Of a stretch of 64,000 bases of DNA, positions 1 through 64,000 are shown piece after piece. The stretch's first letter is position 1; every line of letters starts with the position of its first letter. The notes under the pieces were generated by a model, which was given only the letters and a program-made list of their open reading frames with translations, ran no database searches and had not been told where the DNA came from. Source of the stretch: Sphingobacteriales bacterium (GTDB taxonomy: Bacteria; Bacteroidota; Bacteroidia; Chitinophagales; JADJOU01); contig JAJTHM010000030.1 of assembly GCA_021297855.1 (NCBI GenBank), positions 1 to 64,000 on the forward strand, written 5' to 3'. The position numbers and the translations under genes are program-made.

Positions 1-61
1 CCACGTCCTTCATCGCCTCTGAGAGCCTAGGCATTCCCCGTGTGCTCTTATTTGCTTTTTC
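1..61 (-). rRNA. rrl: 23S ribosomal RNA, 5' end (partial)
   Basis: The minus strand reads ACACGGGGAATGCCTAGG and then AGAGGCGATGAAGGACGTG, the conserved beginning of bacterial 23S rRNA. Aligning by eye with the E. coli 5' end puts the mature start near base 61; the rest of the gene lies beyond base 1. No 16S rRNA or tRNA lies upstream: the next gene on the same strand is pckA, about 360 bases away. A promoter and leader signals sit directly upstream (separate entries), so this looks like a 23S gene transcribed on its own. Confidence 0.93.
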
Positions 62-67
62 TCTTTA

Positions 68-95
68 GTCATAGTGCTTTTGCGGTCACTATGAC
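68..95 (-). other. Leader hairpin next to the 23S 5' end
   Basis: Perfect 9-bp inverted repeat GTCATAGTG / CACTATGAC with a 10-base loop, ending 7 bases before the 23S start. It is placed like a pre-rRNA processing structure. A second hairpin (GACACA / TGTGTC, 135-150) lies further up the leader. The processing role is inferred. Confidence 0.6.
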
Positions 96-172
96 CTTTT
101 CTTTTATGTATAAACCTAAAATCTATACACCAAAGACACATAAATGTGTCCCTACATTTTTTCTTGCTATAT

Positions 173-188
173 CAATATGTCAATGAAC
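173..188 (-). promoter_or_regulatory. boxA-like rRNA leader element
   Basis: The minus strand reads GTTCATTGACATATTG. From memory this motif is typical of Bacteroidota rRNA leaders and 16S-23S spacers and resembles an antitermination boxA. It lies between the promoter at 268-300 and the 23S start, which supports a genuine rRNA transcription unit. Confidence 0.6.
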
Positions 189-267
189 GCGGTTGATGCC
201 CCATTTTACTGAGACTTTTTCCATTTCTTCTGTATCAATTTCTCAATACTATTTCCCGAAACGGAGT

Positions 268-300
268 GCAAAGATAATTTTATTTTTTTTATCTGTGCAA
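268..300 (-). promoter_or_regulatory. Promoter of the stand-alone 23S gene
   Basis: On the minus strand the -7 box is TATCTTTG followed by CACTCC, and a -33 TTG lies 21 bases upstream (complement of 298-300). This matches the Bacteroidota TTG-N(~20)-TAnnTTTG consensus closely. It sits downstream of the pckA terminator and about 200 bases upstream of the 23S 5' end, so it should fire a transcript starting near base 260. Confidence 0.75.
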
Positions 301-362
301 GTATTTTAATAAATAATTTCAATTCATAGCTTCTAATACTATTTCTCAGTGAGTTAGAGCTG

Positions 363-397
363 AAAAAAAAATGCCTCATTTTAAAATGAGGCATTTT
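363..397 (-). terminator. Rho-independent terminator of pckA
   Basis: A 30-base perfect palindrome (AAAATGCCTCATTTT and its complement, 368-397) is followed on the minus strand by a run of U encoded by the A-tract at 363-371. It starts about 20 bases after the pckA stop and separates pckA from the 23S promoter. Confidence 0.9.
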
Positions 398-419
398 AAA
401 TCTAATTAAAACTAAAAAT

Positions 420-2006
420 CTATGCCTGAGCGCTCAAATTAGGCGCTGCGGCTAAAATCTCTGCTGCGGTATTCCCCGCGAATTTTTCAAAATTCTTATT
501 AAATGCCGCAGCTAATTTATTGGCTTGAACATCATAAGCTGCCTTATCTATCCATGCTTCTCTCGGATTTAATAATTCAGATGGAACTCCCTCACAACTT
601 TTAGGTATTTCTAATCCGAACACTGGATGGGTGTAGAACTCAACCTGACTAAGACTGCCGTTGAGCGCTGCCGTAATCATAGCTCTAGTATAAGGTAATT
701 TCATTCTAGAGCCTACGCCGTAAACTCCGCCTATCATGCCGGTGTTGATCATCCATACATTGGCACCACTTGCCTGCATTTTTTTTCCTAACAATTCAGC
801 ATATCTACTAGGATGTAATGGTAAAAATGGGGCTCCAAAACAAGCTGAGAATGTCAATTGAGGTTCTGTGACTCCTGCTTCTGTTCCAGCCACTTTAGCG
901 GTAAATCCAGACATAAAATAATACATAGCTTGGGCTGAATTTAAGCGAGAAATAGGAGGCAGAACACCATAGGCATCATAAGTTAGGAAGAAAACGTTAT
1001 TTGGTATATTTCCGACGGAGGGTTCTACCGCATTCGGTATATGATAAAGGGGATAGGAGACTCGAGTATTTTCTGTGATAGAGCATGAAGCGTAATCAAC
1101 CTTGTTTGTTCCTGGGAAAAAATCTATATTTTCCAATATGGCTCCAGCCTTTATAGCTTTATAAATTTCGGGTTCTTTTTCTTCTGTTAAATCAATGCAT
1201 TTTGCGTAGCATCCTCCCTCAAAGTTGAATACGCCTGTATCTGTCCATCCATGTTCGTCATCTCCTATCAATCCGCGATTTGGATCCGCAGAAAGTGTTG
1301 TTTTACCCGTGCCTGATAATCCGAAAAATAGGGCAGTGTCTCCCTCTTTTCCGATGTTTGCAGAACAGTGCATTGGGAATACTCCTCTATCGACTGGGAG
1401 AACGAAATTTAATACCGTAAAAATTCCTTTTTTAATCTCACCAGTATAACCTGTACCGCCTATTAATGCAATTTTTCGGGTAAAATTCAATACGGCGAAG
1501 TTGGATTGCCTTGTACCATCGATGGTAGGGTCTGCTTTGAATCCAGGAGCGCAAATCACATGCCAGTCTGCAGCAAAGTTTGTGGTATCTTTCGGTCTGA
1601 TAAACATATTATAGGCAAACATATTGGACCAAGGATATTCAGTCACGACTCTGACATTCAGCTTGTATGCTGGGTCAGCGCAAGCTTCACAGTCTCTTGA
1701 ATAGATGTCTTTTCCATCCAAATAGCTCACTACCTTATCGTATAATTTGTCGAAATTATCTGCGCTAAATGGGAAATTGAAATTGGTATTATTCCAATCT
1801 ACATGGCTTTCTGTAATACTATCTCTAACGATAAATTTATCCTTAGGAGATCTTCCTGTGAACTCACCTGTCATTACAACCAATGCTCCTGTATCATTCG
1901 TGGTGCCTTGTTTCTTTTCTACCGTGTGTTTTGTCAACTCTTCTGGAGTCAGGTTCCAAAATAAATTCGCAGGATTGTTAATTCCTAAATAGCTTAATTG
2001 GCTCAT
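420..2006 (-). CDS. pckA: Phosphoenolpyruvate carboxykinase (ATP)
   Basis: Converts oxaloacetate and ATP to phosphoenolpyruvate, CO2 and ADP, the committed step of gluconeogenesis in the cytosol. At 528 residues it has the usual length of the ATP-dependent family. The kinase P-loop GLSGTGKTTLS and the following DDEHGW metal-binding stretch are intact, as are RSPKDKF near the N terminus and RVSYPLYHIPN in the C-terminal half. The ATG start is preceded by an A/T-rich leader and a -7-like box. It stands alone between the divergent ABM gene and its own strong terminator. High confidence, as the family is very conserved. Confidence 0.97.
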   Translation of the reverse strand: MSQLSYLGINNPANLFWNLTPEELTKHTVEKKQGTTNDTGALVVMTGEFTGRSPKDKFIVRDSITESHVDWNNTNFNFPFSADNFDKLYDKVVSYLDGKDIYSRDCEACADPAYKLNVRVVTEYPWSNMFAYNMFIRPKDTTNFAADWHVICAPGFKADPTIDGTRQSNFAVLNFTRKIALIGGTGYTGEIKKGIFTVLNFVLPVDRGVFPMHCSANIGKEGDTALFFGLSGTGKTTLSADPNRGLIGDDEHGWTDTGVFNFEGGCYAKCIDLTEEKEPEIYKAIKAGAILENIDFFPGTNKVDYASCSITENTRVSYPLYHIPNAVEPSVGNIPNNVFFLTYDAYGVLPPISRLNSAQAMYYFMSGFTAKVAGTEAGVTEPQLTFSACFGAPFLPLHPSRYAELLGKKMQASGANVWMINTGMIGGVYGVGSRMKLPYTRAMITAALNGSLSQVEFYTHPVFGLEIPKSCEGVPSELLNPREAWIDKAAYDVQANKLAAAFNKNFEKFAGNTAAEILAAAPNLSAQA

Positions 2007-2033
2007 TTTATATTTTTTTTGAGAATAAGGTTA

Positions 2034-2041
2034 CAAAATTA
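2034..2041 (-). promoter_or_regulatory. -7 box upstream of pckA
   Basis: The minus strand reads TAATTTTG, matching TAnnTTTG, 28 bases before the pckA ATG. No clear TTTG -33 element is visible at the expected distance. Confidence 0.45.
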
Positions 2042-2080
2042 CTAAGTTTACAATTAATTCACACTAAATTTCCATTACTA

Positions 2081-2401
2081 ATGACACCAATGTTTGAGAC
2101 ACCCTATTATGCGGTCATTTTCACCTCTACATACCATCAATTGGATCAAGACTATGATGGACTAGATGACATCTTGGTAGATATAGCCAAGAAAAGTGGT
2201 GGATTTTTAGGTATGGATAGTGCCAGAAGTGAGTTTGGCATTAGTGTATCGTACTGGCAATCAACAGAAGATATACTGCGATGGAAACAAGATGCAGACC
2301 ACCAAGTAGCTATTAAAAAAGGAATAGACAAATGGTACGACAGATACAATGTAAGAATTTGCAAGGTAGAGAGGAATTATGAATTTAAAAGAAGCGAATA
2401 G
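2081..2401 (+). CDS. Antibiotic biosynthesis monooxygenase (ABM) domain protein
   Basis: A 106-residue single-domain protein of the dimeric alpha/beta-barrel type. It starts with a strand (YYAVIFTSTY), has GFLGMDSAR and then a strand plus WQSTEDILRWKQDADH, the usual order in YqjZ-like ABM proteins. The substrate is unknown; relatives include quinol monooxygenases and haem-degrading enzymes, and this length and motif order fit the uncharacterised stress-type group best. The gene is divergent from pckA. A second in-frame ATG nine bases downstream could be the real start. Confidence 0.75.
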   Translation: MTPMFETPYYAVIFTSTYHQLDQDYDGLDDILVDIAKKSGGFLGMDSARSEFGISVSYWQSTEDILRWKQDADHQVAIKKGIDKWYDRYNVRICKVERNYEFKRSE

Positions 2402-2424
2402 GTATTGCCTAAAATATTAATTAT

Positions 2425-3057
2425 TTAAGGTTTAATACTTTCTATATTAATGAGATGATACTTTACTGCAAGGAAGTAACCCAAAAAAGGAATAACTATC
2501 AATGTATCAATAATCAGCTTTTTTAAATGATGCCTAGTTCTATCATACGATATAGAAACAAAAGTAAGGTAGACCAATAAAAATATATCCATTAGGCTAG
2601 CTTCCCAATTTTTCCAAATATGCATGACTAGTATCCATACAGAGGCGATTACAATATTTTTTAGAATAGAAATATGACGGATAAAAAAATAACCAAAACA
2701 AAGTGCAATACTAGAGACAAAGGGTATTAAGTCTATTAGACCAGTCTTACTTTCAAGGCATTTTATCCAGAGAAAAACCCCTACAACCAATACTCCCATC
2801 ATTGCCACAATAACTTCTGTAAGATTGTTTGACACCCATGCCAATCTATCATTTTTAATAGTTATATCATAGTCCTTCATATAAATAATACTGCAAAAAT
2901 TATAATAAAAAAACGTAGTTAGTAAAACAATTATAGCTTGATCTATACGATTATTATAAAAATAAAAGCAAGCACCAGCAATTATTGAAATGTGTATGTT
3001 TCCAAAAACATAAACTCTTACTATTTTTTTAAATATTTCCAAAATCAATAAACTCAA
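2425..3057 (-). CDS. Small multi-pass membrane protein
   Basis: A 210-residue protein with about six hydrophobic segments and little else. I do not recognise a family with certainty. The N-terminal third (TFFYYNFCSIIYMKD) is vaguely like UbiA-type prenyltransferase relatives common in Bacteroidota, but the Asp-rich catalytic motifs are absent. The start is TTG, placed directly against the TAA stop of the upstream DUF2461 gene, so translation is probably coupled. The inner membrane is the likely location. Confidence 0.6.
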   Translation of the reverse strand: MSLLILEIFKKIVRVYVFGNIHISIIAGACFYFYNNRIDQAIIVLLTTFFYYNFCSIIYMKDYDITIKNDRLAWVSNNLTEVIVAMMGVLVVGVFLWIKCLESKTGLIDLIPFVSSIALCFGYFFIRHISILKNIVIASVWILVMHIWKNWEASLMDIFLLVYLTFVSISYDRTRHHLKKLIIDTLIVIPFLGYFLAVKYHLINIESIKP

Positions 3058-3720
3058 TTAATCGCGCATTGCTCTCCTCAAAAATAAATTCACCTCAAAT
3101 CCATGACTAAAATTCTTGGCTACTTTCTTTATAAAATCCTCTTCTAGCACCTCTTTATTGTCAAATTCTTTGTAGAAATAGAATTGCTTATTATATATAA
3201 AATCAGAATCTTTTGCCCAGTCTTTAATATCTTTTGGTAAGATTTTGGATCGCTCTCCTTGCAGTTCTTGAAATGTATCTTTGAATTTTTTATTTTTTAA
3301 AATCTTGTTGAACTCATCTGTGTTATAATAAATCTCTGAGCGAATCTTATAAAGTTTATCTGGCGATGGACACCATGCCCCACCTGCTATATAGCTCTTC
3401 TCTGCTCCCAATTCTAGATAATACCCAGGGTCTTCATGATCCTTTCTCCCATTCAAAGAATAAGCTACGGATCGATTGGTCTTGTATGGTGTTTTATCTT
3501 TTGAAAAACGAATATCCTTATTGATTCGAAAAATATTTTTCTTAAAATCTCCTTGGATTTCTCCATCAAACTTACCTAGCTCACTGCCCAATGCAACGAC
3601 TAAATCCTCGAATGGCTTCTTCACTTCACTTTCATAGCGCATTCGATTCACATCAAACCAATCTTTATTATTATTCTTAGCGAGGTCTCTTAGAAATTGA
3701 AAAAAGTTTTTAGTAATCAT
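3058..3720 (-). CDS. DUF2461 (TIGR02453) family protein
   Basis: A 220-residue protein with the family's landmarks: FLRDLAKNNNKDWFDVNR near the N terminus, FRINKDIRFSKDKTPYK around residues 65-85, then a glycine-rich GYYLELG / GGAWCP section. Function is unknown in the family. It probably leads a two-gene operon with the membrane protein that starts at its stop codon. The methyltransferase behind it is 20 bases away on the same strand. Confidence 0.85.
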   Translation of the reverse strand: MITKNFFQFLRDLAKNNNKDWFDVNRMRYESEVKKPFEDLVVALGSELGKFDGEIQGDFKKNIFRINKDIRFSKDKTPYKTNRSVAYSLNGRKDHEDPGYYLELGAEKSYIAGGAWCPSPDKLYKIRSEIYYNTDEFNKILKNKKFKDTFQELQGERSKILPKDIKDWAKDSDFIYNKQFYFYKEFDNKEVLEEDFIKKVAKNFSHGFEVNLFLRRAMRD

Positions 3721-3740
3721 ACGCTAGATAATTAAACATA

Positions 3741-4514
3741 CTAATGTAAATAAAAATGTTGCTTTGGGCTGTTATTATTAACCTTAAATAACAAACCTAT
3801 ACGACCATAATCAACGGTATAATTAAATTCATTGATTTCAACTAACTGACTCCATGCCCTAAACATACTGCGACTCCAGCGAATATCGTCTAAAACGATG
3901 ACTGAATTTTCTGATAAATATGGTTTAACTATTTGCACATTCTCCAATGTAGCTTCATAACTATGATCTCCATCAATAAATACAAAATCTATAGACTGCA
4001 TATCTTGGACTATCCTAGGTAAAACGTCTTTAAATAATCCAGTTTCAAACTTTACATGATGTTCTGGAAAAATTCTATCAAACCTGTCCTTGGCTATTTT
4101 AGACGCTAGTGGATTGCTGTCAATGGTTGTGCCAACAATCGAATGATTTGACGTAACTATATACGCTGTACTCACACCTAATGAAGTACCTAACTCAAGA
4201 AAGGATTTTGATCGCATATAAACTGAGGTTGCTGATAAAATTTTTCCGAAGACGTCGTCAATAGAGGTTTGTGCATATCGATTCTTTACACTTATGCTAG
4301 AGACCTTTTTGTCTTGATTATAGGAAAATGCAGAGGAATCTTCGGCTAGTAAATTTCTATATGCCTTCAGCGTTTCATCTTCCCTATTCGCCCACGTTTG
4401 AATAAGGCCTATCCATTGAAAGATAAAAGGTGAATGAATATAATGATTTGATTGAGCGAACCAATAGTATTTGGGATAGGAAAAGAGTCTAAAAATGAGT
4501 TGGTCTATAAGCAT
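3741..4514 (-). CDS. Class I SAM-dependent methyltransferase
   Basis: A 257-residue protein with the Rossmann signatures of O-methyltransferase-like enzymes: FLELGTSLGVSTAYI (SAM-binding glycine loop), then IDFVFIDGDHSYEATLENV with the acidic metal/substrate loop and VIVLDDIRW. The first 90 residues are not part of the fold and contain aromatic-rich sequence typical of Bacteroidota homologues. The substrate cannot be read from sequence. It lies 28 bases downstream of the response regulator in the same direction and may share its transcript. Confidence 0.8.
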   Translation of the reverse strand: MLIDQLIFRLFSYPKYYWFAQSNHYIHSPFIFQWIGLIQTWANREDETLKAYRNLLAEDSSAFSYNQDKKVSSISVKNRYAQTSIDDVFGKILSATSVYMRSKSFLELGTSLGVSTAYIVTSNHSIVGTTIDSNPLASKIAKDRFDRIFPEHHVKFETGLFKDVLPRIVQDMQSIDFVFIDGDHSYEATLENVQIVKPYLSENSVIVLDDIRWSRSMFRAWSQLVEINEFNYTVDYGRIGLLFKVNNNSPKQHFYLH

Positions 4515-4542
4515 ATACTAATTATAGACTGGAAGAAAAAAA

Positions 4543-5910
4543 TTAGTTTTCCCCTCTTTTCAAATTGAATTTTTCAATTTTATTATATAAATGGGATCGT
4601 TGAATATCAATCTCATCCGCTGTTTTACTAACATTCCAATTAAATTGTGACAATTTATATTCAATAAACTGCTTTTCTATATACTCCTTAAAATCTTGAA
4701 ATTTAGGGTATTGATCAAACACTTCAGTATTTAAAGTATTGGAAACCTGTACTCCTTTGTAGGCATAATTTTGTACATCTTCCTCTGTCACTTTTGGGCC
4801 ACCAAGAATCACCAATCGTTCGATTACATTGCGCAGTTCGCGAATATTTCCAGTCCATTCATAATCTTGAAGCATTTTCAAGGCATAAGGAGTAATCGTT
4901 TTTACTGGAATTCCTTGAGACAAGCATACTTCTTCACAGAATTGTTCAGCCAATACCGGAATATCATCCTTGCGTTCATTGAGTGTCGGTACATGTATTA
5001 AAATTACACTCAATCTATGATACAAGTCCATTCGAAATTTACCTTGTGTTATTTCATGCTCAATCTTTTTGTTCGTAGCGGCAATCACTCTAACATCAAT
5101 ATTGATATCTTTATCTCCACCAATACGAGTTATTTTTGCCTCTTGCAGAGCCCGTAAAACCTTGGATTGAGCAGATAAATCCATATCACCTATTTCATCC
5201 AAAAATAAAGTGCCTCCATGGGCTAATTCAAATTTACCTTTGCGCTGATTAATGGCTGAGGTGAAGGATCCTTTTTCATGACCAAACAGTTCGCTTTCTA
5301 TCAGCTCATTGGGAATCGCTGCACAGTTCACTTCAATAAATGGACCTTTGCCTCTATGACTCTTCTCGTGTATCCATCTCGCCACTAGTTCTTTACCCGT
5401 TCCATTTTCGCCAGTGATAAGTACGCGAGCGTCGGTCGGAGCTACTTTTTCAATCGTGGCCTTTATCTTTTTGATACTGGCACTTTCTCCTGTAATCTCT
5501 TTAGACTGATCAATTCTTTTCTTCAATACTTTGGTCTCCTCTTTTAGTACTTTATTTTCAAGAGCATTTTTTACCGTAATTAGAAGCTTATTCATATCTG
5601 GAGGCTTGGGTATATAATCAAAAGCTCCCATTTTTACAGATTCGATAGCTGTATCTACATTGCCATGACCAGATATCATGATAAATTTTGGCGGTGCTTC
5701 AAAACTTTGGACCTTTGATAAAAGTTCCTTACCATCCATTTTTGGCATTTTGATATCACATATAACTAGATCGTAATCATCATCCTTGATCATGCTCATA
5801 CCTTCTATCCCATTTCCGGCAGAATGAACATCATAACCTTCAAACTCCAGAATCTCTTTAAGCGAGTTTCTGATGCTTTTTTCATCATCTATTACTAAAA
5901 TTCTTGCCAT
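4543..5910 (-). CDS. Sigma-54-dependent response regulator, NtrC family
   Basis: A 455-residue protein with three domains. The receiver domain (1-120) has D8, D9, phospho-acceptor D52 and K102. The AAA+ domain has Walker A GENGTGKE (167-174) and Walker [10 protein letters not shown] (232-240). A Fis-type helix-turn-helix ([14 protein letters not shown]) ends the protein. The sigma-54 contact loop reads GSFTSA (214-219) instead of GAFTGA; the essential F and T are kept. No histidine kinase is adjacent. The gene follows lepB by 11 bases, so the two are likely co-transcribed. Confidence 0.93.
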
Positions 5911-5921
5911 ACTAAATATTT

Positions 5922-7592
5922 TTACTTTCCAGGTGTATAATGTTTTGAAACTAGGTTTAACAATCTATCCCATCGCACGCGTTTGTTGATGCCATCCCAA
6001 CTAAAGAAGATGACAAAAGGTTTACCTACAATATGATCTTCAGGAACAAAACCCCAAGATCTAGAATCCTGTGAATTGTGCCTATTGTCTCCCATCATAA
6101 AGTAATAATCCATTCTAAAGGTATAAGTAGTAGCTGGTTTATCATTAATAAATATGCCTTCATTCCTCACCTCAAGCTTATTCTTCTCATATATCTGAAT
6201 AATGCGCTCATACATAGAAAGGTTTTCTTTAGTTAAAGAGACCGTAACTCCCTTCTTAGGTATGATAATTGGTCCATATTCATCCACTGACCATTTATAA
6301 TGTCTCTTATCATGCGGAAATATTGAAAAATCGGCAAAATCATATTTTTGTTTTCTTTCAAAAACACTGTCGACATAAGGTAAACCTGCTATTTTTTCAA
6401 TTGTCGCCTTATCAGTGTTTATAAAAGTAAGATTTGTAGCATTATCCCTCCCTATACCTTGTTCTGTATTTACGCGAAGCTTTTTTAACTCTTTCAAGAA
6501 ATCAACATCCCCACCATATTGCATTTTATTGTACTTAGTCATTACATAATAAGAGGTCTGCAGTTTTGGTGCTTTAAAGGCAAATTTATTTCCTATAAAT
6601 AGTACTCCGTTTTTTACAGTTAATGTATCACCCGGTATTCCTACGCATCTCTTTACATAATGGTCTCTTTTATCTACAGGCCTTGAGGTAATGGTATATT
6701 TACCTGAGTTTAAAACTAAATTTCTACCAACACGTTTAACTTCATTTATAAACTCTTCTGATTCAAACATTTCAGGGGTAATACTTTGTCTTTGTCCCAA
6801 AATAGCTTCTAGTCCTTCTTCAGCAATTAGAGATAAATATGGTTTTGCACTTTGATACTCCTGTGTCACCGTATCTCCTTCGGGAAAATTGAATACTACG
6901 AGATCATTTCGCTTGATTTCTGTCAATTTTGGCAATCTTGTATATGGTATCTGAATCCAATCTAAGTAAGAATTAATAGGTGTGGTACCTTGTGGAACTG
7001 GAAATGTATTCTGAACCAAAGGAAAAGCTAGCGGGGTATTGGGAATCCGCATACCATAACTAAATTTATCTACAAATAGAAAATCGCCCACCAATAGAGT
7101 CCCTTCTAAGGACGAGGTCGGTATAGTAAATGCTTCAAAGACAAAAAAGCGAATCAGCATAGCTGCTGATAACGCAAATGTAATTGTATCTGTCCATTCG
7201 CGAAGAATGCCTGATTTGGGCTTGCGAAATTTTTCTCCCGCAATTTCGCCCTGCGGTCCAAAATACTTAGGACTAGGCTCTCGTTTCCAAAATAAATATG
7301 GAAAAAACACTGAACCTCCCAGAATACCAAGGTAGTGGCTCTTAAAATCATAGATTCTATGCGCATCTAGCAGTTCTGAAAAAAGGGAAACAGCCGCTAT
7401 GATATTCGCTCCTGGAATGAAAAACCATACGAGAAAGGACTTTTTTTGTCCTGTTAGTTTGATTAGTTCAAGTTTGTTAATAAATGGGACAAAGGCCTTC
7501 CATGGTTCTATTCCCTTTTTTTTGAAAAAAAAATATAAACCTGTGTGAATTCCTATGACCGTTAAAACATAGTAAGTGATTAAAAAATACAT
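5922..7592 (-). CDS. lepB: Signal peptidase I, extended form
   Basis: Removes signal peptides from exported proteins at the periplasmic face of the inner membrane. Hydrophobic segments lie in the first 100 residues and at 135-155. The catalytic serine is S161 in [10 protein letters not shown], the general-base lysine is K314 in [12 protein letters not shown], and the C-terminal box is [17 protein letters not shown]. At 556 residues it is far longer than E. coli LepB (324). About 100 extra residues lie between Ser and Lys and another insertion of similar size lies between Lys and the GDN box. Long versions occur in Bacteroidota. It leads an operon with the response regulator. Confidence 0.95.
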
Positions 7593-7658
7593 ATTATGAC
7601 CTTGTATTATAATGTGGACAAATTTGTGAAAATAAAAATAAACCTAGCTAGATTTTTT

Positions 7659-7704
7659 TATTGTTACACAATATGTGCACAAATGACTTGATATTGTTAC
7701 ACAA
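7659..7704. repeat. Two 13-bp direct repeats upstream of lepB
   Basis: TATTGTTACACAA occurs at 7659-7671 and again, identical, at 7692-7704. The copies start 33 bases apart, three helical turns, and each holds a TTGT-N3-ACAA dyad. This is the kind of spacing a regulator would use. The intergenic region (7593-7762) holds no gene. Confidence 0.5.
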
Positions 7705-7762
7705 CATTATAGTTAGTTAAGTAGTTTTGAATTAAATTAACTAAAACAAAGTCAAATTCAAT

Positions 7763-10700
7763 TTAATGATTCATTGCTTTGAGTTTAACGAGTTTTCTCT
7801 TTCTGATATTATGTTTCCACTTACTGACCAAATAGAACATAACAGGCACCATAACTAGAGTAAGGACAGTCGCATAGGTTAAACCGAATATGATAGTCCA
7901 TGCCAAAGGTCCCCAGAAAATAACATTGTCTCCGCCGAGATACATGTGCGGATTCAAGTCTGTCAAAAAGGTAAAGAAATTGAAATTCAGTCCTATAGCT
8001 AGTGGTATCAAACCTAAGACCGCTGTAGTCGCCGTCAAAAGAACAGGTCTCAAGCGCGATCGTCCAGCCTCCACAACGCAAGTGACAAATGCGTCCATAG
8101 GAATATCTTCATGGGTTTCCAAGCCTAATTCCGCTTTTTTCTTATCTAATAGAAGGATGAAAAAGTCCATTAATACGATTCCATTTTTTACCACTACTCC
8201 TACGAGAGAAATAATACCCATCATAGTCATTAAGATAACGAAATCCATATTGAATAGAGTCAATCCAAAGAAAACTCCAGAGAAACTTAATAATACAGTT
8301 GCCATGATGATAAATGTTTTGGACGTAGAATTGAATTGTAATACAATAATCATGGTCACTCCAAAAAATGCTAGGAATAAGGCTTTCATCAAGAAGCTAA
8401 AATTTTTCCCTTGTTCTTCTTGTTCTCCAGAAAACCCGAAACTCATTTTTGCAGGCAATTTATAGACTTTCAATTCATTCTTTATCTCCGCCATAATTTC
8501 ATTCGCATTATACCCATCGAGAAGATTGGAATAGATCGTCATCACCCGATTTCCTGCCTTATGATTGATTTGGTTGAATGTAAAAGTTGGTTCCGTGCTC
8601 GATAAAGTAGCCATAGGTATCTGAATCAATTGTCCATTCATTTGATTTCTAAATGTAATGGGTTGATTTAAGATTAAACTTTCATTTTTCCGCTGTTCAT
8701 CGTTCAGTCTCATCACTATTTTATAATTATCATCGCCTTCTTTGTAGGTCGAAATTTCCTGACCATAAAGTGCGCGTCTCAGATTGAATCCGACTGCACC
8801 GGTGGATGTCATAAGATTGCCTGCCAAGGCGCGATCTATATTCATCTTTAACTCAGGCTTTTCCTTATTGATATCAGTTGAAAGTTTTTCAATGCCTGGT
8901 ATCCGCTTCGAGTTGATAAAATCAATAATTTTCTGACTCTCTACTAGCATTTCATCATAGTCTTCGCCAGCAATCTCTACACTAATAGGATAGCCTACTG
9001 GAGGACCATTAGACTCCTTTTCAATTGTTATCTTAGCTCCAGCTATGGGTTTTATATTCGCCCTTAAATCATTCAAAATTTCCTGAGTACTGATTCCCTC
9101 TCGCTCTTTGAATTCATGAAAAAGAACGGTTATTTTCCCTTTGAATGGTGTTTCGGAGCTATTCCCGGCATCTACTTTGGGGTTGCCAGCTCCTTCTCCC
9201 ACTTGGGTTACCACTGACTGAACGAGGAAGTTGGGGTCAGGGTTGCCTTTTTTATATTTATCAAGTATGGTCAGAACCTGTTTTTCTATTTGTCTAGTGG
9301 CTTCATTCGTTTTTTCAATAGGTGTACCCTGCGGGTATTCTAGATAAACGATGTTCATATTGGGGACATTATCAGGAAAAAACCAAACATCCCGAGGGAA
9401 AACTCCGAATAGAACAAACGAGAGGATTAATAATCCAATAATGATACCTAAATATTTTCTTGATTTTCCTTGCTCAAAAATACCTCTTAAAAATCGGGCA
9501 TAGTTGTTTTCAAACTTAGGGAAGAAATCTTGTTGAAATATTTGAGTAGCATTATAAATAAACTTGTGATACAACCATAAAAATCCGATGAGGATAAAAC
9601 TCAAATGTCCTATAGCTCTTAATAATCCTCCAGAATTACTTAACCAATCAGGCATAAATTCTCTTTTAGACATCCAACCTGATATGGCGAACAAAAGCCC
9701 TATGAGAATTAGATATTTGGTATATTTTTTCAGTGTTTCAAACGAAATGTTATCATCCTTTAATGCCATTAAACCGCCCGTCATAGAGGCATTGATAACC
9801 ATAGCGACTATAAGAGAAGCTCCCAAAACTACTGATAGTGTAGCGGGAAAATAAATCATAAATTTACCCATAGTCCCTGGCCATAGACCCAGCGGGAAGA
9901 AGGCAGCAAGGGTGGTTGCCGTCGAAGATATGACAGGCCAAGCGATTTCACCGATACCTATCTTTGAAGCCGTAATTCGATCCATGCCTTTTTGCATATT
10001 GGCAAATACGTTATCTACTACCACGATTCCATCATCAACGAGCATACCCAAACCCATTACTAGACCGAATAATACCATAGTATTAAGGGTAACTCCCAAA
10101 GAATCTAGGATGGCAAAGGCCATCAACATGGACAAAGGTATAGCAGATCCTACGAAAAGAGAATTTCTCAATCCCATCGTAAACATCAAAACCGCCATGA
10201 CTAAAATGATACCAAATAAAATATGGTTAGATAATTCGTCCACCGCATGCTCTACACGTGAAGACTGATCGCCTGTGTACTCTATAGAAATATCCCCTGG
10301 TATTTCATTTTTCTTCAACTCCGCTACTTTTTCCTTGACTTTTTCTATGGCATGAATCATATTGGTTCCAGAACGCTTTTTAATATTGATCATGACCACT
10401 TCTTTGCCAGATTCGCGGGCAAAAGTCGTGCGCTCTTTTTCCTTAAATTTCACATCGGCTATATCTCTCAGCATGACCGAACCGCCAAACGATTTCACGA
10501 CGATACTGTTAAGCTCTTCAGGATTTTCAAATTCTCCAATAATTCTAATATTTGATTTCTTGCCTCCATTCTCAATATTTCCGCCTGAAACAGTCATATT
10601 CTCCCCTTGGACTGCACGCTGCACATCGTCAAAGCTAACGGCAGCTCCTGCCATTTTGAATAGGTCTAGAGCGACTTCTACTTCTTTATCACCCACACCA

Positions 10701-11266
10701 AGTATTTCTACTTTCTTGATTTCTTCGATATCCTCGACTTCATCTTTGATTATCTTAGCATAATCTTTCAATGTTTGAGCAGGATAGTCTCCTTTTAAAT
10801 TAATATTTAAAATCGGTACCTCTTCGGCTATATTAATATTGAAAATAGTCGGCTCTACTTTACCTCCGTTATCCATCTTGGGCCAGTCATTGCCAGACTT
10901 AACCATATCGACTTCGTCCTTAGTTTTTTGTTTGGCAGACTCCACCGTATGTTTGTCATCAAACTCCGCTACTATCAATGAAAAATCCTGAAACGAACTC
11001 GAAGTCACTTTGGTCACACCTGATAAGTTTTTAATTTTTTTCTCTAGAGGGTCTGTCACCAATTTCTCGACATCTTCGGCTGCATTTCCAGGATAAATCG
11101 AGGAGATAAATATTTTATTTTCGATAATTTCAGGAAAGTCCTCCCTCGGCATAGTCACATAAGCAATTGTTCCTAGAAGCACGATAGCAAAGGTCAAAAT
11201 GTAAACCGTCACTCGATTTTCTACAGCCCAACTCGAAATTCCGAATTCTTTTTGTTTGAAACTCAT
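7763..11266 (-). CDS. RND efflux transporter permease
   Basis: An inner-membrane proton-driven pump subunit of the AcrB/HAE-1 type. Each half carries the standard pattern of one N-terminal helix, a large periplasmic loop, then a helix bundle. The proton-relay motif GMLVDDGIVVVDN is intact in the first half. At 1167 residues it is about 120 longer than AcrB. The surplus is mostly in the central linker, roughly residues 505-575, which has two extra hydrophobic stretches (YLILIGLLFAISGW and SFILIGFLWLYHKF). It is the last gene of a tetR-outer membrane factor-adaptor-permease operon. The substrate is not predictable. Confidence 0.95.
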   Translation of the reverse strand: MSFKQKEFGISSWAVENRVTVYILTFAIVLLGTIAYVTMPREDFPEIIENKIFISSIYPGNAAEDVEKLVTDPLEKKIKNLSGVTKVTSSSFQDFSLIVAEFDDKHTVESAKQKTKDEVDMVKSGNDWPKMDNGGKVEPTIFNINIAEEVPILNINLKGDYPAQTLKDYAKIIKDEVEDIEEIKKVEILGVGDKEVEVALDLFKMAGAAVSFDDVQRAVQGENMTVSGGNIENGGKKSNIRIIGEFENPEELNSIVVKSFGGSVMLRDIADVKFKEKERTTFARESGKEVVMINIKKRSGTNMIHAIEKVKEKVAELKKNEIPGDISIEYTGDQSSRVEHAVDELSNHILFGIILVMAVLMFTMGLRNSLFVGSAIPLSMLMAFAILDSLGVTLNTMVLFGLVMGLGMLVDDGIVVVDNVFANMQKGMDRITASKIGIGEIAWPVISSTATTLAAFFPLGLWPGTMGKFMIYFPATLSVVLGASLIVAMVINASMTGGLMALKDDNISFETLKKYTKYLILIGLLFAISGWMSKREFMPDWLSNSGGLLRAIGHLSFILIGFLWLYHKFIYNATQIFQQDFFPKFENNYARFLRGIFEQGKSRKYLGIIIGLLILSFVLFGVFPRDVWFFPDNVPNMNIVYLEYPQGTPIEKTNEATRQIEKQVLTILDKYKKGNPDPNFLVQSVVTQVGEGAGNPKVDAGNSSETPFKGKITVLFHEFKEREGISTQEILNDLRANIKPIAGAKITIEKESNGPPVGYPISVEIAGEDYDEMLVESQKIIDFINSKRIPGIEKLSTDINKEKPELKMNIDRALAGNLMTSTGAVGFNLRRALYGQEISTYKEGDDNYKIVMRLNDEQRKNESLILNQPITFRNQMNGQLIQIPMATLSSTEPTFTFNQINHKAGNRVMTIYSNLLDGYNANEIMAEIKNELKVYKLPAKMSFGFSGEQEEQGKNFSFLMKALFLAFFGVTMIIVLQFNSTSKTFIIMATVLLSFSGVFFGLTLFNMDFVILMTMMGIISLVGVVVKNGIVLMDFFILLLDKKKAELGLETHEDIPMDAFVTCVVEAGRSRLRPVLLTATTAVLGLIPLAIGLNFNFFTFLTDLNPHMYLGGDNVIFWGPLAWTIIFGLTYATVLTLVMVPVMFYLVSKWKHNIRKRKLVKLKAMNH

Positions 11267-11336
11267 TTCTATAATTTTGAATTATGAATTCTTAATTTTT
11301 AATATTATATCGATTTTTATTTAATTCGAATGAAAC

Positions 11337-12449
11337 CTAAAACTTCACATTTGAATTATCGACCACACTTTTACTTCCTTCTACTATGATTTTATCGCCT
11401 ACATTCAATCCTTTCAATACTTCTGTAAATTCAGAATTTGATTGTCCCACAGTAATAACAGCTTTTGAAGCAGTCGCATTATTTTGATTCATTTTTTTCA
11501 ATATATAGACAAACTTTTCGCCTTTCGCATTGGTTCCTATCGCTTTATTCGGTATAGAAATTGCTGTGGTTTGGTAATCTATGATTTCCATTTTTACACT
11601 CATATTTGGCTTAATCAAATTATCAGTATTTGTCAATGGGACTTCTACAGAAAACGTTCTATTGCTTGGATTGATAGAATTTGACAATCGAGATACCCTT
11701 CCTTGTACTGTTCTATTGAGTGCTGGCATTTGAATATTGACCAAGGTTCCGACTTTTATCTGACTAATATATTGTTCTGATACATCCGCAGCAACTTTTA
11801 AATTTCCTAAACTCACAAGTCGTGCAATAGGAACACCTGGCGCCACCGCTTGACCTGTCTGCATGATAAGATTATCTATCGTACCAGAAAAGGGAGCCTT
11901 GACCTTGGTTCTAGATAACTGTGACTGGATAGCAGATATAGATTTCTGTGAGGCTTCATAAGCTGTTTTCGATTGCAGGTATTGAATTTCTGAGCCAATT
12001 TTATCCTGATTCCACAATCGTGATTGTCTTTCAAAAGCTGTCTTAGCTAAATCTGATTGAATTTGAGCCTGCTTCAATTGTGATGTCATACCACCGTCAT
12101 TGACATTTGCAATTACCTGACCCTTAACTACCTTCTGGCCTTCTTTTACAGACCAGGTAATAGACCCTGCATATTCTGGATACAATACCACATCCTGCTC
12201 TGTCGATACATTGGACTGTATGGAAATACCGTGTTGAAAAGGCTGTGAAACAACCGTATAAGGAACTATAGTTTCTCTAATGTCAGTTTTTTCTAGCTTG
12301 GCTATTTTTGTATTGATACTTTCAATTTCTTCATGTAATTTGTTTATCTTTTTAGTCAATTTCGCTCGCTCTGATTTTAATTCTTTTAAATCATCATTGC
12401 AAGAAAGCATAAAAAATGAAATAAAAGCTGCTATGATATACTTGTTCAT
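11337..12449 (-). CDS. RND efflux periplasmic adaptor (membrane fusion protein), lipoprotein
   Basis: A 370-residue adaptor that bridges the permease and the outer-membrane channel. The N terminus ends in a lipobox (FFMLSC), so it is lipid-anchored. A coiled coil follows at once (LKELKSERAKLTKKINKL), then the lipoyl half-motif GQVIANVND, an alpha-hairpin, the second half-motif KVKAPFSGTIDNL, and beta-barrel and membrane-proximal domains with GDKIIVEG near the end. It lies between the outer-membrane factor and permease genes in the same operon. Confidence 0.94.
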   Translation of the reverse strand: MNKYIIAAFISFFMLSCNDDLKELKSERAKLTKKINKLHEEIESINTKIAKLEKTDIRETIVPYTVVSQPFQHGISIQSNVSTEQDVVLYPEYAGSITWSVKEGQKVVKGQVIANVNDGGMTSQLKQAQIQSDLAKTAFERQSRLWNQDKIGSEIQYLQSKTAYEASQKSISAIQSQLSRTKVKAPFSGTIDNLIMQTGQAVAPGVPIARLVSLGNLKVAADVSEQYISQIKVGTLVNIQMPALNRTVQGRVSRLSNSINPSNRTFSVEVPLTNTDNLIKPNMSVKMEIIDYQTTAISIPNKAIGTNAKGEKFVYILKKMNQNNATASKAVITVGQSNSEFTEVLKGLNVGDKIIVEGSKSVVDNSNVKF

Positions 12450-12473
12450 ATTTTTAAATTTGATTTTTTTTAA

Positions 12474-13787
12474 TTAATATTTTCCTTGAATTTTCTTTAA
12501 ATCTGTATGGCTATTGAGAAGATTGAGTTCTGTCTGCAATAACTTTAGATACTGCTGTATGCGCTCATTCTGTGCATTAGCGAACTCAAAACTGCTGCCT
12601 AACCCCTCTTTATATTTTACTTGGGTTTTGTGTTCTATCTTCTCTGATAATTTTAATATGTCTTTTTGATTTTTGTACTCATTCATGTTATTTCTCAAAG
12701 TCAGAATTGTATTCATGTTTTCGATTTTCAAAGCTTGAAAAACATTAACTCGATCTAGTTCTGCTTTTTGCAGAGCCAGCTTAGCCTGAATGACCTGACT
12801 GCGTCTGGTCAAACCATCGAAAATGGGTATATTTGCCTGTACGCCGAAGTTTCCAAAATTGTACCATTTATTATTAAAGAAATTGAACCGATCACTAAAG
12901 GAATTGTAACCATAGTTAAATGCACCATACAAACTCGGCATTGCGGAATAGCGTATTTGTTTGAGATCATATTTTTTCAATAATATAGACTGCTCGGCCA
13001 GCTTAAACTCCACTCTATTTTCAAGATTATCTACATAGCTCGTCTGACCAAAAGCCTCGCTGATAAAATAGGATAGATCATCTACAATATGAAGACTATC
13101 TTCCATAGGAAAGCCCATATTCAATTTTAATGCTGAATTTGCTAACTGGCTCTGCGTTTCCAACACGAGGATGGCATTTTCAATTGTTTTGACATTATAC
13201 TGAAGGCGTTCTACATCGAGTTCTTCTATCAAGCCCTGCTTGTAGGTTTTGTTGGTTTGGTCATAAAGCTTGTCCATTACGGCTTTGCTTTCTTTGAGTG
13301 ATTTTAAACTCTTCTTGGCCATCACGGCCTGAAAATAGTTTTTAGAAATCAAGACTTTGACATCGCGCTCACTCATCTTCACTTGTATGTTAGCCAATTC
13401 TTTAATGGAAGTTCTCGCTTGAACACCTACCAAATAACGACCATCAAAAATCAATTGTTGTAAACCGATACTAGCATTCATGGTATTGCTTATTCCAAAT
13501 TTGACAGGAAGCAACTGCCCTGGTGCACCGAACGCCTCTCCTGGGATCACACTCGTCGGCACAATAAACTGATTTTGATAGGCGATAGAGCCATTCACTT
13601 TCGGGAAGCCCTGAGTCAAGACCTCTTGGGTCTTTTCATAGGTAATCGACTTTTCCAGTTGATTTTTCAAGTGATTATAGTTGTGCTGGAGGGCATAATC
13701 GATACTCGCTTCGAGGGTGAAGGTGGAGTTTTGTCCGAAAGTTTGGATACAAAACCAAGATAAGAGGGTTAATAAAGGAAGTTTCAT
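12474..13787 (-). CDS. TolC-family outer-membrane efflux channel
   Basis: A 437-residue outer-membrane factor. A signal peptide (MKLPLLTLLSWFCIQTFGQ) precedes two long repeats rich in alpha-helix, each of the kind that packs into the periplasmic tunnel. The first repeat begins LEASIDYALQHNY and the second contains NIPIFDGLTRRSQV, a typical OEP-family motif. The gene is 3 bases downstream of the TetR gene and 24 bases upstream of the adaptor, so all four genes should be one operon. Confidence 0.93.
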   Translation of the reverse strand: MKLPLLTLLSWFCIQTFGQNSTFTLEASIDYALQHNYNHLKNQLEKSITYEKTQEVLTQGFPKVNGSIAYQNQFIVPTSVIPGEAFGAPGQLLPVKFGISNTMNASIGLQQLIFDGRYLVGVQARTSIKELANIQVKMSERDVKVLISKNYFQAVMAKKSLKSLKESKAVMDKLYDQTNKTYKQGLIEELDVERLQYNVKTIENAILVLETQSQLANSALKLNMGFPMEDSLHIVDDLSYFISEAFGQTSYVDNLENRVEFKLAEQSILLKKYDLKQIRYSAMPSLYGAFNYGYNSFSDRFNFFNNKWYNFGNFGVQANIPIFDGLTRRSQVIQAKLALQKAELDRVNVFQALKIENMNTILTLRNNMNEYKNQKDILKLSEKIEHKTQVKYKEGLGSSFEFANAQNERIQQYLKLLQTELNLLNSHTDLKKIQGKY

Positions 13788-13790
13788 GGG

Positions 13791-14390
13791 CTATATTTCA
13801 AAATTTATTTTATCTAAATATTTAATTCCTTTGGGTGTACCGATGCCATTGATGTGATAGAACATCAATTCCTTTTCCAAATCACCGAAGGACCGGGTGC
13901 GCTGCTGAGCGAAAAACTCCACCATATTAAAGATACTGTGGAAGTATTGGTTAGCGATGAACTCGATATCAATCTGAGGTCGGTAGAGTCCCTCGCCTTG
14001 TCCGCGCTGGATGTTTTCTATGATGGTTTTCATGACACAAGTCTTAAAAAAATCTTGCAACTTTCTCCAACAATGTGGGTAATATTTCTGAATATCCGCT
14101 ACGAAAATGGGCTTCATTTTTTGGTGAGTTTCCATATCCATTTGATAGATCAATCTCAGCTCATCAATCGCATTCTTAGATTTGGATTTGACGACCTCTA
14201 TGCCGCAAGCATGTTCAGATATATGGGTGTCGATCTCACATTCTACGATTTCATCTTTACTTGAAAAATGAGTATAAATCGTTTTCTTCGAAATACCCAA
14301 TGCGGTAGCTATATCGTCCATATTGACAGCCTTAGTCCCTCTCTCAAAAAAGAGATTTCTAGAAATATTTAAAATTAATTCTTTATTCAT
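13791..14390 (-). CDS. TetR/AcrR-family regulator of the efflux operon
   Basis: A 199-residue protein with the N-terminal helix-turn-helix typical of the family: RNLFFERGTKAVNMDDIATA followed by LGISKKTIYTHFSSKDEIV. The C-terminal ligand domain is divergent, as usual. It is the first gene of the efflux operon, so repression of its own promoter, relieved by a pump substrate, is likely. The -7 box lies only about 8 bases before the ATG, so the mRNA has little or no leader. Confidence 0.93.
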   Translation of the reverse strand: MNKELILNISRNLFFERGTKAVNMDDIATALGISKKTIYTHFSSKDEIVECEIDTHISEHACGIEVVKSKSKNAIDELRLIYQMDMETHQKMKPIFVADIQKYYPHCWRKLQDFFKTCVMKTIIENIQRGQGEGLYRPQIDIEFIANQYFHSIFNMVEFFAQQRTRSFGDLEKELMFYHINGIGTPKGIKYLDKINFEI

Positions 14391-14397
14391 TCGGCGG

Positions 14398-14448
14398 CAA
14401 AGCTAAGGGAAAAAATCCAAGGAAACTGAAATAGTTTCTAAAGTTTCC
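14398..14448 (-). promoter_or_regulatory. Promoter and candidate TetR operator of the efflux operon
   Basis: The minus strand has -7 box TAGCTTTG (14398-14405). An inverted repeat GGAAACT-N14-AGTTTCC spans 14421-14448, with a nested GAAA-TAG-TTTC at its centre, so it covers the -33 region. The size and position fit a TetR-family operator for autorepression; binding is inferred. Confidence 0.55.
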
Positions 14449-14487
14449 TAAAAAATTCAAGATTTAATCTTATGTTAATACTTTAGA

Positions 14488-16290
14488 CTACCTTGTACCT
14501 ATATTATTTAAAAACTCAAATAAAATTTCCGCACGCTTTGCGCCGATAAGCTCTATAAGATCATCTTTACTAGCTTCTTTCATATTAGTAATGGACTTAT
14601 ATTTCTTCAGTAGTTTAGTCACAGTTGTTTTACCTATGCCATCAATCTGATTGAGTGGGGACTGAATCATCGACTTGGAACGGAGCTGGCGGTGAAATGA
14701 TAATCCAAAACGATGTGCCTCGTCTCGCATCTGCTGTATGAGTTTTAATGCAGGGCTTTTTTTATCTATATACATGGGTATAGGATCATCTTTAAAATAG
14801 ATCTCCTCTAGCTTTTTGGCTATACCTACGATGGTCACTTTCGATTCAAGTTGAAGTTCTTTGAGAGCCTCCAGAGCATGACTGAGCTGGCCTTTACCTC
14901 CATCGATCACTATGAGCTGAGGGAGTTCTTCACCTTCGTCCACCATGCGCTTGTAGCGTCGGGTCACGATTTCTTTCATCGAAGCGAAGTCATCGGGTCC
15001 TTCTACAGTCTTGACATGAAAATGTCGATAGTCTTTCTTGGCTGGTTTGCCATTTTTAAATACCACACAGGCACTTACTGGATTGCTTCCTTGAATATTG
15101 GAGTTGTCGAAACACTCCATATGTATCGGCAATTGATTGAGACGTAACTTATCCTGTAGCTCTTTAAGTATATTAAATTCACCTCTTTTCTTCTCAAATT
15201 TAGGATCTGTAAACAAAGTCATAGCAAAGCTTCGCGCATTGATATAGGAAACATCTAAAAGTTTTTTCTTATCCCCGAGTAGCGGTATTACCTGCCTCAC
15301 TTTATTTGGCAAAACTGCAAGTTCAAATGGAATAACGACTTCTTCAATGTCATTGGATGTTAGTAAAAACTGAGAGATAAATTGCTCCAGTACCTCTTCG
15401 TTACTCTCTTCTAGCTTGCGCTCTACCTCAAAACTCTTAGAGCTGATAATGGTTCCATTCTCTACTCTAAGATAATTCAAGATGCATTTGGACTCTGTAG
15501 TATAAATATTCACTGCTAGAATATGATTCCACTTAGGATTGAAAATGACGGACTTGGTTTCAAATTCATCCAATTTTTTCAATTTAGTTTTCCATTTATC
15601 TGCTTCTTCAAAGGCAAGTTTGTCCACTGTTTTTTCCATTTGCGCGGACATAAAATCCTTGACTTGCACAAATTTTCCCTTGAGTATGTCTTTTATTTTC
15701 TTGATATTTTGGGCATACTCCTCTTCTGTCTGCTTGGCTTCGCAGGGCGCTAGACAATTGCCTATATGGAACTCTAGACAGGCTCGGAACTTCTTTTTTG
15801 TTACATTTTCTTTGGATAAATTTAAGGTACAAGTCCGCAATGGAAACAACGTGGTTATCGTATTAAAAATATCTTTGGCCGTAATTACCGAAGTGTAAGG
15901 TCCTAAATATTCTGACCCATCTTTATAATATTTTCTGGTAAAAAAAATGCGGGGGAAACGCTCGTTTTTAATGACAATAAAGGGATAAGTCTTGTCATCC
16001 TTGAGGCGGATATTATACTTGGGTTGATTTTCCTTGATGAGACTATTTTCTAGAATGAGAGCGTCGTTTTCATTCGGTACAATGGTCACTTCTATTCGAG
16101 CTATTTGCTTGACCATAAGCTTGATTCGAGAGGCCACAATTTTATTTTCTAGAAAATATTGCGATACACGTTTTTTTATATTTTTGGCCTTACCTACATA
16201 GAGCCAATTCTCTTCCTCATCGAAATAACGATATACACCCGGCTGTTCGGGAAGGGTATCGCGCATAGAAAGAAATTCCTCGAGTGTCAT
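14488..16290 (-). CDS. uvrC: Excinuclease ABC subunit C
   Basis: The nuclease that makes both incisions in nucleotide excision repair. The GIY-YIG domain is at the N terminus (PGVYRYFDEEENWLYVGKAKN), followed by the UvrB-binding UVR region, the RNase H-like domain (MECFDNSNIQGSNPVS, then LIVIDGGKGQL) and two C-terminal helix-hairpin-helix motifs (LNQIDGIGKTTVTKLL). At 600 residues the length is normal. It is transcribed alone; the TetR promoter lies just downstream. Confidence 0.97.
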   Translation of the reverse strand: MTLEEFLSMRDTLPEQPGVYRYFDEEENWLYVGKAKNIKKRVSQYFLENKIVASRIKLMVKQIARIEVTIVPNENDALILENSLIKENQPKYNIRLKDDKTYPFIVIKNERFPRIFFTRKYYKDGSEYLGPYTSVITAKDIFNTITTLFPLRTCTLNLSKENVTKKKFRACLEFHIGNCLAPCEAKQTEEEYAQNIKKIKDILKGKFVQVKDFMSAQMEKTVDKLAFEEADKWKTKLKKLDEFETKSVIFNPKWNHILAVNIYTTESKCILNYLRVENGTIISSKSFEVERKLEESNEEVLEQFISQFLLTSNDIEEVVIPFELAVLPNKVRQVIPLLGDKKKLLDVSYINARSFAMTLFTDPKFEKKRGEFNILKELQDKLRLNQLPIHMECFDNSNIQGSNPVSACVVFKNGKPAKKDYRHFHVKTVEGPDDFASMKEIVTRRYKRMVDEGEELPQLIVIDGGKGQLSHALEALKELQLESKVTIVGIAKKLEEIYFKDDPIPMYIDKKSPALKLIQQMRDEAHRFGLSFHRQLRSKSMIQSPLNQIDGIGKTTVTKLLKKYKSITNMKEASKDDLIELIGAKRAEILFEFLNNIGTR

Positions 16291-16395
16291 TCTTAAAGTT
16301 ACTAGTTGAAAGTTTAAAGCTAGATGATGTTCAAATTTATATTACAAATATAAAGCCAATTTACTTGTAACTAAGAACTTGAAACTATAGACTAA

Positions 16396-17127
16396 TTAAA
16401 CCTTTCGCTTCTCCATCTGAAAATGGGTCAGGTAGAGGAAAAAGAAAGTAATGGAAATAAAGTAAATCAAATCTCGTGTATCTAATACCCCTCTCGAAAT
16501 GCTATCGTAATGATAACTAATGCCGAGATTTTTTAGAAAATAGTCTAGGCTACCTTCCAAGTAACTAAATTTTGAAACTAAATCGAACCCCCAGAAAAAT
16601 AAGGCCGATAGAACCGCCGCTAGAATAAAGGCAACGATTTGATTGGCAGTAATGGAGGAACAAAAGAGCCCGATAGAGCAAAATACAGAAGCCAAAAGCA
16701 CCAAGCCAAAATAGCTTCCTATCACTCCGCCATTATCGATATTTCCTTTGGGATAGCCCAGCTGGTAAATCGAAAAATAGTAGATCAATGTAGGAATCAA
16801 TGCCACCAGTATGATAAACAAACTAGCAAAAAATTTACCTAATAGAATATCTCTATCTGAAAAAGGTTTGGTGTAAACCCACTCGAGTGTTCCCATCTGC
16901 TTTTCTTCGCTAAAAAGTCGCATGGTAATCGCTGGAATAATAAACAAGAACAATACTGGGGCCAGCGTAAAGAATGATTCTAGCGTGGCGTAGCCGTATT
17001 CAAGGATGTCGTATTCAGGAAAAAACCATAAAACCAATCCTGTAATGGTGATAAAAAATCCCATGGCCAAAAAGCCAATCATAGAAGAAAAAAACGAATT
17101 GATCTCTCTAAAAAAAATCGCCTTCAT
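16396..17127 (-). CDS. gldF: Gliding-motility ABC transporter permease GldF
   Basis: A 243-residue inner-membrane protein with six hydrophobic segments. It matches GldF in size and landmarks: an N-terminal KAIFFREINSFFSS, then RLFSEEKQMGTLEWVYTKP between the second and third helices. It works with GldA (ATPase, 2 bases upstream) and in other species GldG, in an ABC transporter needed for gliding in Flavobacterium. No gldG is present here. The C-terminal tail EKRKV is basic. Confidence 0.87.
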   Translation of the reverse strand: MKAIFFREINSFFSSMIGFLAMGFFITITGLVLWFFPEYDILEYGYATLESFFTLAPVLFLFIIPAITMRLFSEEKQMGTLEWVYTKPFSDRDILLGKFFASLFIILVALIPTLIYYFSIYQLGYPKGNIDNGGVIGSYFGLVLLASVFCSIGLFCSSITANQIVAFILAAVLSALFFWGFDLVSKFSYLEGSLDYFLKNLGISYHYDSISRGVLDTRDLIYFISITFFFLYLTHFQMEKRKV

Positions 17128-17129
17128 AA

Positions 17130-18041
17130 TTACTTATTCGTTAGTTCTTTAAACACGCCTTCTAAATCTTTTTCCTCGAGCTGCATACCAAGAATAGACC
17201 AGTTTTTCTGCACCGCCAGCTGAAAAATATCTTGTCTTATATCTAGGTTCGTATCCTTCAGGAATATTTTAAATTGATTTTCCTGCAACGCTTCTACACG
17301 GGCTACATTTTTCACTTTCTTCAGTTCTTCTGAGTCAATTTTATCGGCAAACTCCACAGTCAAAATAGCCTCTTTTGAGCCCATTTTACGCATATTCGCT
17401 GTAGAATTATCTGCGACTATTTCTCCCTTATTGATGATGATGACACGCTCACACATAGCTTCTACCTCCTGCATAATATGCGTTGAAAGTAAAACTGTTT
17501 TTTCCTTTCCTATTTTCAAAATGAGTTTGCGAATTTCGTCCAACTGATTGGGATCTAGACCTGAGGTAGGTTCGTCCAAAATCAGCACCTCTGGATTATG
17601 GATAATCGCTTGAGCTATTCCCACACGCTGCTTATAGCCTTTGGATAGTTGATGTATTTTTTTATCCTGCTCTTTGGTCAATCCAGTCATAGATATCATT
17701 TCTTGTACCTTGGCGTATGGATTAGGTAGAGCGAATATGGTAGCTACATAGTGCAGATACTCTTTGACATACATATCCTTATAGAGCGGATTACTCTCAG
17801 GAAGGTAGCCTACTCTTCTCTTGACCTCGAGAGGTGCAACTACGGTATCAAAACCAGCTACCTTGGCACTGCCAGATGTCTGCGGAATAAAGCCTGTCAG
17901 GATTTTCATTGTGGTGGACTTTCCAGCACCATTAGGTCCTAAAAAACCGACAATAGCCCCTTTTTGTATTTGGAAACTGATGTTGTTCAGCGCTAGCTGT
18001 TCATCATAGCGTTTGGATAAATTTTGAACCTCAATAGACAT
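17130..18041 (-). CDS. gldA: Gliding-motility ABC transporter ATP-binding protein GldA
   Basis: A 303-residue ABC ATPase. Walker A is GPNGAGKSTT, the signature LSKGYKQRVGIAQAI and Walker B VLILDEPTSGLD are intact, and the H-loop histidine is in LLSTH. The extended C-terminal domain after residue 215 is typical of GldA and other CcmA-like importers/exporters. Its ATG follows the TAG stop of manC without a gap, and gldF follows 2 bases after its own stop, so manC-gldA-gldF is one operon. Confidence 0.9.
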   Translation of the reverse strand: MSIEVQNLSKRYDEQLALNNISFQIQKGAIVGFLGPNGAGKSTTMKILTGFIPQTSGSAKVAGFDTVVAPLEVKRRVGYLPESNPLYKDMYVKEYLHYVATIFALPNPYAKVQEMISMTGLTKEQDKKIHQLSKGYKQRVGIAQAIIHNPEVLILDEPTSGLDPNQLDEIRKLILKIGKEKTVLLSTHIMQEVEAMCERVIIINKGEIVADNSTANMRKMGSKEAILTVEFADKIDSEELKKVKNVARVEALQENQFKIFLKDTNLDIRQDIFQLAVQKNWSILGMQLEEKDLEGVFKELTNK

Positions 18042-19127
18042 CTATAAAAATTTATCGAGTTTATCGCGTTTTAAATCGGTAGTAAAATTCTTAACATCTT
18101 GCTCCTTATCCAATGCCAATATCATTAGTGCGTCATTGGTATCGACTATGCACATGCCTTCAAGACCTTGGATGATAACCAACTTGCCTTTTGGTGCTAG
18201 AATTAGGTTATTGCTTGCATCGTATATTTTCACCAATTTACTTGTGGTGGCGTTTCCTAAATAGTCCTTCTCAAGACCATCATAAATAGATGACCAAGAA
18301 CCGAGGTCTGACCATTCAAAATCAGCGGGAATCACATAGACTTCATCAGCCTTTTCCATCAAACCATAGTCAATAGATATATTGCTAAACTGACTATAGA
18401 CATTATTCATGGAAATGGATTCTTTGACTGTATTGAGGTCTTCCCATATACTTTGTATGAGCTCACCCATCTCAGGTAGGTTTTTTTCAAAACTCTTCAT
18501 AAAGGTCTGCACATTCCAAACGAAAATACCTGCATTCCATAGAAAATCACCTGACTTTAAAAAAGTCTTGGCCAAATCTGTATTTGGTTTTTCAGTAAAG
18601 GTTTTTACTTTTTTAAACAGATTTCCATCATCTTCGACATATTGTATATACCCATAGCCTGTCGCAGGTTTATTCGGTTTAATCCCTATAGTCACCAAGG
18701 CAGCCTTGCGGTCTACAAAATTAAACGAGTTTTCGACGATGGCTTCAAATTTCTTTTCTCCTAAAATAATATGGTCTGAAGGTGCGATTAAGATATTCGC
18801 CTTAGGATTACTTTTTCCAATTTTGTAGCAAGCATAGCCGATACAAGGTGCGGTATTTTTGCGTTCCGGTTCTAGAATTAAGTTTTCGGGATTTAAGAAA
18901 TCTAATTGCTCTAAGACCAATCCATAGTACTCTGTCGTGGTCACTACATAGATATTCTCTGGAGGTACTATAGTCTTGTATCTATCAAAGGTGCTTTGAA
19001 TCAGTGTTTTGCCCGTATTTAAAACATCTAGGAACTGCTTTGGTTTGTCCACCCGACTTTGAGGCCAGAATCTACTTCCGATGCCTCCTGCCATGATGAC
19101 TACATAATTATTGCTTTGCTTTTTCAA
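18042..19127 (-). CDS. manC: Mannose-1-phosphate guanylyltransferase
   Basis: Makes GDP-mannose from GTP and mannose-1-phosphate for surface glycans. The nucleotidyltransferase signature is VIMAGGIGSRFWPQSRVDKPKQF at the N terminus; FTEKPN and GDFLWNAGIFVW are the sugar-binding motifs, and DFEWSDLGSWSSI follows. At 361 residues it lacks the phosphomannose isomerase domain of the long, bifunctional form. It heads the operon with gldA and gldF. Confidence 0.95.
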   Translation of the reverse strand: MKKQSNNYVVIMAGGIGSRFWPQSRVDKPKQFLDVLNTGKTLIQSTFDRYKTIVPPENIYVVTTTEYYGLVLEQLDFLNPENLILEPERKNTAPCIGYACYKIGKSNPKANILIAPSDHIILGEKKFEAIVENSFNFVDRKAALVTIGIKPNKPATGYGYIQYVEDDGNLFKKVKTFTEKPNTDLAKTFLKSGDFLWNAGIFVWNVQTFMKSFEKNLPEMGELIQSIWEDLNTVKESISMNNVYSQFSNISIDYGLMEKADEVYVIPADFEWSDLGSWSSIYDGLEKDYLGNATTSKLVKIYDASNNLILAPKGKLVIIQGLEGMCIVDTNDALMILALDKEQDVKNFTTDLKRDKLDKFL

Positions 19128-19156
19128 AACTCTTTCCTCCCTTCTATTTTAGAGCA

Positions 19157-19164
19157 CAAATATA
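19157..19164 (-). promoter_or_regulatory. -7 box of the manC-gldA-gldF operon
   Basis: The minus strand reads TATATTTG followed by TGC, 30 bases upstream of the manC ATG. It matches TAnnTTTG; the -33 element is not clear. Confidence 0.5.
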
Positions 19165-19212
19165 CGACAGAAAGATTATAATTTTAGAAAAAGGAATCAT
19201 AATGAAAGGTAT

Positions 19213-19245
19213 AAAAAAAAATGGAGACCAACAAGGGTCTCCATT
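19213..19245 (-). terminator. Terminator of the sorting-domain protein gene
   Basis: Inverted repeat ATGGAGACC / GGTCTCCAT with a 6-base loop (19221-19244), followed on the minus strand by a U-run encoded by A(9) at 19213-19221. It lies 25 bases after the stop codon of the gene at 19270-21189 and separates it from the manC promoter. Confidence 0.9.
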
Positions 19246-19269
19246 CTATAAATCAGATGATATTTTGAG

Positions 19270-21189
19270 TTATTGTTTGTCTACAATAATTTTCTTAATG
19301 ATTCTATCTCCTTTCGCTTCAAATTCTATGAAGTAAATACCATTTGGTGCTTTAGATAAATCAATTTGTCCATCTTTATTCGATCCAAGCTTATCAGCAG
19401 AAACTATTTTTCCTAACATATCAGTGACTCTGTAAGAATAGTTTTGGTTCATATCATTTTGAACGAACAGTTTACCATCGCGAACTGGGTTAGGGTAAAT
19501 TTGGATGTTATTTGAATTGACACTGCTTATTGACGCTCCGCAACCAGCAGCTGTAGCAGACTTCACAACGATGGTTTTTGTTACAGGAAATGCATTACAT
19601 GATCCAAAGCTAGAACTTAGGCTGACTAGCATATTACCAGCTGCTGGAAACTTATATCCAACGGGAACAGTAAGAGTCGAAAATTGTGTTGCTCCATTTT
19701 TCCAAACATATTTCCAATCTTGTTTAGATGAAGTGTTTGTAAAGGTAACGTCTTTATTTACACAAGGTGAAGCTGGATTAATGGTGAAATCCATTACGTT
19801 GGTATCCGTGATATTTATATTTACGTTTGCAGTGGCAGTCACAGAGCAGAAGGCATTGGCCACGGTCACCGTGTATACACCAGAACTAATCTTTGTTGAA
19901 GTGGCTGTTGTTGAGAAACCTTTGCTCCAAGTATAAGTTTTTGGAATGGTGCCTCCACCTGTTACAGTAACTGTGAGAGATTGATTTGTATCTACACAGC
20001 TTGTCAATGTTTTATTGGCCATTGTCGCAGACATTGAGAATGACTCAACTAGCACCTGAGCTGTTTTAGGAGTAACACCATCCGTTACGGTTACAGTATA
20101 AGTGACATTGGCAGTGCCCACTGTAGCTATAGGATTAGCTATAGTCGTAGAGCTAAGACCTGTAGCTGGTGACCAGGCATAGGTTACAGCTCCAGTATAA
20201 CCTGTGGCATATGCATTCAGTTGAACCTGAGCATCTTTACAAAGCTGCTGTACAGATTGTACTTTTGTTATACTAACGTTTGGCTCTACTACAGCAGAAA
20301 TATATGGGTATATGTACCAATTTTGTGTGTAAAACTTTTTACACGCTTCTGTAGTAATAAGATCACCACTATTCCAGAGAAATAGTCTATAAGCATTGCC
20401 CGTCGTAGGCTTTACTACATTCGAGGAGTGGGAGTATCCATAACTAGTTTGAATTGCAAATCCATCTCCATTTGTCCCACAATTGGTGCTGAAAGAAGCA
20501 ATTCCTCTCACTGCATTCTCGATATGTCCGACAAATTTAACCTTAACAAGGAATCCATTGCCTTTTGATAAGGTGGTAGACTTTCTATACATATAGGTAT
20601 CTATATCAGTGGCATTTTTGAGTATGACAGTATCTGAACTAGCTAGACGAACACCTGTAATATCTTGTTTAAATCCAGTACTTGGATTTACCCCATTATT
20701 AAATGAATCCTCATAAACAAATATATACAAGGTATCATCTTGGGTTGTATTTTTTCTATCGTAAATTAAAACTGGATTAATAGAATCGATAGTAATAGTG
20801 GCACTGTCAATATTGATGTTTCGTATAACATTAGTGTTATCCAAGAAAGATAATTGCCAAAATCCTTGGATGATCCCTACAGAATTAAATGTAGCTGGGG
20901 TTGATGGCAATCTAAGCGTATCATAGTAACTATTTGTAGGCCAGCCATAGGATCTTTCGAACATACTCATTCCATATGATTTTTGAATACTATCAAGAAC
21001 GGGATAGTCCATCATAAACTTCTCATTAGATGATCTTGGCTTTAGTTGTTTCTTATAATTCTCGTTGATAGCGAGTTTGGATTTAATTTTTTCCATATCT
21101 GAAGAAGATAAATTACTCAAAGTTGGTAATTCCTGCGAAAATACAGTCAAACTAATAAGGCTGATTGTAAAAAGTATAATTTTCTTCAT
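19270..21189 (-). CDS. Secreted PKD-like protein with type IX sorting domain
   Basis: A 639-residue protein. The signal peptide is MKKIILFTISLISLTVFSQE. The middle holds repeated Ig/PKD-like domains (for example AYATGYTGAVTYAWSPATGL). The last 80 residues are a type A sorting domain: IQIYPNPVRDGKLFV, then YSYRVTDMLGKIV, and GIYFIEFEAKGDRIIKKIIV. Such a tail directs export by the type IX secretion system and cell-surface attachment or release. The substrate or ligand is unknown. Promoter and terminator indicate a single-gene unit. Confidence 0.9.
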   Translation of the reverse strand: MKKIILFTISLISLTVFSQELPTLSNLSSSDMEKIKSKLAINENYKKQLKPRSSNEKFMMDYPVLDSIQKSYGMSMFERSYGWPTNSYYDTLRLPSTPATFNSVGIIQGFWQLSFLDNTNVIRNINIDSATITIDSINPVLIYDRKNTTQDDTLYIFVYEDSFNNGVNPSTGFKQDITGVRLASSDTVILKNATDIDTYMYRKSTTLSKGNGFLVKVKFVGHIENAVRGIASFSTNCGTNGDGFAIQTSYGYSHSSNVVKPTTGNAYRLFLWNSGDLITTEACKKFYTQNWYIYPYISAVVEPNVSITKVQSVQQLCKDAQVQLNAYATGYTGAVTYAWSPATGLSSTTIANPIATVGTANVTYTVTVTDGVTPKTAQVLVESFSMSATMANKTLTSCVDTNQSLTVTVTGGGTIPKTYTWSKGFSTTATSTKISSGVYTVTVANAFCSVTATANVNINITDTNVMDFTINPASPCVNKDVTFTNTSSKQDWKYVWKNGATQFSTLTVPVGYKFPAAGNMLVSLSSSFGSCNAFPVTKTIVVKSATAAGCGASISSVNSNNIQIYPNPVRDGKLFVQNDMNQNYSYRVTDMLGKIVSADKLGSNKDGQIDLSKAPNGIYFIEFEAKGDRIIKKIIVDKQ

Positions 21190-21218
21190 TTCTATTTATT
21201 TTTATTAAATGTAAAACG

Positions 21219-21226
21219 CAAATGTA
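21219..21226 (-). promoter_or_regulatory. -7 box of the sorting-domain protein gene
   Basis: The minus strand reads TACATTTG followed by C, 30 bases upstream of the ATG. It fits TAnnTTTG. A T-rich stretch occupies the -33 region. Confidence 0.5.
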
Positions 21227-21259
21227 AGGAAAAATGTATTAAAAAAAGAGAGATTTTAT

Positions 21260-21811
21260 TTAAATTTTGTTGCAGTTTCGACATCTTGGTTCATACTCAT
21301 TCTTTTCACCTATTAGAATGGTGCTTTCATTATGCACCAATCTATGGCTAAAGAGGCCGGGTTCGCCGCATTGCATGCACACGGCATGTACTTTATGGAC
21401 CTCATCTGCTATGGCCATCATGGCTGGCATGATACCAAAGGGTTTGCCTAAATAATCCATATCTAAACCAGCGATGATAACCCGTATGCCTTTGGCAGCC
21501 AATTTATTGCAAACCTCTGGAAGATTTTCATCGAAAAACTGCGCTTCATCGATGCCAATGACATCCTTATCCACCCCCAGCAGTAAAATAGACTCAGAGT
21601 TGGAAACGGCCAACGAAGGAATTTTCTGATTGGAGTGGGAGACGACCTCACTCTCGCTATAGCGCGTATCCAGTATCGGCTTGAAAATCTCTACCTGCTT
21701 TTTAGCAATGATCGCTCTGTTCAGTCGACGTATCAATTCCTCTGTTTTTCCAGAAAACATGGAACCACAAATTACTTCTATTCTTCCATGAAAATTTCCG
21801 TTTCTTTGCAC
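21260..21811 (-). CDS. tdk: Thymidine kinase
   Basis: A type II thymidine kinase of 183 residues that salvages thymidine to dTMP. The P-loop GSMFSGKT lies near residue 17, the DE motif is in IGIDEAQFF, and a lasso/zinc site has four cysteines (CMQCG and CRNC). The frame begins with GTG (21809-21811); the next in-frame ATG falls inside the P-loop and cannot be used. It is divergent from the acidic protein at 21855. Confidence 0.95.
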
Positions 21812-21854
21812 TAGAGGACTATTTTAGAGCAATAATACAATAAAAATTCAATTT

Positions 21855-22844
21855 ATGACAAAGAATTCTGAGATCGCAATCGATGATTTGATAAAAAGAA
21901 TTTATAAATCATATGTAGAAATCAAGGTGGGGGAATTTCGCGAAATAGACCGCGATATGTTACTGAATGATATAGGACTATTGTATACTAGTATAAAAGA
22001 TTTATACCCTTCCAACCAACTGCCTGCAATTGAGTTTGATCTTATTCAGAAAAAATTAAATACTAAGATTCCTGAACATGAGGATGAAATCCACCCTGAA
22101 CCGAAACAAGAGGAACAAAGGGTAGAGAGAAATCAAGAAGACACCCCAGAAATAGAGAGAGTGATACCTATGGAGCTTATGCAGAGTCCTATAGAGGTAA
22201 AAATATCAGAAGGGACTCCGAGCCCTGAAGAAGAAATACAAAAGGAAGATGAAATAACGACCATGGACTTGTCGATGTTTGAAGACGCAGAGCAGCTGGA
22301 GTCTCCCAGCTTGGAAGCTTCTAATTTAATCGACAAAAAATCGGACAATACGACAAGTCCTATTTTACAAGGTTTTCAAACAGAAACTAAAGAAGTAAAT
22401 GGAAAGCTTCTAAACTATCAGGACATACCGACAGTGGTAGAAAAGGCTGCTGAAGTATTGGTTACCAAGGTAGAAGAAGTTCAATCGGCGCCCAAAAAGG
22501 CGTTGGAAGAGGAATCGCCTATTGTCCAAACCTTGAACCATGAAAATGATAGAAAAAGCAAGAGCGATATCATGGATTTTTTGCATCATGATGATAAAAA
22601 AACAGCCAAGGATATATACAGTTTTTTAGATTTAAATACTCGTATTGGACTGATCGAGTTATTCTTTAAAGGCAATTCCCTAGAGCTCACTGAGTGCCTA
22701 GTTTGGCTCAATAAACTGGACACCAAAGAGGCGTGTGTCAAAGTGATTGACAAATTCGCAGCCAAATTTGATGTAGGGACTGACGATGAAATCTATAAAC
22801 AATTCCTCTCCTTAGTAGATCGCAAGTTAGATTATCAAAAATGA
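21855..22844 (+). CDS. Acidic protein of unknown function
   Basis: A 329-residue protein I do not recognise. The first 75 residues look folded (alpha-helical, LIKRIYKSYVEIKVGEF). Residues 75-250 are rich in E, P, S and K and look disordered. The last 75 residues are compact again (DIYSFLDLNTRIGLIELFF and later WLNKLDTKEACVKVI). There is no signal peptide or membrane segment, so it is probably cytosolic and perhaps a scaffold. Its stop is 2 bases from the convergent trxB stop. Confidence 0.7.
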   Translation: MTKNSEIAIDDLIKRIYKSYVEIKVGEFREIDRDMLLNDIGLLYTSIKDLYPSNQLPAIEFDLIQKKLNTKIPEHEDEIHPEPKQEEQRVERNQEDTPEIERVIPMELMQSPIEVKISEGTPSPEEEIQKEDEITTMDLSMFEDAEQLESPSLEASNLIDKKSDNTTSPILQGFQTETKEVNGKLLNYQDIPTVVEKAAEVLVTKVEEVQSAPKKALEEESPIVQTLNHENDRKSKSDIMDFLHHDDKKTAKDIYSFLDLNTRIGLIELFFKGNSLELTECLVWLNKLDTKEACVKVIDKFAAKFDVGTDDEIYKQFLSLVDRKLDYQK

Positions 22845-22846
22845 GC

Positions 22847-23779
22847 TTAATGCTGGTTCGCTAGGTAGCGCTCCGCTTCTAGGGCGGCCATACAACCCGT
22901 ACCAGCAGCAGTGACCGCTTGCCTGTAGTTTCTATCCATGACATCCCCACAGGCAAATACCCCTTCTACATTTGTTTTAGTGGTACCTGGAACTACTTTT
23001 ATATAACCGTCTGCATCGGTTTCGATGTATTTAGAAAAAATCTTAGACTGAGGCGTATGGCCTATAGCTACAAAAAATCCTGTGATAGGAATTTCTTGGG
23101 TAGAGCCATCTTTCGTATTCTTAATTCTTACTGCTTCCACCACTTTATCGCCGAGGATTTCATCGGTCTCCGTATTCCAATATACCTTAATATTCGGTGT
23201 TCTAAGCACTCGATCTTGCATGATTTTACTGGCTCTCATTTGATCTTTCCGAATCAGCATGTGCACTGTTGTGCAGAGTTTGGCTAGATATAATGCTTCT
23301 TCACAAGCACTATCGCCTGCGCCTACTATAGCGACCTCTTGTTTTCTATAAAAAAATCCATCGCAGACAGCGCAGGCAGAAACTCCACTGCCATTAAGTC
23401 TTTGCTCAGATGGAATACCCAGCCACTTGGCTGTAGCACCAGTAGATATTATAACCGTTTGGGCTGAAATTTCCTCTCCTTTTTCATTTTTACATATATA
23501 GGGAGGCTTACCAGAAGAAAAATCTACCTCTGTTATCAATCCTGGTTGAATATCAGCATCAAAGCGCTTGGCCTGATCATAGAGTTCCTTCATCATTTCA
23601 GGACCCTGTATCCCATTGGGATAACCAGGGAAATTTTCCACCTCATTAGTCGTCATCAACTGACCACCTGGCTCCATACCTTGATACATCAAAGGATTTA
23701 AATTGGCTCGGGAAGCGTAAATAGCTGCTGTATAACCCGCAGGTCCTGAACCTATAATTAAGCATTCTGTCTCTTTCAT
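22847..23779 (-). CDS. trxB: Thioredoxin reductase
   Basis: A 310-residue FAD/NADPH enzyme that reduces thioredoxin. GSGPAGYTAAIYASR binds FAD near the N terminus. The redox pair is CAVC in SACAVCDGFFY, the NADPH loop is VGAGDSACEEALYL, and the second FAD motif is GVFACGDV near the C terminus. The length is standard. It is transcribed alone, convergent with the acidic protein gene. Confidence 0.96.
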   Translation of the reverse strand: MKETECLIIGSGPAGYTAAIYASRANLNPLMYQGMEPGGQLMTTNEVENFPGYPNGIQGPEMMKELYDQAKRFDADIQPGLITEVDFSSGKPPYICKNEKGEEISAQTVIISTGATAKWLGIPSEQRLNGSGVSACAVCDGFFYRKQEVAIVGAGDSACEEALYLAKLCTTVHMLIRKDQMRASKIMQDRVLRTPNIKVYWNTETDEILGDKVVEAVRIKNTKDGSTQEIPITGFFVAIGHTPQSKIFSKYIETDADGYIKVVPGTTKTNVEGVFACGDVMDRNYRQAVTAAGTGCMAALEAERYLANQH

Positions 23780-23875
23780 GTTTCGATGTTTTATCGTTTA
23801 AAATCCAATTTCTGAACAAATAAGGGACGAAATTAGTTCGAAATTAATTATTTTTACGATTAGTTACAAACAGCT

Positions 23876-24382
23876 ATGTTGAAAAATCCCGTTATTGGAA
23901 ACCGTGTCAAATGGACAAATCAGCCATGGAAAGGAGTAATCAAGGAAGTGAAAGGCCAAAGAGCACTCATTGCTTTAGAGGATGGGTTTGAGGAATGGGA
24001 ACTCCTCTCTAAACTAGTTTCCGACAATCAAAACCTAGATCTGATAGATATTTATGACAGTAAGAATGAATTGCGATATATAGAAGTAAGACCAATCAAA
24101 CAGTCTGAAATTGATCTTCACATTGAGAATCTGTTCGTTGAATGGAAAACCATACCAAAAGAAAAAATTCTTGAACGCCAACTTCAAGCCTTTCAAGAAG
24201 AATTTCAGATATGCCTTAAAAATGCAACGGATGAATTGATCGTGATTCATGGAAAAGGCAGTGGGATATTGAAGAAGCATATAATAGACCTGCTGCATGC
24301 GCATATGCATATATCGTTCGAAGATATGCATGAAGGAAGATATAAACAATCTGCTATAAAGATATATTTCGATAGACCTTGA
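23876..24382 (+). CDS. Smr-domain protein
   Basis: A 168-residue protein. The N-terminal part (residues 5-45) resembles a KOW/SH3-like strand set, and the C-terminal 85 residues form a small MutS-related domain: DLHIENL, then LIVIHGKGSGILKKHI with the catalytic-type HGKG loop. Smr domains bind or nick nucleic acid, and stand-alone ones in Bacteroidota resemble the DUF2027 family. The partner is unknown. The 95-base region upstream is divergent from trxB. Confidence 0.78.
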   Translation: MLKNPVIGNRVKWTNQPWKGVIKEVKGQRALIALEDGFEEWELLSKLVSDNQNLDLIDIYDSKNELRYIEVRPIKQSEIDLHIENLFVEWKTIPKEKILERQLQAFQEEFQICLKNATDELIVIHGKGSGILKKHIIDLLHAHMHISFEDMHEGRYKQSAIKIYFDRP

Positions 24383-24456
24383 TCAATTCGGTTATTTTTG
24401 AGCTCATTTTAATAGAAATCAAAGTATCATAGAATCCTATTCAAGAAGAAATTGAC

Positions 24457-25494
24457 ATGAAAAAAAATCTACCTTTAGTGCTTGTTGTGATAGCCTTAGT
24501 TGCAGTTTTAGCCTACCTCAAGTATAACAAATCCAAAACTAATTTTGAGGAAATTGAATTTCATATAGCGGATGTCAATGAAATAGGTAGTATAATCATT
24601 TCAGATAAACAAGGAAATAAGTCTGTGCTCAGAAAGGCGGATACAAAATGGTTGGTCAATGATAGTTTCTTTGCCGAAAAGGCCAAAATGGTGATTCTGC
24701 TGCAAACTATCAATAAGCTTCAAATAGAAATGCCCATAGGCGACTCTATGCGTAAAATGGCCATACAGGACTTGAGAACCCTTGGTCGAGAGATAACTAT
24801 CAATAATAAGGATGGCGATGAAATAAAGACCTTTTATGTAGGCAGCCAAATGGGAGCAGGCAATGTGATGATACTGAAAGAGAATGGCATTGTGGCTACT
24901 GATCCCTTTATTGTTAAGATTCCAGGAATAAAAGCCACGGATTTGAAGCACCGCTTTCCTGCCAACCCTAATGCATGGTATACCACAGAAGTCTTTTCTA
25001 CGTCAATAGATAAAATTAAATCCATTACAGTCAATTTTCATGAGCGTCCTCAAAATTCTTTTCGTTTGACCAAAGATGAAGATCTAATCAAAATTGACCC
25101 ATTAGTAGATTCAATGAAAATAAATAAATCTTTGAATAAAGAGCATGTGATCCAATTTCTATTGGAATTTGAGTCTAAACATTTCGAAGGAAAAATAAAA
25201 AATGACAGCGTCATAAGCTATATTAAAGCTTCTAAACCTGCTTATACCATAGAACTTGAGGATATGCTCCAGGAAAAACGTTATATTAAGCTATTCAAAA
25301 TGCCTTCTAGTTTCAATGGCGTGGACCTAGGAAGCCCAGCTGTAGATGCCATGGGTAAAAGGCTCCCATTCAACTTAGATAAATATTGGGCGTATTCCTC
25401 CTACAGCAAAGATTTTGCTATTGCTCAATATTACGTATTCGGACCAATTCTGGTGCCGTACAACTATTTTTTCGAAGATAAAAGTAAAAATTAG
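24457..25494 (+). CDS. DUF4340 domain-containing protein
   Basis: A 345-residue protein anchored by one N-terminal hydrophobic segment (LPLVLVVIALVAVLAYL). The periplasmic part has repeated motifs of the DUF4340 type: VLRKADTKWLVND, ITINNKDGDEIKTFYVG, and later AWYTTEVFSTSIDKIKSITV. In many bacteria these proteins accompany gliding-type ABC permeases (GldG relatives); here the nearest gld genes are several kilobases away. Function unknown. Confidence 0.7.
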   Translation: MKKNLPLVLVVIALVAVLAYLKYNKSKTNFEEIEFHIADVNEIGSIIISDKQGNKSVLRKADTKWLVNDSFFAEKAKMVILLQTINKLQIEMPIGDSMRKMAIQDLRTLGREITINNKDGDEIKTFYVGSQMGAGNVMILKENGIVATDPFIVKIPGIKATDLKHRFPANPNAWYTTEVFSTSIDKIKSITVNFHERPQNSFRLTKDEDLIKIDPLVDSMKINKSLNKEHVIQFLLEFESKHFEGKIKNDSVISYIKASKPAYTIELEDMLQEKRYIKLFKMPSSFNGVDLGSPAVDAMGKRLPFNLDKYWAYSSYSKDFAIAQYYVFGPILVPYNYFFEDKSKN

Positions 25495-25536
25495 CCTGAT
25501 ATACGCTTTTAAACTAGCGCCATTTTCTTATCTCTT

Positions 25537-26460
25537 TTACATGACAAGGGGTTTCATATAGATAATGTTATCCGATTCCATAGATCGCTTATCGACATAT
25601 TCATGGGTGTTTGATATCAATACTTGAGGCTCGCCAGCTTCATCGATCAAATGCGCTAGATATCCCAACCTCTTTAAAAAGTTGTCCGCCAATCGATGAT
25701 TGTCATTGCCTCTATTGGATTGACTAAACTCCATAATGATCGTAGGTGAATTTGTAAGTAAATAATTTGATAGGCCTCGTAAAACAGTATCTTCAGCGCC
25801 TTCTACATCTATCTTAATCACTTCTGGCAAGGCTACTTCTTCTTCTATAAAACTATCTCCTCGTTTTCCATCTATTCTATGAACTTTAACTGATGCTTTT
25901 TTGAACCATGCCTCTTGCTCATATTGATTCCTCACTAACGTATTGTACTCTGAATACAAAGTTGGAAACTCATAGAAAATAGTAGGCTCATCGTTATCAT
26001 TAAATGCAATATTGAATGCAGCTATGTTTTCTTTATCCTTTGTATTTTCATGAAGAATTTGAAAAGATTTGGAGGCTGCTTCTATAGAATAAACCTTGCC
26101 TTTTTCTGCTATATATGCAGCTAAAAGTGAATAAAATCCATAATGTGCCCCAATATCCATAAATACCGAACGGCTATGCAGATGGTTGATTAAATATCTT
26201 GTCAATCGGATCTCGGAATTATGTGTCTTGCCACCTGAGAGAAATATATCGACAGAAGCTGGAAGAGATATAAGCATGAATTGATTCCAAAAAACAGGGG
26301 TATTCGCATCAAAATGAAAATTGCCCAATTTGACAATTAGTTTCGAAAAAACTATGCCTAAAACATACTTGACTGGATTCCTCAAAAATCGACTGAATTT
26401 AGAGGTAGTAGCAAAAGCTTCTACCTTCTCCAATTGCCTTAATAATTCTTTTTGATTCAT
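25537..26460 (-). CDS. FkbM-family methyltransferase
   Basis: A 307-residue SAM methyltransferase. The SAM loop is VFMDIGAHYGFYSLLAA, followed by the acidic YSIEAA, and the family signature EVIKIDVEGAEDTVLRGL is near residue 225. FkbM enzymes O-methylate sugars or polyketides; the acceptor here is unknown, though surface glycans are plausible. It follows mtaB by 24 bases in a run of minus-strand genes. Confidence 0.88.
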   Translation of the reverse strand: MNQKELLRQLEKVEAFATTSKFSRFLRNPVKYVLGIVFSKLIVKLGNFHFDANTPVFWNQFMLISLPASVDIFLSGGKTHNSEIRLTRYLINHLHSRSVFMDIGAHYGFYSLLAAYIAEKGKVYSIEAASKSFQILHENTKDKENIAAFNIAFNDNDEPTIFYEFPTLYSEYNTLVRNQYEQEAWFKKASVKVHRIDGKRGDSFIEEEVALPEVIKIDVEGAEDTVLRGLSNYLLTNSPTIIMEFSQSNRGNDNHRLADNFLKRLGYLAHLIDEAGEPQVLISNTHEYVDKRSMESDNIIYMKPLVM

Positions 26461-26484
26461 TCAATCAATAATGTCAACAGATAA

Positions 26485-27807
26485 TTACTCTACAAATTGA
26501 CCCTCTACGAACAAAAAAGGATTCAAACGATCTAGCTGAAAATTAACTATTTTACCTACTTTAGTTTCATCAAATTTTGTCCGCACACGAATATAATTTG
26601 AGGTATACCCATTCATAAAACCATTATCATCTTCATGTTCAAAAACTACTGGATAGACTCTACCTATATGCTCCTGATAGTATTGACGCTTCAATTTATC
26701 TGATAAAATACGGAGGCGCTTATTGCGGTCTCGACGCACTTCTATCGGCACATAGGAATCGGACTTGACCGCTCTGGTGTTCGCTCTCTCAGAATAAGTA
26801 AATACATGTAAATAAGAAACTGGTAAGGATTGAACAAAGGCATAGCTTTCTTCGAAATGCGCATCCGTCTCTTCAGGATACCCTACAATCACATCGACCC
26901 CTATGCATGCATGTGGAATTTTATTCTTGATATAGGTGACTTTCTCTCGATAAAATGCACTGTCGTATTTGCGCTGCATACTCTCTAGCATCGCATCGGA
27001 TCCACTCTGCAGGGGTATATGAAAATGGGGCATAAAAACATTGCTGCTCGCTACCATATCAATAATATCCTCGGTTAATAAATTCGGCTCAATAGAAGAA
27101 ACCCTCACCCGCAAACCCGTTCCCTTATATACATTTTCAATAGCCAATAGGAGATCAAAGAAAGTCTCTTCGGTTCTTTTCCTTCCATCCGATGTTTTCC
27201 CATAATCTCCGGTATTCACACCAGTTAATACAATCTCTTGCACCCCCGTTTGAACAGCCCGTTCGAATACCTGCATAGTCTCTTCGATAGACTGACTGCG
27301 ACTTCTGCCTCTCGCCAATGGTATAGTGCAGAAGGTGCAAAAATAATCACAACCATCCTGCACTTTGAGAAATGTTCGAGTTCTATCGCCACTAGAATAG
27401 GATGGCACAAACTCGTTGACTTCTTTAATATCCTCCGCTTTTACCTTGCTTTCTGCATGGTCTATGGTTTGAATATGCTTTAGCAAATTAAACTTCTCCG
27501 TAGCCCCTAGGACCATATCTACGCCCTCTATATCGGCTATTTCCTGAGGTTTTAGCTGCGCATAGCAGCCAATGATAATCACCTTGGATTCGGGAGAAGT
27601 GCGCTTGATCTTCCGGACGATATAGCGGCATTCTTTATCAGCATTTTCAGTGACGGAGCAGGTATTGACTACATAGACGTCTGCTTGTTCGTCCATATCT
27701 ACACGCTGATAGCCTGCATCCTCTGCCTGATTGGCAAGGCTGGATGTTTCTGAAAAATTCAGTTTACAACCTAAGGTATGAAAAGCTATTTTTTGTTGCG
27801 TACTCAT
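26485..27807 (-). CDS. mtaB: tRNA t6A37 methylthiotransferase MtaB
   Basis: A 440-residue radical-SAM enzyme that converts t6A37 to ms2t6A37 in tRNA. The N-terminal UPF0004 domain has LGCKLNFSET, NTCSVTENAD and IIGCYAQL with its three cysteines. The radical-SAM cluster is CDYFCTFC. A C-terminal TRAM-like domain follows. LGCKLN together with no extra domains points to MtaB rather than RimO or MiaB. Its ATG abuts the TAA of the membrane-protein gene upstream. Confidence 0.94.
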   Translation of the reverse strand: MSTQQKIAFHTLGCKLNFSETSSLANQAEDAGYQRVDMDEQADVYVVNTCSVTENADKECRYIVRKIKRTSPESKVIIIGCYAQLKPQEIADIEGVDMVLGATEKFNLLKHIQTIDHAESKVKAEDIKEVNEFVPSYSSGDRTRTFLKVQDGCDYFCTFCTIPLARGRSRSQSIEETMQVFERAVQTGVQEIVLTGVNTGDYGKTSDGRKRTEETFFDLLLAIENVYKGTGLRVRVSSIEPNLLTEDIIDMVASSNVFMPHFHIPLQSGSDAMLESMQRKYDSAFYREKVTYIKNKIPHACIGVDVIVGYPEETDAHFEESYAFVQSLPVSYLHVFTYSERANTRAVKSDSYVPIEVRRDRNKRLRILSDKLKRQYYQEHIGRVYPVVFEHEDDNGFMNGYTSNYIRVRTKFDETKVGKIVNFQLDRLNPFLFVEGQFVE

Positions 27808-28749
27808 TTATCTAAATTCTCTATATTCTATATGATAGCCCTCTAAATGATAATTGGATTTCAACTGCACATCTTGAATTTTGGAAGGTTTATTTCCAGA
27901 GTAGTAAATGATGATTTCCTTGGTCCATTTGTCGATGACAAAATTATGCACGGTAAATGACTGTGAACTGAGTTCTCTTTGTATGTAGCTCTCGAGGTTA
28001 TAGCGCGTGGTAGCGCGTGTCAGCTCCGTTGAACTGAAATACAATCCAAAAAGGAAACATAAAAGTGTGATGACAAAGTATATCCATTTAAATCGATTAT
28101 TCTTGATACCCAGTCTAGAAACCCCTGATAAGTAAAGCAGCAGAGATAATCCCATAAAAAGTAGAAGAAATAATAACTGATACCTAATGATGATAGCAAG
28201 AATAGCATCGCCGTCTCGATGAATCATCATAACCGAGGAAGCTACAATAAGCACAGGCCACTTAACTAAAAATTTGAGTATCCAAATAATCATAGAAATC
28301 CTATGGCTATTGAACAAGAAAATAGCTATAGCAATTAAGAAAACCGATAAATAAGTGGCGATATCAACTTCTGCCCAGTTGGTTATAGTTTGTATGTTGT
28401 AGGTAAATGGAGAAATATAAAAATAAACTAAGCCAATGATAAAGGTGACAACAGCCCCAATAACTATTTTTATTATCGCAGCTTTGAGAATATCGCTATT
28501 TCGCTTGAATACTCCTATAGTAAACTGAAGAAAAGAAAAAATAAACGGGCTGATTAATAGTCCTGCATAAATGACCAAAGGTTTGTCAAAATTGAGTCCG
28601 AGACATACCAAAATGGCACTCAATACCACCATAAACAATACCACAGATTTTTTCTCTTGTGAGCTAGAATAATATTCAATCAAATCGTCTAGATTGGTCA
28701 TTAAAACCAACTTTGTTTCCTGTAGATAAGTTTTTATATGTTCAATCAT
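27808..28749 (-). CDS. Multi-pass membrane protein, DUF389-like
   Basis: A 313-residue protein with seven or so hydrophobic segments and a soluble C-terminal domain of about 80 residues. The stretch VIYAGLLISPFIFSFLQFTIG followed by AAIIKIVIGAVVTFIIG and YFYISPF is similar to DUF389 proteins, where SP motifs recur at helix ends. The similarity is by eye only. It is coupled to mtaB (stop and start adjacent) with no obvious functional link. Confidence 0.6.
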   Translation of the reverse strand: MIEHIKTYLQETKLVLMTNLDDLIEYYSSSQEKKSVVLFMVVLSAILVCLGLNFDKPLVIYAGLLISPFIFSFLQFTIGVFKRNSDILKAAIIKIVIGAVVTFIIGLVYFYISPFTYNIQTITNWAEVDIATYLSVFLIAIAIFLFNSHRISMIIWILKFLVKWPVLIVASSVMMIHRDGDAILAIIIRYQLLFLLLFMGLSLLLYLSGVSRLGIKNNRFKWIYFVITLLCFLFGLYFSSTELTRATTRYNLESYIQRELSSQSFTVHNFVIDKWTKEIIIYYSGNKPSKIQDVQLKSNYHLEGYHIEYREFR

Positions 28750-28802
28750 GAATGCTAGTTAGAATAAAAAATAGTAAATAAATAATCTAAATTTATCTTG
28801 TC

Positions 28803-29432
28803 CTAGTTATTAGGCTTGACAAAAGTAATCACTTTCGTATCGAAAAAGTCTTCTTTGAAAAAATCCGAAATAGGTTTGACCTTTACTTTTCGTTTACAGT
28901 CCTTAATTTCTTCCGTCAAATCGCCCCCTTTCAAAGCGATTAATCCGTTATCTAACTCATTGAATGAAATAGGGTGTATCTTACCTCTAGTCCATCGCAG
29001 CAAATCAACCATAGGAGCAACAGCGCGGGTGACAACAAAGTCAAACTGCAATTTTACATCCTCTGCTCTTCCCCAATGTGTTTGAACATTTTTAATATCT
29101 AAAGCCTCAACGACTCCCTCGATTACTTTGAGTTTTTTCTGGATAGAATCTACGGCCAAAAATTTACTGTCAGGAAAAAGAATAGCGAGAGGAATCGTCG
29201 GAAAGCCTCCACCCGTGCCTAAATCCATAATGATGGTACCTTTTTTAAACTGAACAAATTTGGCAATAGCTAAGGAATGCAAAACATGATGGATATAGAA
29301 ATTTTCAAAGTCTTTCCTTGAAACGACATTAATTTTATCATTCCATTCTTTATAAATGTTATAAAGCTGTTGATAAGCATCTTTCTGCTGTGAATTTAGT
29401 TGCGGGAAATAGGCAAACACACGCTCTAACAT
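28803..29432 (-). CDS. rsmG: 16S rRNA (guanine527-N7)-methyltransferase
   Basis: A 209-residue SAM enzyme that methylates G527 of 16S rRNA. The SAM loop MDLGTGGGFPTIPLAILFP is the RsmG hallmark, followed by AVDSIQKKLKVIEGV and the VTRAVAP motif. KINVVSRKD in the N-terminal helices is also typical. The gene is divergent from acpP and about 50 bases from the DUF389-like gene. Confidence 0.95.
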   Translation of the reverse strand: MLERVFAYFPQLNSQQKDAYQQLYNIYKEWNDKINVVSRKDFENFYIHHVLHSLAIAKFVQFKKGTIIMDLGTGGGFPTIPLAILFPDSKFLAVDSIQKKLKVIEGVVEALDIKNVQTHWGRAEDVKLQFDFVVTRAVAPMVDLLRWTRGKIHPISFNELDNGLIALKGGDLTEEIKDCKRKVKVKPISDFFKEDFFDTKVITFVKPNN

Positions 29433-29460
29433 AGATTTTAAGCTTTTTTTTAATTTTAGG

Positions 29461-29490
29461 TTTGAAGAATGACAAAAGTAGTTATCTTTG
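29461..29490 (+). promoter_or_regulatory. Promoter of acpP-fabF
   Basis: The -33 box is TTTG (29461-29464), then 18 bases, then -7 box TATCTTTG (29483-29490). Both match the Bacteroidota consensus. Transcription should start about 20 bases before the acpP ATG. This is the cleanest promoter in the window. Confidence 0.85.
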
Positions 29491-29514
29491 CCGAAACTTT
29501 AAATAAAATAGAAA

Positions 29515-29760
29515 ATGTCAACAACAAACATTGCAGAAAAAGTAACACAAATCATTGTAGATAAACTAGGATGTGATGAGGCACAAGTGAAGCCAGAAGC
29601 TAGCTTTACTACTGACTTGGGTGCAGATAGTTTAGATATTGTGGAATTGGTTATGGAGTTTGAAAATCAGTTTGAAATGTCTATTCCAGATGATAAAGCT
29701 GAGCAAATTCAAACTGTAGGCGATGCCATTAGCTTTATTGAGCAGGCTCATAAAGGTTAA
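29515..29760 (+). CDS. acpP: Acyl carrier protein
   Basis: An 81-residue acidic carrier of fatty-acid intermediates. The phosphopantetheine serine is S39 in [12 protein letters not shown]. Four helices are predicted, as is normal. It is followed after 33 bases by fabF, the common pairing in fatty-acid synthesis operons, and both are driven by the promoter at 29461-29490. Confidence 0.97.
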
Positions 29761-29793
29761 TTTAATAGCTTTATAAATTTATAAATCAAACCT

Positions 29794-31038
29794 ATGCGAA
29801 GAGTTGTCATTACAGGCCTCGGAGCTGTGACACCTCTTGGTAATGATATTGGCACCTTTTGGAATGCTCTAGTAGCAGGTACTTCAGGTGCCAATTTAAT
29901 TACCAAATTTGACACAACTCTTTTCAAGACTAAATTTGCTTGTGAGTTAAAGAATTTTGATCCGTTAGCATATATAGAAAAGAAAGAAGTTTCTCGACTA
30001 GACCCATCAGCCATATATGCTATAGCTGCAGGCACTCAAGCTGTGGAGGATAGCGGTATCCTCTCCAATTTCAATCCTGATAGAGTCGGCGTATTGTGGT
30101 CTTCTGGCATAGGAGGTATTTTGACCTTCCAGCAGGAGATTACCAACTTCGCCACAGGCAATGGTACACCGAGATTCAATCCATTCTTTATTCCAAAAAT
30201 GATTCCAGACATCAGTGCTGGTCATATATCGATGAAATATGGATTTAGGGGACCTAACTTTGCTCCAGTAGCTGCTTGTGCTTCATCTACAATTGCGATT
30301 GCAGATGCATTTATGTATATCAAATACGGTAGAATAGATGCTTGTGTCGCGGGAGGATCTGAAGCCGCGATAACAGAAGGAGGAATCGGTGGATTCAATG
30401 CCATGAAAGCACTCAGCGAGCGAAATGATGATTATTTGACGGCTTCTCGTCCGTTCGATTCTACCAGAGATGGTTTCGTCATGGGAGAAGGCGGCTGTGG
30501 TCTTATATTGGAAGAATTAGAACACGCTCTCAAAAGAGGTGCGAAGATATATTGTGAAGTAGTTGGTACAGGTATGACTGCTGATGCGCATCATTTGACC
30601 GCTCCGCATCCAGAAGGACTTGGCGCCTACAATGTGATGAAAAACGCCATAGACGAAGCAGGATTAGCTGCAGAGGAAATAGACTATGTCAATGTGCATG
30701 GGACTTCCACTCCGCTAGGCGACATTGCCGAATTGAAGGCTATCAAAAAATTATTTGGAGATGCTGCTTATAATATGAATATCAGTTCGACCAAATCACA
30801 AACGGGTCATCTACTCGGTGCAGCGGGTGCTATAGAAGCTATCGCCTGTGTCAAATCCGTGCAAGAAGATATCATACCACCGACCATCAACTTCACCACA
30901 CCAGACGAACATATCGACCAAAAGCTTAATTTAACGCTCAATACAGCTCAAAAACGAACAGTCAATACTGCGTTGAGTAATACCTTTGGCTTCGGTGGAC
31001 ACAATGCCTCCGCTGTCTTTAAAAAGTTCAAAGGATAA
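29794..31038 (+). CDS. fabF: 3-oxoacyl-[acyl-carrier-protein] synthase II
   Basis: A condensing enzyme for fatty-acid chain elongation. The catalytic cysteine is in VAACASSTIAI, the two histidines in VNVHGTSTPLGD and KSQTGHLLGAAG. RVVITGLGAVTPLG opens the protein and NTFGFGGHNAS closes it, all standard for FabF. At 414 residues the length is normal. It is the last gene of the acpP operon, ending about 95 bases before a terminator. Confidence 0.97.
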   Translation: MRRVVITGLGAVTPLGNDIGTFWNALVAGTSGANLITKFDTTLFKTKFACELKNFDPLAYIEKKEVSRLDPSAIYAIAAGTQAVEDSGILSNFNPDRVGVLWSSGIGGILTFQQEITNFATGNGTPRFNPFFIPKMIPDISAGHISMKYGFRGPNFAPVAACASSTIAIADAFMYIKYGRIDACVAGGSEAAITEGGIGGFNAMKALSERNDDYLTASRPFDSTRDGFVMGEGGCGLILEELEHALKRGAKIYCEVVGTGMTADAHHLTAPHPEGLGAYNVMKNAIDEAGLAAEEIDYVNVHGTSTPLGDIAELKAIKKLFGDAAYNMNISSTKSQTGHLLGAAGAIEAIACVKSVQEDIIPPTINFTTPDEHIDQKLNLTLNTAQKRTVNTALSNTFGFGGHNASAVFKKFKG

Positions 31039-31112
31039 TAATTAGAATCTAGTCATAAACGATGTTTTGACTACACAACACCCCTTAAGGCCTTTATGGC
31101 AATACTGCCCAC

Positions 31113-31158
31113 AAAATAAACAAACCAAGAGTCCCGATCTGAAAAGGTCGGGATTTTT
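31113..31158 (+). repeat. Left 46-bp direct repeat flanking fic
   Basis: The repeat begins AAAATAAACAAACCAAGAGT and contains the acpP-fabF terminator. The right copy at 31886-31931 differs at 3 of 46 bases. The pair encloses the fic gene, leaving a repeat period of 773 bases. Confidence 0.85.
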
Positions 31159-31160
31159 TT
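31132..31160 (+). terminator. Terminator of acpP-fabF
   Basis: Stem TCCCGA / TCGGGA extended by a U-G and a C-G pair, then eight or more T. It lies within the left repeat. Confidence 0.85.
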
Positions 31161-31284
31161 TGAAAGAAAAATTTTCAAATTTGATCGAGAGGCTCTATAT
31201 TCGTCTTCTTTAATGTATGAAATTAGCATAAAAAAAATAGGCAATTTTATACCCAAAGGAATGGTTATTTTTTACTTTGAGAAT

Positions 31285-31307
31285 TGCCTGCCTGATGCAG
31301 ACAGGCA
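31285..31307. repeat. Dispersed palindromic repeat, copy 1
   Basis: TGCCTG-N11-CAGGCA with GC-rich core CTGCCTGATGCAGACAGG. A closely related sequence lies at 52953-52973. Here it falls inside the 5' extension of the longest fic reading frame. Confidence 0.55.
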
Positions 31308-31329
31308 TGTGACCGTTAAAAACAAACAC

Positions 31330-31887
31330 ATGAAAAATATTGATAAATTAAGTCTAGACAATGCGTATCGTTTATTTGATAGTGGAGATATTGAAACTAT
31401 TGAAATTGGAACTACCAAAGGATTACAGCTTATACATAAGTATTTATTTGAAGGACTTTATGATTTCGCCGGGAAAATACGCTCACAAAATATCTCAAAA
31501 GGAGGGTTTAGGTTCGCGACTGCTTTATATATAAATGAAATTTTGGCAAAAATTGAATTAATGCCCGAAAATACTTTTGAAAATTTAATTGAGAAATATG
31601 TTGAAATGAATATTGCTCATCCATTTATGGAAGGAAATGGCCGAACAATGCGTATTTGGTTGGATATGATACTTAAAGCTAGATTAAAGAAAGTAGTCAA
31701 TTGGCAATTTATCGATAAAACAGACTACCTACAAGCTATGGAACGCAGTCCTATCAATGTTTTAGAAATAAGAACCCTAGTTTGGGCTAATTTGACTGAT
31801 GACATAGATAATCGTGAAATCATCATGAAAGGAATAGAACAGTCTTATTACTACGAAGGATATGAAAAGGACAATGATGAAGATTAA
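31330..31887 (+). CDS. fic: Fic-domain protein adenylyltransferase, class III (NmFic-like)
   Basis: A 185-residue enzyme from the chosen start that transfers AMP from ATP to hydroxyl side chains of target proteins. The Fic motif HPFMEGNGR is at residues 97-105. The C terminus holds an S172-x3-E176-G helix (QSYYYEGY), matching the self-inhibiting helix of class III Fic proteins such as NmFic of Neisseria. From memory, NmFic H107, S182 and E186 each sit exactly 10 positions later. The ORF track starts 39 codons earlier (31213), but that extension runs through a palindromic repeat and lacks family sequence, so ATG 31330 is preferred. Flanking 46-bp direct repeats suggest recent insertion. Confidence 0.9.
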
Positions 31888-31931
31888 AATAAACAAACCA
31901 ATAGTCCCAATCTGAATAGGTCGGGATTTTT
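31886..31931 (+). repeat. Right 46-bp direct repeat flanking fic
   Basis: Begins AAAATAAACAAACCAATAGT and matches the left copy at 43 of 46 bases. It overlaps the last two bases of the fic stop codon and supplies a terminator. Confidence 0.85.
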
Positions 31932-31932
31932 A
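31904..31932 (+). terminator. Terminator downstream of fic
   Basis: Stem GTCCCAATC / GGTCGGGAT with one A-G mismatch, then TTTT. It is weaker than the left copy because a G in the left-copy stem has become A. Confidence 0.6.
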
Positions 31933-31962
31933 TTTAAAAATAACAGAAAAAGCGAGTGAGTC

Positions 31963-33576
31963 CTACCTCTTCCCTTTCCTCTCCAGCGCAGCCTCCACTA
32001 AGCCGATAAATAAAGGGTGGGGATTTTCTGGGGTGCTTTTGAGTTCGGGGTGATATTGCACACCAATAAAGAAAGGATGGTTATCGAGTTCTACAATTTC
32101 TACCAAGCCCGTATCTGGATTTTTACCACTGGTTTTCATTCCGTGACTTGTTAGCAGCTCTAGATATTCATTATTAAATTCATATCTATGTCTATGGCGC
32201 TCGCTAATTTGATTGGATTTATACAATCTATAAGCTAAGGACTTTTTATCTTTGATATGACATTCATATGCCCCTAGACGCATGGTACCGCCCAGTGCTA
32301 TGCGCGTTTTTTGCGACTCCATGATGTCTATGACAGGGTATTTCGTATTCTTATTGATTTCAACGGAATGAGCATCTTTGAGACCCATAACATTGCGGGC
32401 AAACTCAACAATGCACATTTGCATTCCTAGACAGATGCCAAAAAATGGAATTTTATGTTCCCGCACATAGCGTATGGTCTCTATTTTACCCGTGATAGCT
32501 CGTTCTCCAAATCCAGGGGCTACAAGTACGCCATGAAATTTACCTAAAACCTCTTTGACATTTTCCGCTGTGATAGATTTCGAATGAACTGGCACTACAT
32601 TGACCTTGGTAAATTTAGCAGCCCCTGCATGAATAAAAGACTCGTAAATACTCTTATAGGCGTCTTGGAGTTCGATATATTTTCCCACTAGAGCTATATT
32701 GACTTCCTGTTTAGGATGTTTGAGCTTATCTAGAAATTTATTCCATTTTTCCAGTTTGGGCTCTTTTTTAGACTTCATTTTTAGCTTTTTCAGTACCACT
32801 TTATCGATATTCTCCCGTTGAAGTTCTAAAGGTACATCGTAGATTGTTTCTTTATCTATGGCTTGAATGACAGCACTCTCCTCCACATTGCAAAACAAAG
32901 CGAGTTTTTTGCGAATATCCTTGCTGAGTTCGTGCTCTGTTCTACATATGAGGATATCAGGCTGTATCCCTGACTCCAAGAGCATTTTCACGGAATGCTG
33001 CGTCGGTTTAGTTTTAAGTTCTTTCGCTGCACTCAAGTATGGAATCAAAGTCAGATGGCAAACAATAGCATTCTCTTTGCCCATTTCCCAAATAAACTGA
33101 CGAACAGCCTCAATATAGGGTAGTGACTCAATATCGCCTACGGTTCCCCCTAGTTCTGTTATTATAAAATCTCGTTTTTTCTCCTTATTCGGTGCTGAAA
33201 ATCTGCGTTTAATTTCATCTGTGATATGAGGAATCACCTGTACGGTTTTACCCAAAAAATCACCTTTTCGCTCTCTATCAAGCACTGTTTGATAGACTCG
33301 TCCTGTGGTTACATTATTGGCTTGGGAGGTATGGGTATTGAGGAAACGCTCGTAATGACCCAAGTCTAAATCCGTTTCCGCTCCATCTTCTGTCACATAA
33401 CACTCTCCATGTTCGTATGGGTTGAGCGTACCTGGATCGATATTGAGATAGGGGTCAAATTTCTGAATAGTGACTTCAAAGCCGTGTTCCTGAAGAATCT
33501 TGGCCAATGAAGCAGCGAAGATACCTTTTCCTAAGGAAGAAGTAACGCCTCCTGTGACGAATATATATTTGGTCAT
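31963..33576 (-). CDS. pyrG: CTP synthase
   Basis: Makes CTP from UTP, ATP and glutamine. The N-terminal synthetase domain opens KYIFVTGGVTSSLGKG with its P-loop and has ECYVTEDGAETDLDLGHYERF. The C-terminal glutaminase has the nucleophile in FFGICLGMQM and the His-Glu pair in YHPELKS. At 537 residues the length is standard. It is convergent with fic. Confidence 0.98.
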   Translation of the reverse strand: MTKYIFVTGGVTSSLGKGIFAASLAKILQEHGFEVTIQKFDPYLNIDPGTLNPYEHGECYVTEDGAETDLDLGHYERFLNTHTSQANNVTTGRVYQTVLDRERKGDFLGKTVQVIPHITDEIKRRFSAPNKEKKRDFIITELGGTVGDIESLPYIEAVRQFIWEMGKENAIVCHLTLIPYLSAAKELKTKPTQHSVKMLLESGIQPDILICRTEHELSKDIRKKLALFCNVEESAVIQAIDKETIYDVPLELQRENIDKVVLKKLKMKSKKEPKLEKWNKFLDKLKHPKQEVNIALVGKYIELQDAYKSIYESFIHAGAAKFTKVNVVPVHSKSITAENVKEVLGKFHGVLVAPGFGERAITGKIETIRYVREHKIPFFGICLGMQMCIVEFARNVMGLKDAHSVEINKNTKYPVIDIMESQKTRIALGGTMRLGAYECHIKDKKSLAYRLYKSNQISERHRHRYEFNNEYLELLTSHGMKTSGKNPDTGLVEIVELDNHPFFIGVQYHPELKSTPENPHPLFIGLVEAALERKGKR

Positions 33577-33608
33577 TACCGTATAATTGCTAAAGTGAAT
33601 ACGGATGT

Positions 33609-33616
33609 CAAAGGTA
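33609..33616 (-). promoter_or_regulatory. -7 box of pyrG
   Basis: The minus strand reads TACCTTTG followed by ACATCC, 33 bases before the pyrG ATG. It fits TAnnTTTG. Confidence 0.5.
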
Positions 33617-33706
33617 GTTGAAATATTTTAATGGGATTTTATTTTGTGAATACCCGAATGAAACAGAGATGTCAAGTTTCAAAATCCAGATTTATTTTTT
33701 TTCGTT

Positions 33707-33714
33707 TAAATTTG
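33707..33714 (+). promoter_or_regulatory. -7 box for the lipoprotein-ridA-holB run
   Basis: TAAATTTG followed by CCC, 27 bases before the ATG at 33741. It matches TAnnTTTG; a TTTG -33 element is not evident. Confidence 0.5.
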
Positions 33715-33740
33715 CCCTAATGGCATTTGCTTATTAAAAT

Positions 33741-34217
33741 ATGAGAAATTCAGTTTTGTTAATTAGTATAGTCTTGCTAGGTATGCTAGCATGTAAAAAG
33801 GATGAACCTGCTCCGGATCTAAGTTCAGTTTGTGACAAAGGAGGCATATGGTTGGTAGATAAAAAAGATAGCTTCAATCCAAACCCTTCTTTGGATAGCT
33901 TTACATTTATGCAGGGAGGCGGCTATCATAGATTTGTCTTTACCAATTCTGAGGTAAACAAACTACAAATTGATGTACTCACCAAACCTGATTCTGGACA
34001 GACATTTATATATAAATCTATATTCGTTCGCGAGATTAGTGGTCAATATATTTCAGACCCTTTCACTTATCCTACTATGATGGATTCCATGTTAACGATT
34101 CGCAATAATGGCAGTCATTATTTAGTAAGTATTAAACCTATTAAAGCTAAAATAGGCACTTCAAGAACCATAGAACTCAGAGCCTGCGATTTGAGAATGA
34201 ATGATGTGACCCCGTAA
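33741..34217 (+). CDS. Lipoprotein of unknown function
   Basis: A 158-residue protein with a lipoprotein signal (SIVLLGMLACKKD; lipobox GMLAC). The mature part has alternating polar and hydrophobic stretches suggesting a small beta-rich domain, and two further cysteines (SSVCDKGG and RACDL). I do not recognise a family. It starts a run of tightly packed plus-strand genes leading to holB and ricT. Confidence 0.72.
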   Translation: MRNSVLLISIVLLGMLACKKDEPAPDLSSVCDKGGIWLVDKKDSFNPNPSLDSFTFMQGGGYHRFVFTNSEVNKLQIDVLTKPDSGQTFIYKSIFVREISGQYISDPFTYPTMMDSMLTIRNNGSHYLVSIKPIKAKIGTSRTIELRACDLRMNDVTP

Positions 34218-34259
34218 TTGCGCATCACTCTGAATATGGTGATAAAAAATCCTATCTAC

Positions 34260-34742
34260 ATGAGATTTAAAAAGCAATTGTCGATAGGTATTGGCTTCAT
34301 GAGCCTTATGATTTGTTTATCTGTAGGATGTGACAATCAAAAAGAAATTAAAAAACAACCGATGAAAGAAATCATTAATACAAAAAAAGCCCCATCTGCT
34401 ATTGGTCCATATAGTCAGGCTGTATGGGCGGGAGACATTCTTTTTACCAGTGGTCAAATAGCCCTCATACCCGAAACTGGTGAAATGGATAACCAAAGTA
34501 TAGAAGCAGAGACACACAGGGTGATGAAAAATTTAACAGCTCTTTTGGAAGAAGCTGGATTATCATTTCATCAAGTCATAAAAGTCAGTATTTTCATCAA
34601 AGACATGAATGATTTCTCAAAAATAAATGAAATATACGCCTCCTATCTTCAAGAGCCTTATCCTGCGCGCGAAACCGTGGAAGTGGCAAGACTGCCAAAG
34701 GATGCCAGAATCGAAATCAGTGTAGTAGCCAAACGCGACTAG
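34260..34742 (+). CDS. RidA-family deaminase with lipoprotein signal
   Basis: RidA proteins hydrolyse reactive enamine/imine intermediates. The core is intact: APSAIGPYSQAVWAGD, FTSGQIALIPETG, then VIKVSIFIKDMNDF and the arginine in YPARETVEVARLP. Unlike cytosolic RidA, about 34 residues precede the core and read as a lipoprotein signal: MRFKKQLSIGIGF then SLMICLSVGC. The track's TTG start at 34218 adds 14 residues with no signal character, so I use ATG 34260. A shorter cytosolic form starting at the internal ATG 34362 (MKEIINTKKAP) is possible, and both may be made. Confidence 0.8.
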   Translation: MRFKKQLSIGIGFMSLMICLSVGCDNQKEIKKQPMKEIINTKKAPSAIGPYSQAVWAGDILFTSGQIALIPETGEMDNQSIEAETHRVMKNLTALLEEAGLSFHQVIKVSIFIKDMNDFSKINEIYASYLQEPYPARETVEVARLPKDARIEISVVAKRD

Positions 34743-34744
34743 CC

Positions 34745-35905
34745 ATGTTTCAATTTAAAGAAATTATTGGGCAAGAAGATGTTAAATCTTCCCTCATCAC
34801 TCAGGTAAACAGCGGCAAGCTTCATCACGCTCACCTATTTTTAGGAAAGATGGGCTATGGAACCTTTCAGCTAGCTATGGCCTTTGTCAAATACATATAC
34901 TGCCAAGACAAACAAGTGAATGATAGCTGCGGACAGTGTGCCAATTGTATTAAAATTAGCAAGCTAAATCATATAGATATTCACTGTACAGTGCCGAGTT
35001 TTGATATCAATAATTTAAGCAAGTCTTTATTGCCAAATTATAGAGAAATAATAGAAGAAAAACAAGGCTTATTTGACCTTAAAGATTGGATAGATTTTAA
35101 TAAGGAAAAAAACGCAAAAATTCGCAGTGCGGAATGTGATATTATACTGCATGATATGGGATTGTCTTCCTATGAAGATGGCTATAAGACGCAGATTATC
35201 TGGATGGCTGAGAGTTTAGAAAAAGAATCCAATAAGATACTGAAAATCTTAGAAGAACCAAATCCTCAGACCCTGTTTATATTAATGGCAGAATCATCGG
35301 ACAGATTATTGCCCACGATTCTATCCCGTTGCAATATTCATAAAATACTGCCTCTTAAAGATAATATGGTAGAAAGGTATTTAATCGATATACGACATCA
35401 TAAACCATCTGAAACCCTCACGAGAGCTATTCATTTTGCCGAAGGTGATTTAATCGAAGCTGAGCGATATCTAGCCGATGAGGAGAGCGAATTTCCACTG
35501 GAACTTAGTTTAATCAATTTTCTGCGCGGATTGATTAATTTTCATGAAAGAAAGTTCGACAATGTCAATAAGGCTATCAAACAAGCAGAAGTATTGGCTG
35601 GACAATCCAAATCTACTCAAAAGAAGTTTTTGGATTATTTCCAATATTTTCTACGCCAAGTGATTATGATAAAAATTACCCAGAATTCTCAGCTTAATGA
35701 GACCTTGCTCAAGGCAGCCCATCACTTTGCCAATACCTTGGAGATAGACCAGATAGAAGCTTGGAGCCAACTTATAGACAAATACCACTATGCTATAGAA
35801 GGAAATGCGAATGTAAAAATAAGTTTTGTATCTTTGGCAATTGAATCGGGGAAGATTCAGAATAGAGTAGAATTTGAAAATTTAGTTAGTCAATTTAGTC
35901 AATAA
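34745..35905 (+). CDS. holB: DNA polymerase III delta' subunit
   Basis: A 386-residue clamp-loader subunit. The N terminus FKEIIGQEDVKSSLITQV and HHAHLFLGKMGYGTF correspond to the DnaX/delta' AAA+ start; the P-loop is degenerate, as expected for delta', which does not hydrolyse ATP. A zinc site C-x8-C-x2-C-x2-C is formed by YCQDK...CGQCANC. NKILKILEEPNPQTLFIL is the conserved sensor region. It lies 2 bases after ridA and 8 before ricT. Confidence 0.88.
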   Translation: MFQFKEIIGQEDVKSSLITQVNSGKLHHAHLFLGKMGYGTFQLAMAFVKYIYCQDKQVNDSCGQCANCIKISKLNHIDIHCTVPSFDINNLSKSLLPNYREIIEEKQGLFDLKDWIDFNKEKNAKIRSAECDIILHDMGLSSYEDGYKTQIIWMAESLEKESNKILKILEEPNPQTLFILMAESSDRLLPTILSRCNIHKILPLKDNMVERYLIDIRHHKPSETLTRAIHFAEGDLIEAERYLADEESEFPLELSLINFLRGLINFHERKFDNVNKAIKQAEVLAGQSKSTQKKFLDYFQYFLRQVIMIKITQNSQLNETLLKAAHHFANTLEIDQIEAWSQLIDKYHYAIEGNANVKISFVSLAIESGKIQNRVEFENLVSQFSQ

Positions 35906-35913
35906 AATATAGT

Positions 35914-37206
35914 ATGGGTTGTTCGAGTGGAGGATGCAGTTCTGGTGGATGTAGCACAGGGAGTTGCAATAAAAAAAATGTTTTCGACTGGTTTTCCAAT
36001 ATCCAGTTTACATCGGGCATTGATGAGTTTAATGTCGTAGAGATATCCTTTAAAGGAGGCTCAAGAAAAGATTATTATGTCAATGATAAGCGTCTGGATT
36101 TGGTGAAAGGCGAGTTTATATGTGTGGAAGGCAGTGGCGGATATGACATTGGTCAGGTTTCTCTAAAAGGGGAGTTGGTCAAGCTACAGTTGAAAAAAAA
36201 CAAAGTAGATATTAATAAGGAACCTCTACCTAAAATTCTGAGAAAGGCCAACGAAAAGGAATTGGAGATCATGGAGACCTTTCGAAAAAAAGAAATGGAT
36301 GCCATGATAAAGGCACGACTGATAGCTCGCCAGCTGAATCTAGAAATGAAAATTAGCGAGGTGGAGTACCAAGCAGATGGCAAAAAAGCCATTTTCTATT
36401 TTATAGCTGATGAGCGCGTTGACTTCAGAGAACTCATTAAACGCTTTGTAGCAGAATATAAGATTAAAATAGAACTTAAGCATATAGGTGCCCGACAAGA
36501 AGCGGGTAGAATAGGTGGTATGGGCAGTTGTGGTAGAGAATTGTGTTGCAGTACTTGGCTTAATGAATTTCCTTCCGTGACTACGAGTGCCGCCCGATAC
36601 CAAAACATATCGATCAATATTGAAAAGTTATCCGGGCAGTGCGGTAGGTTAAAGTGCTGTCTAAACTACGAACTAGCTCAATATGTGGAAGCAACAAAAG
36701 AGTTTCCATCTAATATCCATGAAATCCAAACTGAAGAAGGAGTAGCAATAGTACGAAAAACCGAAATACTCAAAAGGCAATTGGTATTTACCTATAAAAA
36801 TGATCCCGGTAGTGAGTATTATAAACTGACACTCAGCGATGTGAAAAATATCGTGGAAATGAACAAACGAGGACAGAAGCCACAGAGCTTATCCTCCATG
36901 GCTGTCAAAGATAAAGAAGAGGAGAAAGTGAAAAAAGATGAAGATTTAGTAGGACAAATTCAACTAAAAACACTCGAGAAGAATAAACAGAATACTCGAA
37001 AAAACAAAAATAAGCCTAAGAACACTAGGAGCAATTCTGCGCAGAATAATACAGCAGATCTTACCCAAGGAGACAATCAACAGAGAACAGATAAGAAGGT
37101 CAATACAAATAGACCTATTAACGAGTCGGTAAATAATCAAACTCCAAGACCAAACAATCCAAATAGAAAGAAAAAGCATCATAGAAAGCCTCCCCCAAAA
37201 GAATAA
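35914..37206 (+). CDS. ricT: PSP1-domain protein RicT (YaaT-like)
   Basis: A 430-residue protein. In Bacillus RicT is part of an iron-sulfur complex that stimulates RNase Y; in Bacteroidota the role is untested. It begins with a cysteine/glycine-rich stretch (MGCSSGGCSSGGCSTGSC), has the PSP1 core (KKAIFYFIADERVDFRELIK, then GGMGSCGRELCCSTWL and GQCGRLKCCLNYEL), and ends with a long lysine/asparagine-rich tail that looks disordered. The holB-ricT-gldH order is common in the phylum. Confidence 0.9.
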   Translation: MGCSSGGCSSGGCSTGSCNKKNVFDWFSNIQFTSGIDEFNVVEISFKGGSRKDYYVNDKRLDLVKGEFICVEGSGGYDIGQVSLKGELVKLQLKKNKVDINKEPLPKILRKANEKELEIMETFRKKEMDAMIKARLIARQLNLEMKISEVEYQADGKKAIFYFIADERVDFRELIKRFVAEYKIKIELKHIGARQEAGRIGGMGSCGRELCCSTWLNEFPSVTTSAARYQNISINIEKLSGQCGRLKCCLNYELAQYVEATKEFPSNIHEIQTEEGVAIVRKTEILKRQLVFTYKNDPGSEYYKLTLSDVKNIVEMNKRGQKPQSLSSMAVKDKEEEKVKKDEDLVGQIQLKTLEKNKQNTRKNKNKPKNTRSNSAQNNTADLTQGDNQQRTDKKVNTNRPINESVNNQTPRPNNPNRKKKHHRKPPPKE

Positions 37207-37209
37207 ATC

Positions 37210-37698
37210 GTGCTTAGAATACTCTCCTTTTTTTTATGTTTATCTCTCTTAATAGGCTGTGATACTGATGTGGTCTATGAAAAAAGCAATCCAGTAAATA
37301 CCTATGGCTGGCATATGACGGATAGTCTTAGGTATATAGTAAATATTGATGATTCTATGCAGCGCTTCGATCTATCGTTGGGTGTGCGGCATAGGGATAT
37401 ATATGACTACACCAATCTCTATGTGAAAGTCATCACCAAACTGCCAACTGGTGAAGTGAAATCAGAGGTAATATCCCTGCCGCTTTGTGATGAATCTGGA
37501 AAATGGCTGGGAAAATGTGCGGGGGATATCTGTTTTGCGAGAATCCTCTTGCTCAAAAGAACATATTTCCCAATCAAAGGGTCTTATGCCTTCTACGTCA
37601 TGCATGAGATGAGACAAGATAAATTAAAAAATATTTTAGATATAAGTTTGAGACTTGAAAAATCAGCTAAAAAAGTTTATAGCCAAGATGAAGAATAG
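37210..37698 (+). CDS. gldH: Gliding-motility lipoprotein GldH
   Basis: A 162-residue lipoprotein with signal LRILSFFLCLSLLIGC and an acidic start to the mature chain. It has the GldH landmarks: an aspartate-rich SLRYIVNIDDSMQRFDLSLGV, RDIYDYTNLYVKV, and GKWLGKCAGDICFARILL. GldH is required for gliding in Flavobacterium, probably at the outer membrane. It starts with GTG, 3 bases after ricT, a typical pairing. Its end overlaps the next lipoprotein gene by 11 bases. Confidence 0.85.
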   Translation: MLRILSFFLCLSLLIGCDTDVVYEKSNPVNTYGWHMTDSLRYIVNIDDSMQRFDLSLGVRHRDIYDYTNLYVKVITKLPTGEVKSEVISLPLCDESGKWLGKCAGDICFARILLLKRTYFPIKGSYAFYVMHEMRQDKLKNILDISLRLEKSAKKVYSQDEE

Positions 37699-38176
37699 AA
37701 TTGTTTTTACGTATCTAATCATTCTCCTCGTCATGTCTTCATGTCAGAATTATGATAAACCTATCTCAATAAAAAACGAAAAATTTGAAGTCGTATTACC
37801 CGGATTTGTCCAAAAAGAAGAATTGGCAGAAGACGCCGCCTTAGAATATGCCAATAGATTCAGAAATTTCTATGTGGTAGCTTTCATTTTGAAGGATAAC
37901 GTAAGCCAAGATAGCCTTTGGGCACAAACTACAACGCGCATAACCAGTGCCCTGATGAACCCAACGGTAGATTCTATACATCAACCGAATCATATTTTTA
38001 CTAAGATTACAGGAAAATTCAAAGATGAAAAAGAGCCCTTGTATTATAGCCAAAAATTGATCTATCGAAAAGGGAATAGTCTATTATTAACTATATGGAC
38101 AAGAGGTAAGGAGCGCGAAAAAAAGTATGAGGTAGAGGTAGAACGAATAATGAGTTCATTTAAATCAATGCCATGA
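37688..38176 (+). CDS. Small lipoprotein of unknown function
   Basis: A 162-residue protein from the chosen start; the track begins 33 bases earlier inside gldH, but only ATG 37688 puts a lipoprotein signal (IILLVMSSC) at the N terminus. The mature domain resembles a small mixed alpha/beta stress protein; I recognise no family. The last bases ATGA overlap the start of the sigma factor gene, so the two are translated together, hinting at a shared envelope-stress role. Confidence 0.65.
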   Translation: MKNRIVFTYLIILLVMSSCQNYDKPISIKNEKFEVVLPGFVQKEELAEDAALEYANRFRNFYVVAFILKDNVSQDSLWAQTTTRITSALMNPTVDSIHQPNHIFTKITGKFKDEKEPLYYSQKLIYRKGNSLLLTIWTRGKEREKKYEVEVERIMSSFKSMP

Positions 38177-38730
38177 AATTGGAGGATGAAAAGATAGTAG
38201 CTATGTGCAAGGACTCCGCTCAGGTGGAGATAGGCATACGACATCTTATCCATAAGTATAAGGAAAAGTTGTATTGGCAGATAAAACGCATCGTAGAGCA
38301 TCACGACGATACAGAGGAAGTATTGCAGAATGTGTGGATTAAAATTTGGCAAAATATCGGTGGATTTAAAGGCGAAAGCGCTCTATCCACTTGGATTTAT
38401 AGAATAACCTATAACGAATCTATCTCCTACGTACAAGGCAGAAAAAAGCAAAAATTAGCTGATTGGGAGACTTCTGAGCCCCTGATCGAAGCCCACACCG
38501 ATGAAGCGCTATTCAACCATGAAATCTATGACAAAGATGAGGTAATCAAGAAGATTGAGGTGGCCATAGAAAAACTACCCCAAAAGCAAAAATTAATATT
38601 TCATTACAGATACAACGAGGAGATGCCTTATAGCCAGATAGCTGAGATTACAGGCACTTCAGAAGGAGCCTTAAAAGCTTCCTTCCACCATGCAGTCAAA
38701 AAAATTGAGGTTTTTATTAAAAAGAATTAA
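38173..38730 (+). CDS. ECF-type RNA polymerase sigma factor
   Basis: A 185-residue sigma-70 family protein with only regions 2 and 4. Region 2 shows YWQIKRIVEHHDDTEEVLQNVWIKIWQNI and STWIYRITYNESI; region 4 has LPQKQKLIFHYRYNEEMPYSQIAEITGTSEGALKASFHHAVK. There is no C-terminal extension. The downstream membrane protein is the probable anti-sigma partner and the CpxP-like gene after it a likely target or sensor. Confidence 0.93.
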   Translation: MKLEDEKIVAMCKDSAQVEIGIRHLIHKYKEKLYWQIKRIVEHHDDTEEVLQNVWIKIWQNIGGFKGESALSTWIYRITYNESISYVQGRKKQKLADWETSEPLIEAHTDEALFNHEIYDKDEVIKKIEVAIEKLPQKQKLIFHYRYNEEMPYSQIAEITGTSEGALKASFHHAVKKIEVFIKKN

Positions 38731-38802
38731 ACCAAAGACACGAATTCTTATCTAAAAACTAAGAACGATATAGAACAAAAATGGCTATAAAAAACCATAA
38801 AG

Positions 38803-39252
38803 ATGAACCAGGAATTAAAAAATGAATTGAGTGAATTGCAATCACCATTGGCTGAAATGGATAAACATTATTTTGCCAATCAAAGTGAAGTGCCAATGGA
38901 TTACTTTTCCAGTATGGAAGATCGTTTCATTCAGTTTATAAAAGAAAACGAATCCCCTAGAGAGGCAAAACAAATCTCTATATTTGATTTCAAGCGTATA
39001 ACTTATTCAGTAGCAGCTGTATCTGCCTTTGCTATTCTTGGATTGGGTATACTCATCATCCTGCGTTCTGGCAGTGACACACAACTGAGTGAAAATGAAG
39101 TAAAAACTTTTCTGGAAGAAGAAGGTGATTTTTTGGCCTTAGAAAATTCAACTCTGGTAGAACCTTATAGAAAATTGGAAAAGTTGAGTGACAATGAGAT
39201 AAAAGATTATCTCTGTGAGGTTGAGGGAATGGATTGCGGTCAGATAAATTAA
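38803..39252 (+). CDS. Membrane protein, probable anti-sigma partner
   Basis: A 149-residue protein with an N-terminal cytosolic half of about 70 residues, one hydrophobic segment (SVAAVSAFAILGLGILIIL) and a C-terminal acidic part outside. This plan fits an anti-sigma factor, and its position after an ECF sigma gene supports that, but no zinc-finger motif (HxxxCxxC) is visible, so the call is inferred. Confidence 0.65.
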   Translation: MNQELKNELSELQSPLAEMDKHYFANQSEVPMDYFSSMEDRFIQFIKENESPREAKQISIFDFKRITYSVAAVSAFAILGLGILIILRSGSDTQLSENEVKTFLEEEGDFLALENSTLVEPYRKLEKLSDNEIKDYLCEVEGMDCGQIN

Positions 39253-39337
39253 TAACGAGTATTGAAACGTAACAAAAAACGAGTTAGATTTTAAAATCCC
39301 AATTCAAACAATTAGAAACAATTTTTAAAAATTAACT

Positions 39338-39345
39338 TATCTTTG
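39338..39345 (+). promoter_or_regulatory. -7 box upstream of the CpxP-like gene
   Basis: TATCTTTG, 22 bases before the ATG at 39368, matches TAnnTTTG. It suggests the gene has its own promoter in addition to read-through from the sigma operon. Confidence 0.55.
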
Positions 39346-39367
39346 ATTTAACACAAAAAAAAGGAAC

Positions 39368-39745
39368 ATGAACAAAATAGTTATAATTTTTGGTTTATTA
39401 TTTTGTGGTCTGAATGTAACCGCTCAGGATGACAATATTGCCGATATTCGCAAAGATTTTATCACAAAAGAACTACAGTTAACCCCGAGTGAAGCAGAAG
39501 CGTTTTTCCCTGTGTATAATGAATACATTCAAAAGAAAAAAGAACGAAGGAAATCGCTGCGTTCAGAGCTCAGAGGTTCTGAAAAATCTGTCGATAAGAT
39601 TATCGATATTGAACAGGATTTAATAGACCTACAGCGAGAGTATCTGGAGAAATTTAGAAAAATATTACCTGAAAAAAAGGTAGTACAACTCCTAGAAGCT
39701 GAGAAGAAGTTCAAGACCATGATGGTGCAGCGATTGAGAGACTAA
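39368..39745 (+). CDS. Periplasmic Spy/CpxP-like helical protein
   Basis: A 125-residue secreted protein with signal MNKIVIIFGLLFCGLNVTAQ. The mature part is one long alpha-helical stretch, rich in K, E and R, with LQLTPSEAEAFFPVYNEYI near its start, similar to LTxxQ-type envelope-stress proteins. Its position after an ECF sigma/anti-sigma pair fits a stress or metal sensor. Its stop overlaps the convergent phosphoesterase stop by 4 bases. Confidence 0.72.
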   Translation: MNKIVIIFGLLFCGLNVTAQDDNIADIRKDFITKELQLTPSEAEAFFPVYNEYIQKKKERRKSLRSELRGSEKSVDKIIDIEQDLIDLQREYLEKFRKILPEKKVVQLLEAEKKFKTMMVQRLRD

Positions 39746-40980
39746 GCCTTCACAAGGGTCAGTTCCGATATCTCTGGCCGTATGCCCACTCTACCTGGAT
39801 AACCAATATATCCAAATCCTCTATTGACATAAATATGCTGATTCGCTTTTGTGTAGAGTCCAGCCCATTGCTCATAAAACCATTGTACTGGTGAGAACCT
39901 GAACCACTTATTCTCTACCCCAAACTGCATCCCATGTGTATGCCCGCTGAGGGTTAATTGTATATCCACACAATGCTTCCTCACCTCAGCATCCCAATGG
40001 CTGGGGTCATGAGATAGAAGAAATTTTGTAGGAATAGATTCAATACCACTGTAAGCTTTCATTAAATCTCCTTGGCGAGTAAAATGCATTTTCGCACCCC
40101 AGTTTTCTACTCCTATGAGAGCTATTTTTTCACCATTAATTTCTATGATTCGGTTTTCATTGCACAATAAATCCCAATTGGAACTTTTATGATGGTCTTT
40201 TAAGGTTTGAAAATTTTCTTGTTTTAGCTTTGGAGTATCCCATTGAATATAATCTCCATAATCATGATTTCCTAAAATCGAAAATTGACCATATTTTGCC
40301 TTTATATGCTTGAAAACGTCTATGTAGGGTTCATATTCCGTAGCTTTATTATTTACTAAATCTCCTGTGAAGAAAAACAAATCCGGCTTGAGTGAGTTGA
40401 TCAATTCTACAGCCTTTTTGAGAGGCTCCTTATCTGAAAAACTACCGGCATGTATATCTGAAATCTGAACAATTTTTAAACCGTCTAAGGCACTTGGTAA
40501 ATCTTTAATTGGCACATTAATCCTCCATAACTGGTAATTATGGGCCGTTTTGAGCATACCGTGAACAAATGCGATAAATGGGAGTCCAGCCATCCCCAAG
40601 AAAACTGAATCTAGAAACTGACGGCGACTGGTATGTAACTCATTGGTAGGTTTCAGAATTAAATTGTATATATAACTGATGAATCTCGATGCGTCTTCAA
40701 TCAAAAGAAACAAAACCAAAATCAATTTAGAGACAAAGATACCCATAAATATACCTGTCGTAAATCGGGTGACTGGAGTGCTATTTTCTCTGAAATTATA
40801 GATCAATCCGAGAATAAAATAAAAAACAACGAAGGCCGTCAGTCCCCAATAAATAACAAAGGCAACTACTCTGGTCTGATCAGAGTGTCCTCGAAAAGCT
40901 GATTTGACTGCGGAGAATCCATAGTAATCCATAATCAGCGTCAGCGTAAAGATTATCCATGGTATTAAACTTCTAGTCAT
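39742..40980 (-). CDS. Membrane-anchored metallophosphoesterase
   Basis: A 412-residue protein with four N-terminal hydrophobic segments, then a calcineurin-like domain. All metal motifs are present: VQISDIHAGSF, FFTGDLVNN, LGNHDYGDY, LSHDPSHWD and LSGHTHGMQFG. Bacterial YkuE-type enzymes of this sort act on phospholipids or lipid A intermediates at the inner membrane; the substrate here is unknown. It is divergent from the M1 peptidase, with only about 25 bases between the starts. Confidence 0.9.
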   Translation of the reverse strand: MTRSLIPWIIFTLTLIMDYYGFSAVKSAFRGHSDQTRVVAFVIYWGLTAFVVFYFILGLIYNFRENSTPVTRFTTGIFMGIFVSKLILVLFLLIEDASRFISYIYNLILKPTNELHTSRRQFLDSVFLGMAGLPFIAFVHGMLKTAHNYQLWRINVPIKDLPSALDGLKIVQISDIHAGSFSDKEPLKKAVELINSLKPDLFFFTGDLVNNKATEYEPYIDVFKHIKAKYGQFSILGNHDYGDYIQWDTPKLKQENFQTLKDHHKSSNWDLLCNENRIIEINGEKIALIGVENWGAKMHFTRQGDLMKAYSGIESIPTKFLLSHDPSHWDAEVRKHCVDIQLTLSGHTHGMQFGVENKWFRFSPVQWFYEQWAGLYTKANQHIYVNRGFGYIGYPGRVGIRPEISELTLVKA

Positions 40981-41009
40981 TATTTTTGATTAATACATTT
41001 TTAAAAATT

Positions 41010-42677
41010 ATGCATCAATTTCCGATTAGAACACTCATTCATTTGCTTTGGTTTCAAATTTTACCATTATTAGCATTCAGCCAACTCATGAAAGAAAAGA
41101 AGGACTATACGCGCTATGATAGTCTCTTGGGTACCATTACACACATGCGTGATTATGACGTGACTCATTACAAACTAAACTTGGATATCGATTTGGACAA
41201 GAAAAAAATATCAGGGACTGCACATATGGAGTTTATTTCGCAAGATAAGATGGATAGCCTTCAATTAGATCTCTTTGAAAACTATCAAATCCAGGAAATC
41301 AGTATTGGAGGATTAATTTGTAAATATCACAGAGATAAAAATCATGTATTCATATATACGAAAAATATAATAAAAGAGAGTAAAGACTATACGATAAAGG
41401 TGAAATATCAGGGTACTCCGCCAGAGGCAAAGAATGCCCCATGGGATGGCGGATTCGTATGGAAAAAAGACAGCCTGAATAGACACTGGGTCGGGGTAGC
41501 TTGCGAGGGACTTGGTGCTTCTAGCTGGTGGCCGTGCAAAGACCATTGGTCAGATGAACCTGACAGAGGAGTTGAAATTACCTTGGCTGTGCCTGAACCC
41601 TATAAGGCAGTTTCCAATGGCAAACTTATGTTTCAACAAAAGCTCCCAAATGGCAAATTAGAATGGAAATGGAAGGTAACCCAGGCCATCAATCTCTATA
41701 ATGTGACACTCAATATAGCTCATTATAAAAGTATCAATCAGGTCTATAACTCTAAGGAGAATGGAAAAAATTTAAACATGGCGTTTTGGGTTTTGGATTA
41801 TAACCTAGAGAAAGCTAAAAAGCATTTCCAACAAGTGATCCCAATGATGGACTGTTATGAATCCAAGCTAGGCCCTTATCCGTTCTACGAAGATGGATAT
41901 CAGCTGGTCGAAACGCCTTACCTCGGTATGGAACATCAAAGCTGCGTAGCCTATGGGAATAAGTACTTTGGCGGTTATCTGGGCAACAAAAATTATACAG
42001 GAGGTCACGATTTCGATTATATCATCATACACGAAACTGGGCACGAATGGTTTGGCAATAATATAACAGCCGCAGATAATGCTGATATGTGGATACACGA
42101 GGCTTTAACAACTTATTCAGAGAGTATCTATGCGGAGTGTGTTTATGGCAAAGGCTCTGGAGATGTTTATATGAATAATATGAAACGCAGAGTTAAAAAT
42201 AAAAAACCTATCCAAGGAGACTATGGTGTAGCCAAAGAAGGCGATGGTGATATGTATGCCAAGGGAGCCTTATTCTTTCATACGTTAAAATACCAAATCA
42301 ATAATGATAAATTGTGGGATTTTATTTTGAAAGATATTGGTAAGACCTTTGGTAAAGGAACAACGAGTTATCGAGATATAGTCAACTATTTCAATAAAAC
42401 GACCAATCGTAAATTAGATAAGCTTTTCAGTGCCTATCTGCAATGCGCAGAAATACCGATTGTTCTTCAAAGCCAAAGTATAGAAAGCGGCATCAAAACG
42501 GTAAAACTGAATTTAAATCACCCACTGAGTGAACTCAGCATGCGAGTCTATTATATCGTCGATGGCAAGGAGAGTCAAGTCTTATTGGAAAACTCTAAGC
42601 CCTTTATCCTAAAAATGCCTGCTAACTCCCAGTTTGAGGTGAATAAAGATAAAGGATATTTTGAGGTCAAAGAATAA
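41010..42677 (+). CDS. M1-family metallopeptidase
   Basis: A 555-residue zinc peptidase of the gluzincin type. The zinc site HETGHEWFGNN and the third ligand in MWIHEALTTYSE, 18 residues on, are intact, as is a GxMEN-like stretch (LGMEHQSCVAYG). The N-terminal half is a beta-sandwich domain. The track uses a TTG at 40986, but ATG 41010 gives a clean signal peptide (IHLLWFQILPLLAFSQ), so secretion is likely. It probably trims peptides in the periplasm. Confidence 0.9.
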   Translation: MHQFPIRTLIHLLWFQILPLLAFSQLMKEKKDYTRYDSLLGTITHMRDYDVTHYKLNLDIDLDKKKISGTAHMEFISQDKMDSLQLDLFENYQIQEISIGGLICKYHRDKNHVFIYTKNIIKESKDYTIKVKYQGTPPEAKNAPWDGGFVWKKDSLNRHWVGVACEGLGASSWWPCKDHWSDEPDRGVEITLAVPEPYKAVSNGKLMFQQKLPNGKLEWKWKVTQAINLYNVTLNIAHYKSINQVYNSKENGKNLNMAFWVLDYNLEKAKKHFQQVIPMMDCYESKLGPYPFYEDGYQLVETPYLGMEHQSCVAYGNKYFGGYLGNKNYTGGHDFDYIIIHETGHEWFGNNITAADNADMWIHEALTTYSESIYAECVYGKGSGDVYMNNMKRRVKNKKPIQGDYGVAKEGDGDMYAKGALFFHTLKYQINNDKLWDFILKDIGKTFGKGTTSYRDIVNYFNKTTNRKLDKLFSAYLQCAEIPIVLQSQSIESGIKTVKLNLNHPLSELSMRVYYIVDGKESQVLLENSKPFILKMPANSQFEVNKDKGYFEVKE

Positions 42678-42749
42678 GAATAAAATTATGCCCTAACATA
42701 TTGTCTTACTTAACTTTAGATAGCTTTTTCTTAAATAAAAATTTTCACG

Positions 42750-42757
42750 TACATTTG
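42750..42757 (+). promoter_or_regulatory. -7 box of accD
   Basis: TACATTTG followed by CACT, 20 bases before the accD ATG; matches TAnnTTTG. Confidence 0.55.
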
Positions 42758-42776
42758 CACTATTAAAACGTGAGAT

Positions 42777-43658
42777 ATGGAATTTGAATTTCAAGAAGAT
42801 GGTGGTAAAGCCAAATGGTGGCAGCGCCTCAAAAAAAATATAAATACAGAAACCAATGAAAAACTAGAAACCCCCGATGGTGTCTGGTATAGCTGTAAGA
42901 AATGTCGCGCGACTATTCCTTTTAAAGAATATGAAAACAATCTATGGTGCTGCTCTAAATGCCATGCCTCAGGTAGAATAGGCTCCGATCAGTATTTCTC
43001 CATTTTTTTTGATGATAATCAGGTCGAAGTGCTTTTTGAAAATATTATGGCATCCGATCGACTGGAATTTGTAGATGAAAAACCATATCCAGATAGGTTA
43101 AAATCAGCTATCAAAAATACTGGATTGACCGAAGCTATCCGCGTAGGTATTGGGAAAATAGATGGTATCAGCACGGTAATCGCTTGTATGGATTTTGCTT
43201 TTATAGGCGGCTCTATGGGCTCGGTAGTAGGTGAGCGAATTGCGAAGGGCATAGACAAAGCGATAGAGACTAAGTCTGCTTTTATGATCATAGCCAAGTC
43301 GGGCGGTGCGAGAATGATGGAGAGTGCATTTTCCCTTATGCAGATGGCGAAAACTTCAGCGAAGTTGACTCAATTAGCAGCGGCAAAACTACCTTATATT
43401 TCATTTATGACCGACCCAACCACGGGTGGTGTCTCCGCTAGTTATGCTATGCTCGGTGATATCAATATAGCGGAGCCTGGCGCTCTGATAGGATTTGCTG
43501 GACCTAGAGTAGTAAAAGAAACAATAAAGAAAGAGCTACCTAAAGGCTTTCAAATGTCAGAATCACTTTTAGAAAATGGGTTTCTGGACTTTATTACTGA
43601 GCGCAAGAACTTGAAAGAAAAAGTAGCTAAATCGCTCAAATTTTTCATGCATAAATAA
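42777..43658 (+). CDS. accD: Acetyl-CoA carboxylase carboxyltransferase subunit beta
   Basis: Transfers the carboxyl group from carboxybiotin to acetyl-CoA to give malonyl-CoA. The N-terminal zinc finger has CKKC and CSKC pairs. The carboxyltransferase core shows FIGGSMGSVVGERI, AKSGGARMMES and MTDPTTGGVSASYAMLGD. At 293 residues it is normal. The partner accA is at 49071-50051 on the other strand. A thioredoxin-like gene follows 6 bases downstream. Confidence 0.97.
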   Translation: MEFEFQEDGGKAKWWQRLKKNINTETNEKLETPDGVWYSCKKCRATIPFKEYENNLWCCSKCHASGRIGSDQYFSIFFDDNQVEVLFENIMASDRLEFVDEKPYPDRLKSAIKNTGLTEAIRVGIGKIDGISTVIACMDFAFIGGSMGSVVGERIAKGIDKAIETKSAFMIIAKSGGARMMESAFSLMQMAKTSAKLTQLAAAKLPYISFMTDPTTGGVSASYAMLGDINIAEPGALIGFAGPRVVKETIKKELPKGFQMSESLLENGFLDFITERKNLKEKVAKSLKFFMHK

Positions 43659-43664
43659 ACGGTT

Positions 43665-44138
43665 TTGAAAAAATTGCTTTTCATAATTCCCCTGCTCGTT
43701 GGTTTGGGGTATTTAGGTTATTATTATTACTATATCCCATATTTTGACAACAATAAAATGGGGATTATGGATATCAAGGGTCAGCGAATCAAATTCCCAA
43801 ACGACAAGCCGTACATCCTTTGTTATATTCAAACCTGGTGTAAGGATTGTATCTCGGAAACTCCTTGCCTCATGGATTTCAGCAAGAAAAATGAAATACC
43901 AATTTATTTCGTGACGGATGAAGATACCATTCTTCTCAAAAAATACAGGGCTCGCTTTGATTATGAATTACCGATATATTTGACGAAAACAAGACTCAAA
44001 GAAAAAGGTATTCTCCTCTTCCCTACTGCTTTTTTCTACGGAAAAAAAAATGAACTTCTCTATAACAAAATGGAAAGAATTGATAGTATAGAGTTAGCCA
44101 ATTACCTCCGTAAATTAGAAATTAATAAATCTCAGTGA
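43665..44138 (+). CDS. Membrane-anchored thioredoxin-like protein
   Basis: A 157-residue protein with an N-terminal membrane segment (LLFIIPLLVGLGYLGYYYYY) and a thioredoxin fold. The redox motif is WCKDC in YIQTWCKDCISE. The cis-proline region is LFPTAFFYGK. It starts with TTG, 6 bases after accD. It may work as a periplasmic thiol reductase like TlpA/ResA, but the substrate is unknown. A weak sequence phrase shared with other intergenic regions follows the stop. Confidence 0.82.
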   Translation: MKKLLFIIPLLVGLGYLGYYYYYIPYFDNNKMGIMDIKGQRIKFPNDKPYILCYIQTWCKDCISETPCLMDFSKKNEIPIYFVTDEDTILLKKYRARFDYELPIYLTKTRLKEKGILLFPTAFFYGKKNELLYNKMERIDSIELANYLRKLEINKSQ

Positions 44139-44182
44139 ATCTCTAAAAACGCTGAGTACCTCTGTGTACAACTTTAAAACCA

Positions 44183-45241
44183 ATGTCAAAAAAAAATATA
44201 CGAACCTTAGATAAACTAGAACTGACTCAAGGGCTAGAAGCATTGGGGGAAAAGGGATTTAGAGCAAAGCAAGTCTATCAATGGCTTTGGAAATCTCGTG
44301 TCCTGGACTTTTCTCAAATGAAAAATATAGGCAAGGCTTTACAAAGCAAATTGGACGAAAATTTTGAATCTCCTAATACGAGCATTAGCCATTTTCAACA
44401 AAGTCAAGATGGAACGATTAAAGTAGGATTTGAAACCTACGATAAAGAAACGATTGAAGGGGTTATCATACCATCCGAAGATAGAATTACGGCTTGTATA
44501 TCCTCCCAAGTGGGTTGTAGTTTGAGTTGTACGTTCTGCGCGACAGGCTTCTTACCTCGTAAACGGAATTTATTTGCCTTTGAAATCTATGACCAAGTAT
44601 ATCTGCTGAATGAACTAGCTCTTAAGCACTATGAAAAACCTCTAACGAATATTGTCTATATGGGTATGGGGGAGCCTTTGCTGAATTATGATGAAGTGGT
44701 GAAAAGTTTGCATCTGCTCCATAGTGAAGAAGAAGGGCTGGGCATAGGCGCTAAGCGTATCACTATTTCTACTTCGGGTATCGTTCGCAATATCAAAAAA
44801 CTGGCCGATGAAGGTTTGAAAATAAATCTAGCGCTTTCTCTTCATGCTGCCACCAATGAAAAGCGCACCGTTATCATGGATATCAATAAAAGTAATCCTA
44901 TCGAAGAATTGATGAAAATATTGGCTTATTTCTATGAGAAAACGAATAACAAAATTACCTATGAGTATATTCTCCTAAATCATACGAATGACAGCGTAGA
45001 AGATGCGCTAGACCTAGCCAAACTCTGTCAAGACTTTCCTGTCTATGTCAATCTCATAGAATACAATACTGTAGAAGGCACTCCCTATTCAAAATCTAAG
45101 AAAGAAAGGCGTGACGCTTTTCTACAAACACTCCGCGATAAAGGAGTTTCTTCCAAAGTCAGAAGGAGCCGTGGCAAGGATATCGATGCGGCTTGTGGTC
45201 AATTGGCGAATAAGATAGTGAAGATGCGGCTGGATAGTTAG
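44183..45241 (+). CDS. rlmN: 23S rRNA m2A2503 / tRNA m2A37 methyltransferase RlmN
   Basis: A 352-residue radical-SAM methylase. The iron-sulfur cysteines are in CSLSCTFC, the nearby sequence VYMGMGEPLLNYDEV is characteristic, and the catalytic cysteine is in DIDAACGQL near the C terminus. It modifies A2503 in 23S rRNA and A37 in some tRNAs, tuning translation fidelity. The N-terminal HhH-like domain (LEALGEKGFRAKQVYQWLW) is intact. Confidence 0.97.
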   Translation: MSKKNIRTLDKLELTQGLEALGEKGFRAKQVYQWLWKSRVLDFSQMKNIGKALQSKLDENFESPNTSISHFQQSQDGTIKVGFETYDKETIEGVIIPSEDRITACISSQVGCSLSCTFCATGFLPRKRNLFAFEIYDQVYLLNELALKHYEKPLTNIVYMGMGEPLLNYDEVVKSLHLLHSEEEGLGIGAKRITISTSGIVRNIKKLADEGLKINLALSLHAATNEKRTVIMDINKSNPIEELMKILAYFYEKTNNKITYEYILLNHTNDSVEDALDLAKLCQDFPVYVNLIEYNTVEGTPYSKSKKERRDAFLQTLRDKGVSSKVRRSRGKDIDAACGQLANKIVKMRLDS

Positions 45242-45274
45242 GGCTTTTTGCTTATCCAATATAACTTATAGTGG

Positions 45275-45388
45275 AGTTACTCGAAGAGAAATAAAACATT
45301 ATGATTTTCTTTATCCCTTGCAGAAGAATCAAAGTGGAGAAAATTCTTCCAACAATTATAGCGGTAATACCTTGATTGACGAGTAACT
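45275..45388. repeat. Inverted-repeat-bounded intergenic segment
   Basis: AGTTACTCG (45275-45283) and CGAGTAACT (45380-45388) are perfect inverted repeats 114 bases apart end to end. An inner hairpin GAAGAAT / ATTCTTC (45323-45349) lies between. It holds no significant ORF; only a 24-codon frame is present. Confidence 0.4.
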
Positions 45389-45389
45389 T

Positions 45390-45806
45390 TTAGTATTGAA
45401 TAAGGATTTCATTGATTTCACTCATACATGTATCGTAACAACTTTTATTGATAATCAAATTGTATTTTCGAACATTCAAAATATAATGGCTCTTCAATAT
45501 CGAATAATTTAGATCGCCTTCAAATAGATATTTAGTACAAAACTGACATTTTCTTGAGCTACTTTCAAAACTATCTTGGATTTTTACATCTTCAAATTCT
45601 ATACCAAAATCTTGACCAATAATTTTAGATAATTGGATTTTAGAATTAACTACTTCCTCAATATTATATTGTGGATGACAATCACCACAAGCATAAAACA
45701 TATATCTACTCTTAACGACAATATCTTTAACACTATATGAATTTTCAATCAAGAAATATATCAAACCAACAATAAAGATAGCAAATAGTAAGAATAATTT
45801 TTTCAT
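45390..45806 (-). CDS. Membrane-anchored cysteine-rich protein of unknown function
   Basis: A 138-residue protein with an N-terminal hydrophobic segment (LFLLFAIFIVGLIYFLI) and six cysteines, including CGDC and CQFC pairs and a C-x3-C pair near the C terminus (SCYDTC). I do not know a family. The pairs could bind zinc or form disulfides in the periplasm. No partner genes are obvious: rlmN is convergent and fur lies upstream. Confidence 0.6.
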   Translation of the reverse strand: MKKLFLLFAIFIVGLIYFLIENSYSVKDIVVKSRYMFYACGDCHPQYNIEEVVNSKIQLSKIIGQDFGIEFEDVKIQDSFESSSRKCQFCTKYLFEGDLNYSILKSHYILNVRKYNLIINKSCYDTCMSEINEILIQY

Positions 45807-45988
45807 ATCTATAAATTTGAAACTACTTCTTTTCTAAAAAATATAGACTAAAACTGTTGATTCTTTTTTTTCGCCATTCTAAGTCTTACGTGCTTAAATT
45901 TTATATCTTCATTACTTTAAGTTTTATCAATACTTAGTCTAAAGCTGCTCTATTATATTTATAACTAGTTTAAACCTGAGGTTTGAAC

Positions 45989-46462
45989 CTACTTTCTACT
46001 CCCCTTACAAGCCTTATCCTGACAGCTTCCGTAGAGATAGAGCTGATGAGAGTTAATCTCCACTTTTAGCACCTCTTCGAGCGATTTCTTGATTTGATAG
46101 AGTCGAGGGTCGCAGAATTCTATGATTTTTTTGCATTCCTGGCAGATGAAATGATCGTGCTGCTTGAAGCCATAGGCCTTTTCGTAGATAGATGTGTTAT
46201 TATTCAAATAGTGTTTAGTTATAATACCACACTCTAAGAATAAGTCAAGCGAATTATATACTGTCGCTTTACTAACATTGAATTGATTTTTATCAATGGC
46301 GTGAAATAAATCTTCTGCACCAAAGTGGTCATTGCGCTCATAAATGAGCTTTAATAGGTAATTGCGCTCAGGAGTGCGACGAAGTTTTTTTAGTACAATA
46401 TAATCTTCCAAAATTTTAGAAGCTTTATCATATAATTCAAGAATATTTTTACTGGAAGACAC
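45989..46462 (-). CDS. Fur-family transcriptional regulator
   Basis: A 157-residue metalloregulator. The winged-helix domain includes TPERNYLLKLIYERNDHFGAEDLFH and VSKATVYNSLDLFLE. The metal-binding part has QHDHFICQECKKIIEF and a C-terminal CQDKAC pair. Whether it is iron-, zinc- or peroxide-sensing cannot be told from sequence. It starts with GTG abutting the stop of the upstream secreted-protein gene, so the two may be co-translated. Confidence 0.92.
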   Translation of the reverse strand: MSSSKNILELYDKASKILEDYIVLKKLRRTPERNYLLKLIYERNDHFGAEDLFHAIDKNQFNVSKATVYNSLDLFLECGIITKHYLNNNTSIYEKAYGFKQHDHFICQECKKIIEFCDPRLYQIKKSLEEVLKVEINSHQLYLYGSCQDKACKGSRK

Positions 46463-47578
46463 TTATTCTATGGCGATTTTCTTTGTTAAGACACCTGATT
46501 CACTGGTCAAATGAATGATTCGAACCCCGGTATATTTATCTAACAACAAGCTTGAATCCTTATGGGATACATATTTTTCTTGAAGTTTTCTTCCATCCAA
46601 TGCATAAACTGCAAGCTGAGCTGATTGTTGAAATGCCAAATTTTTGATTACTATACTTCCATCTGCTACATCCATTTCTAACTTATCTTTATTTTCGGTC
46701 TGAATCTGATTGGTAATGACCCCATTTTTTGTTCTATATCTATAATTGACTGTCTGGTATTTCCCATTGGAATCTGCAGTAGCTGTAATAATTTCTTGTC
46801 TAAAACTAGGAGAATAATAGGTATGCGTCGTGATATTTAAATTCCCTATTGGAAGCTGACCTAATAGCAATGCAGTTATATCTATATTATTCAGAGGAAA
46901 TCCAAAGGCTTTGCCATGTAATCCTAACTTCGGGTCAATAGAAATTTTTCTTATAACTTTGATAACATCTAAATTATTATCTACGGGGGTTTTTATTTTT
47001 CCACTGCCTTCGGCAAATAAGTTCAGGGAAAATTTAATTGTAATTTTCAATGAATCAACTGTTGCGCCTGGTATTAAAGATGAGGCTAAAGAATCTATAT
47101 TAAACCCTTGCAGTAAGGATTTCGGGATGATAGTAGAAATCTCATCAGAAGAGGTGATATTGGTTGCAGTCGAAATAGGTAAGGTGAGATACTTCATCGT
47201 GCCTTTCAATCCCCCAATGCCTGGGATTGGCAATTGCTGTTGTATCTGGGATAATGAAATTAAAAATAAATCATTTCCACTTTTTTTAAAAAAGACCGTG
47301 GCTTGATCATTGTCATCTTCTGTAAATTTCAGATTTGAATTCGGAAACTCCACCGTTTTATCATTGGCTACATAACGAAATACGGCTGTGTCATCCTGTG
47401 TCAAGTCAGAAAAATCATAGACGCCCGCAGTGAGTGGTTTCGGAGTATAAACTTGCGTGTCTCTAGCATAGGTAAATACATCGCCAATGGTAGGCATATG
47501 AGTGACTGGTATAGATATCTGTCCAAGTAAATTTAGGCATACTGTGAAGGAGATAAATAAGCAAACTGTCTTAAGCAT
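46463..47578 (-). CDS. Secreted protein with C-terminal sorting-like domain
   Basis: A 371-residue protein with signal LKTVCLFISFTVCLNLLGQ. The last 70 residues (IVIKNLAFQQSAQLAVYALDG, later VLTKKIAIE) resemble the end of a type IX sorting domain but lack the YPNP start, so the domain is short or degenerate. The N-terminal region is beta-rich with no recognised domain. It leads a gene pair with fur. Confidence 0.75.
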   Translation of the reverse strand: MLKTVCLFISFTVCLNLLGQISIPVTHMPTIGDVFTYARDTQVYTPKPLTAGVYDFSDLTQDDTAVFRYVANDKTVEFPNSNLKFTEDDNDQATVFFKKSGNDLFLISLSQIQQQLPIPGIGGLKGTMKYLTLPISTATNITSSDEISTIIPKSLLQGFNIDSLASSLIPGATVDSLKITIKFSLNLFAEGSGKIKTPVDNNLDVIKVIRKISIDPKLGLHGKAFGFPLNNIDITALLLGQLPIGNLNITTHTYYSPSFRQEIITATADSNGKYQTVNYRYRTKNGVITNQIQTENKDKLEMDVADGSIVIKNLAFQQSAQLAVYALDGRKLQEKYVSHKDSSLLLDKYTGVRIIHLTSESGVLTKKIAIE

Positions 47579-47656
47579 AATACAATCGAATTACCTACAA
47601 ATATACAACTTAACAAACCAAAAGTTTTGTCAAAAAGGTATAAAATGAACTTAATA

Positions 47657-48535
47657 TTAAATTTGAATCAACTGCTTCTTGATTTTCTCTCTAAGAGATT
47701 CTGAAGCATTCACCAAAGGCAGTCTTACCGTGTCTGTAGCGATATTTTGAAGACTCAGTGCAGATTTTATTCCTACCGGATTGCCCTCTTCAAAAATAGA
47801 TTCAATGATATCAGACAATCTGAATTGAATGGCCGTAGCTTCTTTAAATTCACCTTGCAAGCTATGATTAATCATAGTAGAAAACTCTTTTGGAAGTAGG
47901 TTGGCAATTACAGAAATGCATCCATCCATACCAAAAGAAAGTTGGGGAACGACTAAATTATCATCACCACTTAATACAATAAAATCTTTTGGTTTATTCT
48001 TGACCAACTTCATACATTGGTCAATATTGCCGCTTGCTTCTTTTATACCTACGATTTTATCTACTTCTCTCGCCAGCTTCAAAGTTGTTTCCGGCAATAC
48101 ATTAGAAGATGTTCTCCCTGGTACATTATAAAGAATGATTGGAAGAGGCGAAGCCTTAGCAATTGCCTTATAGTGTTGATAAATTCCTTCTTGTGTAGGC
48201 TTATTGTAATAAGGACTAGCACTTAAAATATAGCTGTAGCCAGTTAAATCTGCTTCATTGATTTCATCCATTACTTGTTGGGTATTATTACCCCCAAAAC
48301 CTGCGATGAGGGTTACCTTATCTTCTGCAGTATTGGCGACAAAGCTAAGTATTTCCGCTTTTTCCTCTTTTGTCAGTGTCGGTGTTTCACCAGTAGTACC
48401 TAAAACAATTAGAGAATTCACGCCTCCCTTTATACAATGATTTACGAGCTTTTTTAAAGCTATGTAATCTACTGCATTTTCCTTATCAAATGGTGTAACT
48501 AAGGCCACCCCTGTACCTCTTAATTGGCTGCTCAT
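47657..48535 (-). CDS. dapA: 4-hydroxy-tetrahydrodipicolinate synthase
   Basis: The first step of the lysine/diaminopimelate branch, condensing pyruvate with aspartate semialdehyde. At 292 residues it is normal. The TTGETPTLT motif, the tyrosine in IILYNVPGRTS, and the Schiff-base lysine in IVGIKEASGN are present, so it is a true DapA-type aldolase fold. Its start overlaps the upstream DUF6913 gene by 4 bases. Confidence 0.95.
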   Translation of the reverse strand: MSSQLRGTGVALVTPFDKENAVDYIALKKLVNHCIKGGVNSLIVLGTTGETPTLTKEEKAEILSFVANTAEDKVTLIAGFGGNNTQQVMDEINEADLTGYSYILSASPYYNKPTQEGIYQHYKAIAKASPLPIILYNVPGRTSSNVLPETTLKLAREVDKIVGIKEASGNIDQCMKLVKNKPKDFIVLSGDDNLVVPQLSFGMDGCISVIANLLPKEFSTMINHSLQGEFKEATAIQFRLSDIIESIFEEGNPVGIKSALSLQNIATDTVRLPLVNASESLREKIKKQLIQI

Positions 48536-49056
48536 TGTGTTTTAATTGATGTGATGAAATTCATTAATAGGCTCACTATATCTTTTTTCTTCTGAATCTT
48601 GGTAGTTCCTATTAGGATATCAAATAGTTCAGGATCTTGATTGTAGTTGACCCCAAGTCTCAGTTTTGATTTTGAGTTTGCAAATATAACGTTAAGGGGT
48701 GAGTTCAGGTCATTAAAAAAACCCAAAACTAAATCGTATTCATGCCCAGCGAAGTCAAACAACTGGGGTTTTGTAGGATATCCGAACCAATTTAAATCTT
48801 TTTTGGTAAACAAAAAGGGTTCTAATTTTTTTTCATCCGAATTAATAAATCCAAAAACAAAAACATTCTTTCCTTGATCTTTTAGTCTCATCTCTAAATC
48901 ACGAACGGTTGTGATCATTTCATAGTCCGAGGCATCATAAGCTATCCCAACGGATGATACTTTGGAAAAATCCTGAAGTAATACGTTTTTTCTATTTTTA
49001 GCAGATTCTTCTTTCAGTTGTTTGAAAAAAAAATAATTTTTAATTTCTTGTATCAT
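48532..49056 (-). CDS. DUF6913-like protein
   Basis: A 174-residue protein seen often next to dapA in Bacteroidota; function unknown. It has SVGIAYDASDYE, then alternating strands, and DLVLGFFNDLNSPLNVIFANSKS. No signal or membrane segment is seen. It overlaps dapA by 4 bases (ATGA), implying coupled translation, and follows accA by 14 bases. Confidence 0.72.
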   Translation of the reverse strand: MIQEIKNYFFFKQLKEESAKNRKNVLLQDFSKVSSVGIAYDASDYEMITTVRDLEMRLKDQGKNVFVFGFINSDEKKLEPFLFTKKDLNWFGYPTKPQLFDFAGHEYDLVLGFFNDLNSPLNVIFANSKSKLRLGVNYNQDPELFDILIGTTKIQKKKDIVSLLMNFITSIKTQ

Positions 49057-49070
49057 TGTGGAATAACTAC

Positions 49071-50051
49071 CTAACCTACTTCAACAGCGCTACTCATAGC
49101 ACTATACTTATCTATTCTTGCGCTAATCCTTTGGTCAGGAGTTTGCTTTTCTAATTCATTTAAATTTTCCAATATGTGATTCCTCAATCTTGAGGCCATT
49201 TCACAAGGGTTGTAATGTGCTCCACCTGCTGGTTCTGCGACTATACCATCAATCAATTTATTTTTAAGATTATCTGCCGGGGTGAGTTTCAAGGCCTCAG
49301 CGGCTCTTTCTTTGTGCTCCCAACTTCGCCACAATATGCTGGAACAAGACTCAGGAGAAATCACGGTAAACCATGTATTCTCCAACATAAATACTCTATC
49401 TCCTACACCAATACCTAAGGCTCCACCAGAGGCTCCTTCACCTATGATATAACATAAAATCGGAACTTTCAGTTGTGCCATTTCAAAAAGATTTCTTGCG
49501 ATGGCCTCCGCTTGTCCTCTATCCTCAGCTTCAATACCTGGGAAAGCACCTGGTGTATCGATTAAGGTAACTACTGGAATATTAAACTTCTCAGCCATCT
49601 TCATGGCCCGCAATGCTTTTCTATATCCCTCTGGATAAGGCATACCAAAATTGCGATATTGTCTCATTTTGGTATTGACCCCTTTTTGGTGCCCAATAAG
49701 CATAACAGATTTACCATCTATTTGAGCCATCTTACATATAATAGCCTTATCATCTTTTACATTTCTATCCCCATGAATTTCTATATTGAAATCAGTAATA
49801 TTATCCATATAAAACAAGGCATAGGGACGATTGGGATGTCTTGACAACTGTACCTTTTGCCATGTCGTCAATCCTTGAGTCACATTAAGTTTCTCCGCTT
49901 CCAAATTTTCTTTAAGTATATTTATTTTATCGCTCAAGTCTATGTTGGATTTTTTCTCCATAGCCTGCATCTCTTCTATTTGATCTTGAATCTTCTTTAT
50001 AGGTTCTTCGAAATCTAAATACTGAATGGGTGAATTTTCATTACTAATCAT
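49071..50051 (-). CDS. accA: Acetyl-CoA carboxylase carboxyltransferase subunit alpha
   Basis: Partner of AccD in the carboxyltransferase half of acetyl-CoA carboxylase. The core has MLIGHQKGVNTKMRQYRNFGMPYPEGYRKALR, LIDTPGAFPGIEAEDRGQAEAIARNL and GEGASGGALGIGVGD. At 326 residues it is standard. It heads a minus-strand operon with the DUF6913 gene and dapA. Confidence 0.97.
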   Translation of the reverse strand: MISNENSPIQYLDFEEPIKKIQDQIEEMQAMEKKSNIDLSDKINILKENLEAEKLNVTQGLTTWQKVQLSRHPNRPYALFYMDNITDFNIEIHGDRNVKDDKAIICKMAQIDGKSVMLIGHQKGVNTKMRQYRNFGMPYPEGYRKALRAMKMAEKFNIPVVTLIDTPGAFPGIEAEDRGQAEAIARNLFEMAQLKVPILCYIIGEGASGGALGIGVGDRVFMLENTWFTVISPESCSSILWRSWEHKERAAEALKLTPADNLKNKLIDGIVAEPAGGAHYNPCEMASRLRNHILENLNELEKQTPDQRISARIDKYSAMSSAVEVG

Positions 50052-50219
50052 AATTCTTAATAATTTATTAATGGCAAATGTAATTTAAAATATTTATATG
50101 ACTAATAACGCAATCCTTAATGAAATAAAAACAGCATTAAAAAATTAATTGTCAATTCATTAACTAAACAATCTTCTATTCATTGTCTACAAAAAAAACC
50201 AAAAAAACGAGCAAGACGC

Positions 50220-51176
50220 CTAGAACTTCAACTTACGCAATGCCTCGTTAAATTTAGGCATTACTTCAAATGCATCTCCTACTATACCATAGTCCGCTGC
50301 TTTAAAGAAAGGGGCCTCAGGGTCGGTATTGATGACTACAATCGTTTTAGAACTTGATACACCAGCTAGATGCTGAATAGCGCCAGAAATACCCACAGCT
50401 ATATATAAATTGGGTGAAATAGCTAAACCTGTCTGACCTACATGCTCATGGTGAGGGCGCCAGTGCACGTCTGCCACCGCACGACTGCACGCCGTAGCCG
50501 CTCCCAATATTTTTGCACATTCTTCGATCATACCCCAGTTTTCAGGACCTTTTAATCCTCTACCTGCAGATACCACGAGGTCAGCCTCGCTTAATGGAAT
50601 ATCACCTGATACTAATTCACTCTTGATATATTTGGTTGAAAAATCTGCCGCTGTAATAGAGGTAGCAGCAGTGACCACTTCACAGCTTGTTGGATTTTTC
50701 ACCGCTGGAATTGAATTCGAGGCAAGAGAAATAATTTTTTTCTCCGTATGTATTTTATAATTGGCAACTGCCTTTCCAGAAAACACATTTTTACTAATGA
50801 CAAAACCATCCGAAGTTTCTGCCAAAGCATTCGCACCATTGACTAAGCCTGCTTGCAATCGCACGGATAAACGAGGTGCCAAGGCTTTTCCATTTTGATT
50901 AAATGGTAAAACGAGAATTTGTCCTCCATTCGCATTAAATATTTCACCAATAGCTTTAGCAAAGGCCTTGCTATCAAAATGATTGAATTTATCATCATTG
51001 ACTTGAAACAATTTTCCTACTCCATATTCACCCACTGCATTAGCATCGCAGCTAGTCAAACAAATAGCGGCCACTGAGCTACTCATTTTGTCAGCCATTT
51101 TTTTACCATAAGTCAAAACCTCTAAAGAGGATTTTTTCAATTGACCATTTACTGCTTCTATATATACTATAATCAT
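50220..51176 (-). CDS. etfA: Electron transfer flavoprotein, alpha subunit
   Basis: A 318-residue subunit that binds FAD and shuttles electrons from acyl-CoA dehydrogenases. The FAD region has SAGRGLKGPENWG, HHEHVGQTGLAISPNLYIAVGISGAIQH and VINTDPEAPFF. The order etfB-etfA on the minus strand with a short gap is normal. The intergenic stretch upstream carries the AT-rich phrase also seen near other genes. Confidence 0.95.
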   Translation of the reverse strand: MIIVYIEAVNGQLKKSSLEVLTYGKKMADKMSSSVAAICLTSCDANAVGEYGVGKLFQVNDDKFNHFDSKAFAKAIGEIFNANGGQILVLPFNQNGKALAPRLSVRLQAGLVNGANALAETSDGFVISKNVFSGKAVANYKIHTEKKIISLASNSIPAVKNPTSCEVVTAATSITAADFSTKYIKSELVSGDIPLSEADLVVSAGRGLKGPENWGMIEECAKILGAATACSRAVADVHWRPHHEHVGQTGLAISPNLYIAVGISGAIQHLAGVSSSKTIVVINTDPEAPFFKAADYGIVGDAFEVMPKFNEALRKLKF

Positions 51177-51229
51177 AATCTAATTTTGAATTGTTAATTC
51201 TTAATTTTTAATACCTATCTAAATTCACA

Positions 51230-51976
51230 CTATATTACTTTGGCTTCATCATGCAAGGCCTTAACTAATGCTTCCACCTCATCCACTGAGAATAATTTCA
51301 CTGCAGATTTTGGTTTAGGTTCGTCAAATTTATTAATGGAGACGAATGTATCTCCACCAACAGCCGCCAACTTAGTTAGCGGTTTAGATTTAGCCATCAT
51401 GATTCCTTTCATATTTGGCAAGCGCTGCTCTGCCATCCCTTTCTGAGCAGAAATCACAAATGGTACATTCACCTCGATAACTTCTTCACCACCTTCTATT
51501 TCTCGATTTAGTGTAGCTGTAGTTCCATTCATATCCCATTTAGACACCTGAGATACAAAGGCTGCATCCATAAATTCAGCAATCATACCACCAACAGAAA
51601 AACTGTTATAATCAATGGTTTCTTTTCCTGTTATCACTATATCATAGCCGTTAGCTTTGGCATAGTTGGCAATTTCTTTAGCAACATAAAATGGCTCTAA
51701 GTCATCAGCCGACTCAATCAATACCGCATCATCTGCCCCGATAGCCAGCGCTTTTCTTAAATATTGATCATTTTCAGAACTTCCTACATTAATCACTGTT
51801 ACTTTTCCTGCTCCCGCTGCTTCCTTTAATTCTAAGGCGCGAACCAAGGCATACCACTCATCCGTTGGATTAAGAATATACGTTACCCCATCACTGGAGA
51901 ATTTGGTATTGTTATCTTTGAAAGCTATCTTAGCCGTGGTATCCGGCACTTTGCTTACGCATACTAAAAAGTTCAT
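51230..51976 (-). CDS. etfB: Electron transfer flavoprotein, beta subunit
   Basis: A 248-residue partner of EtfA that binds AMP. The N terminus NFLVCVSKVPDTTAKIAF and NPTDEWYALVRALELKE, then GADDAVLIES and YDIVITGKETIDYNSFSVG, are family hallmarks. It is the first gene of the etfBA pair. It starts with ATG, and the 99 bases upstream are AT-rich with no clear promoter. Confidence 0.95.
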   Translation of the reverse strand: MNFLVCVSKVPDTTAKIAFKDNNTKFSSDGVTYILNPTDEWYALVRALELKEAAGAGKVTVINVGSSENDQYLRKALAIGADDAVLIESADDLEPFYVAKEIANYAKANGYDIVITGKETIDYNSFSVGGMIAEFMDAAFVSQVSKWDMNGTTATLNREIEGGEEVIEVNVPFVISAQKGMAEQRLPNMKGIMMAKSKPLTKLAAVGGDTFVSINKFDEPKPKSAVKLFSVDEVEALVKALHDEAKVI

Positions 51977-52075
51977 ATTTCAATTATTAATTTTGAATTT
52001 TAAATTTTGAATAGTTTTAAAATATTCAACTATCTGACCAAATATTTAGAATTAAGAATTTAAAATTAAGAATTC

Positions 52076-52786
52076 CTAACCCATATTATGAAAAACAGCT
52101 TGCACATCTTCATCTTCTTCCAGTCTATCGATTAATTTTTCTACCTCGGCTTTTTGTTCCTCGGTTAAATCCTCTTTATAATTCATCGGAATGCGTTCTT
52201 TTTCAGCCGATACAATATTTATACCCATTTTATCTAAGGCTTGTTGCATTTTTCCAAAATCAGTAAAGCCAACTTGAATAAATGTCTCACCCTCTTCCGT
52301 TCCTATTTCTTCTAAACCAAAATCGATTAACTCTAGCTCTAACTCCTCTAAATCTTTCCCAGCCAAATCCACGGTGAAAAATGCTTTGTGTTCAAACATA
52401 AATTCGACAGAGCCACTATTCCCAAGCGCTCCACCACATTTGTTGAAATGTGAACGCACATTGGCTACTGTTCTATTGGTATTATCCGTGGCTGTTTCTA
52501 TTAGAAATGCTACACCATGAGGACCAAACCCTTCGTATAGTAGCTCGGCAAAATCCTTTTCATCTTTTCCTAAGGCTTTTTTTATTGCTCTCTCTACATT
52601 ATCTTTCGGCATATTGGCTGCCTTGGAGTTTTGGATAGCTATTCGCAGACGGGTATTGGTTGTAGGATCTCCACCACCACTTTTTACTGCCATCACTATC
52701 TCCTTACCTATTCGGGTAAATGCCACAGCCATCTTGCTCCATCGAGCCATTTTGGCTGCCTTTCTATATTCAAACGCGCGTCCCAT
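52076..52786 (-). CDS. YebC/PmpR-family protein
   Basis: A 236-residue protein of the YebC family. It opens MGRAFEYRKAAKMARWSKMAVAFTR, has NTRLRIAIQNSKAANMPKDNVERAI, and ends with the usual acidic helical domain. YebC-type proteins have been linked to transcription control and to relief of ribosome stalling at proline stretches; I cannot tell which applies. It is transcribed alone from a nearby -7 box. Confidence 0.93.
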   Translation of the reverse strand: MGRAFEYRKAAKMARWSKMAVAFTRIGKEIVMAVKSGGGDPTTNTRLRIAIQNSKAANMPKDNVERAIKKALGKDEKDFAELLYEGFGPHGVAFLIETATDNTNRTVANVRSHFNKCGGALGNSGSVEFMFEHKAFFTVDLAGKDLEELELELIDFGLEEIGTEEGETFIQVGFTDFGKMQQALDKMGINIVSAEKERIPMNYKEDLTEEQKAEVEKLIDRLEEDEDVQAVFHNMG

Positions 52787-52830
52787 TTTGTTCTTTTACT
52801 CTAAACTTTTAGCAATATCAACAATATGGA

Positions 52831-52838
52831 CAAATTTA
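52831..52838 (-). promoter_or_regulatory. -7 box of the yebC-type gene
   Basis: The minus strand reads TAAATTTG followed by TCC, about 45 bases before the ATG; matches TAnnTTTG. Confidence 0.45.
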
Positions 52839-52936
52839 TGAATAAAAAATTATTCTGAACTTCTTTATAGGTTTAGAAAGAATTAAAAAAATGAAAATTA
52901 AATTCTGCTAATGCGCATATTTACCACTAATAAAAT

Positions 52937-53087
52937 AGATTCCTGAATTCCCCTGCCTAGTCGGCAGACAGGCTTGTCTGTTGACAAACAGGGCTGCGCT
53001 TCATCCGCCAGAGGCGGACGCTAATGGCCTGAGACCTCGTCATTCCTACGAACCTGTGCTGACCTAAGCGTCAGAATGCAGGAATCT
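52937..53087. repeat. 151-bp non-coding element with terminal inverted repeats
   Basis: AGATTCCTG at the left end and CAGGAATCT at the right end are perfect 9-bp inverted repeats, with imperfect pairing continuing inward (18 of 24 bases). The interior is markedly richer in G and C than its surroundings and holds small hairpins, including TCCGCC-AGA-GGCGGA, CTGTT-GACA-AACAG and the CTGCCT...AGACAGG palindrome also present at 31289-31306. No ORF. It occupies most of the 359-base gap between yebC and the next lipoprotein gene and looks like a MITE- or REP-type element. Confidence 0.6.
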
Positions 53088-53145
53088 GCACATAGTTTTG
53101 TGGTAAGGAAGCGTACTAGCATAAATAAAACTGAAAGATATCGCA

Positions 53146-53871
53146 CTATCGTTTCCAATCTATAACTTTTACCACAACGGTATAGCCATTCTCTGGTTTA
53201 TCCCAACCGTTATTTGCATTTTGCTTTTCCAGCTTATTATATTCTGCATAAACTAAACCTATATTTTTGGTATAAACTTCATAAAAATGAGTCTTTTCGA
53301 TAGCATTAACGTCTAGATGCTGCAGCACTGTCACGGTTGAATCAAACTTAATACTCGATATAGTCTTGGTCTGAAATAAATCTATATATTTATAATCCCA
53401 GTCTCCATACAATTTATTCAAGGTTGTATCAATATGTTTATTTCCTTTCCATAGCAAAGCGGCATTGATAGGAGAATGAAGTTTAACAAGTCGAATATTA
53501 TCCACATTTTTCGTAATCCTATCCGATAAAGGCTGAATTGAGATATTTTTCGAGAAGACCCAAGGTTCTGTTAGGGTTTTTCTTGTAAAAACTTTAACTT
53601 TAAACTGATAAGGAGTATCAAAACCAATTAAGGTATCCTCTATGAGCTCACGGATATAAATCGTTGTCCCGGTAATGATAGGTTGGGGGTCTAGTGAACT
53701 TTTAATATATCGAGTAGAATCTACCTGATAATCCACCCAAAAACCTAATTTGCTTGGATAGTAGTCATTATAAGAAATCTGAGAATCTGGAGTGGCTGTT
53801 TCCAGCACCTTTTGGCATGAAGTCACCAATGGAATCAAGAGAACAAAAAGGACTCTTGTGTAAACGCACAT
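53146..53871 (-). CDS. Lipoprotein of unknown function
   Basis: A 241-residue protein with a lipoprotein signal (VLFVLLIPLVTSC; lipobox VTSC). The mature part alternates strands and turns, with KLGFWVDYQVDSTRYI and YEVYTKNIGLVYAEYNKLE; the latter motif recurs in Bacteroidota outer-membrane lipoproteins. No family is recognised. A 39-residue lipoprotein gene lies immediately upstream on the same strand. Confidence 0.7.
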   Translation of the reverse strand: MCVYTRVLFVLLIPLVTSCQKVLETATPDSQISYNDYYPSKLGFWVDYQVDSTRYIKSSLDPQPIITGTTIYIRELIEDTLIGFDTPYQFKVKVFTRKTLTEPWVFSKNISIQPLSDRITKNVDNIRLVKLHSPINAALLWKGNKHIDTTLNKLYGDWDYKYIDLFQTKTISSIKFDSTVTVLQHLDVNAIEKTHFYEVYTKNIGLVYAEYNKLEKQNANNGWDKPENGYTVVVKVIDWKR

Positions 53872-53887
53872 ATATCGACAAGAAATA

Positions 53888-54007
53888 TTAAGCGTTCAGT
53901 GAGCTAGTCGCAGCCTCCGCCTGAGAATACGCAGGACACGTCTTACTTCTACAAGCACATGCAGACAATAAAACTACGATAGCAAATAAAAACAATACCT
54001 TCTTCAT
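53888..54007 (-). CDS. 39-residue lipoprotein, missed by the ORF track
   Basis: ATG to TAA gives MKKVLFLFAIVVLLSACACR and 19 more residues. It has a basic start, a hydrophobic core and a lipobox LSAC with C17, then a short mature tail with further cysteines (CACRSKTC). It is below the track's length cutoff. A-rich sequence precedes the ATG as in other genes here. It is upstream of and parallel to the lipoprotein at 53146, so the two may be co-transcribed. An inverted repeat (TTCGTTC / GAACGAA, 54050-54071) lies upstream. No known family; short lipoproteins of this kind are common in the phylum. Confidence 0.65.
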   Translation of the reverse strand: MKKVLFLFAIVVLLSACACRSKTCPAYSQAEAATSSLNA

Positions 54008-54049
54008 CTGTTTTTTTTTATATTACCTAATGATTATTAAAATATAACC

Positions 54050-54071
54050 TTCGTTCAATTTGAAGAACGAA
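54050..54071. promoter_or_regulatory. Inverted repeat between the small lipoprotein and radA
   Basis: TTCGTTC-N8-GAACGAA, a perfect 7-bp dyad between divergent genes, a good shape for a regulator site; no T-run follows, so it is not a terminator. Confidence 0.4.
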
Positions 54072-54176
54072 AATAAGGCATTTTTAGTATTTGAAATAAA
54101 TATTTATTCAAAACGACAAAATTTAGCGCAAACATTCACTATATTTATCCACAAATTAAACTAAAACTGTATTCAA

Positions 54177-55541
54177 TTGGCAAAAATCAAAAAAGCATTT
54201 TTCTGCACAAATTGTGGCAATGAATCCTCCAAATGGATAGGACGCTGCCCTGGATGCAACGAATGGAATACGTATGTAGAAGAAATTATTTCCAAGGAAA
54301 ACTCGAATCCGAACCAATCCGCATTTAAGGATTTTTCTGTTAAAACAAAGCCAGTAAAACTCACAGAGGTAAAACAAAATGATATTTCTCGCTTCTATTC
54401 GGATGATCCAGAGTTTAATCGTGTGCTAGGTGGTGGAATCGTTCCAGGATCCATAGTCCTCATAGGAGGTGAGCCAGGAATAGGCAAATCCACTTTATTG
54501 TTGCAAATCGCGCTTTCGCTAAAGGATTTAAAAATACTCTATGTATCTGGTGAGGAAAGTGTAGAACAAATTAAAATGCGAGCCGATAGAATTCAAGTCC
54601 AAAATGAAAATTTATTTCTCTATTCAGAAACCTGCACACAGACCATTTTTGAACAAGTCAAGTCTTTAGAACCCAATTTAATTATAATAGACTCTATACA
54701 AACAGTCTATTCGCAGCATATTTTATCTGCCTCGGGCAGTATATCGCAGGTTCGAGAATGCGCTGGTGAATTTCAACGACTCGCTAAGGAAACCAATATT
54801 CCTGTCATTCTCATAGGTCATATCAATAAAGAAGGAGAAATAGCTGGTCCTAAGCTTCTAGAGCACATTGTAGATACCGTTTTACAATTCGAAGGAGATA
54901 GAAATTATACACACAGATTGCTTCGCACGATAAAAAATAGATTTGGTTCTGCCTTAGAACTAGGAGTTTATGAAATGAAGTCCCAAGGCTTACAACCTGT
55001 CATCAATCCTTCTGATATCCTACTTGGAAATAGAGATGAAGCCCTCAGTGGGGTGGCCATAGCATCGACTATGGAGGGAATGCGCCCATTGATGATCGAG
55101 GTGCAGGCTTTGGTAGCCAATGCTGTTTATGGGAATCCTCAACGAAGCTCCATTGGTTTCGACACACGCCGACTCAATATGCTTCTAGCTATTCTAGAAA
55201 AACGCGGAGGTTTTCAATTGTCCAATAAAGATGTTTTTCTCAATCTAGCAGGAGGTATCAAAGTGAGCGATCCTGCCCTGGATTTAGCCGTTCTGGCTGC
55301 TATCATTTCCTCATACAAAGATGAAGAAATATCCAGCAATACCGCTTTTTGTGCTGAAGTAGGACTCAGTGGAGAAATACGAGCTGTTTCTCGTATAGAG
55401 CAGCGCATAGCCGAAGCAGAAAAACTAGGTTTTGAAAAAATCTATATCTCTAAATACAATGCCAAACTACCGAAAGATAAATTCACTATCAAAATCGTTC
55501 AAGTAGGCAAGATTAGTGAGGTTTATGGGGTGTTATTTTAG
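54177..55541 (+). CDS. radA: DNA repair protein RadA
   Basis: A 454-residue recombination-branch migration helicase. It has the N-terminal zinc finger (FFCTNCGNES and CPGCNEW), the RecA-like core with Walker A GGEPGIGKSTLL, the KNRFG motif and a C-terminal Lon-protease-like domain (LAGGIKVSDPALDLAVLAAI). The start is TTG; the next in-frame choices lie past the zinc finger. It is divergent from the small lipoprotein gene. Confidence 0.95.
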   Translation: MAKIKKAFFCTNCGNESSKWIGRCPGCNEWNTYVEEIISKENSNPNQSAFKDFSVKTKPVKLTEVKQNDISRFYSDDPEFNRVLGGGIVPGSIVLIGGEPGIGKSTLLLQIALSLKDLKILYVSGEESVEQIKMRADRIQVQNENLFLYSETCTQTIFEQVKSLEPNLIIIDSIQTVYSQHILSASGSISQVRECAGEFQRLAKETNIPVILIGHINKEGEIAGPKLLEHIVDTVLQFEGDRNYTHRLLRTIKNRFGSALELGVYEMKSQGLQPVINPSDILLGNRDEALSGVAIASTMEGMRPLMIEVQALVANAVYGNPQRSSIGFDTRRLNMLLAILEKRGGFQLSNKDVFLNLAGGIKVSDPALDLAVLAAIISSYKDEEISSNTAFCAEVGLSGEIRAVSRIEQRIAEAEKLGFEKIYISKYNAKLPKDKFTIKIVQVGKISEVYGVLF

Positions 55542-55562
55542 GGTTTTCTTATAAAAATAACT

Positions 55563-57317
55563 CTAAAACTTTCCAAACATCTCCTTGACATATTTCATCG
55601 GCGGTGCGCCAAAGCTTAGAAGTTTATCATTAAACGCTTTGAGGTTGAATTTGTCGCCCATTTGTTTTTTCACTTCTTCACGGAAGGTATAGATTTCATT
55701 GAATCCTGTAAAGTAAGAACACAACTGCACTTGCGTCAGCTTTGCTCTGCGCCATTTGCCTTCTGCCTCAGACTTTTCCTGAAAAGCCTCCACTTGCATG
55801 AGATGCATAGCTTGCTCTTCACTCATATTTTGACAATGAATACTATAGTCCAGAATGGTATTGCACACTCCTCGCAAGTGAAATTTATAATACATCAACC
55901 ACATTTCATCGGACATTTCAGTTTTATTGATAGTGGTATTCTTATCCCAACCTTCTTCCATCATCATTCGCTCAGCATAAAGTGCCCAGCCTTCGACAAA
56001 TGATCCATTTTGCAATAGATTTTGAATAATCGATGGCGACTTATTCGCATGAATCAATTGCACATAATGACCAGGAATTGCTTCATGAATATTCAATATT
56101 TGCAATGTAAACTGATTGTATTCACGAAGAAAACTTTCAGCTGCTTCTGGTGCATAAAATGCTAAGCTGCCTACATTGTAATAGGTATTGGCATTTTTTG
56201 CATAAGGTCCAGGGCTCGATATACTGGCGCCTGCTACACCTGCCATCCAAGCAGGTTCCTTCCGCACGACCAATGGTTTAGAAGCATCCATTGTCACTAA
56301 ATCTTTTTCTAGTATAAATTGATTTAACATAGGAATTTGTCTTTCGATTTCCTTTTGAAAATCTTCGCGCTTCACATGCTGGAGTGCGACCTTGTCGATT
56401 ACCATTTTGATTCGCTTTAAAGAATCTGCTTCCATAGGTGTATTGGGCAAATACTTATCCCATAAACGTGTGGCGATAGCAAACATGTCTGTCTGCAAGG
56501 ATTCTTTTCGCTGACTGGCTATTTGATACATTTCATCGGCAGAAAAGGAAGATGTGATATCGATGTTAAATTTCTTCTCATACAATTTTTTACCCAACCG
56601 AAAACTCTTAGGCTTGCGTTTACCAGATTCCATTTCTGATTTTAAATTTTCTAAATGAGCGACAAAACCTTGTATGGCTTTGGTTGCCACACCTAGGGAA
56701 GCAGTATCTGCATTTTTCTTAGTATAAAATTCTCGAATCTCTCCGTATTGGAGCATTTCAGAAGTACCTGTCAACTGCTGAATAGCCAACGTGGTGTGTT
56801 CTAATGTAGGCTCTGTCAAATTCTTTTTTGCAGCTTCAAAATACGCTGGTGTCTTCGCTAAAAATTTATCTAGATTTCCGATTATGGCATTGCTATCGTC
56901 TTTGTTTTGCGTAATTTCAAAAAGCGTTCCACCAAAGTTGTATTGAGACGCATCCCAAGTATAGGATTTATATTCATTGATACTATAATCGGTTCCCTCC
57001 AACATATTTTTTATCAATAAATAATCTGTTTTATTCATAGGGGATAAGGAATCGTAGATAAACTCATTTAATGAATCCAAATATCGTTTCGAAAATGCTA
57101 AGTCCGATTTTCTCCCTGCCTCATCAGGGATAGGTAAAATACTATCGTACTTATGATAACCTACACCAGTTGCCCAGTTGGGATATTGCTTCCACATATC
57201 ATCGACCATGCGCAGTTTGAAGGATTCGAATTCTGAATCTCCTTTTTTAGCTTGATGACAAGAGGACAGTGAAACAAGTAATATAAGAATGAGGGCTGAA
57301 TAAAATGATTTTATCAT
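55563..57317 (-). CDS. DUF885-family lipoprotein
   Basis: A 584-residue protein with lipoprotein signal ILILLVSLSSC. The family motif HEAIPGHYVQL (an HExxxGH zinc-type site) is present, as are the downstream EGWALYAERMM and a C-terminal PMKYVKEM stretch. DUF885 proteins are thought to be peptidases but activity is little tested. It is transcribed alone; the region upstream (57318-57540) has only AT-rich sequence and a phrase seen in other intergenic regions. Confidence 0.85.
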   Translation of the reverse strand: MIKSFYSALILILLVSLSSCHQAKKGDSEFESFKLRMVDDMWKQYPNWATGVGYHKYDSILPIPDEAGRKSDLAFSKRYLDSLNEFIYDSLSPMNKTDYLLIKNMLEGTDYSINEYKSYTWDASQYNFGGTLFEITQNKDDSNAIIGNLDKFLAKTPAYFEAAKKNLTEPTLEHTTLAIQQLTGTSEMLQYGEIREFYTKKNADTASLGVATKAIQGFVAHLENLKSEMESGKRKPKSFRLGKKLYEKKFNIDITSSFSADEMYQIASQRKESLQTDMFAIATRLWDKYLPNTPMEADSLKRIKMVIDKVALQHVKREDFQKEIERQIPMLNQFILEKDLVTMDASKPLVVRKEPAWMAGVAGASISSPGPYAKNANTYYNVGSLAFYAPEAAESFLREYNQFTLQILNIHEAIPGHYVQLIHANKSPSIIQNLLQNGSFVEGWALYAERMMMEEGWDKNTTINKTEMSDEMWLMYYKFHLRGVCNTILDYSIHCQNMSEEQAMHLMQVEAFQEKSEAEGKWRRAKLTQVQLCSYFTGFNEIYTFREEVKKQMGDKFNLKAFNDKLLSFGAPPMKYVKEMFGKF

Positions 57318-57515
57318 AAGAATAAATTAGAAAGTAAAAATAAGTCATACTTGAAATAAAGTAACAAATATGTTTCATATAGCCACGAAGACACTAAGCC
57401 TTTAAAAGTAATTAGTTTCAATCTTTGCGTCTTTATTCATAGACAATAGATTCTTTGGAATTCATATTTGCTTCGCAGGAGTGGCAAAAAAAGAACAACT
57501 TCAAACTAATTACTT

Positions 57516-57523
57516 TAAATTTG
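57516..57523 (+). promoter_or_regulatory. -7 box of the asparaginase gene
   Basis: TAAATTTG, 18 bases before the ATG at 57541, matches TAnnTTTG. Confidence 0.5.
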
Positions 57524-57540
57524 AATAAGAAACTTTCTTT

Positions 57541-58581
57541 ATGAATCGACGTCAATTAGTCAAAACGTTATCTTTATCAGGTATGACATTTTCATTTTTT
57601 AAAACGGGCTGGGCTAGTAATTTAAAATCGACTTCTAAGCCTATCGTATTGAGCACATGGTACAATCAGCGAGAAGCCAATATCGATGCTTGGTCTATCC
57701 TTTCAAAAAATGGAAAGGCACTCGATGCTGTAGAAAAAGGTGTGATGAATGCGGAAAATGATATCACTAACTGTTGCGTGGGTCTCGGTGGAAATCCTGA
57801 TAGAACAGGTATCGTGACCTTAGATGCCTGTATCATGAATGAGAAATTTGAAATAGGTGCTGTAGGTGCTTTAGAGAGAATCAAACATCCTATTTCTGTG
57901 GCGCGCGCCGTTATGGAAAAATCTCCTCACGTAATGCTCGTAGGAGCAGGTGCACAAGAATTTGCCTTGGCACAAGGTTTTACTCTTGAAGATGGCAAAC
58001 TGAGCGACCATGCTACCAAGGCTTTTGAAGAATGGAAAAAACGAAATGAGTTTGACCATAAGAATGTAGAAAAGAAGAAAGTGGAATTTATCACCAAGCC
58101 GGATAGAGAACAAGAGAAAAGCAAATCGATGAAAGTCGATGAGTTCAATCACGACACGATAGGAATGCTAGCTTTGGACAGTTTTGGAAACTTAAGCGGT
58201 GCTTGCACCACCAGTGGCATGGGATTCAAAATGCGCGGACGATTGGGAGATTCTCCTATTATTGGAGCTGGACTCTATGTAGATAATGAAGTAGGAGCTG
58301 CTACTGCCACAGGACATGGAGAAGAAGTGATACGTATATGCGGAAGTCATTTAGTGGTAGAATTTATGCGCCAAGGTCTAAGTCCAGAACTCGCCTGTAA
58401 AAAAGCGGTAGAACGCATTCTCAAAAGCACCCCACGCAAATTGGAAGATTTACAAATAGGATTCATCGCGCTCAATAAACACGGAGAGTTTGGTTCCTAT
58501 GCCTTACAGAAAGGATTTGACTTTGCAGTGAAGTCGGAGGAATTAGATAATAAGAAGTTTGATAGTAAGTTTTTGATGTAA
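57541..58581 (+). CDS. N4-(beta-N-acetylglucosaminyl)-L-asparaginase-like hydrolase
   Basis: A 346-residue Ntn hydrolase that cleaves the sugar-Asn bond of N-glycopeptides. The nucleophile is the threonine in NHDTIGMLALDS, freed by self-cleavage at D-T, followed by GACTTSGMGFKMRGRLGDSPIIGAGLYVD with its substrate loop. The N terminus MNRRQLVKTLSLSG has a twin-arginine look (RRQLVK), so export in folded form is possible. It could degrade host or environmental glycoproteins. Confidence 0.9.
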   Translation: MNRRQLVKTLSLSGMTFSFFKTGWASNLKSTSKPIVLSTWYNQREANIDAWSILSKNGKALDAVEKGVMNAENDITNCCVGLGGNPDRTGIVTLDACIMNEKFEIGAVGALERIKHPISVARAVMEKSPHVMLVGAGAQEFALAQGFTLEDGKLSDHATKAFEEWKKRNEFDHKNVEKKKVEFITKPDREQEKSKSMKVDEFNHDTIGMLALDSFGNLSGACTTSGMGFKMRGRLGDSPIIGAGLYVDNEVGAATATGHGEEVIRICGSHLVVEFMRQGLSPELACKKAVERILKSTPRKLEDLQIGFIALNKHGEFGSYALQKGFDFAVKSEELDNKKFDSKFLM

Positions 58582-58632
58582 ATGTAAGAATGTTATTGAA
58601 TACTGGTGAGGCGTAAGATAGGTATAAAGATT

Positions 58633-58734
58633 GGTTGGTGAAGACACTAACCTAGGGAAAAGAAAGTATGAGAGTAAAAAATTATTTGAGTTAATTTTGA
58701 AATTGAAAAACTAAGGTTCGTGAAGACACGAACC
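58633..58734. repeat. Repeated GAAGACAC hairpins upstream of higA
   Basis: GGTTGGTG-AAGA-CACTAACC (58633-58652) and GGTTCGTG-AAGA-CACGAACC (58715-58734) share the same loop and stem plan; the second is a perfect 8-bp stem. A half copy (ACACGAACCC) follows higA at 59079-59088. Confidence 0.55.
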
Positions 58735-58754
58735 CAGGCTGCAAAAATTAGAAC

Positions 58755-59060
58755 ATGAAAAAGTTGCGAAACATAAGTCCAGGCGAGATATTATTAGAAG
58801 AATTTTTAATTCCTATGGAAATTTCGCAGTATAGATTATCTAAAGATTTATCTATTCCACAAACTAGAGTCTCTGAAATTGTCAAAGGGAACAGACGCAT
58901 TACAGCGGATACCGCACTTCGATTGAGTGCATACTTTGGAAACTCGGCAAAATTTTGGTTAGGCATTCAAGACGACTATGATATAGAGAATGAGCTTATC
59001 GAGAAATCAGTTGAGTTGAGAAAAATACAACAAATTAGTAAAGAAAAAGATGTAGCATAG
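58755..59060 (+). CDS. higA: HigA-family antitoxin (XRE helix-turn-helix)
   Basis: A 101-residue protein. ISPGEILLEEFLIPMEISQYRLSKDLSIPQTRVSEIVKG is the family pattern, and TADTALRLSAYFGNSAKFWL closes the DNA-binding part. HigA normally neutralises the HigB mRNA interferase and represses the pair. No higB is found: the 173 bases upstream hold only hairpins and the region downstream is non-coding. It may be a solitary antitoxin or regulator. Confidence 0.9.
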   Translation: MKKLRNISPGEILLEEFLIPMEISQYRLSKDLSIPQTRVSEIVKGNRRITADTALRLSAYFGNSAKFWLGIQDDYDIENELIEKSVELRKIQQISKEKDVA

Positions 59061-59142
59061 TTTTACTAATTTCATAAGGACACGAACCCTAGCGACAAGG
59101 TAACATCTAACTTTCAACTTTTCACTTTAAACTTTTAACTCC

Positions 59143-62100
59143 CTAAAAAATCGCCCTGGCTTCCACATTCCCACTGTGAATAAGCTGCGGTGAATTTTCA
59201 TTTTTACGTCCATTGTAAATAAGATTGAGTTGTAGAAATTTGGTTAGCTTTTGTCCTATAGTTAAGTTCCATATATAATTTAATCCTCGAGGTATACCAT
59301 TGAGCATAGCGAGTTCTATCTGAGGGTTTAATGTTTGAGCCTCATAACTTTGATTGAGCAAAGTAAATCTGGTCTCTACAATTCCATCATTTTTTCTAGA
59401 TAGTTTAAATTCAACATCTCCTTGCTGAGTCACGCTAAATTGGTCGCCAGTGCTTTTGAATCCATAGTTAGCATTTAGATTTAGTTTAGCGTTTTTGTGT
59501 AGATAAAATGAAAGCGTATTCTCTATTCCGTTTTCTACTATTTTAAAATTTCGCTCTTGAAAAAACTCTGAGCTATTGCTTCGAATACCGTTAGATAATT
59601 TGCCAAAAAAAGTCAGGAAGTAGAGTAATTCGACACGACACTTGAATGCATAGTTTTGCTGCGAGAAAGCTTCTATACCGTTACTTAACAAATTGCTACT
59701 ATTATTATACAACCACTCGATATCCAATCCTATTTTTCCCTCATTTTTCTGAAAGGAAATTTGCTGAAACATATGACTTCGCGAAAAGATCAAAAAACTA
59801 TCATTGAATCCTGCCATAGGATTGGCATAATCCAGAAAACTAGATTCTTCAGAGGTTCTTACCTTCTTATTCACATCTAGTCTGAGATGATAAGAAAACT
59901 TGGCTGCCCATTTTCTCCAGTCATTCTTACTGTGCCACTTAGCCTTTGGAGTTATAGTAAATTGTTGTGAATAGTTCACTTCATTAGCAGGGATAAAATC
60001 CGGGAGAGCGACAAAGAATCTCATATAATTATTTTCGGTAATGATAGGAGATACATAAGCTTCATTGAGTTCAAAAACCCCATTATTATTTAAATCGCGC
60101 CAGGCATAGTTTCCAAAACCATTGGGGGCTTTTACATAGGTCAATTGTATGCGCTGCTCTCTACCTGCTTTGACTTCATAGGTAGTATTCAAGCGCACAA
60201 AGCCATTGGCATAATGACTATTATAATCAATTCGTCCTAGATAATTGTGCTGTATTTCCTGGGTTTGATTGATACTAGAAAAATTTCTATACTTCAAAAC
60301 ATACTTTAAGGCCTGCGAGGGAGAAAACTCATGCTGACCATCCAAAGAGAATGTGTGGGCGCGAATATTGGGTGGCAGAAAATTCTGACTATCATTGATC
60401 TGCTCTGTGCGATAGATGTAGCCAAAATTTAAAACATGCATCTTGCCAAATGTATTATTCCAATTTAAAAAATAATTTTGCCACAGAAAACCATTTCTCA
60501 ATAAAACGTTCTCACCTCTTTTTGTGCGATTGATCTCATGAAAGAAACCAACCTCTATACTCGACTTTTGGGGAAAAAGCGTATAACGAATGCCTGCTTT
60601 GGGCCGATAGAAAAGTGCAGATGTATCTGAGCGCCCAGAAGTCATCAAGTTCTGCAAGGTGTATAGATGCCACCTGCCTGGACTCCATTGAATATCCGCG
60701 AACGATTGTAAACCATTGAATGAATTAGGTATAGTGAACAAGTTGCCCCCCAGTTTGGTTTTCAACTGTCGACTGGAATAGCCCAAGGTCAAGGTGGTGA
60801 ATGATTGTTCTATGTTATTTCTTATCGGTAAATTGAGTCCCCAGTCGCGCTGAAATTCATTATTTCTATAGCGAGTCAAAGGACTAAAATGCGCACTGGT
60901 ATATTCTTGTTCTACCTCCAAACTAATCGTTTTAAAACTATCTAATGGATGGGATGCTTTGTGATTTAGGATAACACCTATGCCTTTATTTTCAGAATCC
61001 TGAATTTCACTAAACGTATTTAAATCATTGCTTGTATAAGAAACTTCTGTTCTGGTCACCTGTCTATCATTCCATTTATATACCCCTCCCGTAGTCCATT
61101 GCAGGTGTGTTTTTGGAGTGGTGATAGTAATGCTGGGTTCATAATTTCCTTGCTGAATTCCATCCTTTGGTGCCACCCATTGATATACAGAACCATTCGC
61201 GGCCGTCGATTTCAATATATAGTTTCCACGATTTAACCCCAACTGCGTGAAAATAACTTGATAGACCTTTTCCTGTTTGATTTCCGCCCATTTATAAATG
61301 GAATAGGTCGTCCCAAGTACATTGGTATCAATTTTGACATAGGCTATCCGACTGGCATCCCAGGTTATCTCAGAGGCTGCATCAATGGTTGCAGAATCCA
61401 GTTGATTTCCAATTTCACTCAAGCGCTTAACTTGTGTGGGTTTAAGTTGAATATTTAACTGATTATTCTTATCATCATTTTCGGTAAAAATTTGGGAGTA
61501 GATTTCATATTTAGGATGGACCAAATGTGCATTGGCTTCCATGGAGTAGCGAAAATAACTTCTATCCGAATACTGAAACTCGATGACAATACGCAGGTCT
61601 TTGGTGATCAACCTGTTTGGAGTAAAAACCACCTCACCCACATTGTAATTAATGGTATAATCATGTTCTACTCCTCGCTTCATCAATTGACCATTGATAA
61701 AAACTTTTTCAGTACCCGCTATGATGATGATAAAGGTCTCTCCATTATTTCCTACCAGCTTGTATGGCCCCTGATTATTTTCTTCTGCTTGAAAAATATT
61801 TCTGCTAAAAGTACCTCTTGTAATCGCAGCACCTGCGCCAAATCGCAATACAGAATTATTTCCAATTGGCACTGCAGTTTGATAACGGATTCCCTGCAAC
61901 TTTCTATCAAATTTCATCATTCTATAATAGGGCTCTTCGCTCACATCAAAATCACCCAGAATAATCTTGTGACTATCTTTTTTCAGTTGTATAAAAATGC
62001 GGTCAAACTCTTGAATGGAGGCTGAATTTCCTTCTGGCTGAATGGGAATATTCGCATCTGTCATCGTAGCGTTAATCTCCAGCCCATTGGCTAGTTTACC

Positions 62101-62622
62101 ATTGATATTTAAATTGAAGCCAGAATTTAATGCAGCATCTTGACGATTGCCGACAGTAATACCTCTTACAAATGAACCACTATATTCTAATTCATTAGAA
62201 GAGGCTACTTCGCCAGTATAATTAACGTCATCTCTATAGTAAACCGAACTTCCATTCAAATCGCCATTTTTCTTTTTACTAAGAGATCTGAGACTCGTCA
62301 GTCGAAGTGGCAATACCCTATAGGTAATCCAAATTGAATCTTGAAACAATTTGTTAGACTTGAGTACATTTGAGCGCAAATTAACTTGAAAAAAAGAAGG
62401 GTCGACAACCTGACCATGATAAGTTATATGCAAACTGCCTGGCATAATAGGACTTTCATCTAGAAGGATGGAGTCTTGTAATAAAATTCTTTTTTGACGC
62501 AGACTGCTAAGGTCATAGCGCTGCTGGGAAATCATAGTGCTATATGATAAGACCAGAAGGGCGCATATAAGAAATCGAGTCTTAAGAGTGACAAGACAAA
62601 AGTCAAAAGTTAAAAGCCGCAA
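59143..62622 (-). CDS. Large outer-membrane-like protein of unknown function
   Basis: An 1159-residue protein with a likely signal region (FLICALLVLSYSTMISQQ) and then almost entirely beta-rich sequence with aromatic residues in turns (for example VVFTPNRLITKDLRIVIEFQYSDR). About half is a long run of strands like an outer-membrane beta-barrel. I do not know a named family. The only start in frame is TTG 62622; its first codons arise from the intergenic CTTTTAACTTTTGACTTT phrase, so the real start is uncertain. Confidence 0.7.
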   Translation of the reverse strand: MRLLTFDFCLVTLKTRFLICALLVLSYSTMISQQRYDLSSLRQKRILLQDSILLDESPIMPGSLHITYHGQVVDPSFFQVNLRSNVLKSNKLFQDSIWITYRVLPLRLTSLRSLSKKKNGDLNGSSVYYRDDVNYTGEVASSNELEYSGSFVRGITVGNRQDAALNSGFNLNINGKLANGLEINATMTDANIPIQPEGNSASIQEFDRIFIQLKKDSHKIILGDFDVSEEPYYRMMKFDRKLQGIRYQTAVPIGNNSVLRFGAGAAITRGTFSRNIFQAEENNQGPYKLVGNNGETFIIIIAGTEKVFINGQLMKRGVEHDYTINYNVGEVVFTPNRLITKDLRIVIEFQYSDRSYFRYSMEANAHLVHPKYEIYSQIFTENDDKNNQLNIQLKPTQVKRLSEIGNQLDSATIDAASEITWDASRIAYVKIDTNVLGTTYSIYKWAEIKQEKVYQVIFTQLGLNRGNYILKSTAANGSVYQWVAPKDGIQQGNYEPSITITTPKTHLQWTTGGVYKWNDRQVTRTEVSYTSNDLNTFSEIQDSENKGIGVILNHKASHPLDSFKTISLEVEQEYTSAHFSPLTRYRNNEFQRDWGLNLPIRNNIEQSFTTLTLGYSSRQLKTKLGGNLFTIPNSFNGLQSFADIQWSPGRWHLYTLQNLMTSGRSDTSALFYRPKAGIRYTLFPQKSSIEVGFFHEINRTKRGENVLLRNGFLWQNYFLNWNNTFGKMHVLNFGYIYRTEQINDSQNFLPPNIRAHTFSLDGQHEFSPSQALKYVLKYRNFSSINQTQEIQHNYLGRIDYNSHYANGFVRLNTTYEVKAGREQRIQLTYVKAPNGFGNYAWRDLNNNGVFELNEAYVSPIITENNYMRFFVALPDFIPANEVNYSQQFTITPKAKWHSKNDWRKWAAKFSYHLRLDVNKKVRTSEESSFLDYANPMAGFNDSFLIFSRSHMFQQISFQKNEGKIGLDIEWLYNNSSNLLSNGIEAFSQQNYAFKCRVELLYFLTFFGKLSNGIRSNSSEFFQERNFKIVENGIENTLSFYLHKNAKLNLNANYGFKSTGDQFSVTQQGDVEFKLSRKNDGIVETRFTLLNQSYEAQTLNPQIELAMLNGIPRGLNYIWNLTIGQKLTKFLQLNLIYNGRKNENSPQLIHSGNVEARAIF

Positions 62623-62777
62623 TTTCAGTTCTTAAATAGTGGAATTTAGTAATAGCAAATTTGAGGAAAATTTATCTATTGAACGTAAAAAGGGGAAGAA
62701 GATTGAATAAGGGTTAGGACTTTTTAATTGATAGTTTGTTAATTCCAAACAAAATATAGGATAAATAGGATTTTATT

Positions 62778-63395
62778 CTATTTCTTAAAATACCAAAGAT
62801 ACCCCGCACTTAAAGTAAACTGATGATATTTAGTACCTTCGTTGTCTGAATTGACCGCAGTACTATTAAAAGGATGATTGTATCTAGTTTCCAGAAATGG
62901 AGCCCCCCTTTCAAATTTATATGCCAAACCGAGTCCCACTATTCCGCAAAAATCCGACTTATTTACAGAAATTTTATTTGAAAAGATTATACCAGGTTCA
63001 TCTAAACCTTTTGCTCTAGCATAAATGTTATAGTTTATACTTAATCCCGCTAACCCATAAATATCTAATTTACTAATGGTTAGATTTGGTTTAAGTAAGA
63101 GATTTAGCCCTATATAATGCAGGTGAATGTTATAGTTAGAATAACGCAAAGGAGAGTTATACTCATAATTCAACCCTTTATCTATGAGATGTCCCTCAAT
63201 TTGAAATGAAATCTCTTCTAACAATTTATTATCATAAGCTAATCCTAAATTCAAAAAGGAAAGCCTATTTTTGAATATATCTCCTAGATTACCATTATTA
63301 ATTCCGATGCCATATCGAAAATTGAGACTCTCTTTTTGAGCTTCGATTTCACAATATTGAATAACTAACAATAAAATAAATACAATCCTATTCAC
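62778..63395 (-). CDS. Outer-membrane beta-barrel protein
   Basis: A 205-residue protein with signal FILLLVIQYCEIEAQ and eight or so amphipathic strands in the pattern of porin-like beta-barrels (LNFRYGIGINNG, ISFQIEGHLI, FEVERGAPF-like turns; ending SAGYLWYFKK with a C-terminal aromatic). It resembles the PorT/OmpW-like group by eye only. It overlaps the ccmC-like gene by 8 bases. Confidence 0.75.
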   Translation of the reverse strand: MNRIVFILLLVIQYCEIEAQKESLNFRYGIGINNGNLGDIFKNRLSFLNLGLAYDNKLLEEISFQIEGHLIDKGLNYEYNSPLRYSNYNIHLHYIGLNLLLKPNLTISKLDIYGLAGLSINYNIYARAKGLDEPGIIFSNKISVNKSDFCGIVGLGLAYKFERGAPFLETRYNHPFNSTAVNSDNEGTKYHQFTLSAGYLWYFKK

Positions 63396-64000
63396 CTTTT
63401 TTCTCCTTCAATTTCACATATGCCTCCGTCAGCCAAAATCCCAGAAATATCCAACCCAGAACCGCAGGATAGAAAAAGAGGCGCATCACATTGTCTTGTT
63501 CATAGACATTGAAACCAGGATTACCGCCATTTCCTGGGTGGAGAGAATCATTGATACGTGGAAGTATCCAGATGAAAACCATATAAATGGTAAAGGAAAA
63601 TATATTATACACTGCAGCTAGCTTGGCTCGCTTGATTTCGTCATCCAGACTTCCGCGCAAAACAAAATACGCGAGATAGACCAACATGCCAATAGCTGCA
63701 CCATTCAATTTAGGATCATTAGTCCAAAAGGCCCCCCAAGTGAATTTAGCCCAAATCATCCCTGTCAGGATTCCTAAAACCCCAAAAAAGCTCGCTACAC
63801 CAGCGCTGCGAGAAGCCTTGAGATCATGGGTCATTTTTCCGGAGGATAGATACAAAATAGAATGTACCAAACTATAAATCAATAAGGCCATCATGGTAAA
63901 CCACATCGGCACATGATAAAAAAGATTGCGAATGGATTCTCTTAAAATAGTACGATTAGGAAAACTCCAGTGAAACTGTTTTTCAGGTAAATTTATTTTC
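63388..64000 (-). CDS. Cytochrome c biogenesis protein CcmC/CcsA-like (5' end beyond window)
   Basis: A membrane protein for haem delivery in c-type cytochrome maturation. The WGAFWTNDPKLNG motif corresponds to the haem-binding tryptophan-rich motif. The track begins at GTG 63912, but the frame stays open to base 64000 with in-frame codons for FHWSFPNRTILRESIRNLFYHVPMW, which is typical of the family, so the gene starts outside. At least five hydrophobic segments are visible. Confidence 0.85.
   Translation of the reverse strand, partial: KINLPEKQFHWSFPNRTILRESIRNLFYHVPMWFTMMALLIYSLVHSILYLSSGKMTHDLKASRSAGVASFFGVLGILTGMIWAKFTWGAFWTNDPKLNGAAIGMLVYLAYFVLRGSLDDEIKRAKLAAVYNIFSFTIYMVFIWILPRINDSLHPGNGGNPGFNVYEQDNVMRLFFYPAVLGWIFLGFWLTEAYVKLKEKKGE

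Follow-up and report, generated by a model that had tools for sequence, protein, structure and literature searches.

The minus strand at the edge of this contig carries the start of a 23S rRNA gene that is preceded by pckA. Is this 23S gene unlinked from 16S, as a preliminary description of the sequence proposed, or was pckA wrongly joined to an ordinary rRNA operon during assembly? We analysed the whole 64 kb stretch, hereafter called the window, together with the rest of its draft genome (G000), three other species of the genus (G001, G002 and G003) and further genomes of the order. Based on these data we consider it highly probable that an autonomous 23S(-5S) transcription unit begins at the pckA locus. 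The genome would hold two such units, unlinked from its two 16S units.

The 23S start downstream of pckA

The features of the locus are listed in Table 1. Window positions 2-58 align at 89% with nucleotides 4-60 of a complete 23S, identified by its Rfam match, from the 23S-5S locus of G073, a relative in the same order. The preliminary description spoke of a stand-alone 23S gene at 1-301. The 5' end, the leader and the promoter are real, but only about 60 nt of the 23S lie in the window, and position 1 is the end of the contig.

No tRNA, 16S or other Rfam family was found in the 64 kb window by tRNA and Rfam searches, and the 1.5 kb upstream of the 23S contain no 16S. The second 23S locus, on contig C15, also lacks a 16S in its first 8 kb. 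This bears out the earlier statement that neither 16S nor tRNA precedes the 23S; the pckA terminator that had been placed upstream of the 23S unit is present as well. In a pckA tree the lineage, a member of Bacteroidota, falls with weak support near Chitinophagaceae and Saprospiraceae; its order is probably Chitinophagales.

Table 1. Features at the start of the 23S unit, in window coordinates
Feature	Position	Strand	Basis
23S rRNA gene 5' end	1..61	-	alignment to G073 23S; cut at window position 1 by contig end
Transcribed leader of 23S unit (predicted)	62..268	-	fold z-score; alignment with leaders at the second locus and in a congener
Leader hairpin 3, loop CGCAAAAGC kept in congener	67..96	-	fold and alignment
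Leader hairpin 2	106..130	-	fold
Leader hairpin 1, three compensatory pair changes vs congener G001	132..152	-	fold and RNAalifold
boxA-like antitermination motif GTTCATTGACATATTG	173..188	-	position shared with other leaders
-7 element and initial transcribed region TATCTTTGCACTCC, common to 16S and tRNA units	263..276	-	motif counts, genes downstream
-33 element TTG, 21 nt from -7 element	298..300	-	pattern match; spacing of 19-21 nt kept in congeners
Intrinsic terminator of pckA, between pckA and 23S unit	363..397	-	sequence, AATGCCTCATTTTAAAATGAGGCATTTTTTTTT on minus strand
pckA, ATP-dependent phosphoenolpyruvate carboxykinase	420..2006	-	Pfam PF01293, E 2.8e-214; same neighbour in G001, G002, G003

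Promoter and leader of the 23S unit

The promoter is of the Bacteroidota type, TTG-N21-TATCTTTG, and starts at window position 300 as claimed before. Taken by itself the bare consensus is weak support for a promoter, with 21 matches in the window vs 12 expected. The extended motif TANNTTTGCACTCC is strong support. It matches once in the window against 0.01 expected, and the whole genome holds 22 sites against none in the reversed control; 4 of these are at rRNA units and at least 6 are ahead of tRNA genes. For about half of the 22 sites (L200-L221), no tRNA or rRNA was found downstream.

The alignment of the 16S and 23S leaders of G000 (score 52, against 39 for the best shuffle) extends from the promoter across the initial transcribed bases as far as boxA. 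In G007, a genome of family f3, the two promoter regions are identical in 45 of 49 aligned columns (score 77 against 28). This similarity in both genomes suggests, without proof, that the 23S acquired its promoter as a copy of the 16S one.

The leader folds with a z-score of -4.6, and none of 200 shuffles was as stable. It forms three strong hairpins; leader hairpins had been described earlier. Hairpin 1 differs between G000 and G001 by three double changes that preserve its pairing (RNAalifold; a small sample of two genomes). The boxA-like motif, also noted in the preliminary description, is found as GTTCATTGACAT at an equivalent position in those other 23S leaders whose assembly reaches it. 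BoxA also occurs in the leaders of 16S units and, in linked relatives, in the spacer. For the stand-alone 23S unit of G073 (family f3), pairing of its leader with its trailer gave -41.9 kcal/mol, compared with -24.8 +/- 3.7 kcal/mol for shuffled sequences; the corresponding stem is less clear in G007 and in G013.

The promoter, the boxA and the upstream terminator lead us to infer that the 23S would be transcribed separately. In brief, RNA polymerase would start near window positions 260-270. From established rRNA biology, boxA would be expected to load the Nus antitermination complex, which would protect the untranslated RNA from Rho termination while it is made. Pre-23S would be cut from a predicted leader-trailer stem by RNase III. 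Matched promoters, together with equal numbers of 16S and 23S units, could keep the rRNAs in balance without co-transcription.

rRNA units of the genus and their assembly

The genome of the window is a 3.1 Mb draft of 134 contigs, 99.97% complete, and position 1 of the window is also the first base of contig C111. Rfam searches of all contigs found neither a complete 16S nor a complete 23S, as assembly recovered just the ends of these genes, and no 5S was found in the draft contigs. Contig C15 opens with the same 330 bases as C111 (99%) and is a second 23S start. Leaders on contigs C4 and C96 run into 16S starts, and their promoters are related to those of the 23S units. A list of the 16S and 23S loci, as suggested in the preliminary description, hence comprises four entries, each on a contig of its own: two starts of 23S and two of 16S.

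We found pckA in front of the 23S leader in all four species, and a DEAD-box helicase gene adjoining the other 23S leader in three of them (G000, G001 and G002). At this second unit the helicase gene lies upstream and is divergent. The idea of a pckA-23S pairing in named Bacteroidota found no support, as none of 80 pckA loci from named records had a 23S start within reach, and the pckA neighbour therefore looks like a genus trait.

Contig C42 of G003 shows a 16S unit from end to end, with promoter, boxA, 16S (299-1806), tRNA-Ala and terminator, followed by unrelated protein genes; no 23S was found on this contig after the 16S-tRNA-Ala. Other 16S 3' ends run into tRNA-Ala (G001 C13) or tRNA-Ile (G001 C19 and G002 C4). 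On contig C19 of G001, a 5S at the left end and a 16S-tRNA-Ile unit at the right end point towards each other across 125 kb. Each 16S unit of the genus keeps one classic spacer tRNA, Ala in one and Ile in the other (G001 C13/C19, G002 C4/C28, G003 C42). As judged from the contig layouts of G000-G003, the genus has four rRNA units, all unlinked: two are 23S-5S, one is 16S-tRNA-Ala and one is 16S-tRNA-Ile, with the spacer tRNAs split between the last two. The unlinked state is shared by these close relatives, so it is no oddity of a single assembly, and the departure from a single rRNA operon is therefore genuine, though not unprecedented.

Some further rRNA and tRNA pieces were observed. At the start of G000 contig C59 (positions 1-150, L153), a piece similar to 23S nt 102-206 is fused to a 16S 3' end and followed by tRNA-Ile. 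The anti-Shine-Dalgarno sequence of this 16S end is ACTCC instead of CCTCC, and the locus may be a pseudogene or a chimera. Partial, degenerate tRNA and 5S copies adjoin intact tRNA and 5S genes at L018 (G000 C100), L157 (G002 C28), L148 and L151 (G001) and L153. They often contain small palindromes such as CCCGATAGTTATCGGGA, and look like repeat elements built from pieces of stable-RNA genes.

Counted from the contig end, C111 and C15 differ at 142, 223, 235 and 373 nt and then throughout. The first difference was at exactly 142 nt in all nine contig-end pairs compared, i.e. C111/C15 and eight others made up of 16S 5' ends, 16S 3' ends, 23S leaders and 5S ends of G000, G001 and G002. This is the signature of a graph assembler with k=141 that halts where two copies turn identical. 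C111 ends at window position 1 because the genome has two identical 23S genes. No contig of the genus covers an entire 23S gene, and the 23S 3' end is missing in the genus. The gaps between successive differences are shorter than 141 nt, and the path from pckA into the leader is therefore unique.

A complete linked operon could lie unassembled elsewhere in the genome, with the pckA unit being a partial or dead 23S copy. Just about 60 nt of this 23S were assembled, and collapsed repeats escape short-read assembly. We nevertheless find this very improbable, because the genome yielded no more and no fewer than two starts each for 23S and 16S, and both pairs stop at the k-mer edge like a two-copy repeat. 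Linked copies would show a 16S 3' end, spacer tRNAs and boxA before the 23S, whereas the 16S 3' flanks that we found lead to one tRNA and other genes. In addition, the compensatory changes preserve the pairing of leader hairpin 1.

The doubt voiced in the preliminary description, that pckA was falsely linked to the 23S of an ordinary 16S-tRNA-23S operon, fares slightly worse still. It draws on a draft, metagenome-type assembly in 134 contigs without a complete rRNA gene, and on a contig that ends inside the 23S. The leader, however, is uniquely phased and carries promoter and boxA, not spacer tRNAs; the same pckA-23S junction is present in three other species, and 16S units are seen to end without 23S. 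With this phasing, the recurrence of both loci in congeners and the separate 16S units of the genus, we regard an assembly join as excluded for practical purposes, and the claim that 23S is unlinked from 16S as upheld. That the 23S is mainly read through from pckA, its own promoter being minor, is just as hard to credit, since the two co-oriented genes, about 360 nt apart, have an intrinsic terminator between them, and the divergent helicase gene upstream of the second 23S unit excludes a shared read-through design there.

Linkage across the order and origin of the split

The separate 23S and 16S units of the genus were compared with rRNA loci of the order that could be read without masked DNA. 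Loci L127, L183, L185 and L191 were left out, and their missing 16S was not counted, because the upstream DNA reads N. Two pattern matches, L114 and L182, were chance matches outside rRNA. The classical linked order 16S-tRNA-Ile-tRNA-Ala-23S is the rule in families f8, f16, f19 and f21, and is absent from the loci seen in this genus. For this order, these linked operons support the earlier remark that the layout is unusual.

In family f3, five genomes (G114, G040, G028, G073 and G007) have a 23S that is preceded by promoter and boxA and lacks an accompanying 16S or tRNA. The near-complete G007 has one 16S and one 23S that were found deep inside different contigs (580 and 464 kb). A further f3 genome, G090 (L225), has a linked operon, and the family thus holds linked and split members (L193/L224 in G007). 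In G013 of family f9 (L109) we found promoter, tRNA-Ala, boxA, 23S and 5S with no 16S, which is a different cut of the operon. From the mixture of f3, f9 and linked families it follows that linkage underwent more than one change, or that its loss and retention were uneven.

The split units may have originated from duplicated rrn operons by complementary loss, one copy losing 16S and tRNAs and the other 23S-5S and one tRNA. A deletion origin is inferred here from leader similarity. It should be noted that the window leader matches the spacer of linked relatives little beyond the boxA itself, with scores about equal to shuffled ones. We tentatively propose that duplication followed by complementary loss split rrn operons of the order on more than one occasion, that the 16S promoter region moved in front of the 23S, perhaps by recombination between the boxA copies in leader and spacer, and that matched promoters replaced co-transcription in rRNA balance. 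The promoter-tRNA-Ala-boxA-23S arrangement of f9 and the 16S-tRNA-Ile/16S-tRNA-Ala pair of the genus might then be frozen intermediates.

Unlinked rRNA genes, with a spacer of more than 1.5 kb, are a recognised trait, frequent in Deinococcus-Thermus and Planctomycetes (PMC11261877) and also found in symbionts (Ahn et al. 2020, PMC7761764). They were surveyed by Brewer et al. (2020, ISME J 14:597), as reported in PMC7825169 and PMC11261877. As far as these accounts go, the surveyed cases resemble ours in a distance of more than 1.5 kb between 16S and 23S, genus-wide occurrence and low copy number. The emphasis there, to the same extent, is on Deinococcus-Thermus, Planctomycetes and reduced symbionts, whereas the present case is from Bacteroidota and has two units of each kind. 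The genomes studied here are 1.9-3.1 Mb (at least 93% complete). In Cardinium, an endosymbiont of the same phylum, 16S is likewise separate from 23S-5S (PMC6387759, PMC6147030). The small symbiont genome of Cardinium carries one set; our genus has two, and each of its 16S units retains one of the two spacer tRNAs.

Thermus thermophilus has two 16S and two 23S-5S units, unlinked and each with its own promoter. The unit counts and the presence of own promoters seem to be the same here; phylum, promoter type and tRNA content differ. Helicobacter pylori reportedly also has 16S and 23S-5S units, by the account of Iost and co-workers from 2019. The likeness lies in separate precursors that mature on their own, as those of our lineage presumably would. 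In the part of the literature that we searched, no paper on the trait in this order was found, and an earlier mention may exist. The split rRNA genes described here are a further case of an already known trait, one that includes Cardinium in the same phylum.

This lineage will escape surveys in which 16S-ITS-23S is amplified as a single fragment. Described chiefly in symbionts and a small number of other phyla, the trait now extends to a lineage of Bacteroidota whose genomes are of ordinary size. The order, and even one family (f3), contains both linked and split forms, which provides a natural test of whether co-transcription of 16S and 23S is important and of how rRNA operons break up.
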